This document shows, piece by piece, positions 1 through 38,423 of a DNA stretch of 38,423 bases. The position numbers and the translations under genes are program-made. Numbering within the stretch: position 1 is the first letter of the stretch; every line of letters begins with the position of its first letter. This stretch comes from Bacteriovoracaceae bacterium (GTDB lineage Bacteria; Bdellovibrionota; Bacteriovoracia; Bacteriovoracales; Bacteriovoracaceae). The DNA lies in the NCBI GenBank assembly GCA_023954635.1, contig JAGSHI010000021.1:1-38423 (forward strand), written 5' to 3'. A model generated the notes under the pieces. That model worked only from the letters and a program-made list of their open reading frames with translations, was not told where the DNA came from and did not search any database.

Positions 1-693
1 AAAGAAAAACTTGATACTACAGTACAGCCCCCGAAGCCTTTTAAGGTTGACTCCCAAATTGCCTTTGGTCTCGACTTTATTGAAGAATCAATTTCTTCTA
101 AAGATATCATTGAAGTTCAAAACAACATGAGCCTCACAGGTCTTTACTTGGATGCTGCTTTGAGGTTTCAAGAACATCCTACTGACAGATTACATGTCGG
201 CTTTCGCATGACTCGATTTTCATCTGAAAATGAATATGGATTAACCCCTCCAAGGGCGTTGCACTTACTTTATAAACTTGGTTTTAGCGCCGTTCCGATT
301 CATATCCATGGGGGGTTTGAGTATGAAACCCAACCTTTTGCTCAACTAGGAAACGCAGGGGAAGGGATTAGGGCCTGGGAGCAGAGTTTTCTTTGGTTTA
401 AAGGTGGCATTTCTGTAAATTTTAGAAGTATCTTTAATATGAAAAGTACTTTTGGAGGTTATTTATTTAAACCATATATTGCGACTTCTAACTTTGCGAC
501 AGGTGACGGGGTCGAGAGGGGGACTGGAACAGTCGCCTTAACAGGTTCTAAATTTGAGTTCTTTTTCTTACAGCAGATTTGGCAAAGTTATCATTTAAAA
601 TTCACGTATTATCAGTCAGATATAACTGCAATTGGTTCAAGTAACCTCATTAATAACCAATCAACGACCTTGGTTTCTCTAATATACAAATAA
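1..693 (+). CDS. Probable outer-membrane beta-barrel protein, 5' end missing
   Basis: The reading frame is open from the first base of the window and ends at TAA 691-693, so the N-terminus lies upstream; an internal ATG at 127 is not a likely start because the frame continues in front of it with similar protein character. About 230 residues are visible. They show short alternating polar/hydrophobic stretches rich in Gly, Phe and Tyr, and the chain ends in a hydrophobic strand with a terminal Tyr-Lys, which resembles an outer-membrane barrel. There are no transmembrane helices and no recognisable enzyme motif. It is followed by a 97-base gap with a small hairpin before the next gene. No specific family recognised; the barrel call is an inference from residue pattern. 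Confidence 0.6.
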   Translation, partial: KEKLDTTVQPPKPFKVDSQIAFGLDFIEESISSKDIIEVQNNMSLTGLYLDAALRFQEHPTDRLHVGFRMTRFSSENEYGLTPPRALHLLYKLGFSAVPIHIHGGFEYETQPFAQLGNAGEGIRAWEQSFLWFKGGISVNFRSIFNMKSTFGGYLFKPYIATSNFATGDGVERGTGTVALTGSKFEFFFLQQIWQSYHLKFTYYQSDITAIGSSNLINNQSTTLVSLIYK

Positions 694-748
694 GGTCAAA
701 AATTGCCCCCTCCGTTTGATTCCCAAAACATGACACAATTAGCATAGG

Positions 749-763
749 GTCGGATAGTCCGAC
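749..763 (+). terminator. Short GC-rich hairpin downstream of the barrel gene
   Basis: A 6-bp perfect stem (GTCGGA / TCCGAC) with a 3-base loop, followed by TTCATTT. The T-run is weak, so it may be a poor intrinsic terminator or simply a hairpin in the leader of the next gene. Confidence 0.3.
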
Positions 764-802
764 TTCATTTGTGATGTTTTATATATAGAGATGGAATTTT
801 TC

Positions 803-1507
803 ATGAGAAAGAAAAAAAACGAAGAAGTTGAAAAACAAGACACAAAATCGAGACTCTTATCGAAATTTGAATCGATGGAAGAGGAGTCAAGTCGAACTCC
901 AGTCATTGCCGCTCAAACTCAAACAGACACTGCCACAATGTTAAGTTCAGAAACAGGGACTAGGTATTTAGAGCAGAAGATGACAGAAGAAATTGTGCTT
1001 TGGAAAAAAGTTTATACAAAGCATATCGCCGAAGAGAAGAACTTCTCAAGATATACTCAGAGGATCGAGGGACTATTTGTCCAAATTAATCCTGATGCTA
1101 GTTTAAATATAGAGTTTACCAATCCTCAATCAATACATACTTATGAAGAGATTGAAGAAAAAATTCTAAACAGCTTTAGAAAAGATTTATTTCCTTTTCT
1201 TGTCGCAGGATCTTACGACACACACCTTGAGATTGAATCAAATGAAAATGGAACCGACGTTTATATATCTAGATTAGTTGAAGACAACCTTATGGAAGGT
1301 CGAGATGAACTGATTCAAACGTTACAAGATGTTAAGGGTCTGCGAGGATCATCTTATGGAATCTATGAGAAATTCACAGAGACAAGAGATGGAAGAGATC
1401 TAGTCTTAATAGGCGTAAAAATTAAGGATACTAATAAAGTTAAAACTAAAACTAAAAATAATAGAAAAGTAGGAATTAGAACTCCTAGAAAAGAAATTAC
1501 TGTTTGA
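803..1507 (+). CDS. Unknown cytoplasmic protein, first gene of the FliF/FliG-like cluster
   Basis: About 234 residues, very charged, with no signal peptide or membrane segment. The first ~65 residues are Lys/Glu/Thr-rich and probably disordered; residues ~65-210 look like a mixed alpha/beta domain; the tail is basic (KVKTKTK and similar). I chose ATG 803 over ATG 791 because 803 has a GGA 7 bases upstream while 791 has an AGAG directly abutting it with no spacer. Twenty-two bases separate it from the next gene, so co-transcription with the membrane protein is likely. No family recognised. It contains a short T-A-T-M-L motif that recurs in the acidic protein at 19805-22129. Context suggests a cytoplasmic partner of the neighbouring envelope proteins. 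Confidence 0.7.
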   Translation: MRKKKNEEVEKQDTKSRLLSKFESMEEESSRTPVIAAQTQTDTATMLSSETGTRYLEQKMTEEIVLWKKVYTKHIAEEKNFSRYTQRIEGLFVQINPDASLNIEFTNPQSIHTYEEIEEKILNSFRKDLFPFLVAGSYDTHLEIESNENGTDVYISRLVEDNLMEGRDELIQTLQDVKGLRGSSYGIYEKFTETRDGRDLVLIGVKIKDTNKVKTKTKNNRKVGIRTPRKEITV

Positions 1508-1529
1508 CATCTAAAGAGGATGAACTGAA

Positions 1530-3341
1530 ATGTTTACGACAAACGAAATGAAAACAAAACTATCGAACTTTGCCATCTATGCATTAATCGGAGTGGTCGT
1601 CACCTATATGGGAAGCCGAGTACTGGATTACTTTAAAATGTCTGATGGGATTGAAGTCTCTCAAAATAAAATTGAGGCCCTCGGGAAACTCTCTGGAGAT
1701 CTTTCGACAATCAAATCTAAAAAAGAGCTTATTGGAAAGATTGGTCAACAAGACTTCTCATTAGTAGATAAAAAGCTTTTTAAAGCTGCAGGAATAAAGA
1801 ACATTGATCATATCTCGAAAGTTCTAGAGCTTGAGGCAAGAAAGAGAAGACCAAAGGCAGCTGGTAAAAAGATCAACTCAACTATTACTTCAATTAAGAC
1901 ATTGAATAACAATATTGCTTTTGAACTACGACAGAAAAGATATTCTAGTAGAACAGAGTTTAATCAGATTAGAAAAAGATTTGAAAAGACTATGTGGAAA
2001 AGTTCCAAGGTTCTAGATAAGTGGAGAACTTCTCTTGCTACTTACAAAAAGTTCACAGACAGAATTAAAAATACAAAGATGGCCGCTGATGTAAAGAACA
2101 AGCTACTATTTAGACTAGGTCGAGTGATGGATAAGCATCAAGAGTCTATTAAGTATTTAAGTTTTGAATCAAATGCGAAAACTGCAGAGATTGCAGTAAT
2201 GAGAAGAATAGAAGAATTAAAAGACAATGTTCCTGAGTATATTATTACAGCGAATGCAGAAAAAAATAATGCTTATAGAAGTTTTTATAGAACTATTCTT
2301 GGGGACTTCGTAAAATTATCATTAGCTGGTATCGCACTTCTGGCGTTAGTCATTATCAGATTTAAGAAAACTAGTGAATCAGCAATCAAAGGTCTGAAAA
2401 CTAAAAATAAAAGAAGAAGAAGAGAAGTTCAAGCGGCCAAGGATCAACTTGGACTACTTGAAAGACAATCTTTTATTCCTACTGCAATTCTGGATGGAAA
2501 CGAAGATATTCAATGGGCGAGTGATAGCTTTAGAGAAACTCTAGGTTTTAATAAGCAAGGAGCTTTGCCTAATTGGAGAAGAATATTTGAAAGAGATGTT
2601 TTTGATCACTCTGATGCTACTGGAGTCAAAGGTGCAGTTAAGTTACGTAATGATCTTCAAGCTGACTACATTATGAGATCAAAAATGGAAAGAATCGATG
2701 GAGCTGATAGGAGAATTATCCAGATTTGGCCTGTTGAAGAATATTATAAAGAACTAGCTGGAGAGAATCCACTTATTACAATTCCTAGAGAATCAATCAA
2801 GGAGAGTTATACTGAGATTGGTAATCTTACAGAAGATCTTCTCGCAAAAATGGGAGTCTTCTTTCAAAGTATGAGAGTTAATGTTGACCTTGGAACTAGG
2901 TTACCAACTCTGACGACTGCAAACGAAGAGGCCATGACTCTTGGACTTGCAAATGTCTTAAAAGGTCTTGTCTTTTATCTTTCTCATACAAAGCAGGGAA
3001 GTGGAGTCAATCTAACTTTCACTAAAGCAAACGGTCGAGTTAATTTTAAAATTGAAGCCACAGATGCCAGGATTGACCTTGCGGAAATCGACAAAGAACT
3101 AAACTTCAAGAACAAAAACTATCACTCTCTTGGTTACTACCTTTCAGAATGTGAAAGAGTTCTGGAGGCCTATGGAGCAAATGTAGGAATACGAAATTTC
3201 CTCGCTGCCGATAGAAGTACTTCTGTTGCAGTGATTGAAATTGGAATACAAGAAAAAATTGAAGTCAAAGCAGACAGAGAATATAGAAATATCAGATTTG
3301 ATAAGCAACTCTACGTAACTGATGTAAAAGGTATAAACTGA
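1530..3341 (+). CDS. Membrane protein with PAS-like and degenerate histidine-kinase ATPase-like domains
   Basis: A 603-residue protein with sensor-kinase layout: TM1 at ~12-30, a ~225-residue basic helical periplasmic region, TM2 at ~260-280, a basic coiled stretch, a PAS-like domain at ~309-390, then a region at ~454-575 resembling the HATPase_c fold. A G2-box-like segment (SLGYYLSECERVLEAYGA) is visible. There is no phospho-accepting His in the helical region before it. The N-box asparagines are replaced (VLKGLVFYLS where VLxNLxxNA is expected), and the DxGxG motif is absent. ATP binding and autophosphorylation are therefore doubtful; a scaffold or signal-receiving role is more likely. Shine-Dalgarno AGAGGATG precedes ATG 1530. 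It abuts the next gene with no gap (TGA 3339-3341, ATG 3342), so the two are translationally coupled. The fold assignment is by eye. Confidence 0.75.
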   Translation: MFTTNEMKTKLSNFAIYALIGVVVTYMGSRVLDYFKMSDGIEVSQNKIEALGKLSGDLSTIKSKKELIGKIGQQDFSLVDKKLFKAAGIKNIDHISKVLELEARKRRPKAAGKKINSTITSIKTLNNNIAFELRQKRYSSRTEFNQIRKRFEKTMWKSSKVLDKWRTSLATYKKFTDRIKNTKMAADVKNKLLFRLGRVMDKHQESIKYLSFESNAKTAEIAVMRRIEELKDNVPEYIITANAEKNNAYRSFYRTILGDFVKLSLAGIALLALVIIRFKKTSESAIKGLKTKNKRRRREVQAAKDQLGLLERQSFIPTAILDGNEDIQWASDSFRETLGFNKQGALPNWRRIFERDVFDHSDATGVKGAVKLRNDLQADYIMRSKMERIDGADRRIIQIWPVEEYYKELAGENPLITIPRESIKESYTEIGNLTEDLLAKMGVFFQSMRVNVDLGTRLPTLTTANEEAMTLGLANVLKGLVFYLSHTKQGSGVNLTFTKANGRVNFKIEATDARIDLAEIDKELNFKNKNYHSLGYYLSECERVLEAYGANVGIRNFLAADRSTSVAVIEIGIQEKIEVKADREYRNIRFDKQLYVTDVKGIN

Positions 3342-3971
3342 ATGAAGGCCAAGTCGGCTTTAATCGTTATTGTTTTCCTGCTTGCCCTAACCAAGGTTAG
3401 GGCCAATGACTTTCACCCAATTCTCAATACCAGTATGGGCATGGTCAATATCTCACTTACAGAAAATACCTCAACTCTAACAGCAACAGATGAGTCTGTT
3501 ACTGTTGAAGAAGATGCAGCCGCTGCGACTGCAGCCAGTGTCATTAGCTTTGAAGTTAATTATGAATTCAAAAATTATGCAGATAAAAGTTATTTTGCAA
3601 AAGCTGTTGTTCCTCTTATGACTGCCGATGGCTCAGGTGTCTTTATGGGAAGTATCGGAGCCAACTTCTATATTGGAAGTCTCTCCTCAATCTTTTCTTT
3701 CAAAGATAAAGGAACACAAATTTATATGATTCCAAAAACGAGGTATTACTGGGGAGCTTCCACCGGTGTGGGATATGTCGTCTATAATACTATTTCGGCC
3801 AAGAAATCTGATATCTTTTTTGATCTTGGCATCCATGGTGGAATGGTTTACAACTTTAGTCGGAAGTGGGGAATGCGTGGAGAACTTGGTGCCGGAAGAG
3901 GTACTGGTATCGCAACTTCTTCATTTGGAATCAAAATATTCCTTGGAACTTCCTATTACATAGGTCTTTAA
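3342..3971 (+). CDS. Exported outer-membrane barrel-like protein
   Basis: A 209-residue protein with a clear signal peptide (residues 1-21, cut after VRA). It is followed by a Thr/Glu/Ala-rich segment (~30-65), then alternating strands with Gly and aromatic residues up to a C-terminal SYYIGL, typical of small outer-membrane beta barrels. It starts on the base after the stop of the degenerate kinase gene and has no good Shine-Dalgarno of its own, so its translation probably depends on that gene. This ties it to the inner-membrane protein functionally. No named family recognised. A 122-base gap follows with no clear terminator. Confidence 0.65.
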   Translation: MKAKSALIVIVFLLALTKVRANDFHPILNTSMGMVNISLTENTSTLTATDESVTVEEDAAAATAASVISFEVNYEFKNYADKSYFAKAVVPLMTADGSGVFMGSIGANFYIGSLSSIFSFKDKGTQIYMIPKTRYYWGASTGVGYVVYNTISAKKSDIFFDLGIHGGMVYNFSRKWGMRGELGAGRGTGIATSSFGIKIFLGTSYYIGL

Positions 3972-4093
3972 TACCGAACTCTTTTTCTTTTCTTTCTGAT
4001 CCCGGCAATTCTTTCCCAAGTGTCTAAAAGTTAAACATTTTCATTTCGTTTTAAATTTATGTGTCGAAAAGATAGATAGATAGGAGAATAAAG

Positions 4094-4705
4094 ATGAAAG
4101 GACTATTTTTCACACTATTAGTAATTGGACTTTTTAACAATGTAGTTATGTCTGAAGAGATTGCGATAACAAGTAATCCTGAAGAGGTAGATATCTTTGT
4201 GAAAAATGCTCAAACAGGACAAGAGTTAAAGATTGGGAAAACGCCTTATAAAGGTGATGTCGATGCTCTTACGGCGAATGTTGCTAATGGTTCGGTTTTT
4301 ATGATTGAACTAAGAAAGGTAGGTTTCGAGTCCTATCGAATACTTTTCACAAAGGCCGGAAAAAGTGACATTGCTGTTAATGTGAATATGGAAGTAGCAA
4401 AAGATATGTCAATGACTCAAGACTTTGACCTTTTAACGGGAGACCTCTTTGACGTTCAAAGAATGGTTAGAACTAAAGATTACCAATCAGCATTAAAGAA
4501 ATTAGAAATGTTGGAAAAAAAGTTTCCTCATTTTAGCGTTGTATATGAAATGCGAGCATCTGTTTTTTATTTAATGAAAGAGTTTAAGAGATCTCTAACA
4601 TTTTATAGAAAAGCTTTTGCTACTAACCCTAAAAACAGAGATGCATACAGGATGAAGATGTATCTCGAAAAGAAGTTTAAAGTGGCTTCTAATGTACCTC
4701 GGTAA
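4094..4705 (+). CDS. Exported PEGA-domain and TPR protein
   Basis: 203 residues. A signal peptide covers ~1-20 (no lipobox Cys). Residues ~21-95 match the PEGA pattern: a beta-rich segment with SNPEEVDIFV, then a G-K-TPY turn, then strands of the 'GFESYRI' type. Residues ~120-190 form at least two TPR-like helical pairs (YQSALKKLEMLEKKFPHF; FKRSLTFYRKAFATNPKN). PEGA domains are commonly periplasmic or surface modules and TPRs bind proteins, so a periplasmic connector or assembly factor is plausible. Shine-Dalgarno AGGAG sits 7-8 bases before ATG 4094. The gene ends 14 bases before the FliF/FliG-like gene, which points to one transcript and a shared complex. Confidence 0.72.
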   Translation: MKGLFFTLLVIGLFNNVVMSEEIAITSNPEEVDIFVKNAQTGQELKIGKTPYKGDVDALTANVANGSVFMIELRKVGFESYRILFTKAGKSDIAVNVNMEVAKDMSMTQDFDLLTGDLFDVQRMVRTKDYQSALKKLEMLEKKFPHFSVVYEMRASVFYLMKEFKRSLTFYRKAFATNPKNRDAYRMKMYLEKKFKVASNVPR

Positions 4706-4719
4706 CCTAGGATAGGATT

Positions 4720-6972
4720 ATGTTGAAGGAAAAGATGAGAAAAATTCTTGTAACCTTTACTTTGTTGTTCATGATGGGACAACAGATTACACCTCTTTAT
4801 TCTCAAGATTTTGGAGCAACGTTTCTCCCATCGATTGAGTGGCAAAAGCAGGAGTTAGAAGAAAATATCAATAAAAAATTGATAAACTCACTAAAACCAA
4901 TCATTAAATCAAATGAATACTTAATTGATATTCAAATTGAAGCTAAAGTTCCTGAGAAACCAGAGTTCAATAAAACTGATGAAGAGGCAGCTCTTGATGC
5001 AGCTGTTGCAGAATCGGATGCTAAGAAGAAAAAAGAAGAAGAAGGGAAAACAGAAGAAGAAAAAGTTGCTGAAGCAAATAAAGCAGAAGAGGAAAAGAAA
5101 AAGAAAGAGAACAAGAATAAAGTTAGAATTTCAGATGTAGATCCAAAAGATATCCCAGAGGATGCAGTTCTTTTCTCTAAACTAGGGTTAGAGGCTCCTC
5201 TTATTGATGACTTTAATGATTTTCAACCAGATGGGAAAATCATTCTTTCAATGAAGCAAGAAGATCCTGAAAAAGATAACTTGATTGAGAAGCAAAAAGA
5301 GAAAATTGAGAAAGCTCAAGCCAAGTTGGATGAGTCAAAAACAAAAGAAGATAGTTTAAGAAAGAAGTTACAAGCTCTCAAAACAAAACCAAAGCCTTCA
5401 GCTGTTGAACAACTTTGGAAGTACAATGAAAGTGTTGATATCTTCAAGAACTTAAAGTCTGTAAAAGTAAAAGTTCAATTAAATGAAGAGTTGGCTCAAG
5501 ATACTAGAGACACGATCTCAACTGTACTTAATAGTATTAATTTCAATCTAGGAAAAGTTAAACCTCAGATTGCAATTGAATACGTTAATATGAAAGAGAA
5601 GTTTAAGAAAGATATCCTTCCAAGTAAGCTTAAGGACATCATTGATTATGCGAGCAAGTTCTCAGTTGCTCTTGGACTTCTACTATCAGCATTGTTAATG
5701 GGACTTGTCGCTTTCGTTATCTTTAGAATGTATAAGAAAATGAAAGAAAATGAGCAAGCTCAAGCAGCAGCAGGAGCTGGTGGTGCCGGAGCGGGTGGTG
5801 ACAGTGGTTCTGACGATGACGATGAAGACGAAGATGATATGGGTGGTGCCTTCTCCATGGGTGGAGAAGATATGGCCGGTGGTCTCAACGGAATCGAAAG
5901 GTTTAGAACTTTCTTAAGTAAAAATGAAGTTGATGCTTCTATGCTTATTAAGAAGTGGATTAAATCTGCAGAGAAAGAAGAACAAAATGCACTTCGAGCG
6001 GTGGTTCAACAATTAGATAATAGTGAACTCGTAAAAATATTTGATAAGTTAACTCCTGATGAAAGAGCAGAGTGGAAAAAATATCTCAATAAATCAGTAG
6101 ATGGAGATGGCTTGATAAGAGCGAATGTCTTTATCTCAACTCAAATTGTTGAAGAAATTATTGTTCCAGCAGCGATTACAGATCCTGAGACTCAAGACCT
6201 TCTCTTGAAGATTAAGCCAGAACAAGCTGCAAAGTTTGTTCAAGAGAACCCGGATCTTGGTAAAATTTTAATGAACGTTATGAATACAAAATTTGTTTCA
6301 AAGATTATTGATAATCTAGACAATAGTTATATTGATAATGTTATTGATTCATCAATTGAATTTGATAATTCTGAAATTGAATCAAATCTTGATAGCTTTA
6401 AGAGCAAACTTGGTGAGTATCAGGATGAGAAGAAAAGAATTCCATTCCTTGAAAGAGTGGCAGAGCTTATCCCAATTGCTTCACCTTCTAGAGAGACTTC
6501 TCTCTTCAAGGCCCTGGCAAAATCTGGAGATGAAGATGGAATGTATAATCTTGCGAGCCAATACTTTCCAGCGGTACTTGTACCAGAACTGCCAATTAAC
6601 TTCTTGAAGACAATACTTCAGAAGTATTCAATGGGACCAAAGATAGAGATGTTACTTTCTATCGATGAATCTCTAAAAGATCACTTCGTTGGAATTTTTG
6701 CTCCAGAAGGGTCTAAAGCAAATGATATGCTTCAACTTGAATTTGAAAAAGCTGAGAACGACATTTCAGTTCAAAGAAGAGTTCGAGAAAATGGAGAAGA
6801 TATCTGGAAAGAGTTTGTAGACTTCTCGAGAAAAGAAATCAAAAACGATAAAACTGTTGCTGGTGATATCGACTCTATGGTTTCTGAATGGGTAGGGAAG
6901 GTTTGCAAGGGGCAATCTCCTGAACAAGCGGCTCAATCACTTGAGGCCTCTGGAGAGAAAGTCGCAGCCTAA
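4720..6972 (+). CDS. Membrane protein with FliF-like periplasmic part and FliG-like cytoplasmic part
   Basis: 750 residues. A signal-like hydrophobic segment covers ~8-28. Residues ~40-70 (NINKKLINSLKPIIKS onward) resemble the FliF periplasmic segment that begins 'le.ri..lLepivG'. Next come a long Lys/Glu coiled stretch (~85-230), a second strand/helix element at ~243-290, a transmembrane helix at ~313-336, an Ala/Gly/Asp-rich linker (~345-388), and from ~389 to the end an all-helical region with FliG/MgtE-N-like repeats such as VVQQLDNSELVKIFDKLTPD and LLLKIKPEQAAKFVQENPDL. The canonical FliF N-terminal ring-building domains and an EHPQR-type FliG motif are not visible. ATG 4720 has AGGA 7 bases upstream; ATG 4735 is an alternative that also keeps the signal segment. 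It is the last gene of the cluster, followed by a strong terminator. No other flagellar ring gene is nearby. Homology is judged by pattern only. Confidence 0.7.
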   Translation: MLKEKMRKILVTFTLLFMMGQQITPLYSQDFGATFLPSIEWQKQELEENINKKLINSLKPIIKSNEYLIDIQIEAKVPEKPEFNKTDEEAALDAAVAESDAKKKKEEEGKTEEEKVAEANKAEEEKKKKENKNKVRISDVDPKDIPEDAVLFSKLGLEAPLIDDFNDFQPDGKIILSMKQEDPEKDNLIEKQKEKIEKAQAKLDESKTKEDSLRKKLQALKTKPKPSAVEQLWKYNESVDIFKNLKSVKVKVQLNEELAQDTRDTISTVLNSINFNLGKVKPQIAIEYVNMKEKFKKDILPSKLKDIIDYASKFSVALGLLLSALLMGLVAFVIFRMYKKMKENEQAQAAAGAGGAGAGGDSGSDDDDEDEDDMGGAFSMGGEDMAGGLNGIERFRTFLSKNEVDASMLIKKWIKSAEKEEQNALRAVVQQLDNSELVKIFDKLTPDERAEWKKYLNKSVDGDGLIRANVFISTQIVEEIIVPAAITDPETQDLLLKIKPEQAAKFVQENPDLGKILMNVMNTKFVSKIIDNLDNSYIDNVIDSSIEFDNSEIESNLDSFKSKLGEYQDEKKRIPFLERVAELIPIASPSRETSLFKALAKSGDEDGMYNLASQYFPAVLVPELPINFLKTILQKYSMGPKIEMLLSIDESLKDHFVGIFAPEGSKANDMLQLEFEKAENDISVQRRVRENGEDIWKEFVDFSRKEIKNDKTVAGDIDSMVSEWVGKVCKGQSPEQAAQSLEASGEKVAA

Positions 6973-7000
6973 TTAATCAATTTATAGATGTAATGACGAG

Positions 7001-7026
7001 GGCCGGATAATATCCGGCCTTTTTTT
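7001..7026 (+). terminator. Strong intrinsic terminator after the FliF/FliG-like gene
   Basis: GGCCGGATA at 7001-7009 and TATCCGGCC at 7011-7019 form a GC-rich stem, followed by seven T from 7020. It ends the cluster that runs from 803. Confidence 0.9.
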
Positions 7027-7170
7027 ATTAATTAGCGTTATTTCAATTAGCTAGATGCTTTCCCTGCCTCAAATTTCTGTCTCTTTGATAACTTTTTTTT
7101 TATAAGGAGTACGACTCAAAAACGCAGAAGTGTTTGATTTTATGGGCTTTTTCTATGAAAAAAGGGCAAG

Positions 7171-7201
7171 TTGAATCTGAAAGGCTCCCGAGTGTTAAAA
7201 T
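7171..7201 (+). promoter_or_regulatory. Possible sigma70-type promoter of the Cys-rich lipoprotein gene
   Basis: TTGAAT (7171-7176) and TAAAAT (7196-7201) are 19 bases apart, slightly long. It would give a leader of about 60 bases. That leader can form nested weak hairpins (GGAAA/TTTCC at 7221-7238 inside CGATTT/AAATCG at 7212-7252). The rest of the 6973-7266 gap holds only the terminator at 7001-7026 and nothing else recognisable. Confidence 0.25.
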
Positions 7202-7266
7202 TTAAGCATCTCGATTTCAAGGAAAGTTTAGAATTTCCGATAAGTTAAATCGGTGGATAGTAAATT

Positions 7267-9186
7267 ATGAAGAGAAAAACAACAGGTCATATTCTTCTTT
7301 CGTTTTGGGTGATTTTTTCACTCATTATGAGTTCTTGTATAGAGAATCAAGGTCTGTCTTCAAAGAGAAAAGGTTCACAAAAATCAGAGAGTGGTTCTGG
7401 TGGAACTGGAAGTGATTCTGGTGGTGGACAAGGTGCAGGTCCAGGAAATGGTTCTGTTGATTCTGGTGGATCAAATGAAAATGCAAATGGTGTCGCAGAG
7501 ATTAGACATATTGTAGATCCTCTCGACGGAACTTATAAAACAAAAGTTACGATTCCTAAAAATTTCACAGGTCTTCTTTATCTTTCTGGTCTGAATTTCA
7601 CATCTCTTTCGAATAAGATTGTTTATGCTAGATTTAGATTTGGACGAGAACTTGAACCCGTTATTATTCAAGGGACCATTGGACGTGCTCCAGGAATTAC
7701 ACCTCAAACAGACATCGAAGTACTCATCTTAGATTTCCAAGATAGACCATTCGAAAATATTAGATTGCTTTATGATTTATATGACTACAACGACTATAGA
7801 TCAACTTCTATAGTGAATGTTGAAGATAAAGAACCTACTAATGACCCGAGGAATGGTGGTCTTTATTGTCGAGGCCTTCGTCTAGAGCATGACCCAACTT
7901 TTAAAGGGTCGGCCTCGAATACTCAATGTGATGCCGCTGGTGAAAAATGTCTTTATGCTTATGCAAAAATTAAAGATAGCGGACTTGTAGAAAAAAGTAC
8001 TGGGATAACTTTAAATCCAACTGAACCTCAGCTTGATCTTGGGGGAACTGGATATAGTCAAGAGCCTCAGTCTAATGCCCTTAAGAAGTGTCTCCCTGAC
8101 AACAACAATATTGGAAACTTTAATAATGTTCTTAACACAAGTGTCTCAGGTGCCCTTGGTTGGAATATTACAGAAGTTTTTAGTGGGAACTATGTTTATA
8201 AGGGACCTTATCGCTCAATTGGAACAAGTCAGTGGGAGATTAAGGGAACTGCAGTCATTTCTCCTGTCGACTCTTCAAATGAGGGAATGGGAATCTTCCA
8301 GAATAGTTATAATGGAAATATCGCAAGCTGTTCTCCTTTGGAGACATGTGCCGATGGTGGATTTAAATCCTTTATGTTTCCAAGAGCCGGAAAAATCCCA
8401 CTTCGAAACTCGGTTGAATATTTTGGAAATGAGACAATGCCTTTTGACTCTAGAACGATCCATACACTTCTCACTAGTGGCGACTCTCAGTACATGGATG
8501 GATGTAATATGAGAGTTGGAAACTTTGATGAGTATTCAAATGAGAATATAGCTTCATGTAATGTCTCAGCATCAATCGACCTTATAACAATTGATCAAAA
8601 CACAAATCAGGAATCAGTATTAAGCTCTTCTAGAGAAGTTAAGTTACAACTCATTAGATCTAGCAATACCGACTATCAAGGTCGCGAGGTTCTTTATAGT
8701 TCTATGAAGTCTTGTTCGACTTCAAACTCATGTGGGGCATCTGAGTGTTGCTTTAACAGTCGATGTTGGTCAAAGGAATTAGTTTCTCAATGTGTTGAAG
8801 ATGCAACAGTCATTGGAAATAGAGGAGTAGGACAGCTTTGTAACTCCGACTTCGAATGTTCCTCATTATGTTGCAATCAATCTACAGGAACATGTTCAGT
8901 TCATTTAAATACAGAAGAGCAAAAAGTTCTTTGTTCTAAGTCCCCAGGGCAGAGTTGTGTGATGAAAGAGTATTGTAGAGAAGAAAACCTTACTCAATGC
9001 TTTGTTGTCAAAACAGGGGTTGATGGACAAGGGCAACAACTATGTGCGTTAAGATGTTATAACGTCCCAACCTTTGGAAGCTGTATCAATGGAGTTTGTA
9101 TTCCTCCAGATAACCCTGTGGTTCCGGACTTTGACTCTGATAATCCCGATTGTAGTGGAGCGGTTGATCCACCAACAACACTTTAG
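7267..9186 (+). CDS. Large Cys-rich surface or periplasmic lipoprotein, function unknown
   Basis: 639 residues. A lipoprotein signal ends at Cys24 (IMSSC), so the protein should be lipid-anchored. Residues ~32-75 are a Gly/Ser/Asn linker. Residues ~80-470 are a beta-rich domain with no family I recognise, with scattered cysteines. Residues ~480-632 are Cys-dense and contain two related units of the form C-x5-C-x3/4-C-C-x4/6-C (SCSTSNSCGASECC... and LCNSDFECSSLCC...), then further cysteines, which suggests a disulfide-knotted module as in small secreted eukaryote-like repeats. GGTGGA precedes the ATG by 9 bases. It stands alone between a terminator and a palindrome. An exposed adhesin or binding role is possible but unproven. 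Confidence 0.7.
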   Translation: MKRKTTGHILLSFWVIFSLIMSSCIENQGLSSKRKGSQKSESGSGGTGSDSGGGQGAGPGNGSVDSGGSNENANGVAEIRHIVDPLDGTYKTKVTIPKNFTGLLYLSGLNFTSLSNKIVYARFRFGRELEPVIIQGTIGRAPGITPQTDIEVLILDFQDRPFENIRLLYDLYDYNDYRSTSIVNVEDKEPTNDPRNGGLYCRGLRLEHDPTFKGSASNTQCDAAGEKCLYAYAKIKDSGLVEKSTGITLNPTEPQLDLGGTGYSQEPQSNALKKCLPDNNNIGNFNNVLNTSVSGALGWNITEVFSGNYVYKGPYRSIGTSQWEIKGTAVISPVDSSNEGMGIFQNSYNGNIASCSPLETCADGGFKSFMFPRAGKIPLRNSVEYFGNETMPFDSRTIHTLLTSGDSQYMDGCNMRVGNFDEYSNENIASCNVSASIDLITIDQNTNQESVLSSSREVKLQLIRSSNTDYQGREVLYSSMKSCSTSNSCGASECCFNSRCWSKELVSQCVEDATVIGNRGVGQLCNSDFECSSLCCNQSTGTCSVHLNTEEQKVLCSKSPGQSCVMKEYCREENLTQCFVVKTGVDGQGQQLCALRCYNVPTFGSCINGVCIPPDNPVVPDFDSDNPDCSGAVDPPTTL

Positions 9187-9215
9187 AATCCCTTTAAAAG
9201 TTTATTTTTCGCATG

Positions 9216-9235
9216 GCTCTAGTTTAAACTAGAGC
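9216..9235. promoter_or_regulatory. Perfect 20-base palindrome in front of the 9238 gene
   Basis: GCTCTAGTTT and AAACTAGAGC are perfect inverse complements with no spacer (9216-9235). It ends two bases before ATG 9238 and covers the position where a ribosome binding site should be. There is no T-run after it, so it is not a normal terminator. It could be an operator or an RNA stem that hides the ribosome site (AGAG at 9231-9234). Confidence 0.5.
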
Positions 9236-9237
9236 AT

Positions 9238-9567
9238 ATGTTTTCTTTAGGTATTACAATATTTGTTTTTGGGGCCTCTTCAGTATTTGGAAGAGAATTG
9301 TTCACACCCATGGACAAGCTAAAACTGAAAGAGTTGAAGTCAAAAGAGTACACCGAGATGAACTTCAACAAGGAGATGAAACGTCAAAATCATCTCCGAC
9401 TGAGTTTTATTTTAAAAAAAATGAGCTCAAATCAAAAAGAACTATTAGATCATCAGCTTAAGAATGATCCATGGGTAAAGATGGATGAGCAAGACACTAA
9501 ATTTTATATGAATAAATGGATAAGCAAAGTGTTGCTTAAACCAGAAAAAGATAAGGATTACGAATGA
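9238..9567 (+). CDS. Small exported protein, unknown
   Basis: 109 residues: hydrophobic N-terminus (1-18, FSLGITIFVFGASSVFG) that looks like a signal peptide but lacks the usual Lys/Arg at its start, then a strongly charged helical body (Lys/Glu/Asp-rich). An in-frame stop at 9220-9222 rules out a longer start. Its stop overlaps the epimerase start in an ATGA (9564-9567), so the two are translationally coupled. No family recognised. The unusual start region under the palindrome at 9216-9235 leaves some doubt about how it is translated. Confidence 0.6.
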   Translation: MFSLGITIFVFGASSVFGRELFTPMDKLKLKELKSKEYTEMNFNKEMKRQNHLRLSFILKKMSSNQKELLDHQLKNDPWVKMDEQDTKFYMNKWISKVLLKPEKDKDYE

Positions 9568-9992
9568 GTTTGAAAGGTTTGGGAGATGTTGTCCTTGATC
9601 ATGTTGCAATTGCTGTAGGAGATCTCGACCAAGCAATAAAGACTTGGGAAGAGTTAGGCCTAGAGTTTGAACCAGAGCGCGAGGTTGTAAAAGAGCAAGG
9701 TGTTGAAACAGCTTTTGCTCAAATCGATACCAATGCTCACCTTGAACTTTTAAGTCCTCATGGAGAGAGTGGTCCTATTCATAAGTACATAGAAAAAAAG
9801 GGAGAAGGAATTCACCACCTATGTTTCAAAGTCCCTGATGTAAAACTAAAGAGTGAAGAACTGAAAGAAAAAGGTTTTAAACTAATAAATGAAACTCCCG
9901 TCAAAGGCGCTGGAAACTGTTTGGTGAATTTTATTCACCCTAAATCAACAGGTGGAGTCCTTGTTGAAATTTCCCAGAAGCTTGAAAGTTAA
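9564..9992 (+). CDS. mce: Methylmalonyl-CoA epimerase (VOC family)
   Basis: 142 residues, the normal size for the family, which interconverts (R)- and (S)-methylmalonyl-CoA in propionate and odd-chain or branched amino acid breakdown. Two vicinal-oxygen-chelate halves are visible. Candidate metal and catalytic residues are His13 (VLDHVAIAV), Glu61 (HLELL), His84/85 (GIHHLCF) and Glu135 (VLVEI). The substrate-loop sequence KYIEKKGEGIHH is characteristic of this family within VOC proteins. It overlaps the preceding gene by ATGA and is followed 20 bases later by the rhomboid-like gene. Methylmalonyl-CoA mutase is not in the window. A soluble cytoplasmic enzyme; confident call. Confidence 0.9.
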   Translation: MSLKGLGDVVLDHVAIAVGDLDQAIKTWEELGLEFEPEREVVKEQGVETAFAQIDTNAHLELLSPHGESGPIHKYIEKKGEGIHHLCFKVPDVKLKSEELKEKGFKLINETPVKGAGNCLVNFIHPKSTGGVLVEISQKLES

Positions 9993-10012
9993 TAGAGAAG
10001 GAAGATTAAATT

Positions 10013-10798
10013 ATGAATCAAGGATATCAAGTTCATATGCCAGCACTGACCTTTACAAATAAGGTCCTTATTATTTTGTCTGCAGCTTTTTTCCTCATGG
10101 ATGCTATCCTGTCGAAGTTATCTGGAATTAGCTTAGTGGCCATTTTTGGACTCTCTGCAGGGACGGTATCTAAAGGTTTTATTTGGCAAATTTTCACTTA
10201 CCCATTTTTTGGAAGAGGATTAATTGAAGTCGTATTTGGATGCTTACTTCTTTGGTTTATCGGGTGTGAATTAGAAAGAATTTGGGGCAGAAGTCGCTAC
10301 CTTTCCTTTTTGGCATTTTCTACTGTCGGTGCTGGGTTCATCTATTTATTTGTTAGCTTTATTTTCTTTAATGGTTCCCCTGTCTTTTTTTTACAGCTAA
10401 CTGGTCTTGCGGGTATTACATCTGCTCTTTGCTTGGCCTATGCCATTCTTTTTCCTGATCAAACTTTCACATTTATGCTCTTGTTCCCAATGAAGGCAAA
10501 ATACTTTTGTGCCATTTTAATAGCGATGAGCCTTTATCAAGGATTCTTTTCTCCCTCTGGAGCTCTTGCTTGGGGGCATTTAGGTGCTATGGCCTTTGGG
10601 ACACTCTATATGTTTCTTGTTTCTCACCCTCGTTTTAAAAGTATGATTCCAGGAGGAACAAAGTCTTCAGGAGGTGGGTCCAAAGAGTTCGTAGACCCAT
10701 GGTCAGCCAAGGCCCGGAAAAAGAAGAAGAATCATCTTTCTTTGGTAGATAAGGACAAGAAAGATGATGACGATGACAAACCAAAGTATCTTCATTGA
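10013..10798 (+). CDS. Rhomboid-family membrane protein lacking the catalytic serine
   Basis: 261 residues with about six membrane helices between ~15 and ~205, then a charged cytoplasmic tail (~210-261) rich in Lys and Asp. Rhomboid features are present: the loop-1 signature ELERIWGRSRYL (~87-98), the position of the GxSG motif (GLAG, 131-134), and the second-to-last helix WGHLGAM with His189. In active rhomboids the third residue of GxSG is the nucleophile Ser; here it is Ala133, while the general-base His is kept. The protein is thus expected to be a non-proteolytic rhomboid relative that binds or sorts membrane proteins. A start with GAAGGAAG upstream is good. It may be co-transcribed with the epimerase; I see no functional link. 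Confidence 0.78.
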   Translation: MNQGYQVHMPALTFTNKVLIILSAAFFLMDAILSKLSGISLVAIFGLSAGTVSKGFIWQIFTYPFFGRGLIEVVFGCLLLWFIGCELERIWGRSRYLSFLAFSTVGAGFIYLFVSFIFFNGSPVFFLQLTGLAGITSALCLAYAILFPDQTFTFMLLFPMKAKYFCAILIAMSLYQGFFSPSGALAWGHLGAMAFGTLYMFLVSHPRFKSMIPGGTKSSGGGSKEFVDPWSAKARKKKKNHLSLVDKDKKDDDDDKPKYLH

Positions 10799-10890
10799 GT
10801 GGTGCGTGGCGTTGTTTGCTTTAACCTGCTTGTCAAAAGAGACCTTGGGTGTTAATTTCCCCATCTGCATAAAGATTAAAGAGGTGAAAA

Positions 10891-11076
10891 ATGAGATTAA
10901 GTCGAGCTTTAACAGATAAAAAACTAGACCTTAGACTTCGGGACAAACTTGTTCACGAAGGGAAAATGAGTTCAAAAGAACTTGAGGAATACTTAGGTTC
11001 ACTTCCTGATGATGCTGAAAACGCGACCACAACTGGTCAAGTTGAAGAAAGCAGAATGCCAGCAAGCCAAGAATAA
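10891..11076 (+). CDS. Small charged cytoplasmic protein, unknown
   Basis: 61 residues, no signal peptide or membrane segment; about a quarter are acidic and the N-terminal half is a likely helix (DKKLDLRLRDKLVHEGKMSS). Strong Shine-Dalgarno GAGGTG 4 bases before ATG, and a strong terminator directly after, so it is probably a real small gene. The sequence KLVHEGKMSSKELEEYL resembles a short helix-turn element, but no family is recognised. Confidence 0.65.
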   Translation: MRLSRALTDKKLDLRLRDKLVHEGKMSSKELEEYLGSLPDDAENATTTGQVEESRMPASQE

Positions 11077-11083
11077 AAATAAT

Positions 11084-11113
11084 AAAAAGCCCCTTCTAGA
11101 AGGGGCTTTTTTT
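11084..11113. terminator. Bidirectional intrinsic terminator
   Basis: AGCCCCTT / AAGGGGCT stem with A-run before and T-run after, so it works for the 61-residue gene (+) and for the FliL-like gene (-), which converge on it. Confidence 0.92.
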
Positions 11114-11139
11114 ATCTCTAAAATATATTTCAAATTAAA

Positions 11140-11622
11140 TTACTGAATAACAAAACGAGAGAAATAAAGCTCTTTAACGGCCTTCTTTCTAATAATCTTA
11201 TTAACTCTTTTTCTAACTCTAGTTTCAAACAAAATTTTGCCCATACTAGAGTTGAGTTCAGAGGGCTCCATACTTCCCGCAATATCGATGACGGCATCAT
11301 TAATAAGTGCCTTATTAGTTTCAAGGTCATCGTTAAATTTTGGATGGAAAGGAACAAAGTGGATGACTACATCTAAATAGCGAAGTTTTGATCTTCTACT
11401 TTTTAAATTGATGATAAGTTTGTCGAGTTTATACCCCTCTGGAAAAACCGCCTTTCTAGACTCTTCTATCATTTTCACTCTTTCTAAAATGTCTGAAGGG
11501 AGAGGCTTTTTATAAATCATTTGTGTATAAATAATAACTCCAAGAGCACCAAGTGTTGCTAGGAGTGAGAGACCAACAAGGGCCAGATCAATTTGTTTTT
11601 TTCCGGTTAGAGAAGTACTCAT
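11140..11622 (-). CDS. FliL-like membrane protein
   Basis: 160 residues. One N-terminal membrane helix (~11-33), then a periplasmic domain that follows the FliL pattern: RYLDVVIHFV (strand), a helix with 'NKALINDAVIDIAGSM', and the typical ending in which a basic helix (RVNKIIRKKAVKEL) leads to YFSRFVIQ, very close to the usual FliL C-terminal 'V.dVyFtdFviQ'. FliL proteins surround the stator units and support torque in the flagellar motor. No flagellar operon surrounds it here: its upstream neighbour on the minus strand is alanine dehydrogenase. No Shine-Dalgarno is visible in front of ATG 11622, and a good -10 lies just upstream, so a leaderless message is possible. It could serve the FliF/FliG-like system nearby or a normal flagellar motor elsewhere. 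Confidence 0.82.
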   Translation of the reverse strand: MSTSLTGKKQIDLALVGLSLLATLGALGVIIYTQMIYKKPLPSDILERVKMIEESRKAVFPEGYKLDKLIINLKSRRSKLRYLDVVIHFVPFHPKFNDDLETNKALINDAVIDIAGSMEPSELNSSMGKILFETRVRKRVNKIIRKKAVKELYFSRFVIQ

Positions 11623-11628
11623 AGATTA

Positions 11629-11657
11629 ATTATATCAATAATTTAGAATACTTTAAA
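11629..11657 (-). promoter_or_regulatory. Candidate promoter giving a leaderless fliL-like message
   Basis: On the minus strand, TTTAAA (11652-11657) and a consensus TATAAT (11629-11634) are 17 bases apart. Transcription would start about at the ATG (11622). Confidence 0.45.
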
Positions 11658-11722
11658 AGGGGAAAAGAAGTGGGGCCCACTCAAGCTTGTGCTTAGAGAA
11701 GACCCGTATCTACTTGATTTTA

Positions 11723-12829
11723 TTAAAGGCTAAGTTGCGTGTAAGGAAGCTCTAGATCCTTGGCCACTTGTTCGTAGACCAAATCGCCCTTATAGACGTT
11801 AATTCCCTTTATAAAGGCCTTATCCATCTTTGCAGCCTCATCAACTCCATGTTTGGCAATCATTCTTGCATACTTAAGAGTGACGTTTGTAAGGGCATAT
11901 GTAGAAGTCTGAGCAACGGCCCCTGGCATATTGGCCACACAGTAATGAATCACACCATCAACCTCAAAAGTCGGGTTTTCATGGGTGGTTGGCGTACATG
12001 TCTCAATACAGCCACCTTGGTCTACGGCAATATCAACAACCACTGAACCTTCATCCATTTTGCTAATCATTTCTCTTGTAACTAGCTTTGGTGCTTTGGC
12101 CCCTGGAATGAGAACGGCTCCGATCACAAGATCAGAAGCGAGAACACTTTCTTCGATATTATGAATATTTGAAAAAAGAGTAGTTATTCTATTGTCAAAA
12201 AGGTCATCAAGCTCAGCGAGTCTCTTTGTTGAAAGATCGATGGCCGTAACATCAGCTCCCATTCCCATCGCCATTTTGATGGCATTCGTTCCAGCAATAC
12301 CACAACCAATCACTGTGACTTTTGCTCGACGAGTTCCTGGAACTCCACCTAGAAGAATACCTTTTCCACCATGATCAATTTGTAGATAACTTGCACCAAC
12401 TTGAGTCGCCATTCTTCCTGCTACTTCTGACATTGGAGTTAAGAGTGGGAGTGATCCATCTTCAGGTTGAATAGTTTCATAAGCAATACATGTTGAACCT
12501 GAATTCATTAACCCTTTAGTCTGGTCTGGATCAGCTGCAAGGTGAAGATATGTGTAAAGAATATGATGGGGCCTTAACATCTCAATCTCTACTGGTTGAG
12601 GTTCTTTAACCTTAATAATCATTTCTGCTGTTTCAAAAACTGATTTTGCATCTGGAAGAATTTTGGCCCCTGAGTTTATGTAATCTTCATCGGTAATTCC
12701 AATACCAAGACCTGCTTTTGTTTCTATATAAACTTCATTCCCATCGTGAACAAGCTGTCTCACACCGCCTGGAACTAAACCGACTCGACTTTCTTTAACT
12801 TTGATTTCTTTTGGAACACCTATTTTCAT
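11723..12829 (-). CDS. ald: Alanine dehydrogenase
   Basis: 368 residues, the usual length. It catalyses reversible NAD-dependent deamination of L-alanine to pyruvate and ammonia. Family marks are in place: N-terminal MKIGVPKEIK..E.RVG, pyruvate-binding Arg15, catalytic Lys75 (KVKEPQP) and His96 (YLHLA), and the NAD-binding Gly-rich motif GCGIAGTNAIKMAMGMGA at ~174-191. The C-terminal YKGDLVYEQVAKDL is also typical. Start ATG 12829 has GAGAGG 5 bases upstream. In a protein-feeding predator it would channel alanine into central metabolism; that role is inference. Transcribed away from the M16 genes. Confidence 0.95.
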   Translation of the reverse strand: MKIGVPKEIKVKESRVGLVPGGVRQLVHDGNEVYIETKAGLGIGITDEDYINSGAKILPDAKSVFETAEMIIKVKEPQPVEIEMLRPHHILYTYLHLAADPDQTKGLMNSGSTCIAYETIQPEDGSLPLLTPMSEVAGRMATQVGASYLQIDHGGKGILLGGVPGTRRAKVTVIGCGIAGTNAIKMAMGMGADVTAIDLSTKRLAELDDLFDNRITTLFSNIHNIEESVLASDLVIGAVLIPGAKAPKLVTREMISKMDEGSVVVDIAVDQGGCIETCTPTTHENPTFEVDGVIHYCVANMPGAVAQTSTYALTNVTLKYARMIAKHGVDEAAKMDKAFIKGINVYKGDLVYEQVAKDLELPYTQLSL

Positions 12830-12877
12830 GTGGGCCTCTCTTTGAAGAAGTATACGAATTCATTAATTTTTCGCGTC

Positions 12878-12906
12878 ACTATAAACACTTTCAATCTGGT
12901 TTTAAA
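12878..12906 (-). promoter_or_regulatory. Candidate promoter of ald
   Basis: Minus-strand TTTAAA (12901-12906) and TATAGT (12878-12883) with a 17-base spacer, about 50 bases before the ald start. The remaining part of the 212-base divergent gap shows no clear operator. Confidence 0.35.
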
Positions 12907-13041
12907 GCAAAATCACCAAATTTCAGGGTGGGTCCAAAACAATTTGTAAAATTGAGCATATTTAAACGCTACGCACCTCATTTTGCCGTGTGAACCTGTT
13001 AATATAGATGGAGATTTTGAACACAATGGAGTATTTTTATT

Positions 13042-14454
13042 ATGAGATGGAACTCAGCGTTAATTTTAATTAACCTCTTTATTCTTGCAGCATGTGGATC
13101 CCTTAAAAATGAGAAGACTGTAGTAACTGAATCCTCTAAGGATTTAGGAGAACTGTCTTTAAATTTAGAAGTTGAGAGCTACAGGCTTGAAAATGGCCTA
13201 AGACTTTTGATTGTTGAAAATAGTCAGCTTCCGATTTTTTCATACTATACGTTTTATGACGTTGGAGGGAGACACGAATCTGAAGGGACTACCGGAGCAA
13301 CTCACTTCCTAGAGCATATGATGTTTAAGGGGGCTAAGAAATATGGTCCCGGACAATTTGATTCTATTATTGAAGGCAATGGTGGTTCAACTAATGCCTA
13401 CACGACTTTTGACTCCACTGTTTATTACCAAAGTATTCCTTCTCATATGATAGAGAAGATTGTTGATTTAGAGGCCGATCGTTTGAATGATGTACTTCTT
13501 GAACCAAAATCTTTTGAAAATGAAAGAGGTGTCATCTTTAACGAAAGAAAAATGAGATATGAAAATAGTCCCCATGGAAAATTGTATTACGGCATGATGC
13601 AATCAATTTTCAAAGGAACACCATACGGCGGAAGTGTCATAGGAAGCGTTGAAGATCTTACAAACTTAAAGCGTGATGATGTAAAAGACTTCTTCCATAA
13701 ATTTTATACTCCAGACAATGCGATAATTGTTATTGTAGGGGATGTTGATGCTGAAGAAACATATGAGCTAGTTAAGAAAAAGTTTGGTTCTCTAAAACCT
13801 TCCTCAATAGATATTAAAAACTACAAAGTTGGGAAAGAAGATAAAAATCTTTATGTGAATAAGCCAAAATGGAATCAACACGTAAAAATTAATGGTAATT
13901 CTCCAAATCCAATTGTATCTCTCGCTTGGCAAGGAGACCCTCTAGGAACACGAAGAGGCTTCGTGATGGATATTCTCTCTAGTATCTTAGGAGCAGGGGA
14001 GTCGAGTCATCTTTATCAGAAGTACGTAAAAAACAAAAGACCACTCTTAAATTCAATTAGTGTTGGGAACTACCAACTAAAACATAATGGTGTCTTTTTC
14101 ATGATGGGCCAACTTCTAAAAGGTGTAGGTATAAAACAATTTAGAAGACGTATCGCAAGAGATTCTGTTCGGTTTTGTAGTGGTTCTATTACAGAAAGGA
14201 CAGTTCAAAAAACAAAAAACCAATACCTCATTGGATACTATTCCGATATACAGACAAATGCAGGAGTTGCTCAATTTCTTGGACTTAGAGAAAGCCTTTT
14301 TAATGATTACAATTTTTATAAGAAGGAACTAGATATCTATAATTCAATTACAGTAGACGAAGTAAAAACTGTTTGTAATGAGTTATTTAAAGGTGGAAAA
14401 AATATTTACGTAACAGTTTGGGATAAGCACCGTTCCAGCAAAAGGAAAAAATAA
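13042..14454 (+). CDS. M16 zinc peptidase, lipoprotein, catalytic partner
   Basis: 470 residues. A lipoprotein signal ends at Cys18 (ILAAC), so the protease should be anchored in the envelope. The M16 inverse zinc motif HFLEH is at 88-92, with the third ligand Glu168 at the expected distance (NERKM). The 'GGSTNAYT' segment (~114-121) and 'FYTPDNAIIVIVGD' are further family marks. The C-terminal half carries the second M16 domain. Two-chain M16 peptidases work as a zinc-binding and a non-zinc subunit enclosing short peptides; the next gene encodes the second type. Stop and next start overlap by one base (TAATG at 14452-14456), so both are made together. Likely role: degrading peptides in the periplasm. 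Confidence 0.9.
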   Translation: MRWNSALILINLFILAACGSLKNEKTVVTESSKDLGELSLNLEVESYRLENGLRLLIVENSQLPIFSYYTFYDVGGRHESEGTTGATHFLEHMMFKGAKKYGPGQFDSIIEGNGGSTNAYTTFDSTVYYQSIPSHMIEKIVDLEADRLNDVLLEPKSFENERGVIFNERKMRYENSPHGKLYYGMMQSIFKGTPYGGSVIGSVEDLTNLKRDDVKDFFHKFYTPDNAIIVIVGDVDAEETYELVKKKFGSLKPSSIDIKNYKVGKEDKNLYVNKPKWNQHVKINGNSPNPIVSLAWQGDPLGTRRGFVMDILSSILGAGESSHLYQKYVKNKRPLLNSISVGNYQLKHNGVFFMMGQLLKGVGIKQFRRRIARDSVRFCSGSITERTVQKTKNQYLIGYYSDIQTNAGVAQFLGLRESLFNDYNFYKKELDIYNSITVDEVKTVCNELFKGGKNIYVTVWDKHRSSKRKK

Positions 14455-15827
14455 TGAAGAAGCTATCATATATTTTAATAACTCTTTTTGTTTGTTTAAA
14501 TGCTTTTGGTGATTCAAGCATTAAGAATAGAATCAAAAAATTTGAATGGGATGGAATAGAAGTCGTTTGGCTTGAGGATAATAGATATCCTACATATGAT
14601 GTCATGGTTTATTTTGGTGATGGAGCTTTATCTGATGCCCCTAGAGCACAAGGTGAGACAAGTGCCATGTTTGGTATGATGGCGTCTGGAACGAGAAGGT
14701 TTAGCCAAAAAGATATTTCAGAAAATCTAGAGTTTTTTGGTGCTACTCATGGTCCCTATGTCACTCATGAATATTCTATCTACTCTATAAATGGACTCGT
14801 TAAGGATATCGTTCCAACAATGAAAATGGTTTGCCATCTTTTTAAAGATGCAGCTTTTCCAAAGCAAGAGCTTTCTAAGGAAAAGCGAAGAATGAAAAAT
14901 TCTTTGCAAAATATAGTAAATGATCAAGGCTCACTTGCCTCTAGAGTGTTTAGAGAAGTAAGCCTTTCTGGTTCTCCATACTATTATCCAGTAGGAGGAA
15001 AGTTAAAAGATATAAAGGGCCTTAATCAGAAAGGGCTAAGTAAAAAGCTCGATTACTTTAATACGAAAGTTAAGAAGAGGATTTATATCTCTGGGCCAGA
15101 GTCAACTCTAGTCATAAAAAGAATTCTTAATGAAGATTGTGGATGGTCTGGGAAGGACGCTCAATATGTGAGGTCAATCGACTATAGTCCAATCAAAACA
15201 GAGAACGGTCCAGATGTTCTCCTTGTGACTGTACCAAAGTCTAATCAGGCCCAAGTTCGAATTGGTCGGTTTCTAAACAAAGGCGAATTCGATAAAAATC
15301 ATATTATGAGTCTAACTTCAGGGTTCTTAGGTGGAGGCTTTACTTCAAAACTAATGAGAGAAGTGAGAGGTAAAGGCTTAACTTATTCAATTGGAGCCTT
15401 TGCCGCTGGCCAAAGAGACTACGGGCGGGCAGGAATTTCTACTTCAACAGCAAATGAAAAACTCATCGCTTTATTAAGTGAAATTGAAAAAACAATTACT
15501 GGGGCAGCTGGAGGGGATATATCAAATGAAGACCTTGAAAGGGCCAGAGGACTACTTATAGGGTCTCATCCATTTCAATTCGAAAAGTCATCTGACTTTC
15601 TTCAACAATTGATCTTCTTAGACCATGAAGGAAAGAATTACGAAGACCTATTCGACTTCACTGAAAGAGTGAGTAAAGTGAACAAAAAGCAGGTCGTTGA
15701 CGAACTTAAAAAATTGTTTGGTTGGAATAAGCAGACAATACTGATTCTTGGAAATAAAGTGCTTTTGAAAAAGCTTAAAGCATCTGGGAAAAATGTAAAA
15801 ATCTTGAATTATAAAAAGTTTCTCTGA
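14454..15827 (+). CDS. M16 peptidase-like partner subunit without zinc site
   Basis: 457 residues with a signal peptide (1-19, no lipobox). It has the overall M16 pattern (two related halves, FEWDGIEVVWLEDNRYP at the start, and 'REVRGKGLTYSIGA' at ~300-313 which holds the Arg/Tyr pair that binds substrate in the non-catalytic subunit). At the place of HxxEH it reads ETSAMFGMMASGT, so no zinc can be held. It is therefore the non-catalytic half of an M16B-type heterodimer. Translation is coupled to the zinc-binding partner by a one-base overlap. A bidirectional hairpin terminator follows at 15843. Confidence 0.9.
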   Translation: MKKLSYILITLFVCLNAFGDSSIKNRIKKFEWDGIEVVWLEDNRYPTYDVMVYFGDGALSDAPRAQGETSAMFGMMASGTRRFSQKDISENLEFFGATHGPYVTHEYSIYSINGLVKDIVPTMKMVCHLFKDAAFPKQELSKEKRRMKNSLQNIVNDQGSLASRVFREVSLSGSPYYYPVGGKLKDIKGLNQKGLSKKLDYFNTKVKKRIYISGPESTLVIKRILNEDCGWSGKDAQYVRSIDYSPIKTENGPDVLLVTVPKSNQAQVRIGRFLNKGEFDKNHIMSLTSGFLGGGFTSKLMREVRGKGLTYSIGAFAAGQRDYGRAGISTSTANEKLIALLSEIEKTITGAAGGDISNEDLERARGLLIGSHPFQFEKSSDFLQQLIFLDHEGKNYEDLFDFTERVSKVNKKQVVDELKKLFGWNKQTILILGNKVLLKKLKASGKNVKILNYKKFL

Positions 15828-15842
15828 TATCTAAAAATAAAA

Positions 15843-15878
15843 AACCGCGAACCAACTATTGTAAGTTGATTCGCGGTT
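15843..15878. terminator. Bidirectional terminator between M16 and protease genes
   Basis: Fourteen-base stem with one mismatch (15843-15856 with 15865-15878) and an 8-base loop. The T-run is strong on the minus strand and weaker on the plus strand, serving the convergent genes ending at 15827 (+) and 15892 (-). Confidence 0.85.
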
Positions 15879-15891
15879 CTTATTAAATGAT

Positions 15892-16881
15892 CTATTGAAT
15901 TTCTTTAACTTTTCTAATCTTAAAAACTTTTTCTTTTGAAACATCTACTGAGTTAGAAGTTCGATTTGAGACATAACATCCACCAGATGACATTACATAA
16001 TCTTTTGCTCCTTGAATAAGGATACCTTCAACTTCTCCAGTCTTTCTATTGAAAACAGCACTACCAGAGTTCCCACCGTAAGTGTCTAAATTGGCATAAA
16101 AGAAGTTCCATCTTTTCTTTTGAACTTTTGCACCGTCGGCAATTTTCGTTGGTAATCCTGAAGGGTGTCCAATCACAACAATTTCTGTATTCTTCTTGAT
16201 AGACCCTTTCTTTCTAAACTTAAGTGGTTGTCTGTCTTTAACTTTTCTATCAAGTTTAATGACAGCATAATCTTTAGTGGCAAAAATTCCTAATGTTTGT
16301 TTTCTACCTATGACGGCCTTACATTTATAAACATCTGATTTTTTAATTTTAGAAACTCCAGCTTCATATCCAAATACCCAGCTATAGTTCTTACAATCAC
16401 TCATTGAAGTTACACAGTGACCTGCAGTTACAAGAGTATCTTCTCCAACAAGAAATCCTGAACATCTAGGAAGAGTGACTTGATTTGAAAATCTTTCTTT
16501 CTCACAAACACCCATGCTTCTTCTTAGTGTGTTTGAAGTATTAAAAGTAAAGAACCCTTCAGTATCTTCAGACTCTGTTCCACTTACACTATCAGTATCT
16601 GAAACGATTCTATCAATGGCAGCATCGCCAAGTAATGAACGAAGACTATCTAATGAGTCACTTAAGTCGTTACCAATTCTTGATCCACTTTCTGTTCTGA
16701 GAGCAGAAGAACGAACCATACCGGCCGTTGATTTAGCGAGGTCTCTAAACATGGCATCAGGGTAATCCTGAACTTCGTATCTATCGTCTTCACCATAAAT
16801 AATTTTCGGTGTAGCAGCGTTAAGAGCGCCTGAAACTGTGAAAAGTGCACAGATACCTGCCATAACTAGTTGTTTTTTCAT
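15892..16881 (-). CDS. Trypsin-like serine protease, exported
   Basis: 329 residues from ATG 16881, chosen because CAGGAG lies 6 bases upstream and the chain then begins with a proper signal peptide (MKKQLVMAGICALFTVSGALNA); the longer frame from 16938 would begin inside a likely promoter. A Ser/Asp-rich propeptide-like region runs to ~120. The S1 catalytic triad is complete: His155 (TAGHC), Asp204 (KDYAVIKLD) and Ser272 (GGNSGSAVF). The GGNSGSAV form and Gly-His-Pro-Ser segment fit the glutamyl endopeptidase/V8-like branch of S1. Cysteines allow disulfides. A secreted protease that could act on prey or environmental protein; substrate unknown. Confidence 0.9.
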   Translation of the reverse strand: MKKQLVMAGICALFTVSGALNAATPKIIYGEDDRYEVQDYPDAMFRDLAKSTAGMVRSSALRTESGSRIGNDLSDSLDSLRSLLGDAAIDRIVSDTDSVSGTESEDTEGFFTFNTSNTLRRSMGVCEKERFSNQVTLPRCSGFLVGEDTLVTAGHCVTSMSDCKNYSWVFGYEAGVSKIKKSDVYKCKAVIGRKQTLGIFATKDYAVIKLDRKVKDRQPLKFRKKGSIKKNTEIVVIGHPSGLPTKIADGAKVQKKRWNFFYANLDTYGGNSGSAVFNRKTGEVEGILIQGAKDYVMSSGGCYVSNRTSNSVDVSKEKVFKIRKVKEIQ

Positions 16882-16909
16882 TAAAGTCTCCTGATTGTTT
16901 ACACGTAGC

Positions 16910-16938
16910 AACATATCAGAGCGAATTCTTCGATTCAA
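16910..16938 (-). promoter_or_regulatory. Candidate promoter of the trypsin-like protease
   Basis: Minus-strand TTGAAT (16933-16938) and TATGTT (16910-16915), spacer 17. It sits just upstream of the Shine-Dalgarno and supports ATG 16881 as start. Confidence 0.4.
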
Positions 16939-16961
16939 TGTAATGGTAAAAACTATAGGTT

Positions 16962-17315
16962 CTAGGAGTTAAGGCGAGTGTGGCCATCTATATTAAGAAC
17001 GGCACCAGGATGAATGAGAAGTGTATTTGCATCAATCATTCCCTGAACCTCAGCAGGAGCATAGATTGTAACTTTACCGGTGGCCTTGAGAGTACCTTCA
17101 AACTTTCCATATATCTCAATATTATGACAATAAATTGTACCAGTGACATGGGATTGATGCTCTAAACAAAGTTCACTCTTATCGTCGACATGGACTTCAC
17201 CCTCAATAGTAGAAGAGATCTGAGTTTTTCCTGAAAAATGGAATTCTCCTCTTAGTCGACATTGACTTCCAATATGTGTGAACTCTTTATTAACCAGCTC
17301 TGTATAATCGGTCAT
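16962..17315 (-). CDS. Bactofilin
   Basis: 117 residues, all in the bactofilin pattern: an N-terminal tail, then a right-handed beta-helix made of short repeats with hydrophobic residues every few positions (GEFHFSGKTQISSTIEGEVH, GTIYCHNIEIYGKFEGTLKA, GKVTIYAPAEVQGMIDAN). Bactofilins polymerise without nucleotide and position cell-wall enzymes at set places. It is the third gene of a minus-strand operon after an L,D-transpeptidase and a membrane coiled-coil protein, spaced by 8 bases from the latter. The context suggests a cytoskeletal scaffold for local wall modification. Confidence 0.9.
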   Translation of the reverse strand: MTDYTELVNKEFTHIGSQCRLRGEFHFSGKTQISSTIEGEVHVDDKSELCLEHQSHVTGTIYCHNIEIYGKFEGTLKATGKVTIYAPAEVQGMIDANTLLIHPGAVLNIDGHTRLNS

Positions 17316-17323
17316 GGAAGGTC

Positions 17324-18064
17324 CTATTTTTCTATTTGTTTAGTGACTAGTTGTTTATATAAAAGGTCGCCTGTTCGGGAAAAGATTAAAATCTTGAACA
17401 AGTAATCTTTGCTATTTCCCTTTATATAAGGAAAGAAAACATTATCTACAGGTCTAAACCGTTGAGTGGCAAATGATTCACCAGAGTTAAACTTAATCTT
17501 AAATTCATTCTCTTCAAGAGAGGCCTCTGGGAAGAAAGAAATTCTTCCTGAGTTTTTCATCAAGACAAAAATATACCCGGCCAACTTCATATTATCTTTT
17601 GTTTGATTGATTATATTAAATTTAAGTTGGATTTTATCTCCACTCATAAGAGCTTCGATCCCTTCAAGAGCTAAGTTAGGGAACTTCGTTTTATCTTGCA
17701 TTCCTGGAGTAGGAAGAAAAAGTCCCATTGTAGAATCAAGTTTTTCTCCACTAACGTGACCAGCTGAAAGTTTATTTTGGAGGGTACTCACTAATTGAGA
17801 AGTCTCTGTCAGTTTTTTTTCCAATGTCAGTGAGTTATCCCTTAACTCTTTAATAATGGCAGGCTCTTTTCTTTTGGCCATTTCACTAATTTGATTAAAG
17901 TAAACTGAACCAGAAAGAACTAGAACGAGAAGAAAGATACTAATAACAGGCAAACCATAAAGAACAAACTTTAATAGGCCTTTTTTTATTTCATAATAGC
18001 GGGGAGCATTGTCGGCTTCATAGACGAGAAGACCGAGTTTCTTGGAGCCTGTCTTGGTTTCCAT
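17324..18064 (-). CDS. Single-pass membrane coiled-coil protein, bactofilin partner
   Basis: 246 residues: short cytoplasmic N-terminus (GLLVYEADNAPRYYEIKKG), one membrane helix at ~31-53, a periplasmic coiled coil (~55-100), and a beta-rich C-terminal domain (~120-246). The front part resembles the N-terminal membrane/coiled-coil region of bactofilin-associated M23 peptidases, but no peptidase motif is present. It lies 2 bases after the L,D-transpeptidase and 8 bases before bactofilin, so it probably links the bactofilin filament inside the cell to the wall enzyme outside. Family name not known to me. Confidence 0.75.
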   Translation of the reverse strand: METKTGSKKLGLLVYEADNAPRYYEIKKGLLKFVLYGLPVISIFLLVLVLSGSVYFNQISEMAKRKEPAIIKELRDNSLTLEKKLTETSQLVSTLQNKLSAGHVSGEKLDSTMGLFLPTPGMQDKTKFPNLALEGIEALMSGDKIQLKFNIINQTKDNMKLAGYIFVLMKNSGRISFFPEASLEENEFKIKFNSGESFATQRFRPVDNVFFPYIKGNSKDYLFKILIFSRTGDLLYKQLVTKQIEK

Positions 18065-18066
18065 TC

Positions 18067-19107
18067 CTAGTTATTTTCCTTTTTATTAATGGGCACTGTC
18101 ATAATCTGATCAGGCTGACCAGATTTGAAAAAACGCAGAGATGGTTTGAAGGCCACTCTCGTGTCACCTTCTTCGCTTATTCCTTGCTTTGTCCATCCTT
18201 CGTACACAATTCTCCATTTATAATACTCATCTCTCTTTAGATATAGATGCTTAACACCAACATCTTCAATCGTTTGAGATTTATAGTCTTGGAGAAAACT
18301 GATGAGAAGATAACCAGCTCCTTTAAGGATACTAATATTACTAATATTTACTTCTGGTTTACCAGGTCCCCAGAAAACGTTCTTTTTATAAGTTCTAAAA
18401 GTGCTAATTGAGCCATGTCTTCCATCTTTAAATTCTTTTGGATGATAGGCCTCAATGTAGGGTTTGATACTTTCATCAGACCAAGCCGCTCTCCAGGCCT
18501 CTAGCCCTGAAAGGATTTCTTTTTTTCTTAAGAGGTAAGTTTCTTTATTAAGCCAGTTGAGTTCATGGACAACCACAACTTTTGTTCGATCTAGTTCAAT
18601 ATATTTTGAGATATCAATTAAATCTTCATTAGCGGAGACAATACATCCTCTTGAATCAAGGCCTTTATCAATCCTTGTTTCATCATTTGTAGAGTGAAGC
18701 CAAATACCTCCACCTGTTTTTCCGCTCCTACTATCCATCGGGTTAGGGTAGTTCATCACAAATGCGCCAACTCCGTAGATTTCTCCTTGTTTCCCATGTC
18801 TCTTTAAAAGATCCTCATGAGTTAAGAAATTAGTGAATTGGAATACTCCCTCAGGAGTTCTATGGTCACCTTGAAAGATTTTATCTCCGGCCTTTTTACC
18901 TGTGGCCATCTGATAAGTTTTAACCAACTCAGGGACTCCATCTTTATTTTTGAACATATAAAGTTTATGAGTCGACTTTTCTGCTACCAAAACATGATGA
19001 GTGAAGTAGTCGTCCATTTGGATCAGATTTTCAGGATAAAACTCTGATGCTTCCAGTTGGAAGGCAGATAGGAGAATTGAAATAACAAATAGTACTGTTT
19101 TACTCAT
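18067..19107 (-). CDS. L,D-transpeptidase (YkuD), exported
   Basis: 346 residues with signal peptide (1-20). The YkuD domain runs ~36-180, with the catalytic signature HSTND at 138-142 and S-R-G-C at 152-155 (Cys155 as nucleophile). Such enzymes form 3-3 or 1-3 crosslinks, or attach proteins to peptidoglycan. Residues ~215-340 form a C-terminal domain with an SnoaL/NTF2-like ring of Trp/Tyr, probably for substrate or partner binding. First gene of the operon with the membrane protein and bactofilin. The start has only a weak ribosome site. A wall-shaping role at a defined cell site, guided by bactofilin, is the natural reading. Confidence 0.9.
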   Translation of the reverse strand: MSKTVLFVISILLSAFQLEASEFYPENLIQMDDYFTHHVLVAEKSTHKLYMFKNKDGVPELVKTYQMATGKKAGDKIFQGDHRTPEGVFQFTNFLTHEDLLKRHGKQGEIYGVGAFVMNYPNPMDSRSGKTGGGIWLHSTNDETRIDKGLDSRGCIVSANEDLIDISKYIELDRTKVVVVHELNWLNKETYLLRKKEILSGLEAWRAAWSDESIKPYIEAYHPKEFKDGRHGSISTFRTYKKNVFWGPGKPEVNISNISILKGAGYLLISFLQDYKSQTIEDVGVKHLYLKRDEYYKWRIVYEGWTKQGISEEGDTRVAFKPSLRFFKSGQPDQIMTVPINKKENN

Positions 19108-19159
19108 AAAATAATCTTTGTTGAGTAGGCAATTTCTACGGTTGATTATGTCAGCTTTA

Positions 19160-19188
19160 ATTTTAATGAAGCACCACTAAAGAATCAA
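19160..19188 (-). promoter_or_regulatory. Candidate promoter of the L,D-transpeptidase/bactofilin operon
   Basis: Minus-strand TTGATT (19183-19188) and TAAAAT (19160-19165), spacer 17, giving a leader of about 45 bases. A 6-bp inverted repeat CGATAA-tac-TTATCG (19190-19204) lies next to the -35 and might be an operator. Confidence 0.42.
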
Positions 19189-19226
19189 CCGATAATACTT
19201 ATCGTAGGGTCATGATTTTCCTTGAA

Positions 19227-19254
19227 TTGAACTTGGTAGTGAGAGTGATATCAT
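19227..19254 (+). promoter_or_regulatory. Candidate promoter of the receiver/GGDEF operon
   Basis: TTGAAC (19227-19232) and TATCAT (19249-19254), spacer 16, about 23 bases before ATG 19277. It is divergent from the transpeptidase promoter. Confidence 0.35.
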
Positions 19255-19276
19255 AGACTTAAGCCATGAGAAGAGT

Positions 19277-19774
19277 ATGAGAATATGTTTTTACTCAGAT
19301 GATGCGCAAATAGCTGATTTGGCGTCCTCGTTAGAGGGAATAGAGGTTAGCACTGCTTCCACAATGGATGAAGTGCAGGCATGCGTCAATTCATCAGAGG
19401 AGAAACTCCTACTCTTTATTGATCTTGATGGTGACAGCGAACAGGCCCACTTGATTAATCAAACTCTTTTTGAAGATAGCTCTGTCATAAGAATTATCAT
19501 TACAGAAACAACCTCCTTAAAAGATTTAAAAAAACATCAACTCTCAGATGAAGCAGCTTTTGGATATATTAAAAAGCCAATGACCGGTGAGCTTGTTGCC
19601 GGCCTAGTGAATGACTTCGAACTGGCTGACTATGTTGAAGACAATAACCTTATTCATGAAGGTGATAAAGCAGTTGAAGATGTTGAGCTAACTTTTGTTG
19701 GTCTTAAAAAATCTGACCTCGAAGAGATGGCAGCAGCTCAAGCAGGTACAGAAGAAACAAGTTCAGATGATTAG
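19277..19774 (+). CDS. Response-regulator receiver protein, first part of a split receiver/coiled-coil protein
   Basis: 165 residues. Residues 1-118 form a receiver domain with the expected residues: acidic pair Asp8/Asp9, phospho-acceptor Asp49 (LLFIDLD), Thr76 at the end of strand 4 (IIIT), and Lys100-Pro101 (GYIKKPM). The tail is acidic and ends in a TAG at 19772-19774. The same frame is open on both sides of this TAG and continues, acidic, into the next gene (30 bases later, same frame), so it looks like one protein interrupted by an amber stop. The layout receiver + acidic linker + coiled coil resembles the polar motility regulators FrzS/AglZ of Myxococcus. A weak ribosome site (AGAAGAG) precedes the start. 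Confidence 0.82.
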   Translation: MRICFYSDDAQIADLASSLEGIEVSTASTMDEVQACVNSSEEKLLLFIDLDGDSEQAHLINQTLFEDSSVIRIIITETTSLKDLKKHQLSDEAAFGYIKKPMTGELVAGLVNDFELADYVEDNNLIHEGDKAVEDVELTFVGLKKSDLEEMAAAQAGTEETSSDD

Positions 19775-19804
19775 GAAGACGAAGAGATTTTTGAGGCCAC
19801 ACCT

Positions 19805-22129
19805 ATGTCTTTTGGCAAAGATGAATCTGAAGATGATGAAGATAATATTTTAGACTTTGGAACACCAGGTGAAAGTGAAGAAGAAGTTAGTACTAATGAT
19901 CAAACAGCGACAGATATTCAAGACCCTCCTGAAGAAGAAAAATTGTCTCACGCTGAGACAAAAATTCTTGAAAAACATGGGGTTTTAAATGAAGGCTGGA
20001 AGTCTACATATGAAAGTGAGTTAAACGAAAAAATTCAAGCAAAATTTGATCGAGTTTTCAGAGGGGAAAGTGGAGCAGGGGTTCTTCCTGACTTTGATAT
20101 TGCCGAGCCACTACCTGAAGTTGATGAAGATGCAGATCAAGATAGTTCAGATAATACATCAGAAGATCTCTCTCCCATTTCTCTTGATCTTGGAGCAGAT
20201 GATGAATTATCTATGGATGAAACACCTAAAGAAGAGGCTTCCTCTCCTGAAGTCAGTGGCGGTGATGCGCTCAGTGGGCTTTCTGATGATGAGTACTTAG
20301 AAGAGAGTACTAAGAAAGACATTGTTGTAGATGAAATAAGTGCAAATGAAGATGATACTGGTGAATTTGATGTTGCAGAATTAACTGCGGCTCCAGATGA
20401 ATCAGAAGAAATAATTAACCCTGAACCAAATGAAACTCCCCAGAACGACGAGGTTAAAATGACAGACCACGATGATGAAGACGATATCCTAGACTTCAAC
20501 ATTCCCGATACTGACGGTGACTCAGCTGATGATTCAGCTGAAGAGCTTGATTTTGGAGGAGCTGTTGAAGAAGAAGGGAGTGAAGAAACTGATGAAGTAG
20601 GTTTCTCTATGGAAGAAGAGCAAGATGAAGATGGGGAGTCTGAATCTGTTGCCTCTGATGAAGATGCGGGGGGACTCGACTTTGGTTCTGAAGACGACCT
20701 TGATTTAGGAGGTGGCGATGATGAAGTTGTCTCTGCTTCAAGTGAAGATGATGGAGATTTGGACTTAGGTGGAGGTAGTGAAGATTTAGACCTCGGCAGT
20801 GATGATGGAGGTTTAGACCTTGGAGCTAGTGACGATATTGCTTCTTCTGGAGATGATGGCCTAGATCTTGGCGATGATATGGACCTAGACTTAAGCGCGG
20901 AAGAAGTAGAATCAAGCAATGCTAGTTTAGACATTAGTGATGATCTCGATTTAGATGCTGAAAGCGATGACCTAAATCTTGGAGACGAAGAGACTAATGA
21001 AGTTGAAACTCTTGCGTCTTCTAATGATGAAGAGGATGTAGAAGGTGGTGAGTTGCTAGACTTTGGAGCTGACTCTGATGACGATGGAGTTCATGATGAA
21101 GCGACTGTGGCAACGATGCTTATTTCTTCAGACGATCCTTCATTGGAAAGCTTGAAGGCCTCTCAGGGAGAGGATGCTTTAGTCGATACTATTTCCGATA
21201 TAGTTGCACCTGAAGATGAGGTTGATCTTGCATCATTAATTGAAGAAGACGATGATGATGATGAAGAAGATGATGTAGGTTTTAGTCTTGGTGAAGAGGA
21301 AGAAGATAATAAAACTGAGACAATGATGACATCTGGTGAAGATGAAACTGCAGAAGTCACAGAAACAATGTTCTCTCCTGACGAAGAAATCGATGAAGAT
21401 GCCACGATGCCAACGATGGTTGCTCCAGTTTCTCAACTCGGGAACACTTTTTCTCCAGCTGCAGAAGATGATAAAACCATAGAAATAACTCCTCCTGAGA
21501 GGAGAGTGGCCAGTGCTTACAATGAAGATGAATTAATGCGTCTTCAGGCAACAATTAGGCAATTAAGAGAAGAAAGAGATGGATTGCTCACAGACATAAA
21601 TGAACTTAAAACAGATAAGAAGTTGGTTGAGCAAGAAAACCTTGGTCTAAAGGCAGAATTAGATGAGGTGAAAATTGAACTAACTATAGTTAAGAAACGT
21701 CATCAAGATGAAATTGAAGAGATGAATTATCGCCAACGAGTTGCTGAAGAGAAAAAGGCCATCTCTGAAGAGAAAAGTCGTCAAATGCAAAAAGAGTTTG
21801 ATCGACTAAGTCAAAAAGTTAGAATTGATTTCAATCAAGTGAAGCAAAGAGAGAAAGAACTTGAGAGTCAGTTAGAACTAGTAACAATGGATAGTGAATC
21901 CCAAGTAAGAAGTCGAGATATGAAAATTCTAGAATTAAAAAGAAAAATTGATCAGTTAGAATTTAATATGGAAAATTCTCAGATCAAAGAAAGTAAGGCT
22001 AAAGAAGATAAGGTGAAAATCGAAGATAAATTAGCAAAAATTATGAAAACATTGAGAGGCTCAATTCAAGTATTAGAAGATGATCTTGATTTAGATGAAG
22101 AGTTAATCGAAAAAATTAAGAAGGTGTAA
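19805..22129 (+). CDS. Acidic-repeat protein with C-terminal coiled coil
   Basis: 774 residues, extremely acidic (Asp/Glu/Ser/Gly). Residues ~1-560 are low-complexity, with repeats of the LDFG and DLDLG type (LDFGSEDDLDLGGG; LDLGSDDGGLDLGAS) and T-M motifs (VATML, ETMM, ETMF, ATMPTMV). Residues ~585-765 are a long coiled coil with heptads. In-frame with the receiver gene across a TAG at 19772. A GAGG 8 bases before ATG 19805 could allow independent initiation. Coupled to the GGDEF gene by a one-base overlap (TAATG at 22127-22131). Probably cytoplasmic, disordered, a clustering or scaffold protein of the FrzS/AglZ/RomR kind. Function inferred from layout only. Confidence 0.8.
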   Translation: MSFGKDESEDDEDNILDFGTPGESEEEVSTNDQTATDIQDPPEEEKLSHAETKILEKHGVLNEGWKSTYESELNEKIQAKFDRVFRGESGAGVLPDFDIAEPLPEVDEDADQDSSDNTSEDLSPISLDLGADDELSMDETPKEEASSPEVSGGDALSGLSDDEYLEESTKKDIVVDEISANEDDTGEFDVAELTAAPDESEEIINPEPNETPQNDEVKMTDHDDEDDILDFNIPDTDGDSADDSAEELDFGGAVEEEGSEETDEVGFSMEEEQDEDGESESVASDEDAGGLDFGSEDDLDLGGGDDEVVSASSEDDGDLDLGGGSEDLDLGSDDGGLDLGASDDIASSGDDGLDLGDDMDLDLSAEEVESSNASLDISDDLDLDAESDDLNLGDEETNEVETLASSNDEEDVEGGELLDFGADSDDDGVHDEATVATMLISSDDPSLESLKASQGEDALVDTISDIVAPEDEVDLASLIEEDDDDDEEDDVGFSLGEEEEDNKTETMMTSGEDETAEVTETMFSPDEEIDEDATMPTMVAPVSQLGNTFSPAAEDDKTIEITPPERRVASAYNEDELMRLQATIRQLREERDGLLTDINELKTDKKLVEQENLGLKAELDEVKIELTIVKKRHQDEIEEMNYRQRVAEEKKAISEEKSRQMQKEFDRLSQKVRIDFNQVKQREKELESQLELVTMDSESQVRSRDMKILELKRKIDQLEFNMENSQIKESKAKEDKVKIEDKLAKIMKTLRGSIQVLEDDLDLDEELIEKIKKV
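20640..20960 (+). repeat. Degenerate repeats encoding DLDLG-type motifs
   Basis: Within the acidic gene, imperfect repeats encode short units such as LDFG-x4-DLDLGGG and LDLG-x4/5 with Asp/Ser/Gly spacers. The DNA repeats are degenerate (GAT/GAC and TTA/CTT swaps), so the pattern is held at protein level. Confidence 0.6.
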
Positions 22130-23154
22130 TGTCTAGTTCTAAGAAGCAGGACACATTAATGAAGAGTTTACAGTCGATGCTAGATCTAGTGTCTGGATAT
22201 ACTCACGTCGATGAAATACGAAAACTATACGAAAGTGTAGACAAAATTCTTCAAGAAGAATTTAAGACACTTCCATTACTCGTTTACTCAAAGTATTTAT
22301 ACGGAGTGAAAAAAGGGCAATGCCGTCTTCATTGGAATAAAAACTCAGTTAAGGAAAGTTACCAAGAAAAAGAACTTGATGATATTTTAGAGTTGATGGG
22401 GAAACAAGATGAAACCCTTGATACTTGGGAAGTCTTTAAAAGTGGAGAGTCCTGTTTCTATGGTAGTAAGGTTGGACAAGTCGATAATCAGTACTTCTTC
22501 TGCGTTTGGAAGGTTGACTCTGATATACCTGTGGAGTTTATGAATTATCTTTCTCGATTTATTCAAAATAGCCATGAAATGTTTCAAAAATGGAAGGCCT
22601 TTGAAAAGGCACAAGACTTAATTTATAAGGATGATGTGACTGGTCTTTTTAATCAAAGAAGACTCATGAAGGATCTTGATACTTGTATCCAAAACTTCAA
22701 AGACTATAAGCAAAAATTCTGTGTTCTGTTTATCGATATTGATCACTTTAAATCTGTTAATGATGGTCATGGACATTTGGTCGGGACTCAATTTTTGAAA
22801 GATGTCGGAGAAGTTATTATGGATACAGTAAGAACTTCTGATTACCTTTATCGCTATGGGGGAGATGAATTTGTTATTATCTTGCCTGATGAAGACATTG
22901 AGACAGGTAAAGTCGTTGGCGAGAGAATCTTAGAGAATGTTAAAGATAATAAATTTAGAGTTAAGAAAACTGGAGAAGAGAAAAATATTACTGTTTCAAT
23001 TGGTGTCGCCACTTTTCCAGAACATGCAGGGAATAGAGAGGAAATTCTCTATATTGCAGATATGATGATGTATGAAGCCAAAAATACAGGTCGTGGGAAA
23101 GTCTCTCCTGCTGATGAGGTACTTGCTAAAAAGATGAAGGAGCAGGCCAAGTAA
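22129..23154 (+). CDS. Diguanylate cyclase (GGDEF)
   Basis: 341 residues, no membrane segment or signal. The first ~165 residues may be a GAF-like sensory region; the GGDEF domain follows (starts DVTGLFNQRRLM). The active site GGDEF is intact at ~244-248 (YRYGGDEFVIIL). The product-inhibition I-site RxxD (RTSD) lies exactly five residues upstream, so synthesis of cyclic di-GMP should be feedback-controlled. Overlaps by one base both the acidic protein before it and the phosphoesterase after it, so all three are made together. It would couple cyclic di-GMP level to the receiver/coiled-coil protein, perhaps in motility or attachment. Confidence 0.92.
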   Translation: MSSSKKQDTLMKSLQSMLDLVSGYTHVDEIRKLYESVDKILQEEFKTLPLLVYSKYLYGVKKGQCRLHWNKNSVKESYQEKELDDILELMGKQDETLDTWEVFKSGESCFYGSKVGQVDNQYFFCVWKVDSDIPVEFMNYLSRFIQNSHEMFQKWKAFEKAQDLIYKDDVTGLFNQRRLMKDLDTCIQNFKDYKQKFCVLFIDIDHFKSVNDGHGHLVGTQFLKDVGEVIMDTVRTSDYLYRYGGDEFVIILPDEDIETGKVVGERILENVKDNKFRVKKTGEEKNITVSIGVATFPEHAGNREEILYIADMMMYEAKNTGRGKVSPADEVLAKKMKEQAK

Positions 23155-24230
23155 TGTTGGTCATTATCTGCTCTGACTTCCACTTAGGTAAGGGAAAATT
23201 TCTAAAAAATGGTCAATTGAACATCCTTGAAGACTTCTTCGAGGATGAGAGATTTAAAGAATTTTGTGAGTACTTTTCAACTGGTCGTCATTATTGGGCC
23301 GATGTTCATCTGGTTCTCAATGGAGATATTCTTAATCTTATTCAAATTGATATAGAAGGAGTTTTTTCACATATCATTGATGATGAATTAACTATTCGTG
23401 CCATTGAAGAGATTGAAAAAGGTCACAAAGTTTTCTTTGAGGCCCTTGGAAAATTTCTTTCTGCTCCAAATAAAAAGGTTTCATATGTCATTGGAAACCA
23501 TGATGCAGGAATGGCCTTCGAGAGAGCTCAGGAAAAATTCAATGATATTGTAGGACATGAAGTTAACTTCGACTTTGAGTTAAATATTGATGGAGTTCAT
23601 ATAGAGCATGGACATAAGTTTGAAGTTATTAATACTGTCCCAGAAAAAAGCTATTTTCTTGAAGGGCCTTGTAAAAAACAAATCTTAAATTTACCTTGGG
23701 GGAGTTTGTTTTGTATCTCGGTGCTTCCAATACTGAAGAAGCACAGACCTTTCATTGATAAAGTTAGACCAATGAGCGCCTATGTTAAGTGGAGTATGAT
23801 ACATGACTTTGTCTTTTTTTGGAGACTATTAATGGTTGTTCTAAGATATTTTTGGAATACAAGAACAGAAGATTATATTAAGCAAAATAAAAACTTCAGA
23901 ACGAGTCTGAATATCTTAAAGCAAATCACGATTTATCCAAAATACGAAAGAAAGGCCAAGAGTATCTTGAAAAGAAATCCTCAGCTACACACTGTTGTGA
24001 TGGGTCACACTCACTTGCAAGAATGGAGAAGGTTTCCTGAAGGGAAGTACTACTTCAATACAGGAACTTGGAATCCAATACCTTCTGTCGATGCTTCTCT
24101 TCATGAAAATGTCACAAAGCTTACTTATTGTATGATTGATGTTCACTCAAAAACTCAAACGGTTCGTTCTGCTGCTTTAAATGTTTGGCAAGGGAATTGG
24201 AGACCTTTTAGAGAGGAGATATCGGTCTAG
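23154..24230 (+). CDS. Calcineurin-like metallophosphoesterase
   Basis: 358 residues with all motifs of the fold: SDFHLG (7-12), NGD (57-59), GNHD (114-117), HGH (152-154) and GHTH (~284-287), which bind two metals. Residues ~180-235 are an insertion with hydrophobic helices (FFWRLLMVVLRYF), perhaps membrane-touching. LpxH has GNRD in place of GNHD, so a lipid A role is not supported. Substrate unknown. Because the gene overlaps the diguanylate cyclase by one base, a role in nucleotide or lipid second-messenger turnover is possible but is inference. Its 3' end overlaps the opposite gene by 23 bases (24208-24230). Confidence 0.85.
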   Translation: MLVIICSDFHLGKGKFLKNGQLNILEDFFEDERFKEFCEYFSTGRHYWADVHLVLNGDILNLIQIDIEGVFSHIIDDELTIRAIEEIEKGHKVFFEALGKFLSAPNKKVSYVIGNHDAGMAFERAQEKFNDIVGHEVNFDFELNIDGVHIEHGHKFEVINTVPEKSYFLEGPCKKQILNLPWGSLFCISVLPILKKHRPFIDKVRPMSAYVKWSMIHDFVFFWRLLMVVLRYFWNTRTEDYIKQNKNFRTSLNILKQITIYPKYERKAKSILKRNPQLHTVVMGHTHLQEWRRFPEGKYYFNTGTWNPIPSVDASLHENVTKLTYCMIDVHSKTQTVRSAALNVWQGNWRPFREEISV

Positions 24231-25236
24231 CGTACCAAGTGTCGTAGGGATATTGGCAGGGGAGTATGTGATCAACACTTCCCCAGTCTTCATCTTTTAT
24301 TTCCATTTCAACCCAGTTCCCATTTTCTACTTTGATATAATATTTCGAATTGATTGAATTAAAATGATACTTCTCAAATCTTGTCGATAAATTTGTGTCA
24401 ATAACTTTCAGTGTTCCATCAGTACTTGAAAATTTTACTTTAAAGCTTAGTCCCGTATTACACTCATTTTTTAAAGAGACTGAATGGTGTTTGTAAAAGG
24501 TTCCAACGTTATTCTTATACCAAGTAAGAGTTCCTGTTGGCTCGTTCCCTGATATCCATCTTCTGATAAAAAACCTTCGAAGATTTGTTAGATAAACACC
24601 ATAGTTCTCTTGAAAGCCTTCAGAAGTATGAATCCCAACAGCTAAGAGACCATCACCAGATTCAGATATAATTGGAGCACCAGTTAAGCCTTGGAAAGTA
24701 TCACACTTATAAACAAGTCTTTGACTTTTTGTATTGGCAAAACATTGTGAACTCCACATTGAGTTGGCTGGTTTATCTAGAGGATAGCCAGCAATTTCAA
24801 TTGGACCTAAATAGCTTTCTGAAGATGGCATATTAAAATAACCATTTCGTCGGCCAACTGGTTTTTTTAGTTTGATAACGGCCAGGTTCCAATCATCAGA
24901 CTTATTCTTCATATAACTTTGATGGATATGGACAGCTTCCCATTCTTTCATTCCAAAAGGGTTACTTCCTCCATCTCTACCTGGGATGAAGTTTAGGTTT
25001 TGAATCCACTTTTTATTTTTTGCATCATAGACACATGAGGCGGCAGTCAGAACATGACTCTCAGAAATGAGAAATCCTGAACAATGTGAGCCTACTTGGC
25101 CAATTCTTAAATAGGGGCGAGTTCCGGTTTGGAAGATCTGATCCCTCTTATCATCCTCAAAAACTGTTTTACTTGTTCCCGCTTCAGATTGAAGTGAAAA
25201 GGAGAAAAGGTAAATGAGAAAAAGGCCTTTAAGCAT
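24208..25236 (-). CDS. Trypsin-like protein with lost catalytic His and Ser
   Basis: 342 residues with a signal peptide (1-19). The S1 trypsin scaffold is clear: GSHCSGFLIS, HVLTAASCV, DWNLAVIKLK, and GLTGAPIIS with GIHT. At the catalytic positions the His is Ser67 (TAASC for TAAHC), Asp115 is kept, and the nucleophile Ser is Thr185 (GLTGAP for GNSGSP or GDSGGP). It should not cleave peptides. Residues ~230-342 are an extra beta-rich C-terminal domain with a Cys pair. Inactive trypsin relatives often bind ligands or regulate partner proteases. No Shine-Dalgarno precedes ATG 25236, and a -10 TATAAC lies 8 bases upstream, so a leaderless message is possible. Confidence 0.85.
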   Translation of the reverse strand: MLKGLFLIYLFSFSLQSEAGTSKTVFEDDKRDQIFQTGTRPYLRIGQVGSHCSGFLISESHVLTAASCVYDAKNKKWIQNLNFIPGRDGGSNPFGMKEWEAVHIHQSYMKNKSDDWNLAVIKLKKPVGRRNGYFNMPSSESYLGPIEIAGYPLDKPANSMWSSQCFANTKSQRLVYKCDTFQGLTGAPIISESGDGLLAVGIHTSEGFQENYGVYLTNLRRFFIRRWISGNEPTGTLTWYKNNVGTFYKHHSVSLKNECNTGLSFKVKFSSTDGTLKVIDTNLSTRFEKYHFNSINSKYYIKVENGNWVEMEIKDEDWGSVDHILPCQYPYDTWYARPISPL

Positions 25237-25244
25237 GTAGGGAA

Positions 25245-25271
25245 GTTATAAAACCTGAGTGGTTTTGTAAA
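25245..25271 (-). promoter_or_regulatory. Candidate promoter of the inactive trypsin homologue
   Basis: Minus-strand TTTACA (25266-25271) and TATAAC (25245-25250), spacer 15 (short). The start site would fall within about two bases of ATG 25236. Confidence 0.35.
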
Positions 25272-25308
25272 GCGTTAAAGAGTAGTTAACTAGTTGTAAA
25301 TGTTGAAG

Positions 25309-27492
25309 TTACTGATCCTCTTTGGGGATATTATTGAGACTCGATGCAGAATTTACGGCCAAGACTGAACAGGCCGCTCTCTCAATCAAATAATCGTCAT
25401 TTGTTCCAAAGACGTTTGAAAGAAGCCCATGTTCTTTAGACCCAAAGATAAGCAGGTCGAACTCAGCCGAGTAGCCGAGTAATGTTTCCATTTCATCACG
25501 TCCATTGATGACTTGGACAAAACTTCTAGAGTGGCAATTTGTTGTGAGGTCATACAGTCTACTTTCTGTTTCCTCTGAATTTTGGTCTATATCTTTTTCT
25601 GCCTTGAAATACACAAGGGTGATATCTGCTTTATTAACCATTGCTAAATGGTCAGCAGTATCAACAACTAATGGGTCGTTCTCATCAAACTTAATGACAA
25701 CCATAATTTTTCTAATATAGCGAACACCGGCATCTCTAAAAATACCAAGGTTGCATTGAAGGTGTCCTTTCAACCATCCAATAGGATTGTGAAATGTGAA
25801 GTAGCCTTTCCGTCTTCCTGCCCACTCTATAAGCATCCAATTACAGTGAAGCCGCAAACTAATATCGTAAAGGGTTCTTCCAAGGTCGTGGGACACAACA
25901 GGGTCAAATGTTAGAGAAATGTTTTGGTGCATGGCCATCGCCACAACTCTTCGTCTTAATGATTTTAAATCAGCAGGCTCTTCCATTAAATCTTTAAGGT
26001 CTGTTTGTTCTGGAACTTCTGTAACGTGAGTAACTTCTAAATTCCCACCGTCACTCAAGGCCGCACCCATTTCAATAAGCATTTCGGGTGATCTTTCATG
26101 TCCGAATAGTGAGGTCACAACGGTGGCTTCCATAGAAAGGTCCATTGATTCCATGGTTTCGCCTGGGTCGTATTCTTCTTCCGTTAGATCAGTTCTTCTT
26201 CCTCTAATTCCAACGACTCCTTTTCTAGTGGTTCGTCTTCTCGAATAGGAGAAGTAGAAAATAGCGCCAGGAATGGAGATCACCATAATCGCAGTCAGAA
26301 CAATTTGACCCATGGCCAGAAGTAGAATCAGACCGGAAATGATTCCCAATATTTGAAAAAGTGGGTAGAGCGGAGACTTATAAGTCGGGTTGTACCATTG
26401 AATTCTGGACTCTCTTAGGACGATGACCGAGATATGGACAATGACATAGAGAATGATCATGAAGGCCGAGGCGAGCTTAGCAATCTTTGTTACATCTAAA
26501 AATGCCAGAATAAAGAAAACGACAATGCCTGAAAAAATGATTGCGTTGATAGGAGTCAGAAATTTTTTGTGAATCTTACTGATGAATGATGGAAGTAAAT
26601 GGTCCCTAGACATGGCAAAGGGGAACCTCGATGCTGCTAAAATACCGGCGTTGGCCATCGAAATCATAGTAATGACGGCTATAATTGAAGCAAAGATACC
26701 AATGTTTTTACCACCAACCATTTGTGCCAGTTGATAAACAGGCTTTAAGTCACCAGACATTTTGTCGGCACCCATTACAGAAACCATAACAAAACTTAAG
26801 GAACAATATATAAATGTCACAATGGCCAGCGAGAGAAGAATACCTAATGGGAGATTTTTCTCAGGCTTTCGGATTTCTTCTGCGATCGCTGCAACTTTGG
26901 TTACACCAGCAAAGGAGACGAAGACAATACCTGTAGCCCCCAAGAATCCATTTGTCCCCCCTGTGAAAAAGGGAGTCATGTTTTCCATACTAATCTCAGG
27001 AAAGGAGTAGCCTGCAAGTCCAAATAGGGTGGCTATAGAGATTCCAACGATGGCAATCAAAACTGTACTGAGTTTACCGACACCAAAAATATTTATGATG
27101 ACAATGAAAAAGAGTGAAATCATGGCCGTCTGTTTCAAGCTGACATCGGCGACAACAGAAAGGTAAGCACCAAACCCAACCAGAGAGAAAGCACTTTTAA
27201 GTAATAAAGAAAGAAATAGTCCAAGCCCTGCAATAGTTCCGGCCATCGGACCGAAGCTTCTTTCTACATAAACATAAGAACCGCCACTCGTTGGCATAGC
27301 GGTTGCGAGTTCTGATTTAGAAATAGCGGCAGGAAGAACACAAAGTGAAGAGACTAGGTAAGCTAGCCATACAGATGGGCCTGTTTGCTCAACTGCAATT
27401 CCTGGTAAAACGAAAATACCACTTCCGAGCATGGAAGAAATACTGATGGCGATTACGGGAACTAGCCCTAAACTACGTTCGAGTTTTTTCAA
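25309..27492 (-). CDS. APC-family amino acid/polyamine transporter with C-terminal USP domains
   Basis: 727 residues. Residues 1-420 form about 12 membrane helices with the APC signature (GSGIFVLPG at ~23-31, and a helix-6 region with VSFAGVTKVAAIAEEIRKPEKN). Residues ~450-600 and ~615-715 are two universal-stress-protein-like cytoplasmic domains (second one has DLLIFGSKEHGLLS..FGTNDDYLIERAACSVLAV). Such transporters move amino acids, often with cations, and the USP parts may bind nucleotide to control them. Start codon is TTG 27492, backed by AAAGGG 6 bases upstream; a -10 like TACAAT is at 27534-27539. No neighbours of matching function. Confidence 0.88.
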   Translation of the reverse strand: MKKLERSLGLVPVIAISISSMLGSGIFVLPGIAVEQTGPSVWLAYLVSSLCVLPAAISKSELATAMPTSGGSYVYVERSFGPMAGTIAGLGLFLSLLLKSAFSLVGFGAYLSVVADVSLKQTAMISLFFIVIINIFGVGKLSTVLIAIVGISIATLFGLAGYSFPEISMENMTPFFTGGTNGFLGATGIVFVSFAGVTKVAAIAEEIRKPEKNLPLGILLSLAIVTFIYCSLSFVMVSVMGADKMSGDLKPVYQLAQMVGGKNIGIFASIIAVITMISMANAGILAASRFPFAMSRDHLLPSFISKIHKKFLTPINAIIFSGIVVFFILAFLDVTKIAKLASAFMIILYVIVHISVIVLRESRIQWYNPTYKSPLYPLFQILGIISGLILLLAMGQIVLTAIMVISIPGAIFYFSYSRRRTTRKGVVGIRGRRTDLTEEEYDPGETMESMDLSMEATVVTSLFGHERSPEMLIEMGAALSDGGNLEVTHVTEVPEQTDLKDLMEEPADLKSLRRRVVAMAMHQNISLTFDPVVSHDLGRTLYDISLRLHCNWMLIEWAGRRKGYFTFHNPIGWLKGHLQCNLGIFRDAGVRYIRKIMVVIKFDENDPLVVDTADHLAMVNKADITLVYFKAEKDIDQNSEETESRLYDLTTNCHSRSFVQVINGRDEMETLLGYSAEFDLLIFGSKEHGLLSNVFGTNDDYLIERAACSVLAVNSASSLNNIPKEDQ

Positions 27493-27563
27493 GTTTGGCC
27501 CTTTGGGTCAAAATTAATCGTCTGGCAGAAGATATTGTACCTGAGAAGGTATTAGGCTTAAAG

Positions 27564-27588
27564 GAAAAAGGCCCTCAAAAGAGGGCCT
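27564..27588 (-). terminator. Terminator after the H1-like gene
   Basis: AGGCCCTC / GAGGGCCT stem (27569-27588) with a 4-base loop; on the minus strand it is followed by a T-run (27565-27569). Confidence 0.88.
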
Positions 27589-27600
27589 AACGTTTCAAAA

Positions 27601-28104
27601 TTATACGTTTCTTGCTGCTTTCTTAGTTGTTCTGGCCGTTGTCTTTGTTTTAGTTGCTTTCTTGGCCGTACTTTTCTTAGGCGCTGCCTTTTTAGTCGCT
27701 TTTTTAGTGGCCTTTTTAGCAGTTTTCTTTTTTGCTGTTTTCTTTTTTGCAGTCTTTTTCTTAGAAGCAGTTTTAGCTGCCTTTGGAAGGTATGATTCAA
27801 CTCTTTTTTGTAGCTTAGAAAGCTCTTTCTTTTGAACGGCTACAAATTTCTTCGCTTTCTTGATCTCATCTTGAACAGCTTTATCAATTGCTTTTTCTAA
27901 AGTTTTTCTTTCAGACTTAAGCTTTTTAACGAGCTTAGGAATGTCTTTATCCATAACTCTGTTGATGTCTTTTTCTGCTGTTTTTACAAACTTTTTAAAA
28001 GTTGTTTGAACTTCTTGAATCTTAGAACTTTTTAGAAGTCCTTCGATCTCTTTTTTTGCGTCTTTCCAGTTTTTTAATACTGCATCTGCTGTCTTGCTAT
28101 TCAT
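27601..28104 (-). CDS. Histone H1-like Lys/Ala-rich protein
   Basis: 167 residues. Residues 1-108 are a charged helical region, probably coiled coil. From 111 on there are repeats of K-K-T-A-K and K-K-A-T-K, very basic and rich in Ala, Lys and Thr, as in bacterial H1-like proteins (AlgP or HctB type) that bind and compact DNA. Strong Shine-Dalgarno (AAGGAG) 5 bases before ATG. It follows nadE by 30 bases on the same strand, and its own terminator is at 27564-27588. DNA binding is inferred from composition. Confidence 0.82.
   Translation of the reverse strand: MNSKTADAVLKNWKDAKKEIEGLLKSSKIQEVQTTFKKFVKTAEKDINRVMDKDIPKLVKKLKSERKTLEKAIDKAVQDEIKKAKKFVAVQKKELSKLQKRVESYLPKAAKTASKKKTAKKKTAKKKTAKKATKKATKKAAPKKSTAKKATKTKTTARTTKKAARNV
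27685..27774 (-). repeat. Short repeats encoding KKTAK/KKATK units
   Basis: Codes for residues 111-140 of the H1-like protein in near-identical 15-base units. Such tracts can vary in copy number between strains by slippage. Confidence 0.65.
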
Positions 28105-28134
28105 GGGTTCTCCTTTATTTCGAACTAGTATTCA

Positions 28135-29855
28135 TTATTTTTTACAAATCGGTACCCGGTATCCAAAACCGAAGCTTTTTGCCTTTAACTTTATTATTGG
28201 GCAAAACTGATTCCTTTTATACTCGCTTTTTTTATAAAGGCCATACACTTTTTCTAAATCGTCTCTATCAAATCCCAATCCGTGTAACTCTTTCAGACTT
28301 AGCCTATAGGAAAGTATCCCTTCGAGCATAGCATCCAGTTTTTCATAGGGGGGAAGGCTTTGACTGTCCTCCTGATTCTCTCTGAGTTCAGCAGAAGGTG
28401 GTCTCGAAATGATACCATCTGGAATTAAATTATCATGACTTTTATTAATATATTTAGATAAGGCGAAAACCTCAGATTTATAGAGATCTCCAAGGACACT
28501 TAAGGCCCCAACACTGTCTCCGTATTGAGTAGAATAACCAACGGCAAGTTCTGACTTATTTGATGTATTTAGTACCATTGCACCGGTTTGATTCGAACGA
28601 GTATAAATTAAAGTTCCTCTTAATCGACTTTGAATATTTTCGTCAGCCAGACCTTCTAGGCCTTCAGAAAAACTATCTTTGAATGCATTATCAACAGTCC
28701 TATGGAGAAACTTGATTGGGAGAACTTTAAAAGGAATACCAAGGTTTTGACATAATTCTAGTGACCAATTGTAAGACTCTTCTGCTGAGAAGAAGCCTGG
28801 CATATAAACGGCCTCCATGGTCTGACCTTCTTTGAGGGATAGTCGAACAATGGCAGTAACTAGAGCAGAGTCAATACCTCCAGATAGGGCGACGAGAAAC
28901 TTATTAAAACCACATTTTTTAGCATACTCCTGAATCCCAAAGGCCAGAGCTGAAAGGGTTATTTCACATTGTTCATCTGAGAACTCAGGGAGAGTAGGAG
29001 GTGTTGTATTCGTTAAAGCCGGGTTGAATAAAGATTCCCATGTATTTTCCAGATCTTGTTCTTTTGAGCTCTCTTTCTTGCCTTCAAACTTAGGAACTTC
29101 CAACGATTTTTGATCTTCGTGAAAAAGGTTCCCTCTCCAATGCTCTTTATCTCCGCTGACAAAGAAGCTTCCTCCATCAAAAAGAATCTCGTCCTCTCCA
29201 CCAACTCTATTGACGTAGGCAAATGGGGCGGAGAGTTTTTTAGAGATCTCTTTCCCTCTTTTAAGTCTTTTATCTTCTTTCCCAAGGTGGAAAGGCGAGG
29301 CGGACAAGTTAAGCACAAGATCAAGAGTACCGTTACTGGCCTTGGCAAGAATTTCAACTGGATCAACTGGATGGTGGGATGAAACCCACATATCTTCACA
29401 AATAAGAATACCTATTTGTTTTCCTTGAAACTTTAAAACACAAGGTCGGTTACCAGGAGTAAAGTATTTCTCTTCATCAAAAATATCGTAGTTGGGAAGA
29501 AGGATCTTACTGTAAACTTTCTCAAGCTTTCCTGCCTTTATAGCGAAGGCACAGTTTTCAATATTTTTAGGGAGGTTATTCTCATCAAAATGATACTCAA
29601 GCCCTCAAGGAGAATAAGTGAATCATCAAACTTATGACTTTTGGCCCAATTTTCTAACCATTTCATAAACTCTAAATAATTTTCGATAAACGGTTTTTGT
29701 AGGACTAAATCTTGTAGAGGATAACCGGTTAAAAAGAGTTCAGGGAAGAGATGAATGCCCGGTTTCTTCAAGGAATCCAGCTTTTTATCAAGGTATTGTC
29801 CTATAGCGTCAAAATCGGCGATAGTATGTTGTGTTTGATAAAGATGAATTTGCAT
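28135..29855 (-). pseudogene. nadE: Glutamine-dependent NAD+ synthetase, interrupted by a one-base frameshift
   Basis: Two frames together give the full ~573-residue enzyme (normal size). The first, from ATG 29855 with AGAGGA upstream, holds the start of the nitrilase (glutaminase) domain with the catalytic Glu (FPELFLTGYPLQDL). The second holds the rest: catalytic Lys (YSKILLPNYDIFDEEKYF), Cys (GILICEDMW) and the synthetase P-loop (LVALSGGIDSALV). The first frame runs to 29538 and the second is open from a TGA at ~29604-29606 downstream. The switch lies near 29600-29608 in CTTGAGGGCTTGAG; one missing base there restores Leu-Glu-Gly-Leu-Glu. NadE makes NAD from nicotinate adenine dinucleotide and is normally essential, so a sequencing error is a real option. 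The H1-like gene follows. Confidence 0.85.
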
Positions 29856-29937
29856 GAATGTCCTCTAACGAGTAAATTGCCCCATGGGCTAACGCCCTTG
29901 ACCCTAACATAAATTCAAAGCTTTGAGTATGGATTCA

Positions 29938-31299
29938 ATGAGTAAAGTACTAGTTGTAGGCGCCGGGTTGGCCGGAAGTGAAGCAGCACAATTTTTAGCG
30001 AATAAAAAAATACCTGTAGTTCTTGCTGAAGTGAAAAGAATTAAGCTTGGTCCTGCGCAAAAAGTTAAAGATTTTGGAGAGTTGGTTTGCACGAATTCAT
30101 TAAAGTCAAAAGATCCCAACTCTGGACATGGATTATTAAAAACTGAAATGAAGGCCTTTGGCTCTTTAATTCTCTCTGTTGCAGACATTCATGCAGTTCC
30201 TGCTGGTGATGCGTTGGCCGTTGATCGAGACAAATTTGCTAAAGAAATCACAACAAGATTATCAAATAATGAACTCATTGAAGTTGTTGATTGCGATATT
30301 ATTGATCCGATTGAGTTTGCGAAGGAAAAAGGTTGTGATCAAATCATTTTAGCTACTGGTCCACTCACTACAGATGGAATGTCGAGCTGGATTCAAAAAA
30401 ATATATCTGGAGATGATCTCTATTTTTATGATGCAATTGCTCCTGTCGTCGATGCTGATAGTTTAGATTATTCAAAAATGTACTTTAAGGATCGGCATAA
30501 ACCAGTTTCAGAAGAAGAAGGTGAGCAAGCTGATTATCTCAACGCTCCTTTGAATAAAGAAGAATATGAAAACCTCATAGCTGAAATGGTTAAAGCAGAG
30601 AAAGTTCCAGCTAAAGAATTTGAAGACTGGAAGTTTTTCGAGGCCTGCTTACCAATTGATTTGATGGCCGAAAGAGGACCTGAAACGGCTAGGTTTTCTT
30701 GCATGAAACCAATTGGACTTGAAATGGAGGACGGCTCCAGACCTCATGCTTGCATCCAGCTTAGAAAAGAAAACCTCCTTGGAAGTGCTTTTAACCTTGT
30801 TGGTTTCCAAACAAGACTTACCTATAAAGAACAAGTTCGAATCTTTCGAATGATTCCAGGCTTTCAAGAGGCCGCCTTTATTCATCTCGGAAGTGTTCAC
30901 AGAAATAGCTTTTTGAATGCCAAGAAACTATTGAATTTTGACTTAAGTTCCAAAGAGTTCCCAAATATTTACTTTGCTGGGCAAATCTCAGGAGTTGAAG
31001 GTTATACAGAAAGTTCGGCAATGGGACTATATGTTGCCTTTCAAGTCTGGAGAAAAATAAAGGGATTAGAACCAGTTCAATTCCCTGTCGAGACAGGTAT
31101 GGGTTGTCTTGTTAATTATATAATGACGAATCAAAAACCTGTTCCTTCTAATATAAACTTTGGATTACTTCCTCCTGTAACTTTGACGAAAGAACAAAGA
31201 AGAGATCGTAAAAATAGAAAGAAAGTAAAAAAACGTTTGGCCGCCGAGAGAGCAAGGGAATCTTTTGAAGCCTTCTTGGCCACAGGGGTCGAACTTTGA
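29938..31299 (+). CDS. trmFO: TrmFO, folate/FAD-dependent tRNA (uracil-54) methyltransferase
   Basis: About 453 residues. It uses methylenetetrahydrofolate and FADH2 to make ribothymidine at position 54 of tRNA. Clear motifs: N-terminal FAD site VVGAGLAGSEAA, then CTNSLKSKD..GLLKTEMKAFGSLI, VPAGDALAVDRDKF, and GQISGVEGYTESSAMGL near the C-terminus. I chose ATG 29938 because the chain then starts with the usual 'MxKVLVVGAG' and has GGA 4 bases upstream; ATG 29929 and TTG 29923 in the same frame are possible. Lys/Arg-rich tail. Stop overlaps the next gene's TTG start. Confidence 0.93.
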   Translation: MSKVLVVGAGLAGSEAAQFLANKKIPVVLAEVKRIKLGPAQKVKDFGELVCTNSLKSKDPNSGHGLLKTEMKAFGSLILSVADIHAVPAGDALAVDRDKFAKEITTRLSNNELIEVVDCDIIDPIEFAKEKGCDQIILATGPLTTDGMSSWIQKNISGDDLYFYDAIAPVVDADSLDYSKMYFKDRHKPVSEEEGEQADYLNAPLNKEEYENLIAEMVKAEKVPAKEFEDWKFFEACLPIDLMAERGPETARFSCMKPIGLEMEDGSRPHACIQLRKENLLGSAFNLVGFQTRLTYKEQVRIFRMIPGFQEAAFIHLGSVHRNSFLNAKKLLNFDLSSKEFPNIYFAGQISGVEGYTESSAMGLYVAFQVWRKIKGLEPVQFPVETGMGCLVNYIMTNQKPVPSNINFGLLPPVTLTKEQRRDRKNRKKVKKRLAAERARESFEAFLATGVEL

Positions 31300-32195
31300 A
31301 AGGCATTTTACTTATCTTTTTGGCCTGTCTTTTATGGGCCTGTGACACTCTGATTAGATACCCACTTCTTGGAAGTGGAATGGCCGCAACCAAAATCGTC
31401 CTCACAGAACACCTTATTTTAACTCTTTTATTTTCTTGGGTTGTCTATAAGAGCAGAAAGAAAATATGGTCCATGCAAGTTGGTCATATCTCTTATTTTA
31501 TTGTGATTGGGGGGTTGGGCTCAGCTCTTGGAACTCTTAGTTTTACCAAAGCGTTTACGATGATTAACCCCTCGATGGTTATCATCCTTCAAAAACTACA
31601 ACCTCTAGTCGCCATTACATTGGCCCGCTTTGTTCTCGGGGAAAAAATCAAAAAAGAATTTATCCTTTGGGCGATTCCTTGTTTGATAGGAGGCTTGATG
31701 GTTTCCTATAAAGATATTTTTCCAGGTCTTAAAGACTTTGATTTTTCTACGGCCTTCTCAAATCCTCAGGCACTTGCAGGCTTAGGGCTTACTCTCGTTT
31801 CAATTATCAGTTGGGGCGCCTCAACTCCCTTTGGAAAAAAATTATCAAAAGAAGGTTATAAAGAAACTGAAATCATGTTTGGACGGTTCTCTATGGGACT
31901 TTTGTGCTTACTTCCATTTATCACCATGGAAGAAGTGACCTTTGATAACGATGCTGTCGTTTGGGGCAAACTTAGTGCAATGGTTCTACTATCGGGAATT
32001 CTTGGGATGTGGTTTTACTATACGGGCCTAAAAAAGCTTCCGGCCAGAATTTGTGCATTGGCAGAAATGGCCTTTCCTTTCTTCGCTATTTTAGTTAATT
32101 GGGTGTTTTTAGGGGCTACATTAGACTTGTTACAAATCATGGGAGGGGTACTTCTCCTTCTGAGTTCAACCATGATACAGTTGAAGCATTATTGA
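31296..32195 (+). CDS. EamA/DMT-family transporter
   Basis: 299 residues with about ten membrane helices in two EamA halves (N-terminal FLACLLWACDTLIRYPLL; C-terminal LVSIISWGASTPFGKKL and PARICALAEMAFPFFAILVNWVFLGATL), the drug/metabolite transporter layout. Substrate unknown. The start is TTG 31296 (overlapping the TrmFO stop), supported by AGGGG 7 bases upstream. It precedes the sugar-nucleotide gene by 13 bases and may move a metabolite linked to it. Confidence 0.87.
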   Translation: MKGILLIFLACLLWACDTLIRYPLLGSGMAATKIVLTEHLILTLLFSWVVYKSRKKIWSMQVGHISYFIVIGGLGSALGTLSFTKAFTMINPSMVIILQKLQPLVAITLARFVLGEKIKKEFILWAIPCLIGGLMVSYKDIFPGLKDFDFSTAFSNPQALAGLGLTLVSIISWGASTPFGKKLSKEGYKETEIMFGRFSMGLLCLLPFITMEEVTFDNDAVVWGKLSAMVLLSGILGMWFYYTGLKKLPARICALAEMAFPFFAILVNWVFLGATLDLLQIMGGVLLLLSSTMIQLKHY

Positions 32196-32208
32196 CGCAG
32201 GAGTTTAA

Positions 32209-33177
32209 ATGTCAAAAATAGTTCTACCAGAATCTTTAGAAGGTAAGACAGTTGTTCTCGCTGGAGCGGCTGGCTTTGTGCCATCTACTTTGGCCGAAAA
32301 ATACTTGAATCTTGGTGCAAGAGTTATAGGACTTGATAACTTTATCACTGGTTCAAAATCTAATATTGAAATTCTTTCTAAATATGAAAATTTTGATTTT
32401 CATGAATGTAATATTTATGAATCACTACCTGATTTTAAGGGACTTGATATTGACTATGTTTTTTCCTTGGCCTCTCCAGCTTCTCCAATAGATTTTTCAA
32501 CTCTACCTTTAGAAATAATGAGAGTTAACAGCGAGGGAACATTAAAGTTACTAGAGCTTACGAAAGAAAAGGGAGCACGATTTTTAGAAGCTTCTACTTC
32601 CGAAGTTTATGGTGACCCAGAAGTTCATCCTCAGACTGAAGACTATGTTGGGCACGTTAATCCAATTGGACCAAGGGCCTGTTACGACGAATCGAAAAGA
32701 TATGCAGAAGCGTTAACGACTAGTTTCGCTAAAAAGTATAATGTTGATACTCGAATTGTGAGGATCTTTAATACTTATGGACCTCGAATGCGACCTGATG
32801 ATGGGAGAGTTATTCCAAACTTTATTAATCAGGCCATGAAGAATGAAGATATTACTATTTATGGAGATGGGGGACAGACTCGATCTTTTTGTTTTGTAAC
32901 TGATCTTTGTGAAGCTATTCACACTGTTATGCACTCAGATGATTCAAGCCCATTCAATATTGGAAACCCTGACGAGTATACAATTAAAGAATGTGCAGAG
33001 TTTATTATTAAGGTCTTAGGAAGTTCGTCAAAGTTAACATACCTTCCTCTTCCTAAAGATGATCCTAGAAGAAGAAGACCTGATATTACTAAAATTCAAT
33101 CAGTAAGTGACTACAAACCAGTCGTTGGATTTGAGGAAGGCCTTAAGAAAACTGCTGAGTACTTTAAAACATTATAA
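32209..33177 (+). CDS. UDP-glucuronate decarboxylase-like SDR (UDP-xylose synthase type)
   Basis: 322 residues, extended SDR fold. The hallmark segment of UDP-xylose synthases is nearly whole: TSEVYGDPEVHPQTEDY at ~130-146, NPIGPRACYDESKR at ~151-164 with Tyr159 and Lys163 as catalytic pair, and RIFNTYGPRMRPDDGRVIPN. NAD-binding Asp43 is present. The Gly-rich loop reads G19-A-A-G-F-V-P25, where the third Gly of GxxGxxG is Pro, which is unusual. Good Shine-Dalgarno AGGAG. It likely makes UDP-xylose or a related sugar for the glycosyltransferase that follows. Confidence 0.87.
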   Translation: MSKIVLPESLEGKTVVLAGAAGFVPSTLAEKYLNLGARVIGLDNFITGSKSNIEILSKYENFDFHECNIYESLPDFKGLDIDYVFSLASPASPIDFSTLPLEIMRVNSEGTLKLLELTKEKGARFLEASTSEVYGDPEVHPQTEDYVGHVNPIGPRACYDESKRYAEALTTSFAKKYNVDTRIVRIFNTYGPRMRPDDGRVIPNFINQAMKNEDITIYGDGGQTRSFCFVTDLCEAIHTVMHSDDSSPFNIGNPDEYTIKECAEFIIKVLGSSSKLTYLPLPKDDPRRRRPDITKIQSVSDYKPVVGFEEGLKKTAEYFKTL

Positions 33178-33183
33178 AAGCTT

Positions 33184-34218
33184 ATGAAAACCGCCGTAAC
33201 GACAGATCTATTAATTGAAAAAGACTTTGCCATAGAAGTTGTGCAAACATTCTTAGAAGTTTTTGAAGAAGCTAATCTTTACACCTTGGCCCATCGTCCG
33301 GGCGAGATATTAGGGCCTGTTGAACAGAGAAAGATTACGAGTAGCTTTTTGACTCATAAAATTCAAAAGATAGAAGATCTAAAAAAGCACTCTTGGTTGG
33401 TTCCTTCGGCATGTAAAAAACTACATATTCCTTGTTCTACTGACCTTATTTTGAATGTAACAAGAGGGTTGAGCCAAGGAATATCTAAATGTGAAACTCC
33501 AAAACAAATTTCTTATCTTCTAGATGATGCCCTAATGCCTAGTGGTGGATCGATCAGAGAAAAAATATTTGGTTCAATGGTAAAAAACTGGTCAAAAAAA
33601 GCCTTTCAACAGGCCGATGAGATTTGGTTGGCCCATGAAGATTATGAGCTACTAGTAGAGAGACGAGATAGCTCAGTAAAAGTGAAAGTTGTTCCTCCAT
33701 TTATTCGAACGCAAGACTTTCCGGTTGGCCCAAAAGATGTGTTTGATCATAACTATTATGTTGTTAATGCTGAAAGTATTGATGAAAAATCTGCTAAAGA
33801 GCTAATGGTCCTATTTGCGAAGCGAGATACTCCCTATGTGTTTGTTGGGGAAGATGCCCATTTAAGCTCTTTAAAATCAAAAGAAAAAGAAGGTCTTTTT
33901 CATGGCTTTAAGTGTAATGGCGAACTCGCTCCACTTTTTGCTGCAAGTAGAGCTGTTATCGACCTGACAGAGAGAAGTTTTCCAAGAATTGCATTAAGCG
34001 CTCTTTCTAGTGGACGTCCTGTTATTTCAAAAACAAATCCATTTTATGATAATAAAATTTCAGACAATGCAGTTCAGTTTAAAGGAAGTTTTGAGCAGGC
34101 CCTCAATCAAATGGATAGTGAGCACAATCAATACGAACCTCAAGATCTTCATAATTCGATAAATAAATTTCATCAGGCAAAGTTCAAGGGTGAAATTCTC
34201 CGTCTACAGACAACATGA
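33184..34218 (+). CDS. Glycosyltransferase-like protein (divergent GT4)
   Basis: 344 residues, no signal peptide or membrane segment. The C-terminal half has a GT4-like pattern (APLFAASRAVIDLTERSFPRIALSAL, then SSGRPVISK) corresponding to the donor-binding region, but the usual Glu of the 'EAmAsG.PVi' motif is absent. The N-terminal half is poorly conserved (THKIQKIEDL, RPGEILGP). Its short 6-base gap to the SDR gene and the ATGA overlap with the next gene suggest one pathway. Acceptor unknown; a capsule or surface-polysaccharide role is possible. Confidence 0.62.
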   Translation: MKTAVTTDLLIEKDFAIEVVQTFLEVFEEANLYTLAHRPGEILGPVEQRKITSSFLTHKIQKIEDLKKHSWLVPSACKKLHIPCSTDLILNVTRGLSQGISKCETPKQISYLLDDALMPSGGSIREKIFGSMVKNWSKKAFQQADEIWLAHEDYELLVERRDSSVKVKVVPPFIRTQDFPVGPKDVFDHNYYVVNAESIDEKSAKELMVLFAKRDTPYVFVGEDAHLSSLKSKEKEGLFHGFKCNGELAPLFAASRAVIDLTERSFPRIALSALSSGRPVISKTNPFYDNKISDNAVQFKGSFEQALNQMDSEHNQYEPQDLHNSINKFHQAKFKGEILRLQTT

Positions 34219-35147
34219 AAAAACTTATTCTACTAAGTGGAACTCTTGGAGTTGGGAAATCTACTACCGCCAAAGAACTTGTTGAACTAATCGACAACTG
34301 TAAACATATTGAAGTTGATGACTTCTCAAACTTTGAAGGCTTTGATGTTCACAATGAAGAGCACTTAGATCTCGTTATAACCAAAGGTGTTGAGGCGTCT
34401 TTAAACTCATTAAAGGGAAATTCCAGTGTCGTTGTTCTAGACTATGTCATAGGGAAACAGCGAGAGCTTGACCTTATCAAGGGTCTTTTACCTAAAGATG
34501 TTGATTTCACCTTTACTTTTTTGGGGTCAGAAAACTTCGCTCTTAAAGATAGAATAAAAAAGAGAAATAGGGATTGCGTTGAGTGGGAACTTACGAGAAC
34601 TGATACTATAATCAATATTCAAAATGATAACTTAGACCAGAGTGAAATTAATTTACTCGTTGATACAACAAGTTTATCCCCAAAAGAAGTTGCCTTTGAA
34701 GTGGCCGTTGATTTTTTTAGAGAGAATACAGCAGCCTTTGTTGAAAACTCGAAAGGACTCTTGCTGTTTTGTCATAGGAGAGATTCAAATGATCCAGAAT
34801 CCGGATTTCAAGTACCTCAAGGGGGAGTTGAAGAAGGGGAGAGTTTGGAACAAGCGATTACTCGTGAGTTAGAGGAAGAGACTGGGCTTAGAAACTTTAA
34901 ATTTGTTTCTGGTCCAACTGGTGGAATTAAGTACACATGGGAAAAAGGATCGAGGAAAAATTACTTTGTCGGTCAAAGCCAACATTATTTTCATTTGAAA
35001 GTTGAAGATACATTTTTAGATGAAATTATTCCAACAGAAGACTTTAATTATTATAAATGGGTAACAGCAGAGGTAATGGTAAAAGAAGTTGTCGATTTTA
35101 AAAAACCTGTTTATATAAAGGCCCTAACAGAGTTAGGGCTCTTATAA
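34215..35147 (+). CDS. P-loop kinase-like and Nudix hydrolase fusion
   Basis: 310 residues. Residues 1-170 have a P-loop (GTLGVGKST at 9-17) and look like a small-molecule kinase of the adenylate/gluconate type (VLDY at ~74-77, KDRIKKRNRD at 111-120). Residues ~178-305 are a Nudix domain with a full Nudix box at 203-225 (Gly203, Glu209, REL-EEE at 217-222, Gly224) preceded by FQVPQGG, the signature of the RppH/Ap4A-type branch. The fusion of a kinase to a Nudix hydrolase is unusual. Overlaps the previous gene by ATGA. Substrates unknown: nucleotide sugar, RNA 5' end or dinucleotide are options. A terminator hairpin lies inside its last codons. Confidence 0.85.
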   Translation: MKKLILLSGTLGVGKSTTAKELVELIDNCKHIEVDDFSNFEGFDVHNEEHLDLVITKGVEASLNSLKGNSSVVVLDYVIGKQRELDLIKGLLPKDVDFTFTFLGSENFALKDRIKKRNRDCVEWELTRTDTIINIQNDNLDQSEINLLVDTTSLSPKEVAFEVAVDFFRENTAAFVENSKGLLLFCHRRDSNDPESGFQVPQGGVEEGESLEQAITRELEEETGLRNFKFVSGPTGGIKYTWEKGSRKNYFVGQSQHYFHLKVEDTFLDEIIPTEDFNYYKWVTAEVMVKEVVDFKKPVYIKALTELGLL

Positions 35148-35155
35148 TAATATTT
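35121..35155. terminator. Terminator hairpin inside the end of the Nudix gene
   Basis: GCCCTAAC (35121-35128) and GTTAGGGC (35132-35139) with an AGA loop, then TCTTATAATAATATTT. Because it overlaps the last codons of the kinase-Nudix gene, it may also stop the convergent L,D-transpeptidase gene ending at 35154. Confidence 0.6.
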
Positions 35156-35789
35156 AATTGTGATAGTGATAAAAAAGAGATCCACCTTTTAAACTATTAA
35201 TCACTCTTTTCTTTAAGCTTTGAGCGATGGCTGGACAACCCCAGCTTCTCCCTGATCTTCCATTATTTCTGATAAAGCTTGAAGACATGTAATCAGCTCC
35301 ATGCATTACGATTGCTCTTGGTCTAGCGGCAGAGTTAGATGACTCTAATCCATCAAGTCTCAATGAGTACCCGTTAGATCCATAATAAGTTTCTGCTGTA
35401 AGATAAAGTCCTAAGCTCGACATTTTTGAGTCATTTGTATTTGAAAACCGAACTGCTCTTCCACTTCCATTCCCACTACCTTTACCGTGGGAAACATGCA
35501 TGGCCTCAGCTTTTCCTGTCTTCAAATTAATGAGCCAGCCTCTTTTATGTTTTGAGTGAAGTGTAAAATCCACGAGAAAGGCCCAAGTCGTTGACTTAAG
35601 TTTTCCTGGTCTAAAGTATGATGCTTTCTCTAAAAATTCCTCTAAAGCAGCTGCCGAAACATTTTTAGCACAAGCGTTTTTATTACAATTCATATTTGGG
35701 AAATAGTTTTGCCATACATCTACTGATCTATTCGCATAAGCGTTCGACATAGAAAGCATTAAAAAAACCGTTATGAAAATTGATTTCAT
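35154..35789 (-). CDS. YkuD_2-type murein L,D-transpeptidase, exported
   Basis: 211 residues with signal peptide (1-19). Pattern of the short 'murein L,D-transpeptidase catalytic domain' proteins: AIVMHGADYMSSSF at ~159-172 and GRSWGCPAI at 180-188 (His163, Cys185 as nucleophile). This is a different branch from the YkuD protein at 18067-19107. Strong Shine-Dalgarno AAGGAG 5 bases before ATG. Possible peptidoglycan remodelling, including that of prey; unproven. Preceded on its strand by the ParB-like gene with a hairpin between them. Confidence 0.82.
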   Translation of the reverse strand: MKSIFITVFLMLSMSNAYANRSVDVWQNYFPNMNCNKNACAKNVSAAALEEFLEKASYFRPGKLKSTTWAFLVDFTLHSKHKRGWLINLKTGKAEAMHVSHGKGSGNGSGRAVRFSNTNDSKMSSLGLYLTAETYYGSNGYSLRLDGLESSNSAARPRAIVMHGADYMSSSFIRNNGRSGRSWGCPAIAQSLKKRVINSLKGGSLFYHYHN

Positions 35790-35862
35790 TCTTTCTCCTT
35801 TATGTAATTTAGTAGAGATAACTTATTAAAGATTGAGATTTAAATAAAGTGCGGCGCGTCGA

Positions 35863-35885
35863 GAGCGTGTAAAAACAACACGCTC
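35863..35885. other. Hairpin between ParB-like and YkuD_2 genes
   Basis: GAGCGTGT (35863-35870) and ACACGCTC (35878-35885) with a 7-base loop. No T-run follows on either strand, so it is not a clear terminator; it sits beside an unusually GC-rich patch. Confidence 0.3.
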
Positions 35886-35905
35886 CCCAAGTTGTGAAAA
35901 ATAAT

Positions 35906-36844
35906 TTATTGAAAAGAGCTTTCTTCGTACCCGTCATCAGTATCTTGAGAGTGAGGTACAAAGGAGTCTTCGTCATAACGATTAAGGAAATCTTGACCTT
36001 CAGTCATTAATTTCTTCATATCTTTTATAATGATATTAAGGTCTTTCCCTTCAAATTGAATATCTTCAAGAATAATTTGAGAAATAAGTTTGTTCATTTT
36101 CTTAGTTGTCGTTTTTAAAAGAACAAACTCTCTTGGAGTTGGAGTCATTTCCATCGAATCTTCAATGGCCTGGTCAAGCCCATCTAATTTGGCGGTCTCA
36201 ACGATTTTTCTCACATCTTTAACTGTTCTATTTTGAACGTAAGGAAGGATTTTATCTTGCTGTTCTTTATCAAGTTTAATGATTTCGTTTGCCTGACTGG
36301 CCGAAATATCTCCAAGACCTCTGGCCTCTTTAATTTTTTCAGAAGAAAGAGCGTCTCTTTTAATTGCACTCTTAATGACTGACTTAGAAAGACCCGTTTT
36401 TTCAGATGTTATAGCAGCAAAAGAAGTTGTATCGTTTTCTTCCTCTTCTTTTTCCGCTTTTTTCTCTTCAGGTGTGAGAAGTTTTACAGCGACCTCTATT
36501 TTATTTGCAAGAGGATTAAGCTCTTCATAAATTTCTCTACCTCTATTAAGACATTGCTCTAATTCCATTTTATCTAGTGGCTTTCGAACAAGGTTTTCAT
36601 CAATTGAAATAAGTTCTTGCTCGAGTGGATTTCTCTCTACCATCTGAACAGGAGCTTCATCCCAGCCTAGCTCTTTCATGGCCTGGTATCGTCTACCTCC
36701 AGCTAGGAGTTCATTCTTGTCATTGATTGTAATAGGATTAATGAGTCCTACTGTCTCAATACTTTTAACAAGGGAGTCAATGTCAGTTTCGGTTCTAAGG
36801 TAAGGATTGGTTACGATGATCTCGCTGAGAGCAACTTTTTGCAT
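35906..36844 (-). CDS. ParB-like DNA-binding protein (stand-alone)
   Basis: 313 residues from ATG 36844, chosen for GGAG 9 bases upstream; a longer frame to 36919 lacks such support. The ParB/Srx fold is seen in residues 1-90: VALSEIIVTNPYLRTE, LINPITINDKNELLAGGRRYQAMKELGW (the GxRRxxA motif), and ENLVRKPLDKMELEQ. Then come an acidic spacer (~125-140) and a helix-turn-helix part (GLSKSVIKSAIKR, LGDISASQANEIIKL). There is no ParA gene beside it, so it may not be the chromosome partition ParB; ParB-like transcription or nucleoid factors exist. The C-terminus is unrelated and acidic. DNA target unknown. Confidence 0.8.
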   Translation of the reverse strand: MQKVALSEIIVTNPYLRTETDIDSLVKSIETVGLINPITINDKNELLAGGRRYQAMKELGWDEAPVQMVERNPLEQELISIDENLVRKPLDKMELEQCLNRGREIYEELNPLANKIEVAVKLLTPEEKKAEKEEEENDTTSFAAITSEKTGLSKSVIKSAIKRDALSSEKIKEARGLGDISASQANEIIKLDKEQQDKILPYVQNRTVKDVRKIVETAKLDGLDQAIEDSMEMTPTPREFVLLKTTTKKMNKLISQIILEDIQFEGKDLNIIIKDMKKLMTEGQDFLNRYDEDSFVPHSQDTDDGYEESSFQ

Positions 36845-37020
36845 TGTGAATGTCTCCGTCTTTAGTGTGTGTTGTGTGGCAAATATTAGAGCAGGACAGA
36901 CGGTTTTTGGCCACTGCATCCTTTACGGAGCTTCAAGTAGATACGATTTTTTTCAAAATATTTTTGGGAAAATCTCAATAATTTTTCCTGTTGACGCACA
37001 TACGATACGGAGATTCCTAA

Positions 37021-37860
37021 CTATTTCAGAGCATCAATAAGGAACTTTTGTGAGGGAGCATTTTTAGAGATGAGGGCCTCTAGTTTTCCAACCTCTCCCT
37101 TGGGAATCTTCTTTCCATGCCTAAGGGTTAGAAGGATTTGGCACAGCTTCATACTGTAAGAGTTCTCTCTTGAATCTGGGTAGCGCTCGTAGGATTTTTC
37201 ACACATTAGAGGAGCACTTTTTTTGAGTCCGTTTTCAGTTTTAACTTGAACTAAGTCGGCAATGATTTTCATATTAATGGGGGCCATTTTCATATCAAAT
37301 GAAGAGACGATAGTTCTAGCATCCTTGTATTTCTTTTCTTTGAGGTTAACCGAAATATCATGCCATCTTAATGGATTCCAAAAAAGAGTATCAGTTTTAA
37401 TCTCTGCTACTTGAGACTTACTTAGAACTTGAGTGCTGAGTTTACCACTTGTGATGACATCATAATAATTGAATCCAATTGAGACACTTCCATTTTTCAT
37501 CTTTGGATTATTTGAAAGGTACTTCTTTAACTCAATAAAAGATGCTCGTCCGGATTTTTCTTCCTTTTGGTCCATATTAATGAGAGAGAAGTACACTTTC
37601 GTTTGATTAAAGCTAACACCTTTGAGTTCCAGAGCTTTTTTATAGAACTGTCTTGCGTATTTGAATGAATTATTTGTATTTAATTCGTTAGCCGCAATGA
37701 CATATGTTTTATAAACTTCATCTTGAGATGAATTCTTATCTTTAAGTTTTTGAAGGATTTCTCTTTCGTGCTTATCTACCAACTTTTGAATGATAACGTC
37801 ATCGGCAGAAGAGGCCATTACTAGAGTAGGGAAGAAAAGAAATAAAATTATTTTTTTCAT
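37021..37860 (-). CDS. Exported protein with TPR-like helices, unknown
   Basis: 279 residues. Signal peptide 1-17 (cut after VMA). The rest is helical with TPR-like pairs (FKYARQFYKKALELKG; WHDISVNLKEKKYKDARTI), which suggests protein binding in the periplasm. Start ATG 37860 is one base past the stop of the upstream gene, and GGAG sits in its last codons, so the two are translated together. No named family. Confidence 0.68.
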   Translation of the reverse strand: MKKIILFLFFPTLVMASSADDVIIQKLVDKHEREILQKLKDKNSSQDEVYKTYVIAANELNTNNSFKYARQFYKKALELKGVSFNQTKVYFSLINMDQKEEKSGRASFIELKKYLSNNPKMKNGSVSIGFNYYDVITSGKLSTQVLSKSQVAEIKTDTLFWNPLRWHDISVNLKEKKYKDARTIVSSFDMKMAPINMKIIADLVQVKTENGLKKSAPLMCEKSYERYPDSRENSYSMKLCQILLTLRHGKKIPKGEVGKLEALISKNAPSQKFLIDALK

Positions 37861-37861
37861 C

Positions 37862-38423
37862 TCATTGATCTCCTTCTCTCAACTTTTCTTTTTGTTTCTC
37901 AATCGATGAATTTACATTTTCTTCGACAGCATTTACGTCAACAGTAGTGTAATCTTTTTCACCACAGTGAACATCATCAACTTCTTTGCACCCAGAATAA
38001 AATTTATCTTTGTTTTTAATTCGACAAGCGTGAGTCAGTTGATGCATATAACGGCCATTTTGTCCGTTCGCTGAAGGAGATAACATCATCTTTCCAATGT
38101 TTCTATGGGGCCACCTACTGTAAGTTGCTCTAGGATCAGCCCCCTCGGACTCATCAATTTCAAAATAGACTTTACAATTATCATTATTCAAAGTTGAATT
38201 TGGATCAGCAATACAAATTCTCTTTTTCCCATCGGGCATTTTTCTAAAACCCCAGGCCTCAACAGCATGGTAGAGATCTTTTGTACTATCATCAGCATTT
38301 TTATTTTTTGCTCTAAAGGAAAGTGGCATGGTTTCATATGGACCATCTTCATTCCAAGAATCAGCAGGTTTACTAGCATCAAACTCGGGAAGACGCGCTT
38401 CAACTGTCTTCATCATACTTACC
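37862..38423 (-). CDS. Unknown protein, 5' end beyond the window
   Basis: At least 184 residues; the frame stays open to the window edge, so the true start is probably outside. ATG 38416 is a possible start but has no visible support. Contains six or so Cys (ICIADP, NDNCKVYF, HACRIKNK, GCKEVDDVHC) and a patch with ATYSRWPHRNIGKMM, suggesting a folded, disulfide-containing exported domain, ending in a charged tail. No family recognised. It is coupled to the TPR-like gene that follows on its strand. Confidence 0.6.
   Translation of the reverse strand, partial: VSMMKTVEARLPEFDASKPADSWNEDGPYETMPLSFRAKNKNADDSTKDLYHAVEAWGFRKMPDGKKRICIADPNSTLNNDNCKVYFEIDESEGADPRATYSRWPHRNIGKMMLSPSANGQNGRYMHQLTHACRIKNKDKFYSGCKEVDDVHCGEKDYTTVDVNAVEENVNSSIEKQKEKLREGDQ

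Follow-up and report, generated by a model that had tools for sequence, protein, structure and literature searches.

In flagella, the C-terminal tail of FliF and the N-terminus of FliG co-fold as one split domain, according to Lynch (2017), a title cited in PMC11870540. Engineered FliF-FliG fusions in Salmonella (PMC6079021) and Vibrio (PMC11481574) demonstrate that the two proteins, joined in one chain, can form MS and C rings. For Bdellovibrio bacteriovorus, three MotAB pairs have been described as serving one flagellum (Morehouse et al., 2011, as cited in PMC12827227 and discussed in PMC11323537). A 2026 review (PMC13104615) regards the motor behind Bdellovibrio gliding as unidentified and as a major open challenge; AglR-type genes affect predation on biofilms (PMC2277423). 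We found no description, in the open-licence literature, of a natural FliF-FliG fusion accompanied by its own MotAB.

The stretch of DNA analysed here (the window) is a whole contig of 38,423 nucleotides, C97 of the Bacteriovoracaceae genome G000. On its forward strand, at 4720..6972, lies an intact open reading frame, ATG to stop, for a protein of 750 residues that we call FFG (FliF-FliG fusion protein). The reading frame itself, an AF2 model, a fold search of the PDB and hhalign comparisons with both FliG and FliF together show with high confidence that FFG is the C-terminal half of FliF fused to full-length FliG. We further propose, with a probability of a little over three in four, that FFG serves as the rotor in a non-flagellar rotary motor of the cell envelope, one that stands alone and is powered by MotAB.

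The C-terminal half of FliF fused to full-length FliG

The initial annotation had described a single chain made up of a signal segment, a FliF-like element, a Lys/Glu-rich coil, one transmembrane helix and helical repeats, and all of these are present in the frame. The signal segment (residues 1-28, 4720..4803; this and the following features are on the forward strand) takes the place of TM1-RBM1-RBM2 of FliF, none of which was found in FFG by AF2 or hhalign; this segment is all that precedes RBM3, where the FliF alignment begins, in keeping with the proposed absence of the N-terminal ring domains. The first, alpha-beta half of RBM3 (residues 36-76, 4825..4947), placed by profile and structure alignment, is modelled as helix-strand at 39-58 and 67-75. 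It is separated from the second, beta-alpha-beta half (residues 240-292, 5437..5595; strand-helix-strand at 245-255, 260-272 and 283-289 in the AF2 model) by an insert at the position of the FliF beta-collar (residues 83-225, 4966..5394), which is modelled with low confidence and consists to 38% of Lys and Glu. The one strong transmembrane segment, equivalent to FliF TM2 (residues 315-337, 5662..5730), has its hydropathy peak at residue 316 within an AF2 helix spanning 315-351, and is followed by a Gly/Asp linker. Beyond it the cytoplasmic part (388-740) is all-helical in the model. This part opens with a stretch aligned to the FliF C-terminus (residues 390-416, 5887..5967), in which the FliG-binding-like motif 'ERF...P..A..LIKKWI' includes a tryptophan, W413, kept in 47 of 55 homologues, and continues with the FliG N-M-C region (residues 418-723, 5971..6888) placed by hhalign, Foldseek and structure alignment. 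A FliF tail and FliG_N standing consecutively in one chain is the look to be expected of a natural fusion.

Because the single sequence stays below Pfam cut-offs, the likeness to FliF and FliG emerged only with profiles and structure. Taken alone, the window protein yields no Pfam FliF or FliG match over cut-off, nothing over cut-off in NCBIfam and only noise in a phmmer search of PDB sequences; its one Pfam signal is MgtE_N at 15.9 bits, under the cut-off of 25.9. A profile of 55 FFG homologues, built with the long forms of the L111 type set aside, matches in hhalign a FliG profile from the same phylum over 186 columns (probability 96.6, P 5.1e-10) and FliF over 286 columns that begin in RBM3, take in TM2 and reach the last FliF residues (probability 94, P 1.2e-7). 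Eight unrelated neighbour families used as controls all remained below 3% probability. A smaller profile of 21 homologues gave values that are only suggestive (P 3.5e-4 for FliG, 1.5e-3 for FliF).

The structural comparisons agree with these profiles. When the AF2 model of FFG was searched against the PDB with Foldseek, the first 12 matches were all FliG (8umx, E 7.1e-5). Residues 418-723 align with full-length FliG (residues 3-328; 8wiw, Z 10.6), with the N, M and C domains in FliG order in both the model and hhalign; the whole-chain rmsd of this alignment is large and the model's pTM low (0.32, mean pLDDT 73), both of which are expected from flexible domains. Residues 34-292 match the RBM3/collar region of FliF (6sd1, FliF 231-438; Z 9.6, rmsd 3.5, 98 aligned), and the two RBM3 halves follow in the same order as in FliF. 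OsmC-like folds rank just after the FliF RBM3 rows (Z about 8 vs about 9.5), so that the assignment to FliF leans also on the sequence profile and on the order of the domains. Both halves of the annotated chimera are thus borne out. As for its 'FliG/MgtE-like' repeats, the FliG part of the description stands and the MgtE likeness proves secondary. A protein of the MgtE type was considered and ruled out, with MgtE_N below its cut-off and MgtE far under FliG in Foldseek.

In the helix equivalent to the torque helix of FliG (residues 664-681, 6709..6762), K666 corresponds to FliG R281 and E674 to FliG D289. Across the alignment of 55 homologues the former position is K/R in 47 and the latter E/D in all 55; the equivalents of K264 and R297 are not conserved. 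The FliM-binding EHPQ motif is missing from FFG, the residues aligned to it by hhalign being ENPD.

Losses such as those of RBM1/RBM2 and of EHPQ might be taken to mark a functionless, degenerate flagellar remnant or an accident of gene fusion. We regard this as very improbable in view of the intact frames, the conserved module, the paralogous FFG copies within genomes, the co-evolution with MotA described below, and the distribution of the family: FFG profile matches occur in 103 of 369 genomes sampled across the phylum; these span many families, and several have at least two copies. That FFG is a real gene follows from this spread together with orthologues that keep intact frames through genus and family, from 86% down to about 25% identity; a protein search recovered homologues in 18 of 59 relatives. 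Those aligned have in common an exported N-terminus, a split alpha-beta/beta-alpha-beta domain, one transmembrane helix, the motif 'ERF..F....P..A..LIKKWI' and, towards the C-terminus, a long helical region.

Some relatives pass the thresholds that the window protein does not. The related FFG proteins at loci L111 (799 aa), L112, L113 and L114 score above the Pfam cut-offs of FliG_C (35-57 bits) as well as FliG_M (27-36 bits), and that at L121, which also passes these two, exceeds the FliG_N cut-off as well; all five adjoin MotA/MotB. In profile alignment the long forms of the L111 type match the window family with P 1.5e-18. The FFG homologue of a genome that we take to be B. bacteriovorus HD100 is over the cut-offs for FliG_N, FliG_M and FliG_C. 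Modules of the 799-aa type carry a cyclic-nucleotide-binding (cNMP) protein between FFG and MotA (L111 9053-9544, L202 8764-9279), a possible control point linking the motor to nucleotide signalling. Most Bacteriovoracaceae genomes also encode, far from FFG, two short proteins of about 141 aa with FliG_C only (L119 7760-8185, L120 7244-7669).

Module genes and the MotAB pair

Neighbour clustering recovers a recurring gene set around FFG, consisting of a PEGA-like/TPR-like protein, FFG, c2 (200 aa), MotA and MotB, joined in part of the Bacteriovoracaceae by c3, c7 and c8. A neighbourhood search, as the initial annotation had proposed for this family, turned up a conserved module with its own MotA/MotB. 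In the window the most constant neighbour of FFG is an exported protein, PEGA-like by eye and TPR-like (Pfam TPR below cut-off), at 4094..4705 (+). Before it lies c2 (209 aa, 3342..3971, +), an outer-membrane protein predicted to be a beta-barrel of the OmpA/OmpX kind from its AF2 model (pLDDT 81, 8-10 strands) and from Foldseek matches to OmpA, Ail, NspA and OmpX. Further upstream, all on the forward strand, are the 603-aa membrane protein c8 (1530..3341), for which no Pfam family was matched, the small protein c7 (791..1507) and the C-terminal part of c3 (1..693). On the 3' side of FFG, a Cys-rich lipoprotein (7267..9186, +) is conserved in the genus only, and its membership of the module is uncertain.

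The stator genes of this genome are found across a contig boundary. The end of contig C89 overlaps the start of the window by exactly 119 bases; C89 ends in the first part of c3, whose gene start it holds, and it carries MotA (7989-8777, -) and MotB (7237-7986, -). The overlap places MotAB about 6 kb upstream of FFG in G000, as in L001 and L002.

Several lines of evidence tie this pair to FFG. The module neighbours carry Pfam MotA_ExbB (MotA) and MotB_plug plus OmpA (MotB), and the MotA is full-length at 260-270 aa. Counting only FFG genes with at least 6 kb of flank on each side (n=42), MotA lies within 9 kb of 33, as against 0 of 20 random regions; in three more, G012, G014 and G094, it is farther off, within about 17-18 kb. 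Tree distances of FFG and MotA correlate (r 0.67, 0 of 2000 permutations), a value to which shared species history contributes. A profile built on module MotA splits the MotA proteins in two, a module type at 200-380 bits and a flagellar type at about 130-177 bits. Genomes bearing FFG have the module type besides the flagellar type, and three that lack FFG (G004, G009 and G041) have the flagellar type or weaker matches only. In the MotA tree the module proteins are not fully resolved as one clade, and the flagellar MotA of this family stand apart. A dedicated MotAB partner pair for FFG is accordingly well supported by genomes, and it is this pair, overlooked in the initial annotation, that turns the repurposed 'ring or scaffold' suggested there into a probable motor.

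The residues of module MotA can also be read another way. R90-like residues are kept in most, the loop around R90 is shorter, and E98, which is important in flagellar stators, is not well conserved in the alignment. Poor conservation of E98, along with the module's outer-membrane barrel and exported PEGA/TPR-like protein, would suit an energised scaffold that senses or does not rotate, a ring of FliG-like repeats by which ion flow through MotAB is coupled, as in Tol or Ton, to transport at the outer membrane or to its remodelling. The charges of the torque helix are nonetheless conserved, MotB retains its OmpA peptidoglycan anchor, and a system of the Tol kind would have no need of FliG, all of which leaves such a scaffold quite improbable. 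Rotary function of FFG-MotAB is likely.

G000 holds two further modules. The first, diverged, is on contig C82 (L049 2497-7921) and comprises a PEGA-like protein, a 591-aa FFG, a 206-aa protein and MotA, with a 573-aa LysM protein at the expected position of MotB. The other, on contig C88 (L198 4025-8282), has a PEGA-like lipoprotein, MotA and MotB, then a 560-aa weak FFG homologue (E 4e-4) and a 182-aa protein, with a 1218-aa lipoprotein after them. Another type of MotAB gene set with a PEGA-like protein (L115 795-4912, L111 16109-18205) contains, at L115, a 497-aa protein with FliG_C (32 bits), which suggests that fused-rotor motors come in more than one class. Lipoproteins of very large size (1500-2600 aa), some with fn3/Ig/ASH-type domains, often lie beside the modules (L234 2-17668, L149 3-7523, L042 12069-19901). 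As a fixed part of the module such giant adhesin-like lipoproteins were rejected, their presence at 28 of 42 FFG loci against 8 of 20 random regions (p 0.058) being a trend only.

Relation to the flagellum and the proposed machine

The earlier statement that no flagellar ring or export gene is nearby holds, with the additions of MotA/MotB about 6 kb upstream and a FliL homologue. The flagellar genes of G000 are elsewhere, FliF and FliG on contig C67 and FlhA, FliM and FliN on C213. No FliM, FliN or export gene was found at FFG loci; each of 20 genomes examined has two FliMN_C matches, or three in the case of G025, none of them at an FFG locus. The FliL family protein (50.5 bits, 11140-11622, -) lies about 4 kb downstream of FFG, and a FliL homologue is also found downstream of FFG in L002 (about 4 kb) and L001 (9 kb). 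The one in the window could serve the FFG motor or the flagellum.

FlhA is present in 319 of the 369 sampled genomes and most FFG genomes are flagellated, so the argument for independence rests on G109. This draft genome, 94% complete, has two FFG-MotAB modules, and no FlhA, FliF, FliM/N or flagellar-type MotA was found in it. FlhA and FliF were likewise not found in its congeners G034, G107 and G108. In G034 (99% complete), module MotAB stands beside the start of a PEGA-like gene and the contig ends where FFG would follow; we did not count it as an FFG genome. G081, considered as a second flagellum-less case, was dropped, as it has FliF and is 88% complete. Independence of the FFG module from flagellar genes is, on these genomes, well supported.

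The same data bear on the view that FFG and its MotAB are flagellar accessories, forming around the sheathed polar flagellum an extra ring, or a scaffold that recruits stators, through which additional stator types could act on the one motor. Nearly all FFG genomes are also flagellated, three MotAB pairs on one flagellum are reported for B. bacteriovorus (Morehouse et al., 2011, as above), and a FliL homologue lies within the window. What makes this view unlikely is that G109 has its two modules without those flagellar components. FFG moreover has its own RBM3 and FliG, which argues for a separate ring rather than an adaptor, and in two-hybrid assays the FliL protein Bd1076 bound MotB3, not MotB2 (PMC11323537).

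In the free-standing motor that we favour, we infer ring formation, rotation and output as follows. Through their periplasmic RBM3 domains, many FFG copies would assemble in the inner membrane as a ring resembling the S-ring. Each chain, crossing the membrane once, has its own FliG on the cytoplasmic side; the joint between FliF tail and FliG_N, split in the flagellum, is here covalent. Stator units of MotA5MotB2 composition, dedicated to this rotor and held to the peptidoglycan by the OmpA-like domain of MotB, would conduct ions and drive the FliG ring round by way of its charged torque helix. In a machine that has neither rod, hook nor export gate, and no FliM/FliN, the torque would go to periplasmic and outer-membrane partners, the PEGA/TPR protein and c2, and from these perhaps onward to surface lipoproteins. 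Our leading guess for the output is surface (gliding-type) movement or the motion of surface adhesins.

In the genome that we take to be HD100, the FFG gene is at 2913420-2915153 (-), and a MotAB pair lies beside it at 2918347-2920190. By its gene numbering this is presumably motAB2 (Bd3020/Bd3021). A pair treated in print as a flagellar stator thus seems to adjoin FFG, and because of this adjacency our proposal, if true, would alter the interpretation of experiments on stator genes in B. bacteriovorus, one of the three 'flagellar' pairs being concerned. The broader suggestion, which we offer tentatively and would not yet expect to prevail, is that FFG-MotAB represents a rotary machine of a new class, a motor with a fused rotor that diverged from the flagellum and has its own transmission at the outer membrane. 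It would then be the motor for gliding or surface movement that has been missing in Bdellovibrionota, B. bacteriovorus among them, in which its stator has been assigned to the flagellum. The module supplies named, deletable candidate genes for the question of the Bdellovibrio gliding motor. If a rotor with MotAB does work free of export, rod, hook, filament and FliM/FliN, the core of the flagellar motor is capable of existing as an independent machine, which bears on the evolution of flagella, injectisomes and stators and on the smallest set of parts able to turn.

Comparison with known systems

The Agl-Glt gliding motor of Myxococcus and Bdellovibrio (AglRQS) likewise has ion-driven, stator-like units acting on envelope and surface partners with no flagellum. 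We know of no FliF/FliG rotor in that system. AglRS fall in a generic, not a flagellar, stator clade (PMC12505986).

With flagellar FliF (Pfam YscJ_FliF_C, PF08345) FFG shares an RBM3 interrupted by an insert at the corresponding position, TM2 and a FliG-binding C-tail, in the same order; unlike FliF, it is without RBM1, RBM2 and TM1, has a Lys/Glu-rich coil for the beta-collar and carries FliG behind the tail. With FliG (PF14842, PF14841, PF01706) it shares the N-M-C armadillo-like helices and the charges at the R281 and D289 equivalents, and differs in being tethered to the membrane by fusion, in having ENPD for EHPQ and in having no FliM/FliN partner gene. The module pair resembles flagellar MotA/MotB in its full-length MotA of 260-270 aa and its MotB with plug and OmpA domains, whereas its MotA is a separate type linked to FFG, with the E98 region altered. 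Finally, the Salmonella and Vibrio fusions are laboratory constructs made with whole FliF, whereas FFG is a natural, truncated and, on our reading, non-flagellar fusion.
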